From positions 33,703 to 97,702 of the forward strand of contig JAEFAM010000004.1 in the NCBI GenBank assembly GCA_016287565.1: a DNA stretch of 64,000 bases, written 5' to 3'. Source of the stretch: Clostridia bacterium (GTDB taxonomy: Bacteria; Bacillota; Clostridia; UBA1212; UBA1255). Position 1 is the first letter of the stretch. Every line of letters starts with the position of its first letter. A program made the translations under genes and the position numbers. This document shows, in pieces, positions 1 to 64,000 of this stretch. The notes beneath the pieces are model-generated. The model was not told the origin of the DNA. It did not search any database and saw nothing but the letters and a program-made list of their open reading frames with translations.

Positions 1-2
1 GA

Positions 3-1136
3 TTGTCCAGCTGCAACAGCAGCAAAGACAGCTTCAAGATCGGCGTCATCCTGCTTCACGATGAATCTTCCACTTACGACAAGAACTTCATCAACGGCAT
101 CAACGACGCTCAGAAAGCGCTTGGACTGAAGGACAGCCAGGTCATCATCAAAAAGGGCATTCCCGAAGGCAACGAGTGCTATGAAGCCGCTGCCGAGCTC
201 GTAGCGGAAGGCTGCAAGATCGTGTTCGCCGACAGCTTCGGCCACGAGGACTACATGATCAAAGCCGCTAAGGAATTCAAGGACGTTCAGTTCTGCCACG
301 CTACCGGTACGAAAGCCCACACCGAAGGCCTTGACAACTATCACAACGCTTTCGCGTCCATCTACGAAGGCAGATACCTTGCCGGTATCGCCGCCGGCCT
401 CAAACTTAAGGCCATGATGGAAGCTGACAGCACGATCGTTCCGAAGATCGGCTACGTCGGCGCCTTCACCTACGCCGAAGTTATTTCCGGTTACACCTCT
501 TTCTACCTTGGCGTTAAAGAGATCGTTCCCAACGTCACCATGGACGTTCAGTTCACCGGTTCCTGGTACGACGAGAACGAAGAGCGCAACGCCGCTCTCG
601 CTCTGATCAACGGCGGCTGCGTGCTTATCAGCCAGCATGCCGACTCCATGGGCGCTCCCTCCGTCTGCGAGGACAAGAACGTTCCCAACGTATCCTACAA
701 CGGCTCTACGCTCAGCTCCTGCCCCAACACCTTCATCGTTTCTTCCAGGATCGACTGGGCTCCTTACTTCGAGTACATCTGCAACCAGGTCATCAACGGC
801 AAGAAGATCGATACCGACTGGACCGGAACTATCGAGACCGCTTCCGTCAGACTTACCGACGTCAACGACAAAGCCGCGGCTGCCAATACCCAGGCCACTA
901 TCGACCAGTATAAGGCCGAGCTCATCGCCGGTACCCGCCACGTATTCGACACCAACAACTTCACTGTTGACGGCCAGAAGCTGACCTCCTACAAGGCTGA
1001 CGTTGACACCGACGCCAACTACGAGGGCGACACCGAAGTTATCAAAGACGGATATTTCCACGAGTCTGAATACAGATCCGCTCCTTACTTCGATCTTGCT
1101 ATCGACGGTATCACCAGGATTAACGTTGCGTTCTGA
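3..1136 (+). CDS. BMP family (Med/PnrA-like) ABC transporter substrate-binding protein, probably truncated at the 5' end by the window edge
   Basis: KIGVILLHDESSTYDKNFINGINDAQ...FADSFGHEDYM; followed by an ATPase and two permeases in BMP-transporter order. Confidence 0.88.
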   Translation: MSSCNSSKDSFKIGVILLHDESSTYDKNFINGINDAQKALGLKDSQVIIKKGIPEGNECYEAAAELVAEGCKIVFADSFGHEDYMIKAAKEFKDVQFCHATGTKAHTEGLDNYHNAFASIYEGRYLAGIAAGLKLKAMMEADSTIVPKIGYVGAFTYAEVISGYTSFYLGVKEIVPNVTMDVQFTGSWYDENEERNAALALINGGCVLISQHADSMGAPSVCEDKNVPNVSYNGSTLSSCPNTFIVSSRIDWAPYFEYICNQVINGKKIDTDWTGTIETASVRLTDVNDKAAAANTQATIDQYKAELIAGTRHVFDTNNFTVDGQKLTSYKADVDTDANYEGDTEVIKDGYFHESEYRSAPYFDLAIDGITRINVAF

Positions 1137-1225
1137 TAACACGACGATCCAGGATCCACGGAAAGGCAGGCGGCTGCCTGCCTTTCTGTTTTTTCCCAAA
1201 AACATTGTTGCGGAGGGAGCGACAG

Positions 1226-2824
1226 ATGACTGACCCTGCAGAAAAAACGCGGGACCTGACGGAGAACGCGAATCGGCCGTATGCTCTTGAACTTAAAGGC
1301 GTTTCGAAGGCGTTCGGCTCGATACAGGCGAATTATAAAGTTGATCTTCAGCTGAAACACGGCGAGATCCTTGCCCTTCTGGGCGAAAACGGATCCGGAA
1401 AGACCACGCTCATGAATATGGTCGCCGGCATCTATTTCCCGGACGAAGGGCAGATATTTGTTGACGGAGAAGAAGTTGTAATAGGTTCTCCGAGAGACGC
1501 GTACAAGTATAAGATCGGTATGATCCACCAGCATTTCAAGCTGGTAGATCTGTTTTCCGCTGCGGAAAACGTTGTCCTGGGCGTCAACGACGGCTCCAGG
1601 TACAGCATTAAAGAAGTCAACGAGCGCGTACGGCAGATAGCTGACCGGTACGGTTTTAATATAAATCCCAAAGACAAGATCCACGAGATGTCCGTTTCCC
1701 AGAAACAGACCGTGGAGATACTTAAAGTCCTTTACAGAGGCGCGGAGATACTGATCCTGGACGAACCCACCGCGGTGTTGACGCCCCAGGAGACGGAAGT
1801 GCTGTTTTCGGTGCTGCGCCAGATGAAGGCGGACGGCAAATCAATCGTTATAATCACCCACAAGCTTCACGAGGTGCTGGCGATCTCCGACAGAGTCGCG
1901 GTGCTGAGGAAGGGCGAACATATTGCCACGGTCAACACGGCGGAGAGTACGGAGAGTTCTCTTACCGAGATGATGGTGGGCAAAAAGGTGTCGCTGAACA
2001 TTGACCGCACCGAGCCCCACGATACCGCTGAGCGGCTGGTGGTGAAAGGCCTTTCCGGGCACAATCCCGAGGGGCTAAAGGTCCTTGACGACGTTTCGTT
2101 TACGGCGTTCGGCGGCGAGATACTGGGCATCGCGGGTATCGCGGGCAGTGGTCAAAGGGAACTGCTGGAGGCCGTGGCAGGCATATACAGCCCGGACGAA
2201 GGCGAGATCACCTACATAGAGCCCAAGAACGGGGACCGGGTCAATCTCCGCAAAAAGACGCCTCTTCAGATACGCGAGCTGGGAGTGCGGCTTTCCTTCG
2301 TGCCCGAGGACCGTCTGGGCATGGGCCTGGTGGGCAGCATGGACATCACGGACAACGTCATGCTCCGCAGCTACCGTTCCGGCCGCACGATATTGCTGAA
2401 CCGCAACGATCCCAAAAAACTGGCCGAAGATATTGTCCGCGACCTCGAAGTTGCTACGCCGAACCTCCGGACTCCCGTCAGGAGATTGTCCGGCGGCAAC
2501 GTACAGAAAGTGCTGGTGGGGCGTGAGATCGCCTCCGCTCCTTCAGTACTCATGGCCGCGTACCCCGTGAGAGGCCTTGACATAAACTCCTCCTACGCCA
2601 TCTACAACCTGCTCAACGATCAGAAAGAGCGGGGAGTGGCCGTGATCTTCGTAGGAGAAGACCTGGACGTGCTGATCGAGCTGTGCGATCGGATACTGGT
2701 CATCAACTCCGGCAGGGTCACCGGGATCGTCGACGCCCGCACCACCGACAAGGAGACCGTGGGCTTCCTTATGACCAAGTCGGACGACAGGCCGAAATCG
2801 GATGAGAGGGGTGGAAACAGCTGA
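1226..2824 (+). CDS. BMP-type nucleoside/sugar ABC transporter, duplicated ATP-binding protein
   Basis: Walker A GENGSGKTTLMN, Walker B LILDEPTAVLTPQE, second NBD with VRRLSGGNVQKVLVGRE; ATG at 1226 preferred over the upstream ORF start. Confidence 0.93.
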   Translation: MTDPAEKTRDLTENANRPYALELKGVSKAFGSIQANYKVDLQLKHGEILALLGENGSGKTTLMNMVAGIYFPDEGQIFVDGEEVVIGSPRDAYKYKIGMIHQHFKLVDLFSAAENVVLGVNDGSRYSIKEVNERVRQIADRYGFNINPKDKIHEMSVSQKQTVEILKVLYRGAEILILDEPTAVLTPQETEVLFSVLRQMKADGKSIVIITHKLHEVLAISDRVAVLRKGEHIATVNTAESTESSLTEMMVGKKVSLNIDRTEPHDTAERLVVKGLSGHNPEGLKVLDDVSFTAFGGEILGIAGIAGSGQRELLEAVAGIYSPDEGEITYIEPKNGDRVNLRKKTPLQIRELGVRLSFVPEDRLGMGLVGSMDITDNVMLRSYRSGRTILLNRNDPKKLAEDIVRDLEVATPNLRTPVRRLSGGNVQKVLVGREIASAPSVLMAAYPVRGLDINSSYAIYNLLNDQKERGVAVIFVGEDLDVLIELCDRILVINSGRVTGIVDARTTDKETVGFLMTKSDDRPKSDERGGNS

Positions 2825-4104
2825 TGAGTTCATATAACGTAATAAAACACGAGGTTTCTAAAGAACCGCTTATCCACATTACGAAAAACAGCGCCATGCC
2901 TTTCTGGAAGTCGTTTCTGATCAGAGCCGCGGCGGTGGCCATCGCCTTCCTGCTCTGCTCGATATTGTCGTACCTGATGATCGGCGCCAATCCGCTGGAG
3001 TTCCTGAAGACCTTCTGGGACGGCAACTTCGGCATCAACGCGGCGGCCAGCAAGATCGTTATCTGGAAGCTGGCGAAAGACACGGCGGTGCTGCTGTGCA
3101 TTGCCCTGGCAATAACTCCCGCGTTCCGCATGAAATTCTGGAACATCGGCGCCGAAGGCCAGGTGCTCATCGGGGCGCTGGCGGCGGTGGCCGTGGTATA
3201 TTACAGCGGCGACAAGTTCCCTGACTGGCTCCTCTTCCTGTTTATGCTACTGGCTGCGGTGGCCGCGGGCATCGTCTGGGCCGTGATCCCGGCAATATTC
3301 AAAGCCATCTGGAACTCAAACGAGACGCTGTTCACCCTGATGATGAACTACGCCGCCACGTATTTCGTAGCGTTCTGCCTGGTGAAATGGACTCCCGACG
3401 GCTCCAGCACACTGGGCGAACTTAAGAGAGGCCACCTGCCCTCCATAGGCCACCCGTACCTTCTGCTGATCCTGACGGTGCTGCTCATCACGGGACTGCT
3501 GTTCGTCTACCTGTATTACAGCAAGCAGGGCTACGAGATTTCGGTGGTAGGTGAGAGCCAGCGCACCGCCAAATATATCGGCATCAACGTTAAGAAAGTC
3601 ATCATCCGGACCATGACGCTGTCCGGCGCCCTTTGCGGCCTCACCGGTTTCATGATCGTTGCCGCGCTGGACCATTCCGTTACCACCACCACGGTGGGCG
3701 GCCGCGGATTTACGGCAATAATCGTTTCCTGGATGGCCAAGTTCAACCCGCTGGTGATGATCGGCGTGGCGTTCCTGATCGTTTTCCTGAACCAGGGCGC
3801 GAACCGCCTGGCAACGAATTTCCGCGTGGGCAAGGCGTTCCCGGATCTCGTAGTCGGCGTGATCATTTTCTTCGTGATCGGCTGCGAATTCTTCATCAGA
3901 TATAAGGTGCACATCCGCAGGAAGGCTCCCGCGGCTGCGTCTGTTTCGGGCAACGTCGCCGAAGGCATATCGGAAAGCGGCGAAGGGTCCGGCGGCGGAG
4001 GCGGAGACGGAAGCGGAGTCGTCGAAGCTTCCGGAGAGGCCCGTTCGGACGAGGCCGTCAACGAGACCGTCAATGATACCGAAAAGGAGGGCAACGCAAA
4101 ATGA
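2824..4104 (+). CDS. ABC transporter permease (BMP-associated)
   Basis: Multi-TM; FRMKFWNIGAEGQVLIGALAA motif typical of the family; overlaps neighbouring genes. Confidence 0.9.
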   Translation: MSSYNVIKHEVSKEPLIHITKNSAMPFWKSFLIRAAAVAIAFLLCSILSYLMIGANPLEFLKTFWDGNFGINAAASKIVIWKLAKDTAVLLCIALAITPAFRMKFWNIGAEGQVLIGALAAVAVVYYSGDKFPDWLLFLFMLLAAVAAGIVWAVIPAIFKAIWNSNETLFTLMMNYAATYFVAFCLVKWTPDGSSTLGELKRGHLPSIGHPYLLLILTVLLITGLLFVYLYYSKQGYEISVVGESQRTAKYIGINVKKVIIRTMTLSGALCGLTGFMIVAALDHSVTTTTVGGRGFTAIIVSWMAKFNPLVMIGVAFLIVFLNQGANRLATNFRVGKAFPDLVVGVIIFFVIGCEFFIRYKVHIRRKAPAAASVSGNVAEGISESGEGSGGGGGDGSGVVEASGEARSDEAVNETVNDTEKEGNAK

Positions 4105-5057
4105 TCGTTTTTGAATTCCTTTTAAACGCGCTCGCCATCGGCATCACGTTCCTCTACGGCTCAATGGGTGAGACCATCACCGAAAAAGCCGGCCACCTGA
4201 ACCTCGGTATCCCCGGCATCATGTCCGTAGGTTCCGCCTGCGGCTGCGCCGTGCTCAACGTACTGTGCCGCGACGGCTGCCCGGTGCATCCCGTCCTTAT
4301 CGTAATACTCGCCCTGCTGGCCACCCTTGCGGGCGGAGCGCTGATGGGGCTGCTGTACAGCTTCCTTGCCGTATCACTCCGTTCGAACCAGAACGTGACC
4401 GGTCTGGCAATGACCATTTTCGGCGTGGGCCTGGCCAAGTTCATATTCGCGAAGCTGGAAGTCGACGGCGTGTTCTACACCCGCTCCACCAAATATTTCC
4501 GCTTCCCCTTCGCCAACACCACCTCTTCGCTCCAGTACATCGGCATACTGGTGTTCCTGGGGATCGCGCTGGCAATAGTATCCTCCGTCGTGTTGTCCCG
4601 CACCCGCGTGGGGCTGCACCTGAGGGCCGTGGGCGAGAGCCCGGCAACTGCGGACGCGGCGGGCATCAACGTAACGAAATACAAATATATTGCCACTATA
4701 ATCGGTTCGGCCATTGCCGCGCTGGGCGGCCTGTTCTACATCGTGGACTTCCAGGGCTCCCAGGAAGCGTATCTGACGGTGGAAGCGATGGGCTGGCTGA
4801 GCGTTGCCCTGGTCATATTCTCCACCTGGAGGCCCTACGTGAGCATTTTCGGATCTTTCGTGTTCGGCGTGCTCTACATCCTCGGCTCCTACCTGCCGTC
4901 CTTCGGGCTTAAGGTGGATATGGCAACGTCGAACCTCATCAAGACGCTGCCTTACGTCGTGACGATAATCGTTCTGATCATCACCAGTATCCGGAACAGG
5001 CCCGAGAACCAGCCTCCGGCCTCGCTGGGCGTGTCATATTTCAGAGAGGACAGATGA
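4101..5057 (+). CDS. ABC transporter permease (BMP-associated, second subunit)
   Basis: MGETITEKAGHLNLGIPGIM motif; translationally coupled to upstream permease. Confidence 0.9.
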   Translation: MIVFEFLLNALAIGITFLYGSMGETITEKAGHLNLGIPGIMSVGSACGCAVLNVLCRDGCPVHPVLIVILALLATLAGGALMGLLYSFLAVSLRSNQNVTGLAMTIFGVGLAKFIFAKLEVDGVFYTRSTKYFRFPFANTTSSLQYIGILVFLGIALAIVSSVVLSRTRVGLHLRAVGESPATADAAGINVTKYKYIATIIGSAIAALGGLFYIVDFQGSQEAYLTVEAMGWLSVALVIFSTWRPYVSIFGSFVFGVLYILGSYLPSFGLKVDMATSNLIKTLPYVVTIIVLIITSIRNRPENQPPASLGVSYFREDR

Positions 5058-7534
5058 CATTGAAATCGACCTTTATAGTCAGAAAAGCTGCGGCGCTGTT
5101 TTTATGCGCCGCTTTGTTTCTCACGGTCGCCTCCGTTTCCGCGGCGGACGATCTTCCGAAGCTCAGCGGCGAATCTGCCCGCACCGTGAAAGAGCTGTAC
5201 AACGGCGTGACGCTGACCTCCGTGACAACGCCTTCGGGTTCCGCGTACGGATACCAGAACTTCAACATCGTCAGTTTCGACCTGGCCCAGCGCGATCTGT
5301 ACCTGGAGACGTTCTACTACAACAATGACGCCAGGCGGCTCAATACGGTTGCCAACGACATCACCCAGTACAACCAGACGCACCCGGGGAAGACGGCTAT
5401 CGCGGCGGTCAACGGCGATATGTGGATGGTTGCCTACGCCCATGCCCGGATCGAGGGCAGCGGCACGTCCTACGGCGGGTACAGCGACGCGGTGGTCAAA
5501 AAAGAATTGACCGTATCCCGGTCCTACAACGTAGTCGACGGCGAGATATTCACTTCCGGCACCATCGAGCAGGAAACGCCTTACGCCGGAACGGCCTGGG
5601 CTTTCGGTATCACCGACGATTTTGTCCCGCTGCTGGGCCAGCCGGTGGTGGATATCAAGGCCACGGACCTTACGAATTCCGCCACGATGAATATTGACGG
5701 AGTGAACCGCCTGCCCGCAAACAACGCCATCGTTATGTACACCGACCGGGTCATGAGCACCTACACCGGGTTCGCCCTGGACGACGCATACGAGATCCTG
5801 CTGGAATTCGACAGCGACTATAAACCTGCCCACGGCATGGACGTGACCGGCACGGTGAAGGCGATATACAGCCCCGAAAACGGCGTAAATCCCGGCAAGA
5901 TCAATGAAAAGCAGATGGTGTTGACCGCCAGAGGTTCGGCCAAGATCGCCGCCATCAAGAAGTTCGCCGTGGGAGACAGGATCAACATAACGTTGTCCGT
6001 CACCGACCTTCAGGGCAATACCGAGCAGTGGCGCCGGGTGACCAACTCCGTGGGCGGCAATATCGTTTACGTCCAGAACGGCGTGCTTACGGGCGCCGGG
6101 CTGGAGAGCGGCTATCCCACCACGCTGCTGGGCTACGACAATTCCGGAAAGCTCATCATGCTTACGATGAACGGCCGGGGCCAGGGAGGCACCGGTGGCA
6201 GCGGAGCGAGGCTGGCGCAGCTGTGCAGAGATCTGAACCTCTACAACGCGTTCATTCTTGACGGAGGCGGGTCCATGACGATGGTGGTGAACGACGGCAC
6301 CAAATACACGCCGGTGAGCCACGCCGTTGACAGCAACGGAACGTCCTACCGCACGGTGAACAACGCGGTCATTCTTGCCCACGGCCCGGAGCGCGCGGCC
6401 CAGGGCGAGTTCGAGATCGAGCTGCCCATCGAAGTGACTGACCCGCTGAACATCAGCTTCCCGTCTTCGGGGTACGTGAAGTCGCTGATCTCCGGGGAGA
6501 ACCAGGCCATGTCGGGCTGGGAGGACGGCTGCCTGAAGCTGACGGGTTACAAGATGAACCAGACGGCGGGGATGGCGGATCCGTACGTGAGCCTGAGCTA
6601 TCAGAACATCAAGAAGACCGTCAGCGCGGGTACGTACAAGTACATCACGCTGGTGTACAAGATGCCTACGACCAACGCGGGCAAAAGCTATTATACGGAG
6701 CTGTTCTGCCAGTGCGAGGGCAGGGGAGCCGAGGGGGGCCAGAGCGTGCTTGCTGCAACCCGGGCAACGGACCGGTACGAGTACGTGACCTTTAATGCTT
6801 CTACGCTGAGCAAGTGGAAGGGGACGATCACCGGGCTGCGCATCGACTTTTTCGCGGGCAACAGTCCGAATTTGAGGGACGGGGACGTTATGTACGTGCA
6901 CAACGTCATCCTTTCGAAGACCGCGTCGGATGCCAAGGCCGAGGCGTCGGCCATCGTGAACGAGCTCAACGGCGACGAACCGGCGACTCCCACGCCTACG
7001 GTTAAGCCTACCGCGACGCCTACGCCTGCGCCTACGGCTACTCCGACTCCTGCTCCGACCCGGACTCCTACAAAGGCGCCTACCGAGGTGCCCACGGCAA
7101 CGCCGGCTCTCACTAAAGCGCCTACCGCAACGCCTACGGCCGAACCTACGGCGACACCCACTTTAGAGCCAACAGCCACGCCTACCGAGGAACCCACGGC
7201 CGAGCCCACGGCAATTCCGACCGAGACGCCTACCGAGGAGCCTGCCGCCGAACCCACCGAAGTCCCGACAGAGGAACCCCCGGCAACGGCCGTTCCCACC
7301 GCCGATCCCACCGAAATTCCACCTACCGAGGCGCCTTCGCCCGTCGTTACCATGGACAATGTCACGGCAGTTCCGGAGCCCACCGATCCGCCTGAAGACA
7401 AGTCGGAAAAGTCCTCCGGCAAGCTTCTCTCCGACGCCGCCTCCATTGCCATCGCAGTCGGTGCGGTCCTGATCCTGGCAATGATCCTGGTCACCCTCGT
7501 TATCGTCCGCAGGAACAGGAAGAACAAAAAATAA
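5054..7534 (+). CDS. Secreted phosphodiester glycosidase (NAGPA-like) domain protein with Thr/Pro-rich linker and C-terminal TM anchor
   Basis: Signal peptide; GRGQGGTGGSGARLAQLCRDLNLYNAFILDGGGSMTMV; TPTPAPTATPT... repeats; TM + RRNRKNKK tail. Confidence 0.85.
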   Translation: MTLKSTFIVRKAAALFLCAALFLTVASVSAADDLPKLSGESARTVKELYNGVTLTSVTTPSGSAYGYQNFNIVSFDLAQRDLYLETFYYNNDARRLNTVANDITQYNQTHPGKTAIAAVNGDMWMVAYAHARIEGSGTSYGGYSDAVVKKELTVSRSYNVVDGEIFTSGTIEQETPYAGTAWAFGITDDFVPLLGQPVVDIKATDLTNSATMNIDGVNRLPANNAIVMYTDRVMSTYTGFALDDAYEILLEFDSDYKPAHGMDVTGTVKAIYSPENGVNPGKINEKQMVLTARGSAKIAAIKKFAVGDRINITLSVTDLQGNTEQWRRVTNSVGGNIVYVQNGVLTGAGLESGYPTTLLGYDNSGKLIMLTMNGRGQGGTGGSGARLAQLCRDLNLYNAFILDGGGSMTMVVNDGTKYTPVSHAVDSNGTSYRTVNNAVILAHGPERAAQGEFEIELPIEVTDPLNISFPSSGYVKSLISGENQAMSGWEDGCLKLTGYKMNQTAGMADPYVSLSYQNIKKTVSAGTYKYITLVYKMPTTNAGKSYYTELFCQCEGRGAEGGQSVLAATRATDRYEYVTFNASTLSKWKGTITGLRIDFFAGNSPNLRDGDVMYVHNVILSKTASDAKAEASAIVNELNGDEPATPTPTVKPTATPTPAPTATPTPAPTRTPTKAPTEVPTATPALTKAPTATPTAEPTATPTLEPTATPTEEPTAEPTAIPTETPTEEPAAEPTEVPTEEPPATAVPTADPTEIPPTEAPSPVVTMDNVTAVPEPTDPPEDKSEKSSGKLLSDAASIAIAVGAVLILAMILVTLVIVRRNRKNKK
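6975..7345 (+). repeat. Low-complexity Thr-Pro-[Thr/Ala/Glu] coding repeat (linker)
   Basis: Repeated cctac/cccac codon pattern encoding TPTPAPTATPTPAPTRTPTKAPTEVPT... Confidence 0.85.
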
Positions 7535-7566
7535 GGGGACAATATAAATAAGCTAACAGATCAAAG

Positions 7567-7610
7567 TCATCGGCAATCACGTTTTTCAGCGGGTTGCCGA
7601 TGATTTTTAT
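7567..7610 (+). terminator. Rho-independent terminator
   Basis: Stem atcggcaa...ttgccgat followed by gatttttat. Confidence 0.75.
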
Positions 7611-7624
7611 AAAGTAACTCGAGC

Positions 7625-7948
7625 CTGCAACGGGGGACAGACCCCGGTTGCCGAACCGGCCGCGAACGAGGGACAGACTTGCGTTCGCCGCTTTTCCCGG
7701 AATTTTCGAAAAATTACAGGCATATTTCGAATATTTACGGGGAAATTCTACGGGCGGTAGAATTTCGGCAACCGGGGTCTGTCCCCCGTTGCAGGTTTAG
7801 CTCGCACGCCAGTGCGGATTTAGCTTGCCCGAAGGGCAAATTTAGCTGCGTGCCGTGCACGCAATTTAGCTCGCACGCCAGTGCGGATTTAGCTTGCCCG
7901 AAGGGCAAATTTCGCTTAAGAACGGGGACCTGTCCCCCGTTCGCGGCC
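7625..7948. repeat. Composite palindromic element A: REP-like end, ~110-bp AT-richer core, inverted REP-like end, then 5-hairpin linker array and GGGGACCTGTCCCC unit
   Basis: gcaacgggggacagaccccggttgc ... caaccggggtctgtcccccgttgca ... gcttgcccgaagggcaaatttagct / gcgtgccgtgcacgcaatttagct. Confidence 0.92.
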
Positions 7949-7952
7949 CGGT

Positions 7953-7981
7953 TTGCGCGGCACGGCCCGAGGTGGTATAAT
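7953..7981 (+). promoter_or_regulatory. Predicted sigma-A-type promoter
   Basis: TTGCGC-17 nt-TATAAT directly after element A and upstream of the ABC ATPase gene. Confidence 0.6.
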
Positions 7982-8025
7982 TGACCCAGGACAAGCGTCG
8001 TTGACGCGCTGGAGGTAAAATCAAT

Positions 8026-8727
8026 ATGCTGAAAATCGAGAAATTGACCAAAATGTACGGCGACAAGGCAGCCGTGAAAGACCTTGACCTTCACATCGCA
8101 CCGGGCGAGATATACGGCTTTATCGGCCACAACGGCGCGGGCAAGACCACCACGCTGAAGAGCGTTGCCGGCATCCTGAAATTCGACAGCGGCACGATCA
8201 CCGTCTGCGGAAAATCCATCGTGGACGATCCGGTGGAATGCAAGCGGCACATGGCGTACATCCCGGACAACCCGGACCTTTACGAGTTTATGACGGGCAT
8301 TAAATATCTGAATTTCGTTGCCGACGTTTACGGCGTCAGCGCCGCCGACAGGCAGGAGCGGATCCGCAAATACTCCGAAGCGCTGGAGCTCACCGGGTCG
8401 CTGGCACAGGGCGTGTCCGAATACTCCCACGGAATGAAGCAGAAGCTTGCCGTGATCGGAGCGCTGATCCACGAACCCGACCTGATCCTGCTGGATGAGC
8501 CCTTCGTGGGACTTGACCCGCTGGCCTCCCACACGCTCAAACAGATCATGCGAGACATATGCGACCGGGGCGGAGCAATATTCTTCTCCACCCACGTGCT
8601 GGAAGTGGCCGAAAAGCTCTGCGACAAGGTCGCCATCATCAAGAACGGACAACTCGTCAGGTCGGGGACCATGGACGAGGTGCGCGGCGACACGTCTCTT
8701 GAAGAAGTCTTCCTTGAACTGAAATGA
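8026..8727 (+). CDS. ABC transporter ATP-binding protein
   Basis: GHNGAGKTTTLKS; SHGMKQKLAVIGAL; LILLDEPFVGLDP. Confidence 0.94.
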   Translation: MLKIEKLTKMYGDKAAVKDLDLHIAPGEIYGFIGHNGAGKTTTLKSVAGILKFDSGTITVCGKSIVDDPVECKRHMAYIPDNPDLYEFMTGIKYLNFVADVYGVSAADRQERIRKYSEALELTGSLAQGVSEYSHGMKQKLAVIGALIHEPDLILLDEPFVGLDPLASHTLKQIMRDICDRGGAIFFSTHVLEVAEKLCDKVAIIKNGQLVRSGTMDEVRGDTSLEEVFLELK

Positions 8728-8745
8728 CAGGACCGGTGCGAAAAA

Positions 8746-10482
8746 ATGCTGAAAATATTACTTAAAAAACAACTTGCCGGACTGATGGCCGGCATAGTGA
8801 CAAACCGCCGCACCGGCAAGCGCCGTTCCAAAGGCGCCCTGATCGGCTACCTGGTGCTGCTCCTGTTCTGCGGCCTGATGACCATGGTCTCCATTGCCGC
8901 CATGCTGTATCTATTCGCCCAGATGCTCCTCCAGGGAGATCCGCAGATCCTTACCGGTTCCGGGCAGTCCGGCGAAGAAGGCACGATACTGACGTTTTCC
9001 CAGATCCTGAAAAACGCGGAAGGCTATTCCATCCTCACGGGCAATATCGGCAAATATCCCCTCATCGACTGGGCCGGGGGCATCTATTTCATAATCGTGG
9101 GCGTCTTCACCGCCGCCATCGGCCTCATCGGAGGCATGTTCAGCACCTACTCCATACTGTACTGCGCCAAGGACAACGAGACGCTCCTGGCTATGCCTTT
9201 CAAGCCCTCGGACATCCTGCTCTCCCGCATGCTCAGCGTCTACCTGCTGCTCCTGATGTACACGCTGATCGTATTCATCCCCGGCATCGTGATCTTCTTC
9301 ATATTCGTGGGATTCAGCATCCTGGTGCTGCTGAAAGCCCTGGCGATGTACCTTATGTTCACGCTGCTGATGCTGGCCATATCCTGCCTGCTGGGCTGGC
9401 TGCTGGAGATCGTTGCCGCGAAGCTGGGCGGAAAAAAGGCAGTCACCGTGATCTCCATCATCGTTGCCATGGGCGTGTATCTTCTGTTCAATCTCGGCAG
9501 GATGAAACTGATGGAAGCGTTGACCGGCGACCTGTTCGGGTTCGACGAAAAGGTCAAGACCTTCGGCTATCCCCTGTACGCCTACGCTCGCGGCTCGGTC
9601 AACGACACGGTCTCGTTCCTGCTGTTCTGCGTCATTGCCCTGGCATGCGCGGCCCTCACGTGCTTCCTCTTGTCCCGCAGCTTTATCTCGCTGATCACTT
9701 CCAAAAAGAGCTTCAAGAAAAAAGTTTACGTGGAAAAAGCGGCCAGGACCAGATCCGTGTTCACCGCACTGTTCCGCCGCGATCTACGGCTCTACCTCAC
9801 CAACCCGATGTATCTGATGAACACCGCGCTGCTTTCGCTGCTGCTGGCGGTGGCCGCGGTAGTGCTGCTCTTCAATTACAACCAGCTCCACTATTTCAAC
9901 GCCTGGGCCTCCGAAAGCTCCGGAGAATACCTGTTCCCGCTGCTTGCCCTGCCCCTCGTCGGATTGAGCGCGTCAATGATAACCATTTCTTCCGCCTCCA
10001 TCTCCATCGAGGGCAAGACGCTCTGGCTGCTCCAGAGTTTCCCCGTGGCGGGCAATCAGGTCCTCGGCTCCAAGATGCTCCTCCATATGCTGTTCGCCGG
10101 GATACCGTCTCTTATGATGGCCGTGTGCATGTCCATCGCGTTCGGATTCTCCGTTGTCGTTTCCATCGTGATCTCCGTGTCCGCGGTGCTGTTCAACCTG
10201 TTCGTGTGCTGCGTGGGTCTCACGCTGGAAGCCCGCAATCCCAAACTCGACTGGGTGGATGAATCGATGGCCGTCAAGCAGAATACGAACACGCTGTTCT
10301 CCTTCTTTGCGGGCGGCGGCCTGGCGCTGGCAATGGGAGGCATCTCCATGGTGCTCTACCTTAAATTCCACGTCCCCGGCCCGGCGCTGCTGGCGTTCCA
10401 GGCGGTGGTCACCGCGGGGCTGGCGTTCTGGTTCACCAGAGTGGCGCTCCGTCAATGGCCTCGGCTCACCGAGATAAAATAA
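8746..10482 (+). CDS. ABC-type exporter permease, multi-TM
   Basis: Many hydrophobic segments; immediately downstream of its ATPase. Confidence 0.82.
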   Translation: MLKILLKKQLAGLMAGIVTNRRTGKRRSKGALIGYLVLLLFCGLMTMVSIAAMLYLFAQMLLQGDPQILTGSGQSGEEGTILTFSQILKNAEGYSILTGNIGKYPLIDWAGGIYFIIVGVFTAAIGLIGGMFSTYSILYCAKDNETLLAMPFKPSDILLSRMLSVYLLLLMYTLIVFIPGIVIFFIFVGFSILVLLKALAMYLMFTLLMLAISCLLGWLLEIVAAKLGGKKAVTVISIIVAMGVYLLFNLGRMKLMEALTGDLFGFDEKVKTFGYPLYAYARGSVNDTVSFLLFCVIALACAALTCFLLSRSFISLITSKKSFKKKVYVEKAARTRSVFTALFRRDLRLYLTNPMYLMNTALLSLLLAVAAVVLLFNYNQLHYFNAWASESSGEYLFPLLALPLVGLSASMITISSASISIEGKTLWLLQSFPVAGNQVLGSKMLLHMLFAGIPSLMMAVCMSIAFGFSVVVSIVISVSAVLFNLFVCCVGLTLEARNPKLDWVDESMAVKQNTNTLFSFFAGGGLALAMGGISMVLYLKFHVPGPALLAFQAVVTAGLAFWFTRVALRQWPRLTEIK

Positions 10483-10583
10483 GCTTCGCCCGAGACCCGG
10501 CTGCAGGCCGGCGGGCACGTACCTTAAAACTGCCGAAACCACATAAAACGGCTGAAACGGCCCCGAATACAGGAGGGAAGATT

Positions 10584-13500
10584 ATGAAACGCCTTGCACT
10601 TACATTAAGAAAAGCGCTCTGCGCAGGCCTCTCCGCCGCCTTGCTGGGCACCTGGGCAGGAGGCGCCGCCTCCGCGGTTCCTGCCGGCGCGGCCGCTTCC
10701 TCCGGGGGCGACGTAACGACGGAAGTGTTCAAGACTTCCTCCGCATACGATCTGGGGATCGACCCGGACAACGTACGGCTGGGATGGAAGATATTGACCG
10801 AGAAACGCGGCGTATACCAGACGGCGTACGACCTTGTCGTCACTGACGAGGCGGGCAACGTGGCCTGGGACAGCGGCTGGGTGGAAAGCGGCGCCCAGAC
10901 CGGAATAAAGGCGGAAAATCTGCTCCCCGAGACCGTCTACAAAGCGAAAGTAAGTGTCAAGACACTGGACGGCGTTGCCACCGGCTTCGGAAAAGAGCTC
11001 TGTTTCGAGACCGCTCCCTCCAAAGTCGAGGGAGACTGGATCGCCACCGGACGCCTTCTTCGAAAGGTCTTCAAGCTTCAGCAGCCCCTGGCCAACGTGG
11101 AACGGGCGCGCTGCTACCTGGCCAGCACCGGCATCATCGAGATCCGCCTAAACGGCGGCAAGGTCGGAGACCTCATCTGGGGGCCCCGCAAAGGCGTTTC
11201 GGACAAAGTGGCATACTACAACACTTACGACGTCACTTCGATGCTGCTTGACGGCGACAACTGCGTAGGCGCCTACGTAGGCGGCAGTTCGTATTTCGAC
11301 CACGACCTGTGCGGGATGCTCAGGATCAGATACAAGGACGGCACGGTCCAGACCGTAAAGACCGGCCCGGACTGGAGCGCCTGCTCGAGCTCCGAGATCG
11401 TCACAGAAAACTTAAGCAAGGGCGAAGACATCAACCTGGGCAAGAAGACCGACTGGGACACGCCGGGCTTTAAGGAAGGCTCCGGCTGGAAGAGCGCCGA
11501 AACCGTGGTATTCTCCTCCGTCAACGGCGAGCTGACCATCCCCGCCAACGCCGGCACCTTCAAAACCTACAAAAAATTCAGCGGCGACTACACCATTGAA
11601 GCCGTCGTCACCGTAAAACAGGGCGTGGCGGCCATCGAATTCGGCGTCACGAACAGCGACTCCAACTGCCTCCTGTGGCAGGTGGGCGCCTCCGGACTGA
11701 GACTTCACAAAGTAGGCTGGACGGATATCGACACGCCTTCCGTAAAAGGGCTGGGGCTCAACAAAAAAGTGACCATGCGCGTGGAGATCGTCAAAGGCAC
11801 GGTCACCACCTACATCAACGACGAAAAAGTGCATACCGTCGACCTCCCCGCAAGCCAGACGAAAGGCTCCCTGGGGATCCGCGCCGCCCAGGATGAGATC
11901 GCCACGTACGACCGGATAACCGTCATCCAGAACGGAGAAGTCATCTGGGAAGACAACTTCGACACAGTTGACACGACCAAATGGAACTTCCCGGGCTCCG
12001 AAGTCGAGATCGTGCCCGCCACCTGCGGCACCAAAGTGTTAAAAGAGATCAAGCCCGTATCCTGCAGCGAGATCACCGTCAACAAAAAGACCGCCTATAT
12101 AATCGATTTCGGCGTCAATATGCAGGGCTACGTGAAGCTGGAAACGGCGGGCAATGCCAAGGATAAATACAAGATCGAATACGCAGAGATGCTTGACGAA
12201 AACGGTGACATCTGGGCCAATACCACGGCTCACAAACCCGTGTCCACCTATACGCTGTCCGGCGGCAGCGACGTGTTCGAGCCACGTTTCTTCTACACCG
12301 GCTTCCGCTATATCCGCGTGACGCCTCCCGAAGGCACGGAATTCGATCCCGGCATATTCACCGCCTGCTTCACCAGCGACGACGTGCCCCAGACAGGCTT
12401 CTTCGAATCCTCGAACGACCGGCTGAACCAGGTGTTCGAGATGTACAACGTGTCCCAGCGGTCCAATATGATGGGCAACTACACCGATTGCCCCCAGCGT
12501 GAGAAAAACGGCTGGCTGGGCGACGCGGCGGTGACGAAAGAAGCCTGCGCCATGCTGCTGGCGGACTGGTCAACGGCGGAGGCGTTCCTTGACGCTATGC
12601 TGATGGACGTAAAGGAAGACGGGAGGCCGGAGATCGTTGTCCCCAGGCCCACGGGCACGGACAGCGGCGCCGCCTACGACATCACCTGGGCCAGCGCCAT
12701 ATTCATTTTCCCTTACGAACTTTATATGCAGACCGGGGACAAATACTATATCGAGCGCAGCTTAGACACGCTCATAAAGGTGTTCGAGTACGCCAGGACC
12801 TACGAGGAGAATTATATCGTCACCCACAACGTTTACGGAGACTGGGTGGGACTTGACGACTACGGCGCCGGGCTCGTCGACCGCAGCTTCCTTTCCGCGT
12901 CCACGTATTATTATTGCGGCACGCTGCTGTCGGAGATGAAGCGCATCGTCGGACGTGACGATTCCGAACTCAGAGCTTATCTGAGCAAGGTGTACGACGC
13001 CATCCAGAAGAAATATTTCCACTCCGACCGCTACGGAACCAGGAGCCAGACCAACAACGCCATGGCGCTTGACCTGGGGCTGGTGCCTTCGGACAAAAAG
13101 AATACCGTACTGGATACGCTTAGGCAGATCTGCGACGAGAAGGGCCGCGTGCTGGGCACCGGCGTGCTGGGCACCAAATCGCTCTACGACGCTCTCAGCG
13201 CGGCGGGCGAGCACAAGCTGCTGCTGGATATGACGATCTCGGACCAGAAGGGTTCCTACGGCTTTATGATCGACCACGGCGCCACCTCGTTGTGGGAATA
13301 CTGGGACACGCCGGGCAACAATTTCAACTCTCACGCAGGCGATTTTCTTGCCTTCTTCGATTCCCTGAATCACGTGATGCTGGGCGGCGGCCCCGCGTGC
13401 TGGATGTTCCAGGGTCTGGGTGGCATCCGGGAGACCGTGGCAGGCTACGCCGGCGTACTTATGCGTCCCGGCATCGAAAGCGGCCTTTCTTCCGTCAAGT

Positions 13501-13919
13501 GTTCCATTGATTCGGTGATCGGAACGTTCGTTTCCAACTGGGGCTATTCTGAAGGGAAGCTTATGTGGGAGATACGTGTCCCGGCCAATTCCACCGCCAC
13601 CGTCGTGATCCCGGTCTCCGGCATTAATACGCTGTACGAGTCCGGAAAAGACGTGTTCGAAAAGGACGGCGACGGGATCAGATACGTGGGCAGAGGGGAC
13701 AACGGAGAACTCGTCTACAGCGTCGGAGGCGGCACGTATTATTTCTATGTGGGCGGAGAGGGGATCGTCGACAACGACGGTTCATACGCCAGGGAAGCGG
13801 CGCGGAAGAAATTGTCCGACGGCCTGATCATCGCGGCGGAGATCGCGGTGGCCGCGCTTGCCATTGCCGGCATCGCCGTGGCGGGAGTATTGATCGTCAA
13901 GAAGAACAAAAAGAAGTGA
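10584..13919 (+). CDS. Secreted/anchored alpha-L-rhamnosidase (GH78-like) with an inserted LamG/DUF1080-like segment
   Basis: SD aggaggg then ATG 10584; signal peptide; DCPQREKNGWLGDA and GATSLWEYWD GH78 motifs; C-terminal TM + KKNKKK. Confidence 0.87.
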   Translation: MKRLALTLRKALCAGLSAALLGTWAGGAASAVPAGAAASSGGDVTTEVFKTSSAYDLGIDPDNVRLGWKILTEKRGVYQTAYDLVVTDEAGNVAWDSGWVESGAQTGIKAENLLPETVYKAKVSVKTLDGVATGFGKELCFETAPSKVEGDWIATGRLLRKVFKLQQPLANVERARCYLASTGIIEIRLNGGKVGDLIWGPRKGVSDKVAYYNTYDVTSMLLDGDNCVGAYVGGSSYFDHDLCGMLRIRYKDGTVQTVKTGPDWSACSSSEIVTENLSKGEDINLGKKTDWDTPGFKEGSGWKSAETVVFSSVNGELTIPANAGTFKTYKKFSGDYTIEAVVTVKQGVAAIEFGVTNSDSNCLLWQVGASGLRLHKVGWTDIDTPSVKGLGLNKKVTMRVEIVKGTVTTYINDEKVHTVDLPASQTKGSLGIRAAQDEIATYDRITVIQNGEVIWEDNFDTVDTTKWNFPGSEVEIVPATCGTKVLKEIKPVSCSEITVNKKTAYIIDFGVNMQGYVKLETAGNAKDKYKIEYAEMLDENGDIWANTTAHKPVSTYTLSGGSDVFEPRFFYTGFRYIRVTPPEGTEFDPGIFTACFTSDDVPQTGFFESSNDRLNQVFEMYNVSQRSNMMGNYTDCPQREKNGWLGDAAVTKEACAMLLADWSTAEAFLDAMLMDVKEDGRPEIVVPRPTGTDSGAAYDITWASAIFIFPYELYMQTGDKYYIERSLDTLIKVFEYARTYEENYIVTHNVYGDWVGLDDYGAGLVDRSFLSASTYYYCGTLLSEMKRIVGRDDSELRAYLSKVYDAIQKKYFHSDRYGTRSQTNNAMALDLGLVPSDKKNTVLDTLRQICDEKGRVLGTGVLGTKSLYDALSAAGEHKLLLDMTISDQKGSYGFMIDHGATSLWEYWDTPGNNFNSHAGDFLAFFDSLNHVMLGGGPACWMFQGLGGIRETVAGYAGVLMRPGIESGLSSVKCSIDSVIGTFVSNWGYSEGKLMWEIRVPANSTATVVIPVSGINTLYESGKDVFEKDGDGIRYVGRGDNGELVYSVGGGTYYFYVGGEGIVDNDGSYAREAARKKLSDGLIIAAEIAVAALAIAGIAVAGVLIVKKNKKK

Positions 13920-14006
13920 TTTAAAAGGGGAGCGGCGGGGGAGACCGGCCTCCGTATCAGCTGACCGAATCGGGGGAGGCCTGCCGCAGGGCCCCTCCGA
14001 TTTTTC

Positions 14007-14035
14007 TTTACAACCCCCTCCGGGCATGGTATAAT
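14007..14035 (+). promoter_or_regulatory. Predicted sigma-A-type promoter
   Basis: TTTACA-17-TATAAT upstream of the SPFH gene. Confidence 0.6.
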
Positions 14036-14162
14036 TAAACCGTCCCGAGGCCGGAACACATCTGTGTTGTGTCGTGTCGGAGTTCCTGCTGATCGGATCT
14101 CCGGCGCGGTTTTTTGCGGGACGAAAAGACATGAAGAAAATTTGGTCTAAGGAGGTAGAAAG

Positions 14163-15815
14163 ATGAAAATTTTCGGAATCGGTACCATTTTAATTGCCGC
14201 GGCAGAGTCGTCCGGCGGAGTCCCGGTGGGAGTGATCATCGGGATCATTGCAGCAGTCGTACTTATTATAATTGCCGCGGCCTGTTACAAAAAAGCGCCC
14301 CCGACTGAAGCGCTCGTCATCACCGGTGTGGGTCACCGCGAACCGAAAGTCATTTCCGGTAAGGGAGCGGTCGTGATACCTGTTCTGCAGCGCGTCGACC
14401 ATCTTCTTATGCGGATAATGAAAGTCGACGTCAAAACTCCGCAGACCGGTGTTAAGACCCTCGAAGGCGTGCCGCTGTGGCTGGACGCCGTGGTCACCAT
14501 CCAGGTGTACGCGAACAGCTCTACAGTGAGCCAGAAGGAGATCGAAGCTGCAGGGTGCAAGAACCGCAAGGAGTTCATCACCATGCGCCAGCAGGCGGCC
14601 ATCTCCAACTTCCTGGGATATAATGAGGACGCCATCTCCAGCAAGGTCAACGACGTGCTGCAGGGCAACCTCCGCGAGATCGTCGCTACAATGACCGTCA
14701 TCGACGTGCTCACCAAGCGCAAGGAATTCGCAGAGAGCGTCATCGAGAACGCCCGGCCCGACCTGGCCAAGATGGGCCTGGAAGTCGTTACGTTCAACAT
14801 CCAGGACATCCAGGACGCGGTGGACAACTGTGGCGAGCGCCACGGTGTCGTCGAGGCCATCGGCGTGCAGCGCGAGATGGAAGTCAAGCGCGACGCGGAG
14901 CAGGCCAGGGCAACGGCCATGAGAGACATCGAAGTGGCCAAGGCCAACGCGGCCCGGGAGACTGCAGAGAAGAGAGCCGAGGCTGAGAAGCTCACCGCCG
15001 AGGCGAACACTGCGCTGGCTCTGAAGAAAGCCGAACTGAAGGCTCAGGCGGACAAGGCTGCCGCCGACGCCGCTGCGGCCGGACGGATCCAGGAGCAGCT
15101 GCAGGAAAAGATCAGGAAGCAGGCCGAAGCGGACGTAGCTATCGCGGCTCAGGAGAAAGAGATACTCAGAGCCGAGAAAGAGGCGGAAGTCAAGCAGCGC
15201 AAACTCGACGCTGAAGTCCGTAAAAAGGCTGACGCGGACAAATACCAGGCGGAGAAGCTGGCGGACGCCCAGAAGTACGCGGCGGAACAGAGGGCTGCGG
15301 CCCAGAAGATCCAGCGGCAGCTGGAGGCCGAGGCCAAACTGATCGAGGTCCAGAGGGAGGCCGAGGCGAAGAAAGTGGCGGCCGAAGCCGAGCTGGTGGA
15401 AGCTACCAAGAGAGCGGAAGGTATCAGAGCGGTCGGCGAGGCCGAAGCTACGGCAACGAGAGCGAAGGCGCTGGCCGAGGCGGAGGGTATCGATAAGAAG
15501 GCTGAGGCTATGAAGAAGTACGGCGAGGCCGCCGTTATCGAGATGGTGATGAAGGCGCTGCCCGAGATCGCCAAGAACGTTGCGGAGCCTCTGTCGAAGG
15601 TCAACAAGATCACGATGTACGGCGAGGGCAACAGCGCCAAGCTGGTGAACGACATCGTCAACAGCACCAACCAGATCACCAACGGCATCACCGAGGGCAT
15701 GGGCATCGACCTTAAGAGCCTGCTGTACGGAATGCTGGGCGGCAAGCTTGCCGCTTCCGGCCCGAAGTTCGAAGTGCCTGCGGAGCCGGTGGACGACGCG
15801 GACATTGACGAATAA
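14163..15815 (+). CDS. Flotillin-like SPFH/band-7 protein
   Basis: N-terminal TM, SPFH region (YKKAPPTEALVITGVG...), long Ala/Glu/Lys coiled coil, flotillin-like C-terminus. Confidence 0.9.
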   Translation: MKIFGIGTILIAAAESSGGVPVGVIIGIIAAVVLIIIAAACYKKAPPTEALVITGVGHREPKVISGKGAVVIPVLQRVDHLLMRIMKVDVKTPQTGVKTLEGVPLWLDAVVTIQVYANSSTVSQKEIEAAGCKNRKEFITMRQQAAISNFLGYNEDAISSKVNDVLQGNLREIVATMTVIDVLTKRKEFAESVIENARPDLAKMGLEVVTFNIQDIQDAVDNCGERHGVVEAIGVQREMEVKRDAEQARATAMRDIEVAKANAARETAEKRAEAEKLTAEANTALALKKAELKAQADKAAADAAAAGRIQEQLQEKIRKQAEADVAIAAQEKEILRAEKEAEVKQRKLDAEVRKKADADKYQAEKLADAQKYAAEQRAAAQKIQRQLEAEAKLIEVQREAEAKKVAAEAELVEATKRAEGIRAVGEAEATATRAKALAEAEGIDKKAEAMKKYGEAAVIEMVMKALPEIAKNVAEPLSKVNKITMYGEGNSAKLVNDIVNSTNQITNGITEGMGIDLKSLLYGMLGGKLAASGPKFEVPAEPVDDADIDE

Positions 15816-15889
15816 TAACGGTTAGATCAGGTTCTCGCCTGAGCGCCGCCCGGCCCGATGTTCGGGCGGCGCCTCCGGCGAGAGACAGG

Positions 15890-15925
15890 GGAGACAGGAT
15901 CCCGAGATCCTGCCTCCTTTTTTAT
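15890..15925 (+). terminator. Rho-independent terminator
   Basis: ggagacaggatc ccga gatcctgcctcc ttttttattt. Confidence 0.85.
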
Positions 15926-15936
15926 TTGTCCAAAAG

Positions 15937-16126
15937 CCTGCAACGGGGGACAGACCCCGGTTGCGGAGCGAAATAGAACGGGGGACAGGTACCCGTTTCG
16001 CTTGCCCGAAGGGCAAATTTAGCTGCGTGCCCGGCACGCAATTTAGCTCGCACGTTAGTGCGAATTTAGCTTGCCCGAAGGGCAAATTTCGCTCCATAAC
16101 CGGGGTCTGTCCCCCGTTGCGCTGCA
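15937..16126. repeat. Composite palindromic element B (REP-like inverted ends + 4-hairpin linker array)
   Basis: cctgcaacgggggacagaccccggttgc ... hairpins with aatttagct/aatttcgct linkers ... aaccggggtctgtcccccgttgc. Confidence 0.92.
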
Positions 16127-16135
16127 AGTTTTTGC

Positions 16136-16164
16136 TTGCTTCGGGCGGAAGAGTATTCTATAAT
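16136..16164 (+). promoter_or_regulatory. Predicted promoter
   Basis: TTGCTT-17-TATAAT just after element B. Confidence 0.6.
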
Positions 16165-16213
16165 TGACCCATGACGAACGTTCGACATTTTGGATACAGG
16201 GGGAGACGCTGCC

Positions 16214-16939
16214 ATGGAGAAGAAAGTGCTGATCTTTCAGGGAGGCTGGGACGGACACGAGCCGAAATTGACATCCGCGCGGTTTGCGAGGCTTATGGAG
16301 GAGGCCGGGTACAGGGCCGAAATTTACGATAACCAGGATTGCCTGGCGGACAGGGAGAAATTGTGCGAGTATTCGCTGATCGTTGCCTGCTGGACCATGG
16401 GGACGATCCCGGGAGAGTATTGCCGCAACGTTTCTTATGCGGTGGGCAAGGGCACGGGCCTGGCGGGTTGCCACGGCGGCATGTGCGACGCTTTCCGGAC
16501 GGATACGGAGTGGCAGTTTATGACGGGCGGACAATGGGTGAGCCACCCTGGCGGGGACGGCGTGGAGTACGTTGTGAACGTGCGGCGAGGCTCAAGCCCG
16601 ATAGTGGAAGGGATCGAGGACTTCGTTGTCCGCAGCGAGCATTATTATCTGCACGTTGACCCGTCCATCGAAGTGCTGGCGACGACCCGCTTCCCGCTGG
16701 TGAATTATTATCACTCTTCCAACAAGCCCGTGGACATGCCTGTGGCCTGGACGAAATTCTGGGGCCTGGGGCGCGTCTTCTACACCTCGCTGGGCCACCA
16801 CGACGACGTGTTCGACAAATTCCCCTCTTCTCAGGAGATCATGCGCCGGGGAATGATATGGGCCGCCGAGGGCAAACAGTACGCCGTTGACAACGGCCTC
16901 ACGGACGAGCGGTTTATGAACAACGCTAAAATGTATTGA
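16214..16939 (+). CDS. ThuA domain-containing protein
   Basis: LIFQGGWDGHEPK...GTGLAGCHGGMCDAF...PVAWTKFWGLGRVFYTSLGHHDDVF. Confidence 0.88.
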   Translation: MEKKVLIFQGGWDGHEPKLTSARFARLMEEAGYRAEIYDNQDCLADREKLCEYSLIVACWTMGTIPGEYCRNVSYAVGKGTGLAGCHGGMCDAFRTDTEWQFMTGGQWVSHPGGDGVEYVVNVRRGSSPIVEGIEDFVVRSEHYYLHVDPSIEVLATTRFPLVNYYHSSNKPVDMPVAWTKFWGLGRVFYTSLGHHDDVFDKFPSSQEIMRRGMIWAAEGKQYAVDNGLTDERFMNNAKMY

Positions 16940-17031
16940 CGGCGGAACGGCCGGGGCAATTTGAACGGCGCGGGAAATATGAATGACGCGCACAATTTGA
17001 ATAAAGCGTGCAAAACGAAAGAAGGGGCAAT

Positions 17032-18132
17032 ATGAAAGAGAACAAAACGGTCAAGATCGGTTTCGTCGGCGTGGGCGCCATCTCTGGCATCTACCTTGAA
17101 AACATCACCAAACGGTTCGACAACGTGGAAGTCATCGGCGTGTGCGACCTGATCCGGGAGCGCGCGGAGAACGCGGTGCAGCGGTATAACATCCCCAGGC
17201 TGTACGACGATATGTACGAGCTTTTCGCGGACCCGGAAGTGGACGTGGTGCTGAACATCACGCGCCCCGACGAGCATTACGAAGTGACCAAAGCGGCGCT
17301 GAAGGCGGGCAAGCACGTTTACAGCGAAAAACCGCTGGCGTCAACGCTGGAGCAGGGCCGGGAGCTGGTGAAGCTTGCCGCGGACAAGGGCCTTTTGCTG
17401 GGCGGAGCGCCTGACACCTACCTGGGCGCCGGGATCCAGACCTGCCGCAAACTCATCGAAGACGGCGTGATCGGCGACATCGTCGGCGCCGCGGGATGGA
17501 TGCTTTGCCCTGGCCACGAAAGCTGGCATCCGGATCCGGAGTTCTATTACAAGCGGGGCGGCGGCCCCATGATGGATATGGGCCCTTACTACGTCACCTG
17601 CCTGGTGAACCTGGTGGGCAACGCCGCCCAGGTCTCTGCTATGACGAAGCGCACGTTCCTGAAGCGCACCATCACCAGCGCGCCCCACAGAGGAGAGATC
17701 ATCGACGTTGACGTGCCTACCTTCTACGCCGGTACGATCCGGTTCGAGAACGGCGCCATCGGCACGCTGATCACCACTTTTGACGTGTACAATTCCGCCA
17801 ACAACAACTGCCTGGAGATCTACGGCACCAAGGGCACGCTGTACGTTCCGGACCCGAATATGTTCGACGGGCCCGTCAGGGTGATGCTGGCGGGAGAGGG
17901 CAAGAAGGACGTGGAGCTGGCGTTCGACAACCGCGAAAACAGCCGCGGCCTCGGCCTGTCGGATATGGCAAGGGCGGTGGCGGACGGTTCCGGGAAGTTC
18001 CGGGCAAACTGCAGCCAGACGCTGCACGTGCTGGAGATCATGGAGGGGTTCGCGGTGAGCGGCGAGACCCACAGGGAAGTGGAGATACGGTCAAGGTTCG
18101 ACAGGACCGAAATGATGCCGCTGAAGAAGTGA
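17032..18132 (+). CDS. Gfo/Idh/MocA family oxidoreductase
   Basis: Rossmann GVGAISGIYLENI; GKHVYSEKPLASTLEQGREL. Confidence 0.92.
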   Translation: MKENKTVKIGFVGVGAISGIYLENITKRFDNVEVIGVCDLIRERAENAVQRYNIPRLYDDMYELFADPEVDVVLNITRPDEHYEVTKAALKAGKHVYSEKPLASTLEQGRELVKLAADKGLLLGGAPDTYLGAGIQTCRKLIEDGVIGDIVGAAGWMLCPGHESWHPDPEFYYKRGGGPMMDMGPYYVTCLVNLVGNAAQVSAMTKRTFLKRTITSAPHRGEIIDVDVPTFYAGTIRFENGAIGTLITTFDVYNSANNNCLEIYGTKGTLYVPDPNMFDGPVRVMLAGEGKKDVELAFDNRENSRGLGLSDMARAVADGSGKFRANCSQTLHVLEIMEGFAVSGETHREVEIRSRFDRTEMMPLKK

Positions 18133-18134
18133 CT

Positions 18135-19832
18135 TTACCGGATCGACAGCCTGCCGCCTTTCGGCACGTCCAGCTTTAGAGCCTGCGCTCCCAACAGAGC
18201 CGTTCCCGAACCCGTCAGATGGCCGTACAGATCGTATATCTCGTATTCGAACGGATCGCCTGTTCCGCCCGCGCAAACTATATAGTCGCAAGAAGTATTG
18301 TTAAACACGTCCTCGGTTTTTCCGCAGGCCTCGAACAGAGGCTCGCCGCTGAGGACGGTTATTTTTTTGTTGTCCGATTCCGAAGACATAACGGTGTAGT
18401 TGGCGTCTGGATGGATCGCGCGGAACCGGCCGTGGAGCAGCAGGTCCCGGTTGGCGGTCCAGTATTTGATATAATTGTCCAGCACCGCGAGCTGGGCGGC
18501 GTCGATCTCGGTGAGGCGCACGGAGATCTGGGGCACGGAGAACATTATATTCATCAACTGGCGGGCGCAGTTCAGGGGAGACTCGCGCTTGCCCCAGAGG
18601 AGCATATCGGAATGGATGGCCGTGCCGCCGTTGACCAGGCGAAGTGCCGCGATACCTACGCGGTTGGTGGCGGAGTCCGCGGCGCAGTCGGCTACACGGA
18701 GCATGTTGCAGCGGTTGACAATGGCGGCGCCTATATAGCATTGACGGAATTCGAACAGAAAATCCGGATCTGCCGCCGTCAATTTCGCGTAGATCTCGTC
18801 CATCAATATCACCGCGGCGTCGTCAAGGTCCTCCACGTCCATCCCCTCGGCGAAGGGCGCCACGTTGGCCGGGTCGGTCCGGAACGCGTCAATAAAGTCC
18901 AGCTTCAGCCCGTCGATCCCGTATTCTTTCACGAACCTCTCGTAAATGCCTATGATGTACGCCCGGACCTCGGGGTAGCGGATGTCAAGCACCCCCGCCC
19001 GGAAGGCATCCGAGTTGTATGCGATCTTGTCCTTCAGCCGCCTGTAGTCTTCGGTGGCGTATCCGGCGAAGGGCACGGGGAACCATAGCAGCATTTTTAT
19101 GCCAAAACTGTGGACCTTGTCGCAAAAACGCTTAAAATCCGGGAACTTGTCCCGGGCAACGCTCCAGTCGCCGCACTTGTAATAGTCGCCGGTGTTCTTG
19201 CCCTCGAACTGCCAGCCGTCGTCAAGTATGAACGTCCGGAAGCCCATCTGAGCCGCCAGTTCCAGCTCTTTTTTCAGCAATTGCCCGTCCGGCTCCTGGT
19301 GGAAATTGTACCACGACGAATAGAGAGGGAGCTCGGCGTTGTCCGGCACCCGCACCTGGCCTCCGGGCAGGAACGACCGCATCCATTCTCCGGCTTCGCT
19401 GATGGCGCGGCAATAGTCGATCTTCCTCCGGTCGATCCGCAGCAGCACTTCCTCGCCCCGCTTCACCCGGGAGCTTTCCTCGATACGGACCGAGAAAAGG
19501 ATCTCGTCCTTCTGGCTGAGGTCGTCAACGCTGACGGTGAGCTTCGACCGGGAAACCGTGTCCGACAACGCCGCCGTGACGCAGTTTCTGTCTTCCGGGT
19601 CGACCGTTGCGATCAGCGGCGATCCGAACTGGTACATGGCCTCCGCCGCGTTGGGGAACCACCACTGCCTGATGCTGTGGTCCCTGCCTCCCAGCGGCGT
19701 CCAGCTGTAAAACACGTCCCTGAGCTCCTCCGTCCACCTGTACGTGCCGGCTCCGGTCAATCTGTATATCTCGATCCCGTTTTCCGCCGAGACCGGCGTC
19801 AACGTCTTTTTGCTCTCTTCGTGTGTTATCAT
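18135..19832 (-). CDS. Alpha-galactosidase-like glycoside hydrolase (GH36/melibiase clan)
   Basis: FILDDGWQFEGKNTGDYYKCGDWSVARDKFPDFKRF...GIDGLKLDFIDAF; ATG at 19832. Confidence 0.85.
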   Translation of the reverse strand: MITHEESKKTLTPVSAENGIEIYRLTGAGTYRWTEELRDVFYSWTPLGGRDHSIRQWWFPNAAEAMYQFGSPLIATVDPEDRNCVTAALSDTVSRSKLTVSVDDLSQKDEILFSVRIEESSRVKRGEEVLLRIDRRKIDYCRAISEAGEWMRSFLPGGQVRVPDNAELPLYSSWYNFHQEPDGQLLKKELELAAQMGFRTFILDDGWQFEGKNTGDYYKCGDWSVARDKFPDFKRFCDKVHSFGIKMLLWFPVPFAGYATEDYRRLKDKIAYNSDAFRAGVLDIRYPEVRAYIIGIYERFVKEYGIDGLKLDFIDAFRTDPANVAPFAEGMDVEDLDDAAVILMDEIYAKLTAADPDFLFEFRQCYIGAAIVNRCNMLRVADCAADSATNRVGIAALRLVNGGTAIHSDMLLWGKRESPLNCARQLMNIMFSVPQISVRLTEIDAAQLAVLDNYIKYWTANRDLLLHGRFRAIHPDANYTVMSSESDNKKITVLSGEPLFEACGKTEDVFNNTSCDYIVCAGGTGDPFEYEIYDLYGHLTGSGTALLGAQALKLDVPKGGRLSIR

Positions 19833-19906
19833 CTTTCTCCCTCCGGTCTCGTCTGCCGCTCGTTCGTTGAGACAATTTTGACATACGCGCCGCAGAATTT
19901 CAAGTG

Positions 19907-19973
19907 GTGCAACGGGGGACAGACCCCGGTTGGCGACCCGTTTGCAGAGCGAAATTTGCCCTTCGGGCAAGCG
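19907..19973. repeat. Truncated composite element C: one REP-like unit plus one linker hairpin
   Basis: gcaacgggggacagaccccggttgg ... agcgaaatttgcccttcgggcaagcg. Confidence 0.85.
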
Positions 19974-19996
19974 CGGAACGGGGCTTCTGCGTTGCC

Positions 19997-20025
19997 TTGA
20001 ATTTTTGCGCGGGATTTGGTATTAT
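19997..20025 (+). promoter_or_regulatory. Predicted promoter
   Basis: TTGAAT-17-TATTAT upstream of the deacetylase-like gene. Confidence 0.45.
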
Positions 20026-20088
20026 ATAGGCGGCAGGAGAGTTGTTAAGGCAGATGATCCCGCTGACCGGGACAGGGAGGAAAAGCAA

Positions 20089-21102
20089 ATGAAGCGCAGC
20101 AATGTCATATCACTTTTCATAATGTTCGCCGCGGTGTCGGTGTTTATTATTGTCATGGCATTCCTGGGGAAAAGCCCGAAGAAGAGCATTGCCGCGCCCA
20201 CAGCCACCAACCAGGTCGTAGTGCTGCCCACGCCTGTTGCCACCGACGCGCCGGAAGCCACCGAGGCGCCTACCGGCGAACCTGTCGTGACGCCTACCGC
20301 TGCGCCTACCGAGGAGCCTACCGCGGAGGCCGTCGTGCGGCCCGTGATCAATGCGTCGGACTTCAGCGACCTGTCCACCAAATCCGTGTCCTGGGGCATT
20401 ACCGGGAACTGGAGCGACGACAAGGACCGGGAGTCCGTTAAATACGATATCGACAGCGCCGCCCAGAAGGCCGCTGAAGGGACCGATTATATCTACCGCG
20501 CCGTTGACGGGCCGGAAAAAACGATCTATTTGACTTTCAATCTCGGCTACGAAGACACCGCCGGAAGCACCGCGAAAATACTTGATCTGCTGAAGAGCAA
20601 CAACGTTAAAGCCACGTTCTTCGTGTCCAAAAACTACATAGAAGAGAACGAGAGTATTGTCCGCAGGATCATCGAAGAGGGCCACACCGTGGGTTCCAGA
20701 GGAGACATCAACGCCAAGTCCGGGTCAAACCGCGGCATGGTCTACCTGGGGACGAAAGAGTTCGCCGACACGATGTGGAGCGTTGAGGAACTGTACCAGG
20801 CCATCGCGGGGGACAACACCAGGACGTACTTCTACCGTCCGGAGAGTTATTCCGCCAGAGATATGGCGCTGGCCGAGGCCATGGGCTACACGGTGGTGTT
20901 CCGCACCTTCGACTACCGCGACTGGGACGACTATTATTCCAATTCCAAGGCGCTGCAGAAATTGAAGGACAATACCGCCTCCGGCGCCATCTATCAGCTC
21001 TCCTCGTCGAAGTACAACGTTGCCGTCCTCGAAAACTACATCCTCTGGGCAAAAGACCAGGGATACGGCTTCGCGGCGATCGACGCGGCGGTGAAACAGT
21101 AA
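20089..21102 (+). CDS. Polysaccharide deacetylase-like (NodB/PdaA-fold) membrane-anchored protein, probably catalytically inactive
   Basis: KTIYLTFNLGYEDTAGSTAKILDLLKSNNVKATFFVSKNYIEEN; N-terminal TM; Thr/Pro-rich linker; see finding on lost active-site residues. Confidence 0.85.
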   Translation: MKRSNVISLFIMFAAVSVFIIVMAFLGKSPKKSIAAPTATNQVVVLPTPVATDAPEATEAPTGEPVVTPTAAPTEEPTAEAVVRPVINASDFSDLSTKSVSWGITGNWSDDKDRESVKYDIDSAAQKAAEGTDYIYRAVDGPEKTIYLTFNLGYEDTAGSTAKILDLLKSNNVKATFFVSKNYIEENESIVRRIIEEGHTVGSRGDINAKSGSNRGMVYLGTKEFADTMWSVEELYQAIAGDNTRTYFYRPESYSARDMALAEAMGYTVVFRTFDYRDWDDYYSNSKALQKLKDNTASGAIYQLSSSKYNVAVLENYILWAKDQGYGFAAIDAAVKQ

Positions 21103-21154
21103 AAGATATTGACGGGCGCCGTGCCTGCGGACCGGGTCCGGGGAGGACAAATTA

Positions 21155-21427
21155 ATGATAAAAGGCGTATTGACCGTGATCGGCAAGGACAGGGTAGGCA
21201 TCATCGCCGCTCTGTCCCGTATTTTAGCAGAAGCAAACTGCAACATCCTTGACATCAGCCAGACCACCATGGACGACATTTTCACCATGACTATGCTGGT
21301 AGACGTCACCGACGTGAAGGGCGGTTTCGGGCCTCTGGCGGAGACGCTCCGGCAGGAAGGCGAGAACATGGGCCTCCGGGTGCAGCTCTGCCACGTGGAC
21401 ATTTTCAACGCGATGCACAAGATCTGA
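21155..21427 (+). CDS. ACT domain protein, UPF0237 family
   Basis: MIKGVLTVIGKDRVGIIAALSRILAEANCNILDISQTTMDDIFTM. Confidence 0.92.
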   Translation: MIKGVLTVIGKDRVGIIAALSRILAEANCNILDISQTTMDDIFTMTMLVDVTDVKGGFGPLAETLRQEGENMGLRVQLCHVDIFNAMHKI

Positions 21428-21436
21428 GGTGCCGCC

Positions 21437-22807
21437 GTGTTTATTTCGACTGACGAAATCATCCAGACCGTGACAATGATACAGCAGGAGCACCTGGACA
21501 TCCGCACCGTTACCATGGGCGTGAGCCTGCTCTCCTGCGCCAGGGGCAATATCGACGCCACCTGCGCCGCAGTCTACGACAAGATAACATCCTGCGCCGG
21601 CAGGCTGGTGGAAGTCTGCCGGGAGATCGAGCTGGAGCTGGGCATCCCCATCGTCAACAAGCGCGTTGCCGTCACTCCCGTCTCCCTGATCGCCCCGGAC
21701 GACCCCGAGGGCTGCGTAAAACTGGCCGTGACGCTGGAGCGCGCCGCCGCTGCCGTGGGGATCAACTTCCTGGGAGGCTATTCCGCCCTTGTCCATAAAG
21801 GCTTTACCCCTGCCGAAAGGGCGCTGATCAGGTCCATACCCGAAGCGCTCAACAGCACCACTAAAGTGTGCGCCAGCGTCAACGTCGCCACCACCAAGGC
21901 GGGCATCAATATGGACGCCGTAGGGGAGATGGGGCGCGTGATCAAGGCTGCTGCCGAATTGTCCGCAGCTACCGGCGGGTCCAACTGCGCCAGGCTGGTG
22001 GTCCTGTGCAACGCTCCCGAGGACAATCCATTTATGGCAGGCGCTTTCCACGGCGTCGGGGAGCCTGACTGCGTGATCAACGTAGGCGTCAGTGGCCCGG
22101 GCGCGGTGAGGAGCGCCATCGAGCACGTGCGCGGCAAGGACTTTACTGTGCTGGCGGAGACGGTGAAAAAGACGGCGTTCAAGATCACCCGGGCCGGTCA
22201 GCTGGTGGCCGAACTGGCAAGCGAACGGCTGGGAGTACCTTCGGGGATCGTTGACCTGTCACTGGCGCCGACACCGGCGGTAGGGGACAGCGTTGCCCGG
22301 ATAATAGAAGAGATGGGTGTGGGACGCTGCGGCGCTCCCGGCACCACCGCCGCGCTTGCCCTGCTGAACGACGCGGTCAAAAAGGGAGGTCTGATGGCGT
22401 CTTCCCACGTGGGAGGCCTTTCCGGCGCGTTCATCCCCGTGAGCGAGGACGAAGGCATGATCGACGCCGTGCGCCGCGGCAGCCTGTGCATCGAGAAACT
22501 GGAGGCAATGACCTGCGTCTGCTCCGTCGGGCTCGACATGATCGTTGTCCCCGGTGACACCGAGGCGCACACCATTTCCGCCATCATCGCCGACGAAGCG
22601 GCGGTGGGCATGGTCAATTCCAAAACTACCGCGGTGAGGATCATTCCCGCCCCGGGCAAAGTCGTGGGAGACACGGTGGAATTCGGCGGACTGCTTGGCT
22701 CCGGTCCGGTCATGAGCGTGCGTCAATACGGCGGCGCCGACAGCAGCCTGGCTTTCGTGGAGCGCGGCGGAAGGATCCCGGCGCCCATGCAGAGCCTTAA
22801 AAACTGA
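21437..22807 (+). CDS. PFL family protein, UPF0210 (DUF711)
   Basis: [52 protein letters not shown]0237-UPF0210 gene pair is a conserved arrangement. Confidence 0.92.
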
Positions 22808-22886
22808 GAAATATCACCCGGGAAATACCGGGAAAAGCCGGGAAATATCCGGTGATAACGTGTAAATTTGAGTAATACCGGGAAAT

Positions 22887-23843
22887 ATGCGGGAAATATC
22901 TGAAAACATCCGAAAATACGCCGAAAAGACCCTCAGCATAGGCAGATACGAGCACAGCCTGAGCGTGGCTGAAGAGGCGGTCCGCATAGGCAATATGACG
23001 GGCGCAGACCCGGAAAAATGCTATCTCGCGGGGATACTCCACGATATATGCAGAGAATATACTAAAGAGCAGTACGAGGCCCTCGGCCTCACGGAAGAAC
23101 CGGGGGCGCTGGACCCGGAACAGGGCCGCTACGACCACGTGCTGATGCACGGAGCCGGAGCGGCGGAAGAAGGCAAAAAACGGTTCGGGATCGTTGACCC
23201 GGACGTGCTGGAGGCAGTGAGCTGGCACACCACGGGAAAAGCCGGGATGGGAGAACTGGCCCGGATCATTTTCGTGGCGGATTATACGGAACCGGGACGG
23301 AAAGGGACCCATTTCGATATTGTCCGGGCCGAACTGGCGGAAAACGGGCTGATGGCCGCCGTGGAGAAAGAGGCGGAGCTGTCCACGAACTACTGGCTGG
23401 GGAAAAAGGGCATCGACCCGGCGGATATAAGGGATCCGGAAGGATTGCCCCCGAACTGCCGCTGGTCGTATGAAACGATGATATGGGCAAAAAACGAACT
23501 CAGAAGGGAGAGAAAGATGAACAAGGAAAACAGCAAGAAGTACACTGACATCATCGTCAAGGCGATGGAGGACCGCAAGGCGAAAGCGATAGAAGTTATC
23601 GACATTTCGGAGAAGACGCCGATCACCGACGCGTTCATACTGTGCAGCGGAACTTCCTCCACGCACCTCAGAGGTATCGCCGACGAGATCGAGGAAAAGA
23701 TGAAGGAAGCCGGCGTGGCATGCGCGCATCTCGAAGGCTACGACACGGCCCGCTGGATCCTGCTGGATTTCATTGACGTGGTGGTGCACGTATTTTTAGA
23801 GGAAGAGCGCCAGTTCTACAATATAGAACGGCTCTGGAGATAA
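22887..23843 (+). CDS. YqeK (HD-domain Ap4A hydrolase-like) fused in frame to RsfS (ribosomal silencing factor)
   Basis: HSLSVAEEA...LAGILHDICREY (HD) then MNKENSKKYTDIIVKAMEDRKAKAIEVIDISEKTPITDAFILCSGTSSTHLRGIAD (RsfS) in one open frame; possible internal SD/ATG at ~23518. Confidence 0.88.
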   Translation: MREISENIRKYAEKTLSIGRYEHSLSVAEEAVRIGNMTGADPEKCYLAGILHDICREYTKEQYEALGLTEEPGALDPEQGRYDHVLMHGAGAAEEGKKRFGIVDPDVLEAVSWHTTGKAGMGELARIIFVADYTEPGRKGTHFDIVRAELAENGLMAAVEKEAELSTNYWLGKKGIDPADIRDPEGLPPNCRWSYETMIWAKNELRRERKMNKENSKKYTDIIVKAMEDRKAKAIEVIDISEKTPITDAFILCSGTSSTHLRGIADEIEEKMKEAGVACAHLEGYDTARWILLDFIDVVVHVFLEEERQFYNIERLWR

Positions 23844-23940
23844 TTCCGGAAATTCAAACTTTTTTCATAAATTTATTCTCAGAAACTGTAAAAATTTCCG
23901 CAGTTGTCGTCTGTATCAGTGAAGGGAGGTCTCAAGCGGA

Positions 23941-24540
23941 ATGCAACCGGGCAAATCACCTGATACGGCAGCGACTTTTGCGGCAACGGACGAGGAACTC
24001 GTCGAGCTTTATTTTGCCAGAAGCGAGCGCGCCATCGAGGCGACCGAGGCAAAATACGGCAGATATCTTCGCGCCGTCCTGGACAACGTCCTTGACAGCG
24101 CCGAGGATCGCGACGAGTGCCTGAACGACGCTTATCTGTCGGCCTGGAACCACATCCCGCCGGACCGCCCCCGCAGTTTTCCGGCATACCTGACAAAGAT
24201 CGTCAGGAACATCGCGCTTGACCGGCGCAAGGAAATGAACCGCAAAAAACGCGCGCCCGCAGAGGGCTTCGACAGCTACGACGAGCTGGATGAAGTCCTG
24301 GAGAGCGGCAGGACCGTGGAGTCAGAAGTGGATTCCAGGCTGCTTTCCGAATATCTCTCCGGCTTCGCGCGCAGGCTTCCAAAGGAGCAGCGGTACGTTT
24401 TCCTGTGCCGGTATTATTATTCAGACAGCGTAAACACCATTGCCGCGAGACTGGGCCTGAGCCCCTCGGCGGTCTACCAGATGCTGGCCGTGATCAAAGG
24501 AAAGCTGCGCGACGGACTTGAAGCGGAGGGTTTTGTATGA
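23941..24540 (+). CDS. RNA polymerase sigma factor, ECF type
   Basis: DRDECLNDAYLSAWNHIPPDRPRSFPAYLTKIVRNIALD; C-terminal sigma-4 HTH. Confidence 0.93.
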   Translation: MQPGKSPDTAATFAATDEELVELYFARSERAIEATEAKYGRYLRAVLDNVLDSAEDRDECLNDAYLSAWNHIPPDRPRSFPAYLTKIVRNIALDRRKEMNRKKRAPAEGFDSYDELDEVLESGRTVESEVDSRLLSEYLSGFARRLPKEQRYVFLCRYYYSDSVNTIAARLGLSPSAVYQMLAVIKGKLRDGLEAEGFV

Positions 24541-26882
24541 AAAAAGAGACGTTCGAACGGGCAATGCTTGATATTGACGACGACCTGCTGGACGAGGTGG
24601 GTCAATTGCGTTTTGACCAGTTCGCGGCGGAGGAAGCGGCGACGGTGGCCTCGGCGGCTGACAAAACCGCCTTGCCTTCGAAAGCAGCGGAAACGTCCTC
24701 CGAGACTCGCAAAAAAGGGCGGAACCGCAGCGGCTCTTCCGGCAGCAGGGCAGGCGTCATCGGCTCCGTGGCATTGATCACCGCAGGACTGGTGGCCACG
24801 ATTGCCGTCGTCAGCGTGATCAGGCACAGGAACCGCAGCCTTACACCGGCGGGCGAGACCGATATACCTTCGTACGTCACCGCAGACCCTCTGGCGGCGC
24901 TTCCCGATATCACCGACTTCTCCCTTTGGCCGAGTTACCACTGCGTCGATTCCGGCAGCAGCATGCTTCCCGAACAGGAGGCCTCCGGCTGGAACGACTT
25001 CCTTTTAAGGGAGGAAGAATACGATCTGACGAAAGCGGAAGAGGCTGCATATCACGCACGGCTGGAAGCCGCGGGATTCACGGTAGAAAAGGAGAAATAC
25101 GGCGCGTTTATCTACTCCGATTCCGCGTATATATTCCAGAGCGGCACCGCCTCCGCCAATACCGGCGATTCCGAAAAGACCCGGATCGAACTGGTATGTT
25201 TCGAACGTTCCCCGTCGCACAGCGGCAGCGTCAGCGAAGAAGAGGCCGCAGATATCATATCCGCCTTGCCGGACTGGGATCACAAGCCCCTGGACGTTAC
25301 TCCCCGGGGTCTTTTCGAAGAGACAGGCATACAGGTTTTCCTGGCGCCTCACAGATATACCGTTTCCGACGCCCAGGACGGAGTTGACCGGGAATGCGTC
25401 TCCACCAGATTCTGCTACATATACGGCGGCAAGGTCATCCGGGCCGACGCCTATCCCGCGCTCTCTATGATAGCCGCGGCGGATATCGACAGCGACGGCA
25501 CCCGGGAGGTCGTCATGCTGAGCTTTGGGCCCCTTGCGGTCTCTTCCGTCTCGTCTTTTTCGGCGGAGGTTTTCCGGCAGGGACACCTGGTTTACACGTC
25601 CACTTTCATAAGCCGCGACTACTGGTATTTTTCGCTTGTCCGGGACGAGGGCGGCTGCCTGAAAGTGCTGCTCAGGGACTACCTGACGTACCCTGACGTT
25701 CCCGCTGAATCTTATAACTGGATCACGCGGGAGGAGTCGCTCTCCATCGGCTTATCGGAGGGAGACCTGGTATTGTCCGACGGCATACGGCTGTACAGGA
25801 ACGGAGACATTGTGCCCTTTAGGGAAAACGGGCAGAACGTTCCGCCGGAGGGGGCAACGGCGTCGCCCACATTGACGCCCACGGAATATCCCACGGAGTC
25901 CGGCACGCGCAAACCTTCGCCCACCGAAACTCCCGAACCCACCGCTCCGGCAACGGCGCCGCAATTGCCCACCGCCACCGCCGGGATCATCGACTCTCCG
26001 TACAAGCGGATGAACGAGATCACGTTCACGAGGCAGGTGATCGTTGACGACGAAAACATTTACGCCGCCATCGAGAGCATCTCTCTGGACAAGCTGGGCG
26101 CCTACCAGCTTAAGGTGTACGTGGAGAACAAGACGAAGCAGTCCGCCATGAAGATCGACGTCAATAACGTTGCCGTCAATGGCCTTTACGTGCGGATCGA
26201 CCGCCGTCTGAACTATTATGACACCACCAAAAAAGGCTACTTGTACGTGACGCTTTCGGAATGCACCCCGAAGGAGCTCCTCAAGGAGAGCGGCATGGTG
26301 GATCCCACCGTGATCACTATGGATATGATCTTCTCGCTGGGCACCGGAAACGGAAAGTACTCGGAAGTGGCTCGGGAGCAGGTGACGGTCTATCCCTTCG
26401 GCCCGGACAAAGTGACGCTTTACGACTACACCCGGAAAGACAGACTGGTGCAGCTGGCGGACAACGAATATTTCTCTCTGTACCTCTTCGACGTGGCCGC
26501 AATGAATTACACGGGGGATCTTATCGTCGCGCCTAAACTGTACATGTTCCTGATCAACAAGACCGGCGGCGACCTGGTGCTTTCGGGAGAGGATCTGACG
26601 GTCAACGGCATCCGGATCTTCGAAGGTTCGGACATGTATCTCCAGACGTCTCCTTCGCTGTTCTGCAGTTTCCCTGCCGGAGCCGTGAACGTGCTGGAGC
26701 TCAGCTGGCCTCTTTATCCGGCGCTGCAGGAGTATTCCGACAGACTGCAGGCGGACGCTTTCAGGGACGTGCGCACGATGCAGTTCGACCTGGTGGTCTG
26801 CGACCGGTACCACCTGACGGAGCATGAGGAGCTGCTCAGGCAGACCGTGACGGTAGACATAGAGGAGTTTTTCAGATATTGA
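24537..26882 (+). CDS. Membrane protein translationally coupled to the ECF sigma factor (candidate anti-sigma/sensor)
   Basis: ATGA overlap with sigma gene; cytoplasmic N-terminus, one TM (AGVIGSVALITAGLVATIAVVSV), large extracellular region with Pro/Thr linker. Confidence 0.75.
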   Translation: MKKETFERAMLDIDDDLLDEVGQLRFDQFAAEEAATVASAADKTALPSKAAETSSETRKKGRNRSGSSGSRAGVIGSVALITAGLVATIAVVSVIRHRNRSLTPAGETDIPSYVTADPLAALPDITDFSLWPSYHCVDSGSSMLPEQEASGWNDFLLREEEYDLTKAEEAAYHARLEAAGFTVEKEKYGAFIYSDSAYIFQSGTASANTGDSEKTRIELVCFERSPSHSGSVSEEEAADIISALPDWDHKPLDVTPRGLFEETGIQVFLAPHRYTVSDAQDGVDRECVSTRFCYIYGGKVIRADAYPALSMIAAADIDSDGTREVVMLSFGPLAVSSVSSFSAEVFRQGHLVYTSTFISRDYWYFSLVRDEGGCLKVLLRDYLTYPDVPAESYNWITREESLSIGLSEGDLVLSDGIRLYRNGDIVPFRENGQNVPPEGATASPTLTPTEYPTESGTRKPSPTETPEPTAPATAPQLPTATAGIIDSPYKRMNEITFTRQVIVDDENIYAAIESISLDKLGAYQLKVYVENKTKQSAMKIDVNNVAVNGLYVRIDRRLNYYDTTKKGYLYVTLSECTPKELLKESGMVDPTVITMDMIFSLGTGNGKYSEVAREQVTVYPFGPDKVTLYDYTRKDRLVQLADNEYFSLYLFDVAAMNYTGDLIVAPKLYMFLINKTGGDLVLSGEDLTVNGIRIFEGSDMYLQTSPSLFCSFPAGAVNVLELSWPLYPALQEYSDRLQADAFRDVRTMQFDLVVCDRYHLTEHEELLRQTVTVDIEEFFRY

Positions 26883-27066
26883 CGCAAGACCGCGGCGGTA
26901 TGGTTATGATCGGTCCAGGGAGCGTTTGCGCAGCCAGCCGCCCTGCCGCAGCGCCCGGATATATTGACGCGAAAACGAAAAAGTGGTAAAATTTCCTTGT
27001 CCGCGGCAGAAAACGGATGGTTTTTGACGAAAAACGCTGCCGATGGACGGGAGGAGTTTGAAATTT

Positions 27067-27792
27067 ATGTCCGGACATTCGAAATGGGCGAATATTAAGA
27101 ATAAAAAGGGCAAGACTGACGCGGCGCGCGGCAATCTTTTCACCAAGATCGGCAAGGAACTGCAGATCGCCGTCAAGGCCGGCGGCCCCAACCCCGACGC
27201 CAACAGCAAGCTGAAAGACGTGATCGCCAAGGCAAAGGCTGCCAATATGCCTAACGACAACATCATGCGCAGCATCAAGCGTGCCAGCGGCGAGGGCGCC
27301 AACGAAGTCATCGAAGAGATCGTGTACGAAGGCTACGGACCCGCGGGCGTTGCCATCATCGCCGAATGTGCTACCGACAACCGCAACCGCACCGGCGCCG
27401 AAGTACGCCACGTGTTCGACAAGTTCGGCGGCAATCTCGGAACTCCCGGCTGCGTTTCCTTTATGTTCGACCAGAAGGGCATAATCGTCATCGAGAACGA
27501 CGGCGACAAGAGCGAAGATGAAGTTATGATGGACGCGCTTGACGCGGGGGCCCAGGATTTCAGCGCCGACGAGGACGTTTTCGAGATCGAGACCACTCCC
27601 GGCGATTTCAGCGCGGTGCGCGAGGCGCTGGAAGCGAAAGGGTACAATTTCCTGGAAGCCGACGTGCGTATGGTGCCTCAGAGCTACGTGAAGCTTACGG
27701 ACGAGGCTCAGCTGGAGCAGATCGAGAAGCTGATCGACGGGCTCGAGGACAACGACGACGTGATGAACGTATACCACAACTGGGAAGAATGA
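27067..27792 (+). CDS. YebC/PmpR family protein
   Basis: [66 protein letters not shown]. Confidence 0.97.
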
Positions 27793-27983
27793 TATTGTCC
27801 GCGCCTGTGTAAGCACGGCAAAGGCGGCCCGGCAACGGCCCGGCAGAATTGACCTTCGGGCGCGTGGTCCGAAGGTTTTTTCGTAGGGCGGAGAACGGCG
27901 GCACAGCCGGCGGCCGAAGGCGGCAACGGTCGGCGGAGCGCGGGCAGCAGCCGAAGGCGGCAACGCCATTTTGGGAACGAGAT

Positions 27984-28643
27984 ATGAAATACAAATTAGC
28001 GATATTCGATCTGGACGGCACGCTGCTCGACACGTTGACGGACCTTATGAACAGCGCCAACTACGCCCTCAGGCAGCAGGGCCTGAAGGAGCGTACATAT
28101 AAGGAGATCCGGGCGATCGTGGGGCACGGGATCAAGAACCTGATCGACAGGGCGGTGCCCGAAGGAACTTCGGAGGAATTGACCTCGGAGGTCTTCCGGG
28201 GTTTTCGGGAGCACTACAAAGTCCATTGCGCTGACGCCACGGCGCCTTATCCCGGGGTGCGCGAGCTGCTGGAGAAGCTCCGGGGGGCCGGTGTGAAGAT
28301 CGGTGTGATCTCCAACAAGGCGGATCCGGCGGTGCAGGACCTGATGAAGATATATTTCGACGGGCTCGTGGATATTGCCCGGGGAGAACTTCCCGGAGTG
28401 CCTAAAAAACCTGCGCCTGACGGCGTGTGGAAAATGATAGACGAATTCGGCGTTGACCGGAAAGACGCCGTTTATATAGGCGATTCGGAAGTGGACGTGG
28501 AGACCGCGGCTAATTCAGGCCTGGACTGCGTTACCGTGACCTGGGGATTCAGGGACCGGGACGTGCTCACGGCCGCCGGGGCAACCGTTTTGGCGGACTG
28601 CGTGGGAGAGGTATACGACCTGATAGCAGGCGAGGAGCAATAA
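27984..28643 (+). CDS. HAD family hydrolase (phosphoglycolate phosphatase-like)
   Basis: FDLDGTLLDTLTDL...ISNKADPAV...YIGDSEVDVETAANSG. Confidence 0.93.
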   Translation: MKYKLAIFDLDGTLLDTLTDLMNSANYALRQQGLKERTYKEIRAIVGHGIKNLIDRAVPEGTSEELTSEVFRGFREHYKVHCADATAPYPGVRELLEKLRGAGVKIGVISNKADPAVQDLMKIYFDGLVDIARGELPGVPKKPAPDGVWKMIDEFGVDRKDAVYIGDSEVDVETAANSGLDCVTVTWGFRDRDVLTAAGATVLADCVGEVYDLIAGEEQ

Positions 28644-28662
28644 CCGATCGGAGGTTTTGATT

Positions 28663-29472
28663 ATGTCCTGGGACGAGATCTGGCAAACCATAGTAAGCTG
28701 GGCGCTCAGCACCGGCATCAAGCTGGTCATCACGCTGGTGCTTATGTACGTGCTGTTCAGGTTCATCAACCTGATCGCCCGGCGCATAATGAAGCGCAAC
28801 GAAAAGACGAAAAAATTCGATTACACCACCGTGAAAACGCTCGTCTATATAGGCAAGATCATTGCCAAGTGCGTGGTGGTGGCCGCGGCGGTAAGCTTCC
28901 TGGGCATTGACACCAGCAGCATCAGCGCCCTCATCGCCTCCGTGGGAGTGACCATCGGGCTGGCGGTCAACGGGGCGTTGTCCAACGTTGCCGGCGGAGT
29001 GCTGATCGCCGTGACGAAACCGTTCAAGATCGACGATTATATATCGGTCAACGGCGTTGACGGCACCGTGATGGACATCCGCCTGATCACCGTCAAGCTG
29101 CGCACGCCGGACAACAAGATCGTGTACATACCCAACAGCGTTTTTCCCTCCAACAACATCACCAACTACTCGGAAAGCGGCACCCGGCGTGTGGAATACA
29201 AGTTCTCCGTGGCCTATTCCACCGACTTCGCCAAGGCCAGGGACATTCTGCTGGGCGTTATGCGGGGCAACGAAAAAGTGCTCAAGACTCCGGAACCCAC
29301 CGTCAATATGAGCGACCACGGCGAAAGCGCCGTTATCCTCACCGCCCGCTGCTGGGTCAACAGCGAGGATTACTGGACCGTCTACTTTAACATGATCGAG
29401 GCCGCCAAGGCGGAGTTCGATAAAGAAGGCGTGTCCATACCGTTTCAGCAGATCGACGTGCATATGAAATAA
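28663..29472 (+). CDS. Small-conductance mechanosensitive channel (MscS family)
   Basis: ISALIASVGVTIGLAVNGALSNVAGGVLIAVTKPFKIDDYISVNGVDGTV. Confidence 0.94.
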   Translation: MSWDEIWQTIVSWALSTGIKLVITLVLMYVLFRFINLIARRIMKRNEKTKKFDYTTVKTLVYIGKIIAKCVVVAAAVSFLGIDTSSISALIASVGVTIGLAVNGALSNVAGGVLIAVTKPFKIDDYISVNGVDGTVMDIRLITVKLRTPDNKIVYIPNSVFPSNNITNYSESGTRRVEYKFSVAYSTDFAKARDILLGVMRGNEKVLKTPEPTVNMSDHGESAVILTARCWVNSEDYWTVYFNMIEAAKAEFDKEGVSIPFQQIDVHMK

Positions 29473-29677
29473 AAACGAACCGGAATAAAAACGGCCGGAT
29501 ATATTTCCCGGGCGGGAAATATTATGTAAATTCGCGTAAATTTTCGAAAACGGCGTAAATAACGTGGATCGCGCCGTTAATTATACCGAAAAATAGTTAC
29601 TGTATTATTGTCAGAGCGGCAAAGCGACGCAGCGATGCGCGGCGGAACCGTTTCAGGCAGCGAAAGGAGTCCCTTCC

Positions 29678-30238
29678 GTGGAAGATGCGGATATCATCGC
29701 TCTCTATTGGGCGCGGGATGAGAAGGCAATAGAAGCCTCATATCAGAAATATTCGCGCTACTGCATGTCCATCGCCCGGAACATCGTTCAGACGGACGAG
29801 GATGCGGAAGAATGCCTGAATGACACGTGGATGGGAGCCTGGGAAGCGATCCCTCCTGCGAGACCCACGGTATTGTCCGTGTTTCTGGGGAAGATCACCA
29901 GGAATATTGCCCTGAACAAAGTGCGCGCCGGCAAATGCCTGAAGCGAGGCGGAGAGAAGGCGATGCTGCCCTTCGACGAACTGAGCGACACCATTTGCGA
30001 CGGCCGGAGCGTGGAGGAGAAAGCGGAAAGTTCCGAGATCACGGCGGTGATGAACGCCTTCCTGGCGGAGCTTCCCGAGGAGAAGCGCAAGATATTCGTC
30101 AGCCGCTACTGGTACGGCGAAGAGTACGGCGAGATCGCCGGGCGCTATGGGTACAGCCGCGGCAAGGTCGCGATGATGCTTGAAAGGCTGAAGGCCAAGC
30201 TCCGTGACAGACTGATGAAAGAGGGGATCCTGCAATGA
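29678..30238 (+). CDS. RNA polymerase sigma factor, ECF type
   Basis: TDEDAEECLNDTWMGAWEAIPPARPTVLSVFLGKITRNIALN; paralogous to 23941-24540. Confidence 0.93.
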   Translation: MEDADIIALYWARDEKAIEASYQKYSRYCMSIARNIVQTDEDAEECLNDTWMGAWEAIPPARPTVLSVFLGKITRNIALNKVRAGKCLKRGGEKAMLPFDELSDTICDGRSVEEKAESSEITAVMNAFLAELPEEKRKIFVSRYWYGEEYGEIAGRYGYSRGKVAMMLERLKAKLRDRLMKEGILQ

Positions 30239-31098
30239 GCAAATACGATGACGCGGGACGCAAAAAGATCGAAGAGGCGTGGAACGCCATTGACGATAAA
30301 TATATTCTTGAAGCGGCGGATCATACGGCGGAGCAGACGGAGGCCGCGGGCCGGAACAGGGGCGAGCTCAAAGTCGTGCGTGGTTCACGGAACGGTTCGG
30401 GCCGGTCGAGGATCGTGGCCTGGATGGGCGCCGGTATCGCGGCAGTTGTCGTCCTCGTGGTGGCGGGGATCGGCACCGTGTCTTTCCTGAACGGGAATAT
30501 GACCAACAAAAGCAGCGACGCAGTAAACTCGGGCAATTACGGCACTGTCCTCGATAACTACCGTCCGGCAGCTGAGCAGGAAAACGCTCCGGACAATTAC
30601 GGCGGAGAGCCTGCCGTCACCGTTATAGATAAAGACGGCCTTTCCGAAGATGCCACTTTTGAGCCCGGCGGCCCCAACAAGGCGACGTACGTCGACGACA
30701 ACGGGTACGCGACGGAACTGACGCCTTCCCACATCGGAGAAGATCCGAAGAACGAAGCGGGCGAGCGTGACGACGGCGGGTCTGCCCGGGTCAATATTTA
30801 CGCCTGGAAAGAGGGCGGCGAGTACATGTTCGTCGTGCTGATGAACGCCCGGCGATATGCGGCGGACAACGGCGAACGTACGGCTGAATCCGGCGCGGTC
30901 CTGGAGAACGTTCTGGGAGAGGAAGAGGTGCTGGCGTATCTGAAGATGGCCAGGGTCCTGGACAAGGATGATTTTTCTTTCGAAGTGCTGCCGGTCTCTG
31001 AGCTGGAGGAGCTGCTGGGAGTTTCGACGGGAGGCGAGGACGTTTCCGACGCGGAGCTTTGGCAGATCGAGGCAGGCCTGGAGGAAGCGCTGGGTTGA
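30235..31098 (+). CDS. Membrane protein coupled to ECF sigma factor (candidate anti-sigma)
   Basis: ATGA overlap with sigma gene; single TM (IVAWMGAGIAAVVVLVVAGIGTVSFL). Confidence 0.72.
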   Translation: MSKYDDAGRKKIEEAWNAIDDKYILEAADHTAEQTEAAGRNRGELKVVRGSRNGSGRSRIVAWMGAGIAAVVVLVVAGIGTVSFLNGNMTNKSSDAVNSGNYGTVLDNYRPAAEQENAPDNYGGEPAVTVIDKDGLSEDATFEPGGPNKATYVDDNGYATELTPSHIGEDPKNEAGERDDGGSARVNIYAWKEGGEYMFVVLMNARRYAADNGERTAESGAVLENVLGEEEVLAYLKMARVLDKDDFSFEVLPVSELEELLGVSTGGEDVSDAELWQIEAGLEEALG

Positions 31099-31159
31099 GC
31101 GCAGGGCGAAGCGGTTCGAACGCCGGGCGTCCGACTGTGGCGCGGGCAGTTTAGAGGCG

Positions 31160-31228
31160 AAAAACGGACTCAAAATCTCGTAGGGCGTTAACAGCGCTGC
31201 GTGGATTCAAATCCCACATTCTCCGCCA
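31160..31228 (+). pseudogene. 3' portion of a type II (Leu/Ser-like) tRNA, 5' acceptor strand not found
   Basis: ggactCAAaatctcg anticodon-like loop, variable region, gtggattcaaatcccac T-arm, attctccgCCA 3' end; no matching GGAGAAT 5' strand at the expected distance. Confidence 0.55.
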
Positions 31229-31230
31229 CT

Positions 31231-31265
31231 ACGGGGTTGGAATCAATCGTTCCAGCCCCGTTTTA
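31231..31265 (+). terminator. Rho-independent terminator immediately 3' of the tRNA fragment
   Basis: acggggttggaa tcaatcg ttccagccccgt tttaa. Confidence 0.82.
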
Positions 31266-31331
31266 AGTAAAAAAACGTGTTCGATGTGACATAATCATAT
31301 CGACAAACCGGGATTTGAGGAGGTGTTCTTT

Positions 31332-32231
31332 ATGAAAAAAATGTTCATTTTCGTGTTGGCGGTCATCTTCGCCGCATTACCTCTTGCCGGCTGTAAAATG
31401 CAAGAACCGATGCTTACGGCTGATATGGATATCGTGTATATCTATGTGGAGGCTTATGGCGACGATTGGATTTACGGCAATGACACAAAGGTTATCTGCG
31501 GCAAGAATCACGGATATAAAATTTACAACACCGTTAAAGTCGAGTATTACAAAACAGATCTTGTAGAAGAACACGGCACGATAACCGTAAATCAGTTCGG
31601 CGATCCGTATGAGGACGAGTACAATAGAATCATAAAGAAGGTCGTCTTCTCCCGTATTTCGAAACCGGAGGCAGGCGAGCCGGTTTTCGACAAGCCTGTC
31701 ATCTACCTTTATCCCGAAAAGATGATCGATGTTTTCGTTAAACTTGACTTCGACGGATATCTCACCGAAACTATTCCATCCTACCGTGACGGCTGGCGCG
31801 TAACCGCCTGTCCCGACGGTCAACTCATTGCCGAAGACGGAGAAAAATATCCGTATCTGTTCTGGGAGGGCATTCCGAATATCGAATTATCGATCACCGA
31901 AGGATTCTGCGTTGCGGGAAGTCAAACCCGTGAATTCCTTGAAAAGATACTGCCGGAAATAGGTCTTTTGGAGAACGAATATACCGAATTTATCGACTAT
32001 TGGCTCCCGCACATGGAGAACAACGAGTACAATCTCATTCAGTTCTTCGGCAAAGAATATACCGAGGCTGCCAAGCTTGAGATTACTCCAACGCCGGATT
32101 CTATGCTTCGTGTGTTCATGGCATACCGTTCCTCCAGTGAATACGTTCAGTTGACGGAGCAAACATTTACGCCATTTGTCCGTGAAGGATTTACCGTTGT
32201 GGAATGGGGCGGCACTTGTCTCGGTAAATGA
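31332..32231 (+). CDS. Conserved lipoprotein of unknown function (KPVIYLYPE-containing)
   Basis: Lipobox LPLAGC; DKPVIYLYPEKMIDVFVKLDFDGYLTETIPSYRDGWRVTACPDGQL...LFWEG. Confidence 0.78.
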   Translation: MKKMFIFVLAVIFAALPLAGCKMQEPMLTADMDIVYIYVEAYGDDWIYGNDTKVICGKNHGYKIYNTVKVEYYKTDLVEEHGTITVNQFGDPYEDEYNRIIKKVVFSRISKPEAGEPVFDKPVIYLYPEKMIDVFVKLDFDGYLTETIPSYRDGWRVTACPDGQLIAEDGEKYPYLFWEGIPNIELSITEGFCVAGSQTREFLEKILPEIGLLENEYTEFIDYWLPHMENNEYNLIQFFGKEYTEAAKLEITPTPDSMLRVFMAYRSSSEYVQLTEQTFTPFVREGFTVVEWGGTCLGK

Positions 32232-32256
32232 ATAAAAAAAACAAGGTGGATCGGTC

Positions 32257-32907
32257 ATGAAACAAACAAGAATATTAGTGATTACGATCATTGCATTCCT
32301 TATGCTTGTTCTAGCTTCAGGATGCGGTAAGACTTATGAATTGCCTTGGGATCAGTTTTGTGTCAAGATTGATGGCAATAAAGAAATCGTTCTCAGCGCC
32401 GAGGACAAAAACTTTATTATTGACCTTTTAAACAAAGGCAGCTGGGTTAGTGATATGACAGAATGTGAAAGTGATTATGTGTTTTTCACGCAGAAACAGG
32501 AAGTTAGATATCATTCGGCGTGCGGAACGTTTAACGATTATACCAATAAAAGAAGTTTCACCGTGTCCGAAGAACAGCGCCAAAGGATCAATGAGATGCT
32601 GAACGTTGGAAACGAAAATATTATGGACAAAAAAACGATTATACTGACCATTGCAGAAACGCAACCCAGTCATGCGGTATTTGAATACAAGGATGGTAAG
32701 CCGTATTGCTTCTATGCGTATGATTCTGAAGGATTCCCATACCGTGTTTTCCTGACAGATTTTGGTGATCTGAAAGAAAAAGATATTGTTACAGTCTATT
32801 TCAGCAACGAAATCCAAGAGCTGAACGAAATCAATCCTCCTGGAGAGTGGAGCGTCAAATATGAAATAAACGCGGAAAGTGTCACGAAAAAAAGTCAATA
32901 CGACTAG
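32257..32907 (+). CDS. Hypothetical lipoprotein
   Basis: Signal sequence with lipobox VLASGC. Confidence 0.72.
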   Translation: MKQTRILVITIIAFLMLVLASGCGKTYELPWDQFCVKIDGNKEIVLSAEDKNFIIDLLNKGSWVSDMTECESDYVFFTQKQEVRYHSACGTFNDYTNKRSFTVSEEQRQRINEMLNVGNENIMDKKTIILTIAETQPSHAVFEYKDGKPYCFYAYDSEGFPYRVFLTDFGDLKEKDIVTVYFSNEIQELNEINPPGEWSVKYEINAESVTKKSQYD

Positions 32908-33197
32908 TCTCGCCAGACATATAAGCATATCTTCCGGCACGTCAACAATAAATCCATTTTCGTGTTTAGGTTGGTCGAGAGTAGATAACGGAAATACCGG
33001 TTCTTTGGAGGGACAGTTCTAATGAGTTTTGCTTTTTCATAAAAAATGAATTGACTCGAAATGAGGCGCACTAATATTTGAAAATCGATTTCCGAAAATT
33101 TACAAACTTGCGTGAATTTACGTAATATCCCCGGGGAACGCTCTCAGATCGAGTGATCCGCGGGGACGTTTTTTCCCGCCCTTATTTTTTGAGAAGA

Positions 33198-33470
33198 TTA
33201 TTCCGCGGCGCCGCTGTTCCAGAAATTGTCCGTGGCAGGCAGGCCCAGGGCAAGGAACGCGCCGGTGCGGTAGGTGATGGAACGGCCGATGGCGGGGAAG
33301 GTGCCGTCAGGGGCTATCAGAGCCTCCTGTAAGGCCGCGTACCTTGTCCCCCTCGTAGATACGTACCGAGGCGCTTCCTGCCCGTATCGGCCTCAGGAAA
33401 GGCCTCAGCGAAGGTCCTGGCGATATCTATCATCATAGGCTGGATCACGTAGCTGTTATAGTAGTCCCCG
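33198..33470 (-). pseudogene. Decayed C-terminal remnant of a DUF2264-family gene
   Basis: Conceptual minus-strand translation: DYYNSYVIQPMMIDIARTF ... (frameshift) ... YAALQEALIAPDGTFPAIGRSITYRTGAFLALGLPATDNFWNSGAAE*. Confidence 0.75.
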
Positions 33471-33544
33471 GATCATTGCCGTCAATCCTTTCGCTTTTGC
33501 TGCTCCCAATATATCATCTTTTCCCCTTATTAGGAAGCGCGTGT

Positions 33545-33571
33545 GCAACGGGGGACAGACCCTGGTTGCAG
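33545..33571. repeat. Solo REP-like unit (D)
   Basis: gcaacgggggacagaccctggttgc. Confidence 0.85.
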
Positions 33572-33583
33572 GGGAGCTCCATG

Positions 33584-33617
33584 CGAAAAAAAGACGCGCC
33601 CTCGCGGGGCGCGCCTT
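33584..33617 (-). terminator. Terminator of the downstream minus-strand surface-protein gene
   Basis: Minus strand: aaggcgcgccccgcgagggcgcgtcttttttt. Confidence 0.85.
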
Positions 33618-33655
33618 GAAATCTTTAACAGGATTTTAGTTCACTTGACCGAAGA

Positions 33656-36600
33656 TCAGAAGGATCTCTTCTTCGCGAAGACGACCGCGGCACCCATTGC
33701 CAGGACGGCGATCACTGCGAACAGCGCCACAGCGGCGTCACCGGTCTGAGTGTTAGGCTCGGTGGTGGGTTCGGTAACAGGCACGGTGCCGGGCTGGATG
33801 GGTACCTGCTCGGGATCAAGCTCGACGAAAGCACCTTCGTCAACGAGGGTCAGAGTGAATCTGACGGCCTCCTGGAAGGACTCGGTATCGCTCGTGTTGA
33901 AGTACTTGATGTAATCGGTGCCGTAGGTGATAGCAGCGGCGTCGCCGGTAGAAGGAAGCACTACGTAGCTGCCAGCGCCCGCGTCGTTGGTGATGACCAC
34001 GACGTACTGGCCGGCCTCTGCGGCGTTGTCAAGGATGAGGCTGAAGCCCTTGTTGGCGGCGTTATAGTTGGTGAGCTTAGCGCCGGTGCCTTCCGCGGTG
34101 AACGGATTATTGACGTTGTTGTCGCCAAGGTTCTCAACGTACTTAGCGGTGGCAACGGGAGTTCCGGCAAGAGTGGTCTCAAGGTTCGTGTCGAACTTGT
34201 AGAGAGACACTTCGATGTTGGCCTTCAGATCGCCGAACTGAGGAGGATTGCTGGCCCAGTATTCAGGAATGTTGAACTGGGTGAACGCCTGGTTCGTCTT
34301 GAACAGGATCTTCATCGACTCGGAGTCGGAAGGTCTGAGCCACACGCTCCCTACGCCGCCTGCGGTCGCGGATTCGATCTCGACGGAAGTGTCAGCGTTT
34401 TCATCCTTGTTGAAGGTGATGGACTCGATGATGAAGGTACCGCCGGCAGAGCAGGCAACGAAGCGTACGCCTGTAAGTTTCTGTCCGACCATAGCCGGGA
34501 ACTCGTCGGCAATGACGAACGTTCTCTCGGTCTTGCCGTTCATATCGGGACCGTGCCAGGTGCCGCTTTCACCGGAGTAACCGGGGTTGAAATCCTTGGC
34601 GCGCAGATAAACGTTGTTGCCCGCGAATCCGCTCTCACCTACCAGTTTGTACTTGATGGTGAAGGAAGTGTAGACGGAAGTGTCGATGTTGTCCAGCGGG
34701 ATGGAGATCCAGGGATCGCTTGCGGTGGCAATGGTTTCGACAGCCAGACCGCCTTCGTTCATGGACAGGTTGACCTGAGATACGGCGTCGGGAGTAAGGT
34801 CAAACTCTTCGGTGCCAACGATCACTTTTACAGTGGGCTCAACTTCCGCGATGTTGAGGTTGTAGGTCCTGACGTGGATCTCTTCGCCGTTGATGTAGGC
34901 AACGAGCTCTACGGTATGCTCTCCGCCGGTAAGCGGGATGGCATCCTGGACCAGGAAGCGGTAGCCGGTGCCGTTTGCGGCAAAGCCGAAGAGGTTGGCG
35001 GCAGCGTCCATAATGCCGGTGTAGTCCGCGTCTTCAGTTACTTTCTTGAAGCTTTCGTCATAAACGGTCTCGCCGCCGTCGATCTTGTATCCGTACTTCT
35101 CAATAGGGAAGTTGGAAGCGACCCAGCCATTGAAGGACATTGCAGTCGCGTCAACAGGAAGATTGGTGGTGGAACCGTCGTTCTTGTCGATAGGGTTGGA
35201 GCCGGCATTGACGCCGTCAACGTTGACTCTGATCACGACTTCGCGAGGAATGAAGCCGATGCCTTCCTCCTTGGTAAGGAGTTCGAAAGCGGCTCTTCCG
35301 TGGGAATTCAGAACGTATTCGTCACCCAGCGGGTCGGTAGCGTAACCGTAAACGGCATAGCACTGATACTGACCGTCGGTCACCAGCGTTTCGTCGGTGA
35401 TCTTGAACTTGATGACGTACTGTCCGGCAGGGATCTCCTGACCGAATTCTACGATGAAGCCGCCGTCGCCGGGACGCACGATCTCGCCGGTGTAAACGAT
35501 GCCGTCGTCGAAATGTCCGTCCTGAGCCAGGGTGACTTTAAGAGGAGTTCCGGGGAAAGCGAAAGCAGACGGGAAATTGATCCCGGTGAAGCTCACGTCG
35601 GTATTGAACGCGGCCTGCCACTTAAGCGCTCCGGAAGTGTGCCCGGTCCATGCGGAGGTGCCGCCTGCGTCGCCGGCAGCTACAGTGCCGGTATAGTTCT
35701 TGTAAACGTTAGAGATCTTAATGGTCCAGACAAGGACGTCCTGACCGTCGATCTTAGCGAACGCGCGGATCTCATCGCAAACTGTGTCAAAAGGAACGTA
35801 GATGTTGTATCTGATTCCTCCGCCGTAAGGTCCGCAGCCCCAGTTCTGAGCAAGGTTGGCAACGTCGGCATCGGGATACAGGAAAGCAGTGTCGTATACA
35901 ATATCGCCGCCATCTATAGAATAACCGTAGCTTTCAATAGGTCTCTTGGAAACGACCCAACCCCAGACTCTGACCTGGGCTCCGGCTTTATCCATAAGCG
36001 CAGGGCAGATCGTAACAGCGGAGTTGCCGCCAACCAGAGCAACGTCGGCTTCGTCGGCAAGAAGCTGGTCGCGGGCGATCACGTATTCCATCGGCACGTA
36101 GGCAGGGGTCCCGTTTTCGGAATCGTTTACATAATTTCCGTAAACTTCCAATTCGCCGAAACCGGAATAGTACGCGTTGGCGTCAGCCCAGCCGCCGGCG
36201 TGGCTCGAAACGTGAAGGCGTACGTAATTCGCTTCAACAGGATCGAACGTGTAAGTGTCGGTCCCGTTGGGGGTGGCTTCTCCGACGGCGCACGCGCCAA
36301 CCTGGGTCCAGGTCGTGCCGTCCGTAGAAACGCTGAGCTCGTAAGCGCCGGGGAACGTATTGTCGCCCGACCACTTCATATTGACAACGTTTATGGAGTC
36401 GATCTCATAGACAGCGCCGAGATCGACATAGGCGTCGGCATTGCAGGCCAGACCGTTGGCAACGAGAGTGGCAAAAGCCCATCCAAGATTGTTGCCATTG
36501 TTGGTATCCTGAACTACTCCGTCGGTAAGCATTTCGGGAGCCCAGTATCCGCTCCGGATCGCGATTCCGCCGTTGAGCGTTTCGGATACGGCTTTCCCAA

Positions 36601-37153
36601 GGGCAACGTTCTTATAGGGGAGCAGTTCGAGTTTAACGACAAGCGCTTCGTTGCCGGAAGAGTTGAAGTGAGAAAGGTAAACTTCACCGTTGTAATCAAC
36701 ATCTTTAAGATCGATAACGGCAGCGCGCTCGCCTTTGCCCCAGTTCACTCCCTCCGGATTGACCTCGGAAGCGTCAACGCAATCTGCGGAAGCGATAAGG
36801 CCTTCGGTGTTGGGACCGACGTTGGCGTAACCGATCGTCGTAGCGTTGCTCTTCAAAGCAAACATAGCAGTAGCGGTCATACCATCCTGATACGCTTTAT
36901 AGCCCATATCGGTAGCATACGTAACTTTGAGCGCTCCGTACTGGGAAAGGTCATAGGATCCGAGATCGACGACCGTGCCGTAACCGAACATCAATCCGGT
37001 CACTCCGGCATATCCGTGCGGCGTATACGACTGGCTGCCGCCGAGCGCGGCAAGGTCGAGCGTTACAGTATCTGACTCTTCTGCAGACGCGAAAAACGTA
37101 GACAGAGAGATGACCATGACAATCGCCAAAAGTATCTGAACGATTCTCTTCAT
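33656..37153 (-). CDS. Large secreted surface protein with F5/8-type C domain, internal duplicated domain and C-terminal TM/Lys-Arg anchor
   Basis: Signal peptide MKRIVQILLAIVMVISLSTFFASAE; discoidin-like NVALGKAVSETLNGG...YYSGFGELEVYGN; C-terminus NTQTGDAAVALFAVIAVLAMGAAVVFAKKRSF. Confidence 0.8.
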   Translation of the reverse strand: MKRIVQILLAIVMVISLSTFFASAEESDTVTLDLAALGGSQSYTPHGYAGVTGLMFGYGTVVDLGSYDLSQYGALKVTYATDMGYKAYQDGMTATAMFALKSNATTIGYANVGPNTEGLIASADCVDASEVNPEGVNWGKGERAAVIDLKDVDYNGEVYLSHFNSSGNEALVVKLELLPYKNVALGKAVSETLNGGIAIRSGYWAPEMLTDGVVQDTNNGNNLGWAFATLVANGLACNADAYVDLGAVYEIDSINVVNMKWSGDNTFPGAYELSVSTDGTTWTQVGACAVGEATPNGTDTYTFDPVEANYVRLHVSSHAGGWADANAYYSGFGELEVYGNYVNDSENGTPAYVPMEYVIARDQLLADEADVALVGGNSAVTICPALMDKAGAQVRVWGWVVSKRPIESYGYSIDGGDIVYDTAFLYPDADVANLAQNWGCGPYGGGIRYNIYVPFDTVCDEIRAFAKIDGQDVLVWTIKISNVYKNYTGTVAAGDAGGTSAWTGHTSGALKWQAAFNTDVSFTGINFPSAFAFPGTPLKVTLAQDGHFDDGIVYTGEIVRPGDGGFIVEFGQEIPAGQYVIKFKITDETLVTDGQYQCYAVYGYATDPLGDEYVLNSHGRAAFELLTKEEGIGFIPREVVIRVNVDGVNAGSNPIDKNDGSTTNLPVDATAMSFNGWVASNFPIEKYGYKIDGGETVYDESFKKVTEDADYTGIMDAAANLFGFAANGTGYRFLVQDAIPLTGGEHTVELVAYINGEEIHVRTYNLNIAEVEPTVKVIVGTEEFDLTPDAVSQVNLSMNEGGLAVETIATASDPWISIPLDNIDTSVYTSFTIKYKLVGESGFAGNNVYLRAKDFNPGYSGESGTWHGPDMNGKTERTFVIADEFPAMVGQKLTGVRFVACSAGGTFIIESITFNKDENADTSVEIESATAGGVGSVWLRPSDSESMKILFKTNQAFTQFNIPEYWASNPPQFGDLKANIEVSLYKFDTNLETTLAGTPVATAKYVENLGDNNVNNPFTAEGTGAKLTNYNAANKGFSLILDNAAEAGQYVVVITNDAGAGSYVVLPSTGDAAAITYGTDYIKYFNTSDTESFQEAVRFTLTLVDEGAFVELDPEQVPIQPGTVPVTEPTTEPNTQTGDAAVALFAVIAVLAMGAAVVFAKKRSF

Positions 37154-37331
37154 TTTAAAAACCTCCTGATTATTGACTGGCGGCTTACACAAGAAGCCGA
37201 GATTCATATACATTATAACATAGCCGGGCTTTGGATTACAACAGCAAAAAGCGGAAAAAATCGTAAAAACAACCGTTTTTCGGCAGTTTGCTGCGATTCT
37301 TTCCGCTTTTTTTTCGTAATTATTCGGCCCG

Positions 37332-39029
37332 TCAATCGAATTCCACGCAGAACGGGACGGCGATGTTGCCCGTGCCGGAGCAGAGATTGGCCTCGTCGGT
37401 GGAGAAGTAGCGGATCTCGGGCGCGTACCTCACGCCTTTGGCGTTGTCAACGGCGATCCGGATCCGGTTGCCCTCGATGACCGGTTCGGCCTTCTGCCAC
37501 TTGCCCCCGACCTTGACCTCGAACCCGGCCAGCGCCGCACCGTCGACCGTCTTGAGTCCGCCGCCTGCGTAGCTGAATTCCACGAGGATCTCCTTGTCGT
37601 TGTAACCGATCTTGGAGGGGACAGGGAACCCGGCGTTTTCCATATCGCCGATGCCGTAGACGATCGCCGCGGCCATCTGGGCGCCTCTCTGGCCCAGCTC
37701 CAGCTTGTAGTAAGGATGGGCTCCGTCTCCGTCTCCGTCTTTCCAGCCCACGTCGATGGAAGGAATGACTTCGTAATTGGAGATGCTGCCGTCGATCTTG
37801 ACCGCGGACTGGGCGTAGCGCATTTCGGGCACCGTATCCCAGACGCCTTCGAGCTTGACGCCGCCGCTCTCGTATCCGTAGGACGTGAGTTGCACGTTGA
37901 GGAACAGCAGGTCGGAACCGAATTTTGCCCGGTAATCTTCCACGGTGGCCTTGAGCGCTATAGTGTAGTCATCCGACTCGTCCGTGTCGGATTCGCCCTG
38001 GTAAAAGATCATGCCGGTGATGCCTACTTTGGTCAACGGCGCCATGAACGCGTTGTAGATCCCGGCGGGTGGCATATTTATGTTGTTCAGCGTGAGCGAC
38101 CGGTTCCTGAGGGAAGCTGGGAATTTTTGCAGCGCGTCTTCGGAGACCAGCAGGGACAACGGCGCGCCTCCGCAGGCGGCCATTATGATGCCGATGGGCA
38201 CGTCGGGGTTCAGCGTGTAGAGCTCTTTTGCGAAGAAGTAGCCCAGCATGGAGAAACTGGTGCCGGAGCCGCCGTACACTCTCTTGCGCTCCCCGATCTG
38301 CCATTTGGTGGCTTTGGGCACGTCCGTCTGAGGTGTCGCCATACGCTTCTGGCCCGTTTTGTTAAGCAGATCCCAGTTGATCTGGCGCATTATGCGGATG
38401 TTGTCCTCCGCGGTGGCGCCGTCAAGGTATTCTCCGTAGAGTTTTCTGAGGTCCGTGGTGGATTGAGCCACCGTGCCCGTAAAGGTGAGGTCCGCGTTGC
38501 TCTGCCCGGACACTACCCAGATGTCTCCCACGAGCACGTCGGTGTATTCCTTGACAACGCCTTCCGCTCCCTTTACTGTGAGCGTGTGGCCTTTCTCGCC
38601 GCTGGCGGGCAACGTTCCCGCGAGCGCAAAGCAGAATTCTCCGTTCTCGATCGTGCCGGATCCTTTCAGCCCCTTGAATTCCGCGGCAACGACTTTTCCG
38701 TTTTCGGATTCGGGGGCCGTTCCCCAGATGACGATCTTGCGGTCCCTGGGTACCACCATGTCGTTGTTGAAGTAGTTGGCCACGGTGAATTCCTGCGCTG
38801 TTCCGGCCACGGGCTCGTACTGCTCGGGCACTTTAGTGGTGTCGGTGAAGGCTTCTCCCGCTTCCCGGCCCGACGTCCAGATCGTGTAATCCTTCCATTC
38901 GTCTGGTTCTTCGGTGGCTTTGGCGGGGTCGTCCCCGGATTGGCCGTTTTGCGATGTTCCGGCGCATGAGGAGCAGACTGCCATTATCAGGGCAAGTATC
39001 AGAAGCAGCGCGCGTGTGTGTTTTTTCAT
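37332..39029 (-). CDS. Sialate O-acetylesterase-like (SGNH) lipoprotein
   Basis: Lipobox MAVCSSC; VLVGDIWVVSGQSNADLTFTG; GMIFYQGESDTDESDDY. Confidence 0.85.
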   Translation of the reverse strand: MKKHTRALLLILALIMAVCSSCAGTSQNGQSGDDPAKATEEPDEWKDYTIWTSGREAGEAFTDTTKVPEQYEPVAGTAQEFTVANYFNNDMVVPRDRKIVIWGTAPESENGKVVAAEFKGLKGSGTIENGEFCFALAGTLPASGEKGHTLTVKGAEGVVKEYTDVLVGDIWVVSGQSNADLTFTGTVAQSTTDLRKLYGEYLDGATAEDNIRIMRQINWDLLNKTGQKRMATPQTDVPKATKWQIGERKRVYGGSGTSFSMLGYFFAKELYTLNPDVPIGIIMAACGGAPLSLLVSEDALQKFPASLRNRSLTLNNINMPPAGIYNAFMAPLTKVGITGMIFYQGESDTDESDDYTIALKATVEDYRAKFGSDLLFLNVQLTSYGYESGGVKLEGVWDTVPEMRYAQSAVKIDGSISNYEVIPSIDVGWKDGDGDGAHPYYKLELGQRGAQMAAAIVYGIGDMENAGFPVPSKIGYNDKEILVEFSYAGGGLKTVDGAALAGFEVKVGGKWQKAEPVIEGNRIRIAVDNAKGVRYAPEIRYFSTDEANLCSGTGNIAVPFCVEFD

Positions 39030-39218
39030 AACGTCCTCCGATTAAGTATCTTTTTTCGTTTTTCGTCAACGATCTGCGTGTCGTTTTGGGTCAACGTTGT
39101 ATTCGTCGTTTTTCGTATCGTTTTGCGTCAACGATCGTTTGTTTTTGCGTTTGATTGCCGGTTTTCAGTATAGGCTTTTCGGCGGGATTAGTCAATAAAA
39201 AAGGAAGCGGCAACGAAA

Positions 39219-39372
39219 GTGATATTCGTGCTGGGGCACGAGTGATATTCCGCTGCGCGGAGTGATATTCGCCTGCGGCGAGTGATATTGTGCTGCGCAC
39301 AGCTAAATTCGGCCTGGCAGCTGAGCTAAATTGAAAGCCGATAGCTTTCAGCTAAATTCCGCTGCGCGGAAC
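39219..39372. repeat. Seven-module hairpin array with constant linkers (agtgatatt x4, agctaaatt x3)
   Basis: agtgatatt-CGTGCtgggGCACG / CCGCtgcGCGG / CGCCtgcGGCG / GTGCtgcGCAC, then agctaaatt-CGGCctggcagctg / GAAAGCcgataGCTTTC / CCGCtgcGCGG. Confidence 0.93.
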
Positions 39373-39674
39373 GAAGGTGGATCATTTTTGCTTTGCACTC
39401 ATTCTGGGCTTCGAAGCAGCGCCACCTTCTTTAAAACGCCCATTATTTTGAAAAAAGCGGCAAAATGTGGGTGTTTCTCGCTCGATTCAAGCGCACAGAC
39501 AGCGCCGTCTTCTCCCTAACTGGGAAGGAAAGCGACAGATTGCCGTTTGCACCTTCTTCCAAACGTCGAATGGCTGCGGCGGTACGCTGTTTCCGCCTCG
39601 TTGACGCTTCACTTCCCCCTTGCTGCCGCCTCGCTCTGACCTCGCTCTGGCCTCATTCCAGCCTCGCTCCGGCC

Positions 39675-41588
39675 TCACTCCAGCTCGAAGGCGCCGGTGT
39701 ACAGCTGGTAGTACGTGCCGCGCTGCGCGATGAGCTGGTCGTGATTGCCCCGCTCGATGATCCGCCCGTGGTCCAGCACCATAATGACGTCGGAATTCAT
39801 GACAGTCGACAGGCGGTGCGCGATGACGAAAACGGTGCGGCCTTCCATAAGTTTGTCCATGCCCCGCTGCACGATGCTCTCGGTCCTGGTGTCGATGGAG
39901 GAGGTGGCCTCGTCGAGGATCATTACAGGCGGATCCGCCACCGCCGCTCTGGCGATGGACAGGAGCTGCCTCTGGCCCTGGGACAGGTTGGAACCGCTGC
40001 CGGACAATTGCGTCTGGTACCCCTCGGGCAGTCGCGTTATGAAGCCGTCGGCGCCGGAAAGTTTTGCCGCGGCAATACATTCCTCGTCGGTGGCGTCAAG
40101 GCGGCCGTAACGGATGTTGTCCATGACGGTGCCGGTGAACAGGTTGGTCTCCTGGAGCACCAGGCCCAGCGAGCGGCGCAGGTCGCTCTTTTTGATCTTG
40201 TTTATATTGATCCCGTCGTAGCGGATCTTGCCGTCTGCGATGTCGTAGAAGCGGTTAAGCAGGTTGGTGATGGTGGTCTTGCCGGCGCCGGTGGCTCCCA
40301 CGAAGGCTACTTTCTGGCCGGGCTTTGCGTACAGCGATATGTCGTGGAGCACCTGCTTGTCCGGGTCGTAGCCGAAGTCCACGTCGAACATGCGGACGTC
40401 GCCCCGGAGAGGCGTGTAGGTGAGGGTGCCGTCGCCGTGGGGGTGCTTCCAGGCCCACTGGCCGGTCTTGACGTCGCTCTCGGTGACGTTGCCCTCGCTG
40501 TCGATCACTGCGTTCACCAGCGTCACGTAGCCGTCGTCGGTCTCCGGCGCCTCGTCGGTCAGGGAGAATACGCGCTGGGCGCCCGCCATTGCCATGGCAA
40601 TAAAGTTGACCTGCTGGGACACCTGGTTGATGTTGCCGGTGAACTGCTTGGTCATATTAAGGAAGGGGATGAGGATGCTGATGCCGAAAGCCAGGCCGGA
40701 CAACGACAGGTTGGGCACGTTGTTGATCATCAGGATGCCGCCGATCAGCGCCACCAGCACGTACAATACGTTGCCCAGGTTTATTATGATGGGGCCGAGC
40801 ATGTTGGCGAAAGCGTGGGCGCGGAAACTGTCCTCGAAAAGGGCGTCGTTGACCGCGTCGAAATCCCTGCCGCTCTGCTCTTCGTGGCAGAAGACCTTGA
40901 CCACTTTCTGGCCGTTCATCATTTCCTGGATGTAGCCCTCGGTCTTGCCCATGGCCTTCTGCTGGCGCACGAAATATTTGGAAGAATTGCCGCCCACCGT
41001 TTTCGATACCAGCAGCATGACGACGACGCCCAGCAGCACCAGCAGCATCATCCAGACGCTGAAATACGCCATTATGAACAGCACGGTCAATACTATCACG
41101 CCGGACTGCAGCACCACCGGCAGCGTCTCGGATACCACCTGGCGGATGGCGTCAATATCGTTGGTGTAGTAGCTCATTATATCGCCGTAGCTGTTGCGAT
41201 CGAAGTAGCGGATGGGCAGGTTCTGCATGTTGTTGAACATCTGCTTGCGCATCTGGAACAGGAATGCCTGGGTTATATAGGCGGACAACTGTCTGTATAC
41301 GAGTATGGCGATGACGCTCAGGGTGTAGAGCACGATGAGCAGCGTGACCTGGGGCACGATCTCCTGCTTGGCGGCGGCCCAGTCGCCGGATTCGTAATAT
41401 TTGCCGATGGTGGCGATGACCTTCTGGAGGAACATGGAGGGGATGGAGCTGACGACGGCGGAGAATATGATGAATACGGCGGTCAGCGTGGACAGGCCGG
41501 GGTAGTACTTGAAGAGGAGCTTGATGATGCGGCCGAGGACTTTGAAGTCGATGCGGCGGGTCTTTTTTTTGTTGTCAGGCATTGTCAT
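39675..41588 (-). CDS. Heterodimeric ABC exporter subunit (canonical NBD)
   Basis: GATGAGKTTITNL, NLSQGQRQLLSIARA, MILDEATSSIDTRTE; TMD-NBD architecture. Confidence 0.93.
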   Translation of the reverse strand: MTMPDNKKKTRRIDFKVLGRIIKLLFKYYPGLSTLTAVFIIFSAVVSSIPSMFLQKVIATIGKYYESGDWAAAKQEIVPQVTLLIVLYTLSVIAILVYRQLSAYITQAFLFQMRKQMFNNMQNLPIRYFDRNSYGDIMSYYTNDIDAIRQVVSETLPVVLQSGVIVLTVLFIMAYFSVWMMLLVLLGVVVMLLVSKTVGGNSSKYFVRQQKAMGKTEGYIQEMMNGQKVVKVFCHEEQSGRDFDAVNDALFEDSFRAHAFANMLGPIIINLGNVLYVLVALIGGILMINNVPNLSLSGLAFGISILIPFLNMTKQFTGNINQVSQQVNFIAMAMAGAQRVFSLTDEAPETDDGYVTLVNAVIDSEGNVTESDVKTGQWAWKHPHGDGTLTYTPLRGDVRMFDVDFGYDPDKQVLHDISLYAKPGQKVAFVGATGAGKTTITNLLNRFYDIADGKIRYDGININKIKKSDLRRSLGLVLQETNLFTGTVMDNIRYGRLDATDEECIAAAKLSGADGFITRLPEGYQTQLSGSGSNLSQGQRQLLSIARAAVADPPVMILDEATSSIDTRTESIVQRGMDKLMEGRTVFVIAHRLSTVMNSDVIMVLDHGRIIERGNHDQLIAQRGTYYQLYTGAFELE

Positions 41589-43446
41589 CAGCCTCCTTTC
41601 CTTCGGAGGATGCGGCGGGGGAGTCATTGACGGTCCGGTCGACGGATGCGGTTTCGTCGGCGGTTTCGTTGACGCATTCGCTGACGGTCTCGCCGGCCGC
41701 GCTTGCGGCTGCGTTGCTTCCGCGGTTCTGCTGCTCGTACGTCTCTCTGTAGGCCGCGTTGTTCTTCATAAGTTCGTCGTGGGTCCCCACCGCCGTTATC
41801 CTGCCGTGGTCCAGCAGCACGATCATATCCGCATCCATAACGGAAGCCACCCGCTGGGCGATTATGATCTTGGTAGTCTCGGGGATGTATTTGCGGAAAC
41901 CTTCGCGTATCAGCGCGTCAGTGCGCGTGTCCACGGCGCTGGTGGAGTCGTCGAGGATCAGTATCTTCGGTTTTTTAAGCAGGGCGCGGGCAATGCACAG
42001 CCTCTGCCTCTGGCCGCCGGACACGTTGGTGCCGCCCTGGTCGATCTGGGTCTCGTACCCGTCGGGGAAGGACAATATGAAATCTTCCGCCTGGGCCAGC
42101 CTGCAGGCCTCAGAGATCTCCTCCTGAGTTGCCCCCGGATCGCCCCAGCGCAGGTTTTCGTTGATCGTGCCGGAGAAAAGCAGGTTCTTCTGGAGGACCA
42201 TTGCCACGCCGTCACGGAGCGTGTTCAGGTCGTAGTCCCTTACGTCCACGCCGCCTACGGTCACGCACCCGCCGGTCACGTCGTAAAGCCGCGGGATCAG
42301 CTGGACGAGGGAAGTCTTGCCCGCGCCGGTGATGCCCAGGATGCCTACCGTGCTTCCCGAGGGGACGTCAAGATCGATGCCGGACAGCGTGGCGTTTTCC
42401 GCCCGTTTGGAATAGCTGAATTCCACGTTTTCGAACCTGATGGAGCCGTCCTTCAGTTCGCGGACCGGTTCCGCCGGGTTTTTAAGGGCGGATTCTTCGG
42501 TCAGCACCTCGTCGATGCGCCGGGCGGATTCCGCAGACATGGTCAACGTCACGTAGATGAGCGAGATCATCATTAAAGATATCAATATCTGGAAGCCGTA
42601 GGTGAGCATGGCGGAGAGCTGGCCTACGTTGATGTAGTGCTGGGTGATGACGAGCTTCGAGCCGAACAGCAGCACGAAGACCATGTTGAAGTACAGGCAG
42701 ACCTGCATAAGGGGCCCGGTGAGGGCAACGATGCGCTCGGCTTTGGTGAAGTCGACCCGTATGTCGTCAGACGCAGCGTTGAACTTGTCCTTTTCGTACT
42801 GCTCCCGGGCAAAACCTTTGACCACCCGCATGGCCATCACGTTTTCTTCCACCGATTCGTTGAGCCGGTCGTATTTCCGGAAGACGCGGCGGAAGGCGGG
42901 CATGGCGTGGCGGGCAACTCCGATGAGTCCTGCGATGAGGACCGGTACGACGACAACGAACATGGTCGCCAGCACGCCTGCCATCCTGTAGGCCATTATG
43001 ATGGCGAACAGGAACATAAGGGGCGCCCTGATGGCGATGCGGATGATCATCATATATGACATCTGGACGTTGGCCACGTCGGTGGTGAGGCGGGTCACCA
43101 GCGAAGACGAGGAGAACCGGTCGATGTTGGAGAAGGAGTAGGTCTGGATCCTGAAAAACAGGTCGTGGCGCAGATTTTTTGCGAATCCCGCCGAAGCTTT
43201 GGCCGCCGTAAAACCGGCCAGGCCGCCGCAGGTGAGTGACAACACCGCCATTATCACCAGGATCAGCCCGTTTTTGGCGATGACGTCAATGCCGCAGCCG
43301 TCGTTTATGTCGTTGGTGAGGTTCGCGACAATAAACGGTATGATGCATTCTATTATGACTTCGCCGACAATGAATATCATGGTCAATATCGACGGTTTTT
43401 TGTATTCGCGCACCGATCTTGCCAGTTGCTTCAGGATCTTCAGCAT
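41575..43446 (-). CDS. Heterodimeric ABC exporter subunit (degenerate Walker B)
   Basis: GITGAGKTSLVQL, NVSGGQRQRLCIARA, ILILDDSTSAVD (D in place of catalytic E). Confidence 0.93.
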   Translation of the reverse strand: MLKILKQLARSVREYKKPSILTMIFIVGEVIIECIIPFIVANLTNDINDGCGIDVIAKNGLILVIMAVLSLTCGGLAGFTAAKASAGFAKNLRHDLFFRIQTYSFSNIDRFSSSSLVTRLTTDVANVQMSYMMIIRIAIRAPLMFLFAIIMAYRMAGVLATMFVVVVPVLIAGLIGVARHAMPAFRRVFRKYDRLNESVEENVMAMRVVKGFAREQYEKDKFNAASDDIRVDFTKAERIVALTGPLMQVCLYFNMVFVLLFGSKLVITQHYINVGQLSAMLTYGFQILISLMMISLIYVTLTMSAESARRIDEVLTEESALKNPAEPVRELKDGSIRFENVEFSYSKRAENATLSGIDLDVPSGSTVGILGITGAGKTSLVQLIPRLYDVTGGCVTVGGVDVRDYDLNTLRDGVAMVLQKNLLFSGTINENLRWGDPGATQEEISEACRLAQAEDFILSFPDGYETQIDQGGTNVSGGQRQRLCIARALLKKPKILILDDSTSAVDTRTDALIREGFRKYIPETTKIIIAQRVASVMDADMIVLLDHGRITAVGTHDELMKNNAAYRETYEQQNRGSNAAASAAGETVSECVNETADETASVDRTVNDSPAASSEGKEADDNA

Positions 43447-43555
43447 GGGAGGGTTCCTTTCGTCTAAAGGCCGCCCGGGCCTCTTCGCGGCCTCGTCTGG
43501 CAACGCGTTCCCGGGCGATTTGCTAATTTTACGTTTCCCTGCGGGAAAATGCAAG

Positions 43556-43935
43556 TGCAACGGGATGGACTTGGAGGCTGCAACGGGGGACACCGCAACG
43601 GGGGACAGACCCCGGTTGCACCCGCGGTTGCCGGACACGCCGCGAACGGGGGACAGACTTGCGTTCGCGGCTTTTCCCGGGATTTTTGAAAATTAACCGG
43701 CGATTTTCGTAAATTTTCGGCAAAATTCTACCGGCGGTAGAAATACGGCGACCGTGGAACGTCATCCTTTGGCGATGATCCCGCTTGCCCGAAGGGCAAA
43801 TTTAGCTGCGTGCAATGCACGCAATTTCGCTCGCACGCCAGTGCGAATTTCGCTTGCCCCCAGGGCAAATTTAGCTGAGCAACCGGGGTCTGTCCCCCGT
43901 TGCACCCCCCGTTGCACTGTCCCCCGTTGCACCGC
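43556..43935. repeat. Composite palindromic element E: multiple REP-like units, ~110-bp core related to element A, 4-hairpin array, inverted REP-like end
   Basis: gcaacgggggacagaccccggttgc; gcgaacgggggacagacttgcgttcgc core; gcgtgcaatgcacgcaatttcgct hairpins; caaccggggtctgtcccccgttgcac. Confidence 0.92.
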
Positions 43936-43964
43936 TTGCGCAACTTGACCTTATATGATATAAT
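43936..43964 (+). promoter_or_regulatory. Predicted promoter
   Basis: TTGCGC-17-TATAAT abutting element E and upstream of 44045 gene. Confidence 0.6.
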
Positions 43965-44044
43965 CTTCACGATGTGCGGGAGAGGCGTTGTTTCGTTGCC
44001 CTTGCCGCGTGTTGTGAATTCAAAAAATCATGGAGGAGATTTCT

Positions 44045-45388
44045 ATGAAGAAATTTGTTGCCCTTTTCCTCGTTATAGCGATGACGGTGGCTCTGTTCGG
44101 CATGGCTGCTTTTGCCGAAGACACCAATATTGCGCTTGGTAAAAACGTGGAAGTTGAAATGACGGAAGGCGCCGGCGACCCCAATATGGACGTGGGTTTC
44201 TGGGATAAAAACTACCTTACCGACGGCATTAACCCCGATAACGAAGCCGGCGTGTTCAATCACCTCGGCTGGTACGCCGGGACCACGACCCAGGAGGTCA
44301 ACATTGCCCTGACCATCGACCTTGAGATGGTGGCGGTAGTGTCCAGGATCGACCTTGTCCCTCAGAAGTTCCTTGTCGGACAGAGCGCTCCCAGCGACTT
44401 CACCGTGGCGGTATCCACCGACGGTTCCAGCTGGGACGTTGTAGGCGACATCCAGGGTAACGCGGGCGAGAGGACCGAGCCCTTCAGCTTCGGCGTTGAC
44501 AAGGACGTGCGTTTCGTCAAAGTTACGGTCACCAAAGCCAGCGGCATTGCCGACAACAGCTATTACTACAGCGGATTCGGCGAGATCGAAGTTTACGGCA
44601 CTGAGAAATCCGAAGTCGTTGTCGACACCCGCAAGAAAGAGGAATTCACCTGCGACAACGGTGGTATCGTCTGGGAAGGCAATTACTGGCTTTCCAACGA
44701 CACTTCCACTTCCCGCGCCACCGTGACCACCGGTATCGTTATCAACGCTTCCGATGCTGTCGAGGCGATGGGCGTTGTCAACTTCTGGGCCAGCAACCCC
44801 ACTAACGGAGATACTCCTCCCGCTGCGGCTGCGATCACCGTTTCCGTTTACAAGTACAATAAAGACTACGCCACCTCCAAGGCCGGCGGCGCCGTTGCCG
44901 AAGGTACCTTCATTCCTGCCGGTGACGACAACCTGAACCAGGAATTCGACGCCGAGGGCACGAACTGCAGATTTAAGAACTACAACGGTTCCAAGACCGG
45001 CATCATGATCGTTTTCAATTCCGCTCTTGAAGCAGGCCAGTACCTGATCGAGATCGCCGAGACCACCGATACTTCCGCCGAGCCCAAGGATCACTACCTC
45101 GTCATCCCCATGACTCAGCAGGAGTGGCCCAACGAGAAAGCTGCTTACTATATGAACGGCGAGCTCGACGAGGGCATCACCACCAGACTGGGAGTCATCT
45201 TCGCCGACAAGGGCAACCTCCTCGCCGTTGACCTCGACGCCACTTCCGGCAACGCTCAGACCGAGCCCGGCACCACCGAGCCCGAGACCAACGTCCAGAC
45301 CGGCGACGCCACCGTGGCAACCTTCGTTGTCCTGGCCGTCCTGGCAATGGGTGCCGCAGTCGTTCTCCTGAAGAAGAGAGCTTTCTGA
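44045..45388 (+). CDS. Secreted surface protein with F5/8-type C-like domain and C-terminal TM/Lys-Arg anchor
   Basis: MKKFVALFLVIAMTVALFGMAAFAEDTNIALGKNVEVEMTEG...YYYSGFGEIEVYG; NVQTGDATVATFVVLAVLAMGAAVVLLKKRAF. Confidence 0.8.
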   Translation: MKKFVALFLVIAMTVALFGMAAFAEDTNIALGKNVEVEMTEGAGDPNMDVGFWDKNYLTDGINPDNEAGVFNHLGWYAGTTTQEVNIALTIDLEMVAVVSRIDLVPQKFLVGQSAPSDFTVAVSTDGSSWDVVGDIQGNAGERTEPFSFGVDKDVRFVKVTVTKASGIADNSYYYSGFGEIEVYGTEKSEVVVDTRKKEEFTCDNGGIVWEGNYWLSNDTSTSRATVTTGIVINASDAVEAMGVVNFWASNPTNGDTPPAAAAITVSVYKYNKDYATSKAGGAVAEGTFIPAGDDNLNQEFDAEGTNCRFKNYNGSKTGIMIVFNSALEAGQYLIEIAETTDTSAEPKDHYLVIPMTQQEWPNEKAAYYMNGELDEGITTRLGVIFADKGNLLAVDLDATSGNAQTEPGTTEPETNVQTGDATVATFVVLAVLAMGAAVVLLKKRAF

Positions 45389-45428
45389 TATACGGCAAAC
45401 TAAGCTAAGATCTTGTTAATGATCTCAA

Positions 45429-45458
45429 GGCGCGCCCCGCAAGGGCGCGTCTTTTTTT
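45429..45458 (+). terminator. Rho-independent terminator
   Basis: ggcgcgccccgcaagggcgcgtcttttttt. Confidence 0.88.
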
Positions 45459-45473
45459 GCCTCGGACAAGCCC

Positions 45474-45686
45474 TGCAACGGGGGACAGACCCCGGTTGCA
45501 CGCGTACCTGTCCCCCGTTTCACGCTGCCGTGAAGCGGCAATTTCGCTGCGTGCAAGGCACGCAATTTAGCTCGCACGCCAGTGCGAATTTCGCTTGCCT
45601 GCAGGGCAAATTTCGCTGTGCAACCGGTACCTGTCCCCCGTTCGAAGGACTCTGCAACCGGGGTCTGTCCCCCGTTGCAACCAGGG
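45474..45686. repeat. Composite palindromic element F
   Basis: gcaacgggggacagaccccggttgc ... acgctgccgtgaagcggcaatttcgctgcgtgcaaggcacgcaatttagct... ... gcaaccggggtctgtcccccgttgc. Confidence 0.92.
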
Positions 45687-45696
45687 CCGAAGGCTC

Positions 45697-45726
45697 TTGC
45701 ACATATAAGCTATAGTAGTGTAAAAT
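45697..45726 (+). promoter_or_regulatory. Predicted promoter
   Basis: TTGCAC-18-TAAAAT just after element F. Confidence 0.45.
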
Positions 45727-45789
45727 AAACGAAGAAAGAAAAAAGCCGTTGTCCGCGGTTGACGGCGGGGCGGCGGAGGATGAGGGAGT

Positions 45790-47415
45790 GTGCTGGCGCG
45801 GATGGCTGGCGGAAGAAAGGGCAAGGGAGAATTGACCGAGAGACCCGGGAGAAGGGCCGTTGTCAACGTTTTCGCGTTGGGCATTTTGTTGTGCTGCATC
45901 TGCCTGGCTGTTGCCGCGGCGGGTGGCCGGAGGGAGATCGGAGCTGAGGAGAAGAAGGCGAGCAACGTCAGCGAGAAGTTCGAGTTGACCGCCGATTCTG
46001 GGAAATCGCTGAAGAATCTCAAGGACACGGACCGGTACAGCAAAGTGACGTTCGGCGAAGAAGACGTCGTGCGGGCGAAATTGCCGGCGGACAGCGGGTA
46101 TTCCATCGGCGGCGTGTACGTCATATGGGACCTTGTCCCGGGAGAGTGGACGCTGGAGACCGGCGGCACCATACTGAAGCAGGGGCGCTTCGGTATGATA
46201 CACGAGTACGTCGACCTTGCGGGCAAGGCGGCGCCGGGGCAGGAGATCGTGTTCAGGATCCCGGCGGATGCGGTGCTGTGCGACCTGATCTTTTACACGG
46301 AGGGGAAGCTTCCGGATTCGGTCCAGGTGTGGCAGCCGCCGCTGGAAAGGGCGGATTTCCTGCTTTTCCCCACCCACGGGGACGACGAGCACCTGTTTTT
46401 CGGCGGCATCATGCCGTATTACGGCGCGGAGCTGGGCTACAAGGTCCAGGTAGCGTACATGACGAACCACGCATACACCGAGCCCTATAGAGTGCACGAG
46501 CAGCTTGACGGCCTCTGGACCGTCGGGATCCGGAATTATCCGGTGTTCGGCGATTTCGTTGACGAGTATTCCAAGACCTTCGAGGACGCGGCGGCGATGT
46601 ACGGCGAGGACAACGTGGAGGCCTGGCAGGTGGAGATGATCCGCCGGTTCAAGCCATACGTCATCGTCGGCCACGATTTCGAGGGCGAGTACGGCCACGG
46701 GGCGCACCGGATCAACGGGACAATGCTCCAGTTCAGCGTTCCGGCGGCGGCTGATCCGTCAAAATATCCGGATTCGGCGGAGAAATACGGCGTCTGGGAC
46801 ACGCAGAAGTTTTACAGCCACCTGTACAACAGGGACAACGGCGTCATCATAGACTGGGAGACCAAACTCCTGGACAAATTCGGCGGGCGTTCGGCGCTGG
46901 ACGTTGCCAAGGACGGGTACAAGTGCCACGAGTCGCAGGCCTGGACGTCTTTCAAGGTCAAGCAGAGCGGCTACGGCGACTGCCGTCAGTTCGGGCTTTT
47001 CCGGTCAACCGTGGGTGAGGACGTGGAGAAGAACGACCTTTTGGAGCACGTCGTTTTCGAGCCCGACCCGACCGAAGCACCCACCCCTTCGCCGACGGCA
47101 GAGCCTACGCCGTCTCCGTCGCCCGCCGCGACGGCTCTGCCGTCGGGCAGCGCCGGGCAGAGCGGCCCCGAGACCGAGCCCGGTGACCCGGCGCGAACTG
47201 CGGTGCCTCAAGAGACCGAAGGCGGCCAGGCGGGCGGCGCAACGGGGGACAGACCCCGGTTGCCCACGGACGATAAGACCGGGACCGTCAGCGGCAACGC
47301 CGGCAGCGACAACAGCATCGGATGGATCGTTGCCGTTCTGATAGCCGCAATCGTTGCCCTTGCGGTGATGCTGCTCTATATAAGGAAGCGGAAGAATACA
47401 GGGCGCAAGGGCTGA
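45790..47415 (+). CDS. PIG-L family deacetylase domain protein with C-terminal TM anchor
   Basis: FPTHGDDEHLFFGGIMPYYGAELGYKVQVAYMTNH; VGHDFEGEYGHGAHR; Pro/Thr linker; TM + RKRKNTGRKG; GTG start. Confidence 0.85.
   Translation: MLARMAGGRKGKGELTERPGRRAVVNVFALGILLCCICLAVAAAGGRREIGAEEKKASNVSEKFELTADSGKSLKNLKDTDRYSKVTFGEEDVVRAKLPADSGYSIGGVYVIWDLVPGEWTLETGGTILKQGRFGMIHEYVDLAGKAAPGQEIVFRIPADAVLCDLIFYTEGKLPDSVQVWQPPLERADFLLFPTHGDDEHLFFGGIMPYYGAELGYKVQVAYMTNHAYTEPYRVHEQLDGLWTVGIRNYPVFGDFVDEYSKTFEDAAAMYGEDNVEAWQVEMIRRFKPYVIVGHDFEGEYGHGAHRINGTMLQFSVPAAADPSKYPDSAEKYGVWDTQKFYSHLYNRDNGVIIDWETKLLDKFGGRSALDVAKDGYKCHESQAWTSFKVKQSGYGDCRQFGLFRSTVGEDVEKNDLLEHVVFEPDPTEAPTPSPTAEPTPSPSPAATALPSGSAGQSGPETEPGDPARTAVPQETEGGQAGGATGDRPRLPTDDKTGTVSGNAGSDNSIGWIVAVLIAAIVALAVMLLYIRKRKNTGRKG
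47239..47263. repeat. REP-like unit inside the PIG-L CDS (G)
   Basis: gcaacgggggacagaccccggttgc, encoding ...GATGDRPRLPTDD... Confidence 0.93.
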
Positions 47416-47425
47416 AGAAACCCTT

Positions 47426-47733
47426 GTGCAACGGGGGACAGACCCCAGTTGGCAAACCGTTTGACGGCATGAATTTTGGGAAAGACAAAATTCTTACCCG
47501 TTCAAACGGCTTCGCCTTCCCCCTAAATAAGGTTGGAGACAGTCATTCCATGGAACGCGTACCTGTCCCCCGTTCCACGCTGCCGCGAAGCGGCGAATTC
47601 GCTGCGTGCCCGGCACGCAATTTCGCTCGCACGCCAGTGCGAATTTCGCTTGCCCGAAGGGCATATTTAGCTGTGCAACACGGTTTCCCAACCGGGGTCT
47701 GTCCCCGGTTGCACCCCCGGTTGCACGGGGCAC
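47426..47733. repeat. Composite palindromic element H
   Basis: gcaacgggggacagaccccagttgg ... gcgtacctgtcccccgttcc ... gctgccgcgaagcggcgaattcgctgcgtgcccggcacgcaatttcgct ... caaccggggtctgtccccggttgca. Confidence 0.9.
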
Positions 47734-47755
47734 CTTTTAAGAAAGAAGTGATTGT

Positions 47756-49519
47756 ATGAACGGAAAACTCAGCAGGATCGACCAGATGAACATCAAGCGG
47801 AAGCGCAAGCAGATGCAGAAAGGCGACGCCGAAAAAGAAAGGGTGTTATCCGAGACGAAGAACGCCACGCTGCTGGATTACGTGCAGTGGATCGGGGATT
47901 TTGACTTCGACACGATGCCCTTCAGAGAGGCGGACGCGCTGGTGTTGTGCGTGGCAGTGTATTTCGAGATATTGCCGCTGTTCGCGGACGGCCGCAAGAG
48001 CGCGAAGTTCAGCGAGTGCGCGGGACTGCTTGACGCGGGGCGGGCGAAGCTGATGATCACCGGCGGCGATATGGGCAACGAGGGCATTTTCCGGGCGGCG
48101 GCGGAGTCGAAGCGGTTCGGGGAGTTGACGATCACGGATTACGTGGATAAATTGACCACGGACCCTCCGCTGCAGTTTGCGGCAATGTGCTTCAGGTATA
48201 AGGACGAGTTTTCTTTCATTGCCTACCGGGGCACCGACAGTTCGCTGGCGGGGTGGGAAGAGAACTTTATGATTTCGTTTACCAGGACAACGGCCCAGAA
48301 CCTTGCCGGCGAATACGCCTGCCAGCTCATCGAGCCGGGCTGCGACTGGTACATTGGGGGCCATTCGAAGGGGGGCAACCTGGCGCTGACCGCCGCGTGC
48401 GTGCTGCCGCCGGAGCAGATCGACCTGGTGAAGCGCATCTACATGCTCGACGGCCCCGGCCTTTGCCCGGAAGTGTTTGACGAGCAGCTGATCAGCAGCG
48501 TTGACGCGAAGACCACCCGGATCATTCCGGAATTCGACGTGATCGGCAAGCTTTTCGAGCCGCGGATCACCGATACGCGCATCGTCAAGAGCTACCGTAA
48601 GGGCATCGAGCAGCATTCGCTGGCGTCCTGGATGGTGGATCACGGAGATCTGTCTTCCGCGCCGACCAATGCCGCGGGCAGCCGCTGGATCAACGACCTT
48701 ACCGACGAGTGGATCGCGGGCCTGCCTTTAGAGGAGAGAGCCGTCTTCGTGGAGGAACTGTTCGACGCCATGGAAGAGGCGGGAGTCCAGGACCTTCAGG
48801 AGATCACGCCGGAGTATTTCGGCAACCTCATCATCCGCCTCAGCGGAAAGAGCGCCACCACCAGAAAAGTCATGACCAGCCTGCCCAGGAAGATGCTGCT
48901 GGATGACGTGGAAAAGCCAAAACTCAGCACCAGGATAGCCAACTTTTTCAAGAATTCCGTGCTGGTGATCGCCGTCATACTGGCACTTCTGGGCACGGGC
49001 ATCATAATCGCCAGGGGCAAGACGCTTGACATACTTTCCATCGCCCTGGTGTCGATCATCGCCGCGGTGGAGATATTTGTGATCATACGGCGCCTTATCA
49101 AGGCGAAAGGGCGGCTGGACGGCATGCGGGAGAGGATAGTGATCGCCATCGCGCTGCTGGCCGTGATCCCGGTGCTGATCTTTAAAGAGCACGCGCTGTT
49201 CGTACTTGGCAGCTTCATTTTCGGAGCGCTTTTCCTGGTCTTCGCCTACATTTCGATACAGCAGGCGGCAAAGGAGATACGCATATTTATGCGGGTGCTC
49301 AACATAATCGAGTTCGTGGCGTGCATTGCCGCGGGCATCGGCTTCCTGATCGTCAGCGGTTCCTGGCTCTCCGTGTTTACGCTGGTGGTGGGCATCGTGC
49401 TCGTCACCGACGCGGTGGTGCGGATAATCTATCTTATCTGGACCGCGGTCAAGCGCCGCAAGACCCGCCGGGGCCTTTCCGCCGCGTCAACTTCGGGCAA
49501 CGGCACAAGCGGGAATTAA
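47756..49519 (+). CDS. Mbeg1-like (DUF2974) alpha/beta-hydrolase-fold protein with C-terminal TM segments
   Basis: FIAYRGTDSSLAGWEENFMISF; YIGGHSKGGNLALTAA. Confidence 0.88.
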   Translation: MNGKLSRIDQMNIKRKRKQMQKGDAEKERVLSETKNATLLDYVQWIGDFDFDTMPFREADALVLCVAVYFEILPLFADGRKSAKFSECAGLLDAGRAKLMITGGDMGNEGIFRAAAESKRFGELTITDYVDKLTTDPPLQFAAMCFRYKDEFSFIAYRGTDSSLAGWEENFMISFTRTTAQNLAGEYACQLIEPGCDWYIGGHSKGGNLALTAACVLPPEQIDLVKRIYMLDGPGLCPEVFDEQLISSVDAKTTRIIPEFDVIGKLFEPRITDTRIVKSYRKGIEQHSLASWMVDHGDLSSAPTNAAGSRWINDLTDEWIAGLPLEERAVFVEELFDAMEEAGVQDLQEITPEYFGNLIIRLSGKSATTRKVMTSLPRKMLLDDVEKPKLSTRIANFFKNSVLVIAVILALLGTGIIIARGKTLDILSIALVSIIAAVEIFVIIRRLIKAKGRLDGMRERIVIAIALLAVIPVLIFKEHALFVLGSFIFGALFLVFAYISIQQAAKEIRIFMRVLNIIEFVACIAAGIGFLIVSGSWLSVFTLVVGIVLVTDAVVRIIYLIWTAVKRRKTRRGLSAASTSGNGTSGN

Positions 49520-49687
49520 GCGGCCGTCAACGAGGCGGCGTTTGCCGAGCTATTAAATGATTTAACAATTAAACAAACGTAAAATTGAACGGCCAAACGG
49601 GATTTTTGAAAATTTACGCGATCCGTATTTCCCGTGTAATAAACGGTCCGGACGGGCTGAAATACGTTATTTATCCAGGAGCATTTT

Positions 49688-51709
49688 ATGGAATTCGATT
49701 ACCGACCTGATTTTTACCTGATCATCAACGCCCAGAACAACTGCTACTACTTCTCCGGCAACGGAGGCAGGGAGGGAGCGGAAGAGACCGGCCCCGGAAC
49801 GTTCAGATTGACCGACCCTACCGGAACTACGGAGACGTTGACGGAAGTGCGCGTCGAGACGGTCGACGAGGGCAGGAACTGGCGGCGGGTGCGCACGGTA
49901 TTGACCAACGCAGGCAGCGTGCCCGTGAGAGTCGAACTGCTCAGCGCGTCGTACCTGGCAGGCATCGGCCGCAGCGGGGGAGAGCCCTGGAAAAAACACC
50001 GTTTCGTGCTGCATTTCGCCCACAGCGCCTGGACCGGGGAGGCCCAGTGGCGCCATACGTTTGCGGAGGATGCGGGGCTTTATAAAACGTACAATCACGG
50101 GTCCCAGACTTCGTTCAGGCTGGCGTCCCAGAGCAGCTGGAGCACATGTTATCACGAGCCCGTGCTGATCGTGGAGGACACGTTGACCGGGCTCAGCTGG
50201 TTCACGCGCATCGAGTGCGGCCACGGGTGGTGCATTGACGCGGGCATCCGCGGGTACAGGGACGATACCGAGATCACAGTGATGGCAACGGACTGCATGG
50301 AGCGCAACGACGGCTGGCACGTGGAACTGGCGCCGGGCGAGTCCGTGGCAACGGCCTATGCCGTGGTGGGCTGCGTGGAAGGTGGATTCGAAGAGGCCGC
50401 GGCTGAATTGACGAAGGCCGCGAGGGCCGCGATGGCTGCTCAGTTCCCGAAGGGCGTGCCGCCGCTTTGCTACAACGACTATATGAACGCGCTCTGGGCG
50501 CTTCCCACGAGGGAAAAGACGCTGCGCCTGGTGGAGGCCGCCGCCGAGGGCGGCTGCGAGTATTACGTGATCGACGCGGGCTGGTACGGTGTCAGCGGCA
50601 ACGAGGAGCAGGACCTGGGGATGTGGGAGGTCAACGACGCCGTTTTCGGCGAAGGCGGGTACCGGGAGATCGCCGGCCGGATCAGGGCCGCGGGGATGCT
50701 GCCGGGCATCTGGTTCGAGATCGAATCCGCTGGCATCGAGTCTAAGATCGTGCGTGAACATCCGGAATACGTGCTGCGGCGCCGCGGAGACCCCGTCGGC
50801 GGGAGGCGTCTGCTGCTGGATTTCAGGCAGGAAGGCGTCAGGCAACATATTATGGGCCGGATCCGCGCCCTGTACGATATGGGCGTGAGGTATATCAAAA
50901 ACGATTACAACGCAAACACCGGGCCGGGGATCGATCCCGACGGCGCCTCCTCGCTGCACGGGCACAGCCAGGCGTTCAGCTCGTTTATTGACGCGGTCAG
51001 AGCCGAATTTCCCGACCTCCTCGTCGAAAACTGCGGTTCCGGGGCAATGCGTTCGGACATCGGTACGTTGTCCCGCTTCCACCTGCAGTCCGTCAGCGAC
51101 CAGGAGGACTATTTCCGGCTGCCTTCGATCGTTTCCGGCTCCGCCGCCTGCATTCCGCCGGAGCGGCTGGGCATCTGGGCCTATCCGTACCCCGTTCGCA
51201 TCGACTACCGGCAGAGCTTTACGCCCTCGCCCGAGTTCACGGCCCAATTCACCGACGGCCGCGTCACCGCGTACAACTGCGTGACCGGGCTCATGGGGCT
51301 CATGTACCTGTCTGGCCGCATCGACTGCGCCGACTTGCTGAACCGCCGCCTTATTAAGGACGCCTGCGCGCTGTACAAACGGTACCGGTCTGTCACCGCC
51401 TCCGCCTTCCCGCTGTATCCCACCGGCACCTTCGACATCGACTCCGACACCGTCAACACCTTCGCTCTCCGCGATCCTTCGTCCGGGACCGTTTTGCTGG
51501 CGGTGTGGAACAACGGCGACGGCCCGGCTTCGGCGACGGTCCCCCTGTCAAAACTATTCCCCGGCCTTTCCGGGGACAACGCCTTCGCTTCCTGCCGGAT
51601 CTCGGACGTGTACCCGAAGCTCCTGGGCTACACCGCCCGGCTCGACGGCGGCGCGGTCAAAGTCTCTCTGCCCTCCGGCAAAACAGCTCTTTTCGTCGCG
51701 CTGTACTAA
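49688..51709 (+). CDS. Alpha-galactosidase (GH36-like)
   Basis: YYVIDAGWYG; GVRYIKNDYNANTGPGID; LLVENCGSGAMRSDIGTLSRFHLQSVSDQEDY. Confidence 0.93.
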   Translation: MEFDYRPDFYLIINAQNNCYYFSGNGGREGAEETGPGTFRLTDPTGTTETLTEVRVETVDEGRNWRRVRTVLTNAGSVPVRVELLSASYLAGIGRSGGEPWKKHRFVLHFAHSAWTGEAQWRHTFAEDAGLYKTYNHGSQTSFRLASQSSWSTCYHEPVLIVEDTLTGLSWFTRIECGHGWCIDAGIRGYRDDTEITVMATDCMERNDGWHVELAPGESVATAYAVVGCVEGGFEEAAAELTKAARAAMAAQFPKGVPPLCYNDYMNALWALPTREKTLRLVEAAAEGGCEYYVIDAGWYGVSGNEEQDLGMWEVNDAVFGEGGYREIAGRIRAAGMLPGIWFEIESAGIESKIVREHPEYVLRRRGDPVGGRRLLLDFRQEGVRQHIMGRIRALYDMGVRYIKNDYNANTGPGIDPDGASSLHGHSQAFSSFIDAVRAEFPDLLVENCGSGAMRSDIGTLSRFHLQSVSDQEDYFRLPSIVSGSAACIPPERLGIWAYPYPVRIDYRQSFTPSPEFTAQFTDGRVTAYNCVTGLMGLMYLSGRIDCADLLNRRLIKDACALYKRYRSVTASAFPLYPTGTFDIDSDTVNTFALRDPSSGTVLLAVWNNGDGPASATVPLSKLFPGLSGDNAFASCRISDVYPKLLGYTARLDGGAVKVSLPSGKTALFVALY

Positions 51710-51711
51710 AG

Positions 51712-51898
51712 TGCAACGGTGGGTGCAACGGGGGACAGACCCCGGTTGGCGGACCGTTGGAACGGGGGACAGGTACCCGTTCTACGCTTGCCCGAAGGGC
51801 AAATTTCGCTGCGTGCCTGGCACGCAATTTAGCTCGCACGCCAGTGCGAATTTCGCTGTGCAACCGGGGTCTGTCCCCCGTTGCACCACGTTGCAGGC
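51712..51898. repeat. Composite palindromic element I
   Basis: tgcaacgggggacagaccccggttgg ... gaacgggggacaggtacccgttc ... 3 linker hairpins ... caaccggggtctgtcccccgttgca. Confidence 0.92.
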
Positions 51899-51913
51899 GG
51901 CCCTGTGTTGCAC

Positions 51914-51942
51914 TTGAAAACGGGCGGCGCTTGGGTTATAAT
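51914..51942 (+). promoter_or_regulatory. Promoter of SRP RNA
   Basis: TTGAAA-17-TATAAT, 7 nt upstream of SRP RNA 5' end. Confidence 0.82.
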
Positions 51943-51948
51943 GGCGTT

Positions 51949-52086
51949 ACGCCGGCTCGTAAAAGTGCCGCCGGGTCTTACGCAACGGAATTTTGTGAAC
52001 CCCGTCAGGTCCGGGAGGAAGCAGCGGTAAGCGAACCCTTTCGTGTGCCGTAAGTCCCCCGACGGTACTTTTAGGAGCCGGCGTTT
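51949..52086 (+). ncRNA. ffs: Bacterial signal recognition particle RNA
   Basis: gtgaaccccgtcaggtccgggaggaagcagcggtaagcg apical motif; ends acgccggctcgtaaaagt / acttttaggagccggcgt pair; lies next to dnaX as usual in Firmicutes. Confidence 0.93.
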
Positions 52087-52121
52087 TAGTTGCCGGAAGG
52101 AGCGGGAAGGAGCGCGATACT

Positions 52122-54074
52122 ATGTCTTATATGGCACTCTACCGAAAATGGCGGCCTCAGACGTTTGACGAGGTCGTGGAGCAGGAGGGCGTTGTCAACA
52201 TCCTGAGGAACGCGGTGGTTCAGAACAGGATCGCCCACGCGTATCTTTTTTCCGGTACGAGGGGCACGGGCAAGACGACGCTGGCCAAGATCTTTGCCAG
52301 GGCGGTGAACTGCCTTCACCCGCGGGGCGGCAATCCGTGCAACGAGTGCGAGATATGCCGGGGGATAATGAACAGGCAGATACTTGACGTGTCGGAGATC
52401 GACGCGGCGTCAAACAACGGCGTTGACAACATCCGCACGGTCATCGACGATTCGGCGTATTCTTCGTCGGTGGCGCGGTACCGGGTGTACATAATCGACG
52501 AGGTGCATATGTTGTCGCTGGCGGCGTTCAACGCGCTGCTGAAGACGCTGGAGGAGCCGCCGGAAAACGTCATTTTTATACTTGCCACCACGGAGCCGCA
52601 GAAATTGCCCGTGACGGTGCTGTCGCGCTGCCAGAGGTACGAGTTTAAACGAATTTCCAGGGACGGGATCGTTGCCCGGCTGAAATATATCTGCGGCGAA
52701 TCGGGGATCGACGCCACGGACGAGGCGCTGGGATTCCTGGCGGAGAAAGCGGACGGGGCTTTAAGAGACGCCATTAGCCTGCTGGACCAGACTTCCGCAG
52801 CCTCCGAAGGCAGGATCACGCTTGCCACCGCCAGAGCCGCCACCGGATCGCTTGACCGGGAGTTCCTCTGGGATTTCGTCTCCGGCATATTGAATTCGGA
52901 CAGCGAAAAACTGCTGCGGCTCAGCAACCGCATCTTCCGGGACGGCCGGGACCCTTCCACCTTCTTAAAGGAACTCATAGAAGTGCTCCGGAATATGATG
53001 ATCGTCACGTCGGTCAAGGACCCTTCGGACCTCATTTTCGAGGATGCCGAGGGCATAAAACAGCTTAAAAATCTGGCAAAAGGCCTGCGTGTGAGAGAGA
53101 TCGGAATGCTCATCCGCGAACTGTCGGGACTGGACAACAACCTTCGCTGGGCCGTGTCGAGGCAGATCGTTTTCGAAGCCGGGATCCTGGCGGCGTCCGA
53201 CAGGCGCTGGCGGGAAGAGACTGCGTCCGTGGAGACGAGGCTTTCGGAACTGGAAGACAGGATCGCGGATATTGCCGCGGGAGGGATAGTTTATCGGGAA
53301 AAGTCCGTAAACGACGGTCTTTCCGGGAGTTTTGCCGAGGCAGTGGTCAACGAAACGGCTGAAGTCGACCGCGGGGAGAGTTCGGGAAATATCGGGAAAT
53401 ATGAGGAAATTCCCGAAAACAAAGCGGAAAAGCCGTCAACGGCGCCTGTTGCAGCGGAGGCGGCCAACGAACCGGCGGAACCGAAAGCAGAAACTGCAGC
53501 TGAGGCTGCTGTCGGGACCGGCCCGGACGCCGTGTCCGGTGGCTGCAGAAAATTGACTGCGGCCGAATGGCAGGACATTTGCAGCGAAATGGAACACAGA
53601 GGCCAGATGTCGATGTTGACCTGGTACTCCGACAGCACCGCCCAGTACGAGCTGTCCGGAGACAGGCTGCTGATCGCTTTCGACGACGACATGACCGTCA
53701 GCATTTTGAAAAAATCCACCGCGGCCAATCTCAAGGTGGTGAACGAGGCCATTGCCGCCAGATTCGGCAGGAAAATGGAGCAGGTGGTCGCCGAAACGGG
53801 AGAGGCGCAGAAGATGATCGACGCGGCGAAAGGGACCTCTGCGGCCTTTGCAGCCCCGGTTGCATCGGTTGCTACGGTTGCCACGGCTGAACCGGCGGCC
53901 TCGGCGGCGACCGCGGACAGCAGGCCTGCAAAAAATGAAGAGCCGGCGCTTCCCGACGAAAGACCCGCAGAGACCGGATCCGAAAGACCCGACGATAAAT
54001 TCGACTCCGCAGTGGATTATTTCAAAAATCTTGCGGGAAAAATGAATTTTTCAGTAGATTTCAAGAAAGATTGA
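52122..54074 (+). CDS. dnaX: DNA polymerase III subunit gamma/tau
   Basis: MSYMALYRKWRPQTFDEVVEQEGVVNILRNAVVQNRIAHAYLFSGTRGTGKTTLAKIFARAVNC. Confidence 0.98.
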   Translation: MSYMALYRKWRPQTFDEVVEQEGVVNILRNAVVQNRIAHAYLFSGTRGTGKTTLAKIFARAVNCLHPRGGNPCNECEICRGIMNRQILDVSEIDAASNNGVDNIRTVIDDSAYSSSVARYRVYIIDEVHMLSLAAFNALLKTLEEPPENVIFILATTEPQKLPVTVLSRCQRYEFKRISRDGIVARLKYICGESGIDATDEALGFLAEKADGALRDAISLLDQTSAASEGRITLATARAATGSLDREFLWDFVSGILNSDSEKLLRLSNRIFRDGRDPSTFLKELIEVLRNMMIVTSVKDPSDLIFEDAEGIKQLKNLAKGLRVREIGMLIRELSGLDNNLRWAVSRQIVFEAGILAASDRRWREETASVETRLSELEDRIADIAAGGIVYREKSVNDGLSGSFAEAVVNETAEVDRGESSGNIGKYEEIPENKAEKPSTAPVAAEAANEPAEPKAETAAEAAVGTGPDAVSGGCRKLTAAEWQDICSEMEHRGQMSMLTWYSDSTAQYELSGDRLLIAFDDDMTVSILKKSTAANLKVVNEAIAARFGRKMEQVVAETGEAQKMIDAAKGTSAAFAAPVASVATVATAEPAASAATADSRPAKNEEPALPDERPAETGSERPDDKFDSAVDYFKNLAGKMNFSVDFKKD

Positions 54075-54093
54075 CCCGAAGCAGACCGGTGAA

Positions 54094-55980
54094 ATGAGCG
54101 CAGCAAAAGCAGGAAACGCGGAAAACGCAGAAAAAAGCGCAAACCTAAAAGGCGCAAACCAGGTGCTCGCCTCCGCCAAAAAATACAGAAAATGGTTCTT
54201 GATAGGGCCGTTTTTCAAACTGGTGGAGGCGGTTTTCGAACTGCTCATCCCCACGCTGATGGTGTACGTGATCGACCGAGGCGTCACCGGCAGAGACGGC
54301 GTATACGTGATGCGCATGATCCCCCTGATGCTGGGGATCGCGGCCGCCGGCTATCTGAGCGCCCTGGTCTGCCAGTACGTCGCCTCGCTGTCCTCCCAGG
54401 GTTTCGGCACGGAGCTTCGGTCAAGGCTGTTTTCCCACCTTTTAAGGATCTCCCAGAAAGACGCGGATCGGATCGGCACTTCCGGCATGGTCAACCGCGT
54501 CACCAACGACGTCAACATCCTTCAGCAGGCCGTTGCCATGCTCATACGCCTTGCCATCCGCGCCCCGTTCATCTGCGTCGGCAGCCTGGTGATGGCCGCG
54601 CTCCTCAACCTGAAACTCACCCTGGTCATACTCTGTGCGTTGCCCCTGCTGGTCGCCGTCGTGGTGCTGATCACCCGCCGCGGCGTGCCGCTGTTTGCAA
54701 AAGTGCAGAAAAAACTGGACAATATTGCCGTTATTTCCCGGGAAAACATGTCGGGAGCGCGGGTCATCCGTGCTTTTACCCGTTCCGAGAAGGAAAAACA
54801 GCGCTTCGAGGAGGAATGCGACGGGTATAACAAGGCAGTTGTCCGGGTCAACCGCGTTTCTGCGGTGCTGAATCCCCTCACGACGCTCATTATGAACCTG
54901 GCGGTCATCGCCGTGCTGTGGTTCGGCGGCAAAATGATCGCTTCGAACGATATGTCCGGCGGCCAGATCGTGGCGTTCATCAATTACATTTCGTATATGG
55001 TCACGGCACTGCTGGTGGTGGCCAATCTCGTTACGCTTTTCACGAAGGCGGCGGCCTCGTACAAGCGGGTGATGGAAGTGTTCGCGGTACCGGAAGCGGG
55101 GGAAACCGGAGAAAAGGCGGAGTCAAACGATGAGGCGAACGCGGAGGGAACTGGTGAAAGCGATGACGCGGGCGGAACGGAAAACGCTGACGGAACGGCT
55201 GAGATGGACGCAGCCGGCGGCATCGCCGTTGAGCTCAAAAATGTGAGCCTCAGATACATCGACGACGAAAACGTGCCCAACGCGCTGGAAAAGATCGACC
55301 TCCGGATCCCGCGGGGCTCCGTGCTGGGGATCGTGGGCGTCACGGGCAGCGGCAAGACCAGCCTGGTGAATCTGTTGACCGGCCTCTACGACCCCACCGA
55401 AGGCGAAATACTGATCCTCGGACGAAACATAAACAATATTGACCGTGCGGAGCTCCACCGGACCGTCGGCGTGGCGTCGCAGCAGAGCACGCTGTTTTCC
55501 GGAACGGTCAGGGACAATATCACCGCCGGGCGCAGGGATATTGACGACGGGCGGTGCCTGGAGGCGCTGAAGATCGCCCAGGCGGACGGGTTCGTGGCGG
55601 AAAAAGGCGGGCTGGACGCGCCGGTGGAGCGGGGAGGCGTCAATTTCTCCGGCGGCCAGAGGCAGAGGCTCAGCGTGGCCAGGGCCGTAGCCGGCAGGCC
55701 GGAAGTGCTGATCCTGGACGACAGTTTCAGCGCCCTTGACAACGCCACCGCGGCTTCCATGTTCCGTTCCATCCGCAATTCCGGAATCGAGACTATGATC
55801 ATCGTGTCCCAGCGGGTTGGCAGCGTGCGCCAGGCAGATCTCATACTGGTCCTGGACGACGGCAGGCCTGCGGGGCTCGGCACTCATAAGGAACTTTTGA
55901 GCGTGTCTCCGGTGTACGCGGAGATATGCAGGCTGTCCGGGGAAGCGGAACCCAAAGAAGGGGGCGATGCGGCATGCTGA
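54094..55980 (+). CDS. Heterodimeric ABC exporter subunit (degenerate Walker B)
   Basis: GVTGSGKTSLVNL, NFSGGQRQRLSVARA, LILDDSFSALD. Confidence 0.94.
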   Translation: MSAAKAGNAENAEKSANLKGANQVLASAKKYRKWFLIGPFFKLVEAVFELLIPTLMVYVIDRGVTGRDGVYVMRMIPLMLGIAAAGYLSALVCQYVASLSSQGFGTELRSRLFSHLLRISQKDADRIGTSGMVNRVTNDVNILQQAVAMLIRLAIRAPFICVGSLVMAALLNLKLTLVILCALPLLVAVVVLITRRGVPLFAKVQKKLDNIAVISRENMSGARVIRAFTRSEKEKQRFEEECDGYNKAVVRVNRVSAVLNPLTTLIMNLAVIAVLWFGGKMIASNDMSGGQIVAFINYISYMVTALLVVANLVTLFTKAAASYKRVMEVFAVPEAGETGEKAESNDEANAEGTGESDDAGGTENADGTAEMDAAGGIAVELKNVSLRYIDDENVPNALEKIDLRIPRGSVLGIVGVTGSGKTSLVNLLTGLYDPTEGEILILGRNINNIDRAELHRTVGVASQQSTLFSGTVRDNITAGRRDIDDGRCLEALKIAQADGFVAEKGGLDAPVERGGVNFSGGQRQRLSVARAVAGRPEVLILDDSFSALDNATAASMFRSIRNSGIETMIIVSQRVGSVRQADLILVLDDGRPAGLGTHKELLSVSPVYAEICRLSGEAEPKEGGDAAC

Positions 55981-57707
55981 AATGGCTCCTTTCATATCTC
56001 AAAAAATACCGCTTCAAACTGTTGTTGTCATCGCTGTTCGCCGCGGCATCCGGGGCGCTCCTGCTGGTGGGACCGCTGTTCCTGGGGAAGGCGATAGACG
56101 CGTTGACCGCATCCGGCGGCGTCAGGTGGGACGAACTGTATAAAAATCTCGGATTTTTGCTGATATTCTACTTAAGCGGCGCGGCATTGTCCTATATTTC
56201 GCCGGTATTGTCAGGAGAAGTCGCCGCCAGAGCCGTAACAGACATACGTTCTGACGTTTTTAAGCATATTTTGCGGCTGCCGCTAAGGTTCTTTGACACC
56301 AGGCCCCACGGAGACGTGATCGCGCGGATCACCACCGACTGCGAAAACATTTATGACGGCCTGGGGCAGAGCTTCGTGCAGCTATTTTCCGGCATCGTCA
56401 CCGTGGTCGGGACAATGATCGCCATGTTCGTGATCAGCCCCGTGATCGCTGCCGCGGTCCTGTGCCTCACGCCCCTGTCTCTGATCATCGCCCGGTTCGT
56501 GGTCATCCGCACGGCGCGGCTGTTCGCGGCTCAGCAGGCGAAGATGGGGGAGCTGGGCGCCCATACGGAAGAGATGCTTTCGGGGATCCGCACGGTCCAC
56601 GACTACTCTATGGAGGAGACGGCGGAGCAGGAATTCAGGCGGGTCAACGCCGAACTGTATAAGGTGGGCAAGAACGCCCAGTTCGGAGGGGCGCTGGTCA
56701 ATCCTTCCACGCGGCTGGTCAACAACGTGGCCTACATCTCCGTGGGGCTGATGGGTGCGTTGTTCGCGGTCAATAACGTCACTGCGGGGGGCTGGCCCAT
56801 GACCGTGGGCGTCATCGCGACGCTGTTGTCCTACGCCACCCAGTTTGCACGGCCCATAAACGAGATCGCCGGCGTCACCACCCACATCCAGAACGCGTTT
56901 GCCTCCGCCGCCAGGCTCAAGGAGATCCGCGAGGAAGCGCCCGAGAGCGACGAGACCGGCCTTGCGCGGCTGGAGCGGCCTCTGGGCGACATTTCCGCGG
57001 AGCATATCGAATTTTCGTACGTGCCCGAAAAGCCGCTGATACGCGACCTGAGCTTTTCCGCCCGGCCCGGAAGCGTCATTGCCATCGTGGGCCCCACCGG
57101 CGGCGGCAAGACTACCATCGTGAACCTGCTGATGCGGTTTTACGATCCCTTGTCCGGGACCATCCGCGTTGACGGGACCGATACGCTGACGGTGACCCGC
57201 GACAGCCTGCGCGAGGCGTTTTCCATGGTGCTTCAGGAGACCTGGCTGTTTACGGGCACGGTGCGGGACAACATCGCCTACGGCCTTCCCGGGGCGACCG
57301 ACGGGCAGATCGAGAAGGCTGCCAGGGCGGCCTGCGCGCACAATTTCATCAAGCGCCTTCCCAACGGTTACGACACGGTGGTCAGCGACGGCGGCGGCAA
57401 CCTCTCCGGCGGCCAGCGCCAGCTCATCACCATCGCCCGGGCAATGCTCTCCGACGCTCCGGTGCTGATCCTGGACGAGGCAACGAGCTCCGTCGACATC
57501 GTTACCGAGCAGTACGTGCGTCAGGGTTTCGCCAACCTTATGAGCGGCCGCACCTCCTTCATTATCGCCCACCGGCTGGCAACGGTCCGGCACGCCGACC
57601 TTATTTTGGTGGTGGACGGGGGCAACATAGTGGAGCAGGGCACTTACGCGGAGCTGATGGCGAGGCGGGGCCGCTACTGGGAGCTTGAGATGGCGGGCGC
57701 AACCTGA
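55974..57707 (+). CDS. Heterodimeric ABC exporter subunit (canonical NBD)
   Basis: GPTGGGKTTIVNL, NLSGGQRQLITIARA, LILDEATSSVD; ATG overlaps upstream stop. Confidence 0.94.
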   Translation: MLKWLLSYLKKYRFKLLLSSLFAAASGALLLVGPLFLGKAIDALTASGGVRWDELYKNLGFLLIFYLSGAALSYISPVLSGEVAARAVTDIRSDVFKHILRLPLRFFDTRPHGDVIARITTDCENIYDGLGQSFVQLFSGIVTVVGTMIAMFVISPVIAAAVLCLTPLSLIIARFVVIRTARLFAAQQAKMGELGAHTEEMLSGIRTVHDYSMEETAEQEFRRVNAELYKVGKNAQFGGALVNPSTRLVNNVAYISVGLMGALFAVNNVTAGGWPMTVGVIATLLSYATQFARPINEIAGVTTHIQNAFASAARLKEIREEAPESDETGLARLERPLGDISAEHIEFSYVPEKPLIRDLSFSARPGSVIAIVGPTGGGKTTIVNLLMRFYDPLSGTIRVDGTDTLTVTRDSLREAFSMVLQETWLFTGTVRDNIAYGLPGATDGQIEKAARAACAHNFIKRLPNGYDTVVSDGGGNLSGGQRQLITIARAMLSDAPVLILDEATSSVDIVTEQYVRQGFANLMSGRTSFIIAHRLATVRHADLILVVDGGNIVEQGTYAELMARRGRYWELEMAGAT

Positions 57708-57719
57708 GTGCAACGGGCC

Positions 57720-57858
57720 TGCAACGGGGGACAGACCCCGGTTGCAGACCCGACTTGAGCAACCGGGAACAGACGCGGAACACAGAAAAACGGGGGTCTG
57801 TCCCCCGTTAACGGTTTATCTTTGACCTTGCCGTAACGGGGGTCTGTCCCCCGTTGCA
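57720..57858. repeat. Composite palindromic element type 2, copy J (~140 bp)
   Basis: gcaacgggggacagaccccggttgcagacccgacttgagcaaccgggaacagacgcggaacacagaaaaacgggggtctgtcccccgttaacggtttatctttgaccttgccgtaacgggggtctgtcccccgttgca. Confidence 0.95.
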
Positions 57859-57879
57859 CCGCAGAAAGCGAGGAAGAAA

Positions 57880-58518
57880 ATGGATGACAATTTGCCAATG
57901 CAGATCAGCGACAACGTAACTTTGGGCGAGGACGGAGTCTATCGCTGGAAGCATGAGATCAACCTGTTCAAGAACCCCTCGATCTTTTTCCTGGTCTGGA
58001 AGATCTTCTTTTTCATCTTCCTGGTCATCTTTTTGATGATCAACCTGGTTGACCTCATCCTATATCCCCAAAATTTGCGCGAAATGTTCGTCAACAACCT
58101 GAAATTTGCCGGATATTTCCTGATCGGGATGACAATTGTCGTGGGTCTCGGCTATCTGATCTACGCGGCAATGATGAAAGGGAAGTATGTTGTCCGGTTC
58201 GAGATGACGGAGAAGGGCGTCAACCACATTCAGGAGGAGTCTCAGGCGAAAAAGTCGAAGGCCGTAGGGCGCGCGGCAACCGTCTCGGGGCTTCTTTCCG
58301 GCCGTTTCAGCTCAGCCGGCGCAGGCATGGCAGCGCAGCGCACCGAAATGTATTCCGACTTCCAGCGGGTCCGCAAGGTCAAGGCCTATCCGCGCAAGTC
58401 GCTCATCAAATTGAACGGCTACCTGAGCAGGAACCAGGTCTACACCTCAAAGGAAGATTTCGAGCTCGTCAAAACGTTTATCATCGAGCATTGCCCCAAT
58501 CTTGACAGCAAAAACTAA
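57880..58518 (+). CDS. Hypothetical membrane protein (two TM segments, YcxB-like organisation)
   Basis: Two hydrophobic segments; basic C-terminal domain FQRVRKVKAYPRKSLIKLNGYLSRNQVYT. Confidence 0.72.
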   Translation: MDDNLPMQISDNVTLGEDGVYRWKHEINLFKNPSIFFLVWKIFFFIFLVIFLMINLVDLILYPQNLREMFVNNLKFAGYFLIGMTIVVGLGYLIYAAMMKGKYVVRFEMTEKGVNHIQEESQAKKSKAVGRAATVSGLLSGRFSSAGAGMAAQRTEMYSDFQRVRKVKAYPRKSLIKLNGYLSRNQVYTSKEDFELVKTFIIEHCPNLDSKN

Positions 58519-58522
58519 AGGT

Positions 58523-58663
58523 CTGCAACGGGGGACAGACCCCGGTTGCAGACCCGACCTGAGCAACCGGGAACAGACGCGGAACACAGAAAAACGGGGG
58601 TCTGTCCCCCGTTAACGGTTTATCTTTGAACTTGCCGTAACGGGGGTCTGTCCCCCGTTGCAG
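58523..58663. repeat. Composite palindromic element type 2, copy K
   Basis: Near-identical to copy J by eye. Confidence 0.95.
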
Positions 58664-58698
58664 CCCCCTCAGCCTCATTGCAGCCACAAGGAACGAAT

Positions 58699-58757
58699 AA
58701 AAAACGCCGGGACCTTGCCGCGGTCAGCGGTCCGGGTCCCGGCGTTACCTTTTTTTA
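58699..58757. terminator. Large terminator-type hairpin between convergent genes
   Basis: aacgccgggacc...ggtcccggcgtt followed by acctttttttaa. Confidence 0.7.
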
Positions 58758-58877
58758 ACTAATTAGTTGTCTCTCATTAGCCAAATCGGTTAGTTAGTTA
58801 ATTGGTTATTGATTGTCAGACGCAACCTGTTCACAGACGTTGCCAGTCCAAAGGCGATTGACCGCCGTTGACCACCG

Positions 58878-60032
58878 TCAGATCTCGGGGATCTCGATCT
58901 CGATCTCGTGGCCGAGTTCGGCGGAGCGGCAGATGCCGTCGAGGATCGCCTGGTTGTAAATGATCTGGCTGGACGGCACGGGAGCGGGACGGCCGTACTT
59001 AACCGCGTCGAGGAAGGAGCGGATCTTGAGGTCGAACAGATCTGCGTCGGTGCGGAGGATCGGCACGGTGGTCTGAGTCTGAGTACCGCACAGATCGTGG
59101 TAGATCGTCATTGCCCCGCCGACGCTTCCGTTCCAGCAGTCGGTTGACGGGATCCGGAGCGAACCCTCGGTACCCATAATGATGGTGTCGCCGGGGGTGT
59201 CGAGGTGCATTGCCCACGCGATCCTGAAGTCCAGCACGATGCCGCCTTCGAGGCGCACGAATCCGGCCGCGAAGTCGTCAACTCCGAATGCTTCGGCGTA
59301 CTCTTTGCAGGGCATGTACTTGGGGTTGGTGCCGAAATACGCGGATTTGTATCCGGTGACGGTGAGGGGCTTCGGGTAGCCGATGGCGTTGAGGACCATG
59401 TCGAGGGAGTAGCAGCCGATGTCGCCAAGAGCGCCGATGCCGCCGGTGTCCTTCGCGATGAACGAGGTGCCGAAGGGGGTGGGTATGCCGCGCCTGCGGC
59501 CGCCGCCGGTCTGGATGTAGTAGATCTTGCCCAGGGTGCCGGACTCGACGATGCGCTTGATCATCTTCATATTGGCGTCGAAACGGGGCTGGAAGCCGAT
59601 CGAAAGCACTTTGCCGCTCTCTTTTTCGGCCCTGCAGATCTCGACGGCTTCGTCAAGCGTCACGCACATGGGTTTTTCGAGAAGGACGTTGACGCCGTGC
59701 TTGAGGGCGTAGATCGTGGGTTCGGCGTGCTGGCAATTGTATGTGCATACGCTGACCGCGTCAATATCGGGCTCGTTGTCGATGAGTTCGTCGCCGGACA
59801 GGTACACGCGGCCGGTCTGCTTCCACTTTTTCATGAACGCTTCGGCCTTGCCGGGGATCAGGTCGGCGTAGGCAACGATCTCTACGTCGGGCTGCTTCAG
59901 GTAGCTGTTCATATGGGCGTCGGCGATCCAGCCGGTGCCAATGATACCGACCTTGAGTTTGCGGTTCGTGTCGATCTTTTCCTCTGCGAGATGCGTGGTC
60001 TTGAATTCGTCAAGAATGGATGAATTTGCCAT
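58878..60032 (-). CDS. Gfo/Idh/MocA family oxidoreductase
   Basis: KVGIIGTGWIADAHMNSYLKQPDVEIVAYADL; GVNVLLEKPMCVTLDEAVEI. Confidence 0.94.
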   Translation of the reverse strand: MANSSILDEFKTTHLAEEKIDTNRKLKVGIIGTGWIADAHMNSYLKQPDVEIVAYADLIPGKAEAFMKKWKQTGRVYLSGDELIDNEPDIDAVSVCTYNCQHAEPTIYALKHGVNVLLEKPMCVTLDEAVEICRAEKESGKVLSIGFQPRFDANMKMIKRIVESGTLGKIYYIQTGGGRRRGIPTPFGTSFIAKDTGGIGALGDIGCYSLDMVLNAIGYPKPLTVTGYKSAYFGTNPKYMPCKEYAEAFGVDDFAAGFVRLEGGIVLDFRIAWAMHLDTPGDTIIMGTEGSLRIPSTDCWNGSVGGAMTIYHDLCGTQTQTTVPILRTDADLFDLKIRSFLDAVKYGRPAPVPSSQIIYNQAILDGICRSAELGHEIEIEIPEI

Positions 60033-60285
60033 GATTTACCTCCAAATTGTTATGTATTTATACGTTTTCACACTACACTTATCAGTTTTTGCTTTGCACG
60101 GCTTTTTGTGTTGTTTGCCGGTTTACGGGAATTTACTCGTATTTCCCGAAATTTCCCGGCGTTTTCCAAAATTTACGATCATTTCCCGGATATTTCCCGG
60201 ATAATCTACGGATGTTTTCCGTGGGATTTCCGTAGCTCGTTTCTTTGTTTGTCCGTCCGGATCGTACCGTGCCGCGGCAATTGTT

Positions 60286-61113
60286 TTAAGCCATCAGGCC
60301 CTGAGTTTTCAGATAATCCGCCGAAAGCTTCGCGGATTCCATTGCCGTCTGACCCGGCGCCGGCCTGTCCTGCTCGACGATCACCCAGGCAGCTCCAGCC
60401 TCGATCGACGCGTTAAGTATCTCAGGGACGTTCTGCATGCCGTGTCCCACGGGCCTGAAGCCGAAGTTTTCGCCCTTGTCCTCGACTTTCTTGTCGATCC
60501 CGATGAGCTCGTAAAGCCCCTCTTTCTGGCGGCCGCGCATGAAAAAGTCTTTCAGGTGGACAATGGGCGCCCTTCCGGCATATTTGCGCAGGTACGCCGC
60601 CGGATCCTCACCGCCGACGTTGACCCAGCACGTGTCAAGCTCCGTCTGGAGCAGTTCGGCCGGGATCCTGCGGTAAAGCGTGTCAAGGTAGTATTCGCCG
60701 TCGATTTTGGTGAATTCGAAGTCGTGGTTGTGATAGAGGAGCTTGAATCCGGCCTCGTTCACTTTTTCGCCAATATAGGCAATGATCTTCAGCGTCTCTT
60801 CGAAATTCCCGGCTTCCGGCCTGTATTCCTCCGGCAGGTACGGGACAACGAGGTATTCGCACCCTATCTCCTTATATGTTTTCAGCGCTCCGTCAAGGTC
60901 CTCCAGCATTTCGGCCAGCGACACATGAGCGGATATCGGAATGATCCCGAGCTCGTCCGTCAATTCCCGCACTTCCTTAGCGGATCTGCCGTACAGGCCC
61001 GCGAACTCGACGCCTTCGTACCCCATGGCGGCAACAGCCCTTATGGTTCCTTCGAAGTCTGCGGCCAGATCTTCTCTCACGGTATAGAGCTGCAATCCAG
61101 TCTTCATTTTCAT
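60286..61113 (-). CDS. Sugar phosphate isomerase/epimerase family (xylose-isomerase-like TIM barrel)
   Basis: MKTGLQLYTVREDLAADFEGTIRAVAAMGYEGVEFAGLYG; LLYHNHDFEFTK; ELDTCWVNVGGEDP. Confidence 0.92.
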   Translation of the reverse strand: MKMKTGLQLYTVREDLAADFEGTIRAVAAMGYEGVEFAGLYGRSAKEVRELTDELGIIPISAHVSLAEMLEDLDGALKTYKEIGCEYLVVPYLPEEYRPEAGNFEETLKIIAYIGEKVNEAGFKLLYHNHDFEFTKIDGEYYLDTLYRRIPAELLQTELDTCWVNVGGEDPAAYLRKYAGRAPIVHLKDFFMRGRQKEGLYELIGIDKKVEDKGENFGFRPVGHGMQNVPEILNASIEAGAAWVIVEQDRPAPGQTAMESAKLSADYLKTQGLMA

Positions 61114-61191
61114 GTGCTTTTCTCCTTTCGGAAGGTTTTGTTTTCTTGCCGGGTATAATTTTACACTGGGGCGGCCGCTAATTCAAGTGGG

Positions 61192-61332
61192 TTTTAACGG
61201 GGGACAGACCCCGGTTGCAGCATTGACCTGAGAAACCGGGAACAGACCCGGAACAAAGAAAAACGGGGGTCTGTCCCCCGTTAACGGTTTATCTTTGACC
61301 CTGCCGTAACGGGGTTCTGTCCCCCGTTAAAA
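61192..61332. repeat. Composite palindromic element type 2, copy L
   Basis: Same layout as J/K but with outer flanks gttttaacgggg ... ccccgttaaaac. Confidence 0.94.
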
Positions 61333-61336
61333 CCCC

Positions 61337-63703
61337 TTATGGCCGGCCGCCCGGTCCACCCCAGCCGCCGGGTCCGCCCCAGCTGCTGCCGGCAGAACCT
61401 TCGGTCGACGAGGATTGAGTCCACTCAAGAACGGAAGAGCCGTCGCGGGAGAGGGTGTATTGACCGTTGAGAACGAGCCCGTCGGAGGCGATCCAGACGG
61501 AACTGTAATTGGCCGAAAGCGAGAAGGAAAGGATGGTGTTGCCGGAGGAGTCGGTTAAAGTGTAGCTGCCGGACTGGAACGAAGTGCCGCGGCTTACATA
61601 GGTGTTGACGGAGCCGGAGGAGGGGGTCTCGCAGATGCCGCCGAGAGCGACCACGGTGCCGCCGGTCACTTTGATGGAGCCGTCAACGTCGATCGACCCG
61701 GCCATGCTGCCCGATGAACTGCCGCCCTTGACCAGCACGAAGCCGCCGCTGACGGTTATGCTGCCGTTAGAGTCGATGCCGTCGGTGTCGCCGGAGGGGG
61801 TCGTGACGTCGAGGTAGCCGCCGGTGACGTTGACCAGCGGCGAGGCGCTGCCTTTACAGGCGTTGATTCCGTCATCCTCGGCGTAAACGAGGGTGGAACC
61901 GCCGGCAACGTTGACGACGTTGCCTTCGAGGCCTTCGTGAGACTTGACCACGTTCACCGACCCGCCCGAGATCGTGAGGGTGCCGTCCGCGTGGATGCCG
62001 TCGTCGGCCGCCGTGATGGTGACCGTCCCGCCGGAAATGACAACGTTGCCCTTCCCGGTGCTCCCGTTTTCCAGTGCCGTGCCGGAGTTCGCGTGGATGC
62101 CGTCGTCGCCGCAGGAGACGTTGACCGTCCCGCCGCTTATAAGGACCTCGTTGTACGCCTTGATGCCCTTGGAAGAGTAAGTGGTCTTGTTCGAGTTGCC
62201 CGACCCCGACGTAAGGGTGACCCATTCGCCGTCAATGTTCGACGAGGACACGGACGTGAACAGGAACGCGTTCATCGAGGTGTTCAGCGGTTCGCCGGAC
62301 GTGGAGGCTGTGACAACGCTGCCGGACGGTGTCGAGCCTGCCTTCATAACGCAGAACCGCACTCCCGCGTAGCCGGAGGGCGCCTTGTAGACCAGGGCGT
62401 AGTAGGATGTGCGGCCGCTGTAGACCATGCACTCGTACGTGCATTTCACCCATTTTCTCGCCTGAGCGCCTTCGCCTGCGCCGTCAAACGACGGGTCTTC
62501 GCTGTAAAAATATGCGTAATAGTCGTTGGAAGTCGAGTAGCTGGAACGGGGGACAATAACGTATTTCTCTGCTCCGGCGGCTTCGTCCCCGTAATCCGAG
62601 TAGGATGCGGTGAAAACGTTCAGCGTCGCCCCGTCCGTCACGACAACGTCGTACGCCGCGCTGATCCCGTCCTTTGCGGCATAAACGTCAACCTGTCCTC
62701 CCGAGATCGTGATCGTTCCGCGCTGATTGCCCTTTTCCGAAACGTCCGTTTTCGACGTCTTGATAGCGTCCCCCGCCATCGAGATCAAGATCAGGCTCCC
62801 CGACTCGACGGTGACCGAATCATTGCCCTTCACCGCATTCCCCGTCGCCGTCACTTTAAGGGTCAACTCTTTTATCGTGACGTCGTCCTTGGATTTGATG
62901 CCGTTGTCGTAGCCGGAGCTCACGACAAGCGTGCCTTTTCCGCTGAGCTTCAGGTCGCATGCGGCAAAGATAGCTCCGTCCTCATCGACTTCGTCCTCGC
63001 TTTCGGTTTCTGCTGCAAGCTGCTGTAACTGTAACGGGGGACAGACCCCGGTTGCATCGGTTTCGGTTGCAGCGACCAAGGTTGCATCGGTTTCGTAATT
63101 GTCATTGATCGAAGAGGCAGAGGAAAGAGACAAAGCTGTAGACGTAGATTCAGATGATGACGTAGACGAAGAAGACTCTGCGCGTGCGTCGGTGATGACG
63201 TTATACGTCCCCTCGACCGCTTCGATGACGACTTTTGAGGCGTTGATCGCGGAAATTGGAGCGTTCGAATAGCAAGTTATTGACGACTCCGCAAGCAGAA
63301 TTTTGACGGTTCCGGAATCGGTTTTGGTGTCGGGGATGTTTATTACGATCCGACCGCCGTCCAGCAGGCCTTTGACCGTGTAATTTCCTGATGAAGTGAT
63401 GGTGTAGGTGCCGTTCGAAGCGGTGACAAGATTCCCGTCGCTTGAAGTAATGCTGAAGTTCTCTTCGGTGACCGAGTGATTTTTGGAGGGGTCAATTAAA
63501 GTTGTTGCCGACGGGGTCGACTGAGCCTGTGCCACTCTGTCGGTGACAACACCTTCTATGGGCGCGGTCTCGTTTGCGTTGTTATTATGTGTCCCGCAAG
63601 CGGTCATGGTTATTGCCAGGAGAAAAGACAACAGTCCGGCAAATCCGGCAACGGGGGACAGACCCCGGTTATTTTTCAAATGTGAGTGACTTTTCGTTTT
63701 CAT
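61337..63703 (-). CDS. Carbohydrate-binding domain-containing (DUF4353-like) lipoprotein
   Basis: Lipobox TMTAC; repeated GGTVNVSCGDDGIHANSG / GGTVTITAADDGIHADGTLTISGGSVNVVKSHEGLEG; Gly-rich C-terminus. Confidence 0.85.
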   Translation of the reverse strand: MKTKSHSHLKNNRGLSPVAGFAGLLSFLLAITMTACGTHNNNANETAPIEGVVTDRVAQAQSTPSATTLIDPSKNHSVTEENFSITSSDGNLVTASNGTYTITSSGNYTVKGLLDGGRIVINIPDTKTDSGTVKILLAESSITCYSNAPISAINASKVVIEAVEGTYNVITDARAESSSSTSSSESTSTALSLSSASSINDNYETDATLVAATETDATGVCPPLQLQQLAAETESEDEVDEDGAIFAACDLKLSGKGTLVVSSGYDNGIKSKDDVTIKELTLKVTATGNAVKGNDSVTVESGSLILISMAGDAIKTSKTDVSEKGNQRGTITISGGQVDVYAAKDGISAAYDVVVTDGATLNVFTASYSDYGDEAAGAEKYVIVPRSSYSTSNDYYAYFYSEDPSFDGAGEGAQARKWVKCTYECMVYSGRTSYYALVYKAPSGYAGVRFCVMKAGSTPSGSVVTASTSGEPLNTSMNAFLFTSVSSSNIDGEWVTLTSGSGNSNKTTYSSKGIKAYNEVLISGGTVNVSCGDDGIHANSGTALENGSTGKGNVVISGGTVTITAADDGIHADGTLTISGGSVNVVKSHEGLEGNVVNVAGGSTLVYAEDDGINACKGSASPLVNVTGGYLDVTTPSGDTDGIDSNGSITVSGGFVLVKGGSSSGSMAGSIDVDGSIKVTGGTVVALGGICETPSSGSVNTYVSRGTSFQSGSYTLTDSSGNTILSFSLSANYSSVWIASDGLVLNGQYTLSRDGSSVLEWTQSSSTEGSAGSSWGGPGGWGGPGGRP
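63032..63055. repeat. REP-like unit inside CDS (M)
   Basis: taacgggggacagaccccggttgc, encoding ATGVCPPLQ on the minus strand. Confidence 0.92.
63648..63670. repeat. REP-like unit inside the N-terminal coding region of the lipoprotein gene (N)
   Basis: gcaacgggggacagaccccggtt, encoding NNRGLSPVAG on the minus strand. Confidence 0.92.
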
Positions 63704-63910
63704 AATCGCTGTATCTCCTTTCGATTTAGTTCCGTGCCGCTATAGTGACGGGGATAATGATCTGTACTTGTTATTATACTCTGACAATTGGCATTTTTTG
63801 TTACAAAATATGACAACTTTGTGAAAAGACGAGGTCGCAACGATGTAAAATAACAATTATGGCAAGGCAGCACAATAGCAGAGAAGTGATAGGGGATTGC
63901 TACGGCAACT

Positions 63911-63967
63911 GCCAGCAACTGGGGACAGACCCGAGTTGAGCAACCGGGGTCTGTCCCTAGTTGTCAT
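63911..63967. repeat. Inverted pair of variant REP-like units (O)
   Basis: gcaactggggacagacccgagttgagcaaccggggtctgtccctagttg. Confidence 0.88.
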
Positions 63968-64000
63968 GATTGATTACCTCCGTCGCACCAATTAACTTTT

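Follow-up and report, generated by a model that had tools for sequence, protein, structure and literature searches.

A local cluster of composite palindromic repeats, probably moved by a TIRYT-type transposase, in a clostridial draft genome

Three composite repeats among five genes

The window, by which is meant the whole 64,000-nucleotide stretch analysed here, corresponds to positions 33703-97702 of contig C107 in a 2.65-Mb draft genome of 143 contigs (G000). Towards its distal end lie five genes and three copies of a composite repeat, J, K and L (Table 1), which share one orientation and each lie just beyond the stop codon of a gene, all within 3.6 kb. J and K bracket a gene for a small predicted membrane protein of 212 amino acids, with its start 21 bp downstream of J and its end 1-5 bp short of K. 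The bracketing by direct copies described in an earlier note on this DNA is confirmed. Congeners used for comparison are designated G001 to G006.

Table 1. Genes and composite copies at the locus (positions within the window)
Feature	Coordinates	Strand	Remarks
ABC transporter gene	55926..57707	+	immediately precedes J; 71-78% identical matches in G001, G002, G004, G006
Composite copy J	57716..57858	+	class-A units 57723-57743 (+), 57761-57781 (decayed, +), 57789-57809 (-), 57835-57855 (-)
Predicted membrane protein gene, 212 aa	57880..58518	+	bracketed by J and K
Composite copy K	58520..58662	+	class-A units 58527-58547 (+), 58565-58585 (decayed, +), 58593-58613 (-), 58639-58659 (-)
Gfo/Idh/MocA oxidoreductase gene	58878..60032	-	convergent with K; 92-97% conserved in 6/6 congeners
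Xylose-isomerase-like TIM-barrel gene	60286..61113	-	between K and L; conserved in 6/6 congeners
Composite copy L	61189..61331	+	class-A units 61196-61216 (+), 61234-61254 (decayed, +), 61262-61282 (-), 61308-61328 (-); outer stem 7 bp longer (GGGTTTT / AAAACCC)
Cthe_2159-type carbohydrate-binding protein gene	61337..63703	-	stop codon about 5 bp from L

The copies lie within a few bases of the positions given earlier and are near-identical blocks of about 140 bp with common ends: J and K are 98.6% identical over 140 bp by BLAST, and L matches each of them at 92.5% over 133 bp. Counted by column, J and K show two differences among the 140 positions of the element (3 of 143 aligned columns, one of these lying outside it) and share a longest identical run of 70 bp, and L differs from J or K at 16 of 143 columns, several of which belong to flank and outer stem. 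The shared block is bounded by the ends of palindromic repeats, beyond which the flanks of the three copies lack homology. Where three repeat segments per copy had been described, there are four, in the order forward, decayed forward, reverse, reverse; the additional one is the decayed unit, AACCGGGAACAGACGCGGAAC, which retains 14-15 of 21 matches, with 14 or more being reached at only 2 of 38,960 background positions. Each block folds strongly as a single strand, at -47 kcal/mol for J (z of -8.0 against shuffles) and with z of -7.7 for K and -7.6 for L.

Recent local spread, as first proposed from the similarity of the copies, gains support from their distribution: the full composite occurs in its own genome only as J, K and L and is absent from the 57 relatives searched, congeners included, and the probability that random draws would place three class-A loci within 3.6 kb is about 0.0015. 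A distant search of a plasmid collection with J and a pattern scan of IMG/VR both returned zero matches, and nothing on 57600-61500 came close to an Rfam gathering score. Identity as a CRISPR or phage att site was rejected on spacing and unit order. At L, the outer stem runs 7 bp past the unit (61186-61335), and the host site minus the element would read as the palindrome GGGTTTTAAAACCC, hinting at a possible insertion into a palindrome.

Repeat classes and their resident transposases

The building block of J, K and L is a palindromic repeat, TGCAACGGGGGACAGACCCCGGTTGC, here termed class A and marked by ACAGACCCC. With up to one mismatch allowed, the window has 33 occurrences of its core palindrome GGGGNCNGNCCCC, where 5.1 were expected, a count reached by none of 100 shuffles, and the core GGGGACAGACCCC has 68 sites in the genome against one for a reversed control, with 28 of the 68 in the window where 1.6 would be expected; class A was counted genome-wide, classes B and C in selected stretches only. 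Intact units carry GGGGACAG, consistent with the motif GGGGWSAS, and are near-symmetric, with an outer stem of TGCAAC...GTTGCA and hairpin feet reading GCAAC, GAAAC or TTAAC. The label 'REP-like' given in the earlier note calls for refinement: the GT[AG]G tag of classical REPs is missing, and the match is to the TIR repeats of TIRYT transposases. The unit, without the composite, is found in several congeners and is abundant in G006. Among GTDB-species genomes, in a collection that may omit the window's own genome, the exact unit pattern matched only RUG14148 (from rumen, deposited as uncultured Ruminococcus sp.), and a literature search by repeat motif returned unrelated papers only.

Several further arrangements of these repeats deserve mention. 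Of 62 class-A units, 22 have a half unit (G[CA]AAC[GCT]) no more than about 25 bp beyond their 5' end, where the background is 4% (p ~1e-15), for example at 57710-57727, and 13 have one on the 3' side; such half units may serve as a signal for targeting or cleavage, or may be what is left of stacked insertions. Other composites in the window (7600-7990, 15920-16140, 43580-43920, 45460-45690, 47415-47725 and 51710-51900) are nested repeat families, in which pairs of class-A units surround class-B or class-C units and a multi-hairpin module, TTGCCCGAAGGGCAAATTTAGC..., whose core is present at 18 genomic sites. In G006, similar units form tandem arrays with a spacing of about 46 bp on contigs C51, C19, C115 and C173 (L048, L052).

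Three Y1_Tnp genes, on contigs C22, C96 and C131, are encoded in the same genome as J, K and L, and none was found on this contig. All three exceed the PF01797 cut-off and keep both the NHVHLL (HuH) motif and the YIH-NPV motif with the catalytic tyrosine; the best NCBIfam model for each is the REP-associated tyrosine transposase, at E-values of 2e-14 to 1e-21 that lie under the model cut-off, and one of the three aligns to E. coli TnpA-REP 4er8. A C-terminal HTH_23 match, at E-values of 5e-4 to 8e-3, is weak and under the Pfam cut-off. Each gene sits amid its own repeat class. The C22 stretch contains 17 units of class A, the class to which the units of J, K and L belong, and the C131 stretch 7 units of class B (ACAGACTT); in the C96 stretch class A predominates at 2-9 kb and class C (ACAGGTACC) stands nearly alone from 10.6 kb to beyond the gene. 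Repeats lie on both sides of the transposase gene on C22 and C96, and on C131 there is an exact copy on one side and a one-mismatch copy on the other.

Transposases of congeners likewise have GGGGACAG repeats nearby, with variable following bases. Because deep nodes are weakly supported in a tree of nine transposase proteins, the signs that protein and repeat vary together are no more than suggestive. A transposase need not be detectable for repeats to persist: in G006, an assembly about 88% complete, no Y1_Tnp gene was detected despite dozens of similar repeats.

Origin of the copies and history of the bracketed gene

Because homology stops at the unit ends and the flanks are unrelated, J, K and L resemble a discrete mobile block rather than a segmental duplication. 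These limits, the unshared flanks, the presence of three copies within 3.6 kb and a resident transposase amid class-A units together favour mobilisation of the block by a class-A TIRYT, and the three are probably copies of one non-autonomous, non-coding composite element moved by the enzyme encoded on C22, whose link to them rests on repeat class and proximity. On folding, the outer two of the four units would pair, giving a branched hairpin, and the block would most likely move as single-stranded DNA, with a Y1 (HuH) transposase of TIRYT type recognising the hairpins and cutting and rejoining at their feet, as expected from its family (PMC6006769). Judged by identity, J and K would be the youngest pair. 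Points against this reading are that no Y1_Tnp gene was found on the contig of J, K and L and that G006 has its repeats with no transposase detected; local copying by recombination could also produce a similar picture. No matching direct duplication of the kind left as a target site by a MITE of a DDE insertion sequence was seen in the flanks of J, K and L, as judged by eye.

For adjacent genes, the composites may act only as transcript hairpins, possibly including a minus-strand terminator. That such regulation, as terminators or mRNA stabilisers, is the main reason for their retention, with copies made by gene conversion between neighbours and with transposition of little importance today, is considered quite improbable. 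All three copies do lie just beyond stop codons, the minus strand of each bears a terminator-like stem, AACGGGGGACAGACCCCCGTT, followed by a T-rich tail, and the outer stem of L differs from that of J and K on both sides with pairing retained. A terminator scan, however, yielded 5 hits where shuffled sequence would give 4.7, the T-rich tails of J and K are not on the strand of the gene before them but on the other, and class-A units are clustered in the window rather than spread as followers of genes. That the arrangement is an artefact of metagenome assembly is barely credible: although the genome is a draft in many contigs, the copies have unique flanks, the order of the flanking genes is that of congeners, and short-read misassembly is unlikely because the identical run between copies, at most 70 bp, is within ordinary read reach.

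The bracketed gene raises a separate question. Its product has no Pfam family over cut-off and matches nothing in PHROG or NCBIfam. None of the six congeners searched has the gene, nor was a match found in the rest of its family, but two further families of the order contain relatives at 50-54% identity, one of which (L095) bears an N-terminal zinc-ribbon-like stretch. In G001, G002 and G004 the ABC transporter and oxidoreductase genes are adjacent, and the gap, which in G000 contains the 212-aa gene between J and K, is occupied by an unrelated DUF2752 gene oriented opposite to the ABC gene. In G003, G005 and G006 the DUF2752 gene adjoins the oxidoreductase gene, but the ABC ortholog either went undetected or sits on a different contig. 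The earlier note had named ancient, syntenic copies as the outcome that would tell against recent spread, and none came to light: the matching gap of G001, G002 and G004 has no GGGGACAG repeat, and no congener has the composite. Relocation of the DUF2752 gene within G000 is improbable: the one present elsewhere in the genome is another paralog, with similarity confined to about 45 residues, so the gene of the locus was probably lost (or falls into a gap of the assembly). Acquisition with replacement and differential loss are both candidate accounts of the 212-aa gene.

A single homologous crossover could have created the J-gene-K arrangement, if a composite resident downstream of the ABC gene had recombined with incoming circular DNA carrying the 212-aa gene beside a second composite. 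J and K being the closest pair, in direct orientation, is in keeping with such an event, as are the absence of the gene from congeners, the unrelated gene in their gap and the homologs in other families. No GGGGACAG repeats lie near those homologs, however, L is left unexplained, and independent insertion of J and K is sufficient because both adjoin gene ends, as L does; the crossover is considered rather unlikely. Still more doubtful is the proposal that TIRYT composites carry or install genes, with J and K marking, as ends or crossover sites, a swap of the DUF2752 gene for an unrelated membrane-protein gene. Mobilisation of the composite itself by the class-A transposase is the favoured reading.

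Relation to known repeat and transposase systems

The kind of element is already known. TIRtrons, described by Di Nocera et al. (2013, PMC3733652), comprise genes of TIRYTs, single-strand Y1 transposases related to RAYTs, flanked by GGGGWSAS inverted repeats that are also dispersed as singles, dimers and groups; the motif and its association with TIRYTs are likewise reported in PMC6006769. J, K and L are placed in this kind because the motif, the dispersal as dimers and groups and the Y1 transposases, themselves flanked by repeats, all match. Unlike the TIRtrons of PMC3733652, the present system joins four units into a 140-bp composite that has undergone a local burst, and combines three classes and three transposases in one clostridial draft, with near-exclusive pairing around the genes.

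The resident proteins also resemble TnpA-REP (RAYT) subclass 2.1 (Corneloup et al. 2018, PMC6006769), which according to its authors is probably equivalent to TIRYT, in being long Y1 proteins that have the HuH and Y motifs, and perhaps also in the helix-turn-helix-like C-terminal region, for which the match here is weak and under the Pfam cut-off. Whereas REP-like sequences were not seen in the neighbourhood of subclass 2.1 genes in that survey, each gene in G000 lies amid GGGGACAG palindromes, and this genome thereby supplies repeat families for a transposase subclass reported without them. In having inverted palindromic units combined into one block able to form a long hairpin, the composites are like the REPINs or BIMEs of GTAG REPs (Bertels and Rainey 2011, PMC3116915); they differ in lacking a GT[AG]G foot in class-A units and in their near-symmetry about the TGCAAC...GTTGCA stem. 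What is new here is an instance with a three-by-three pairing of transposase and repeat. This rumen-type clostridial genome displays a clean pairing of one transposase with one repeat, and its three Y1 transposases, each amid a class that shares GGGGACAG and differs in the next few bases, form a natural set for studying how hairpins are read.
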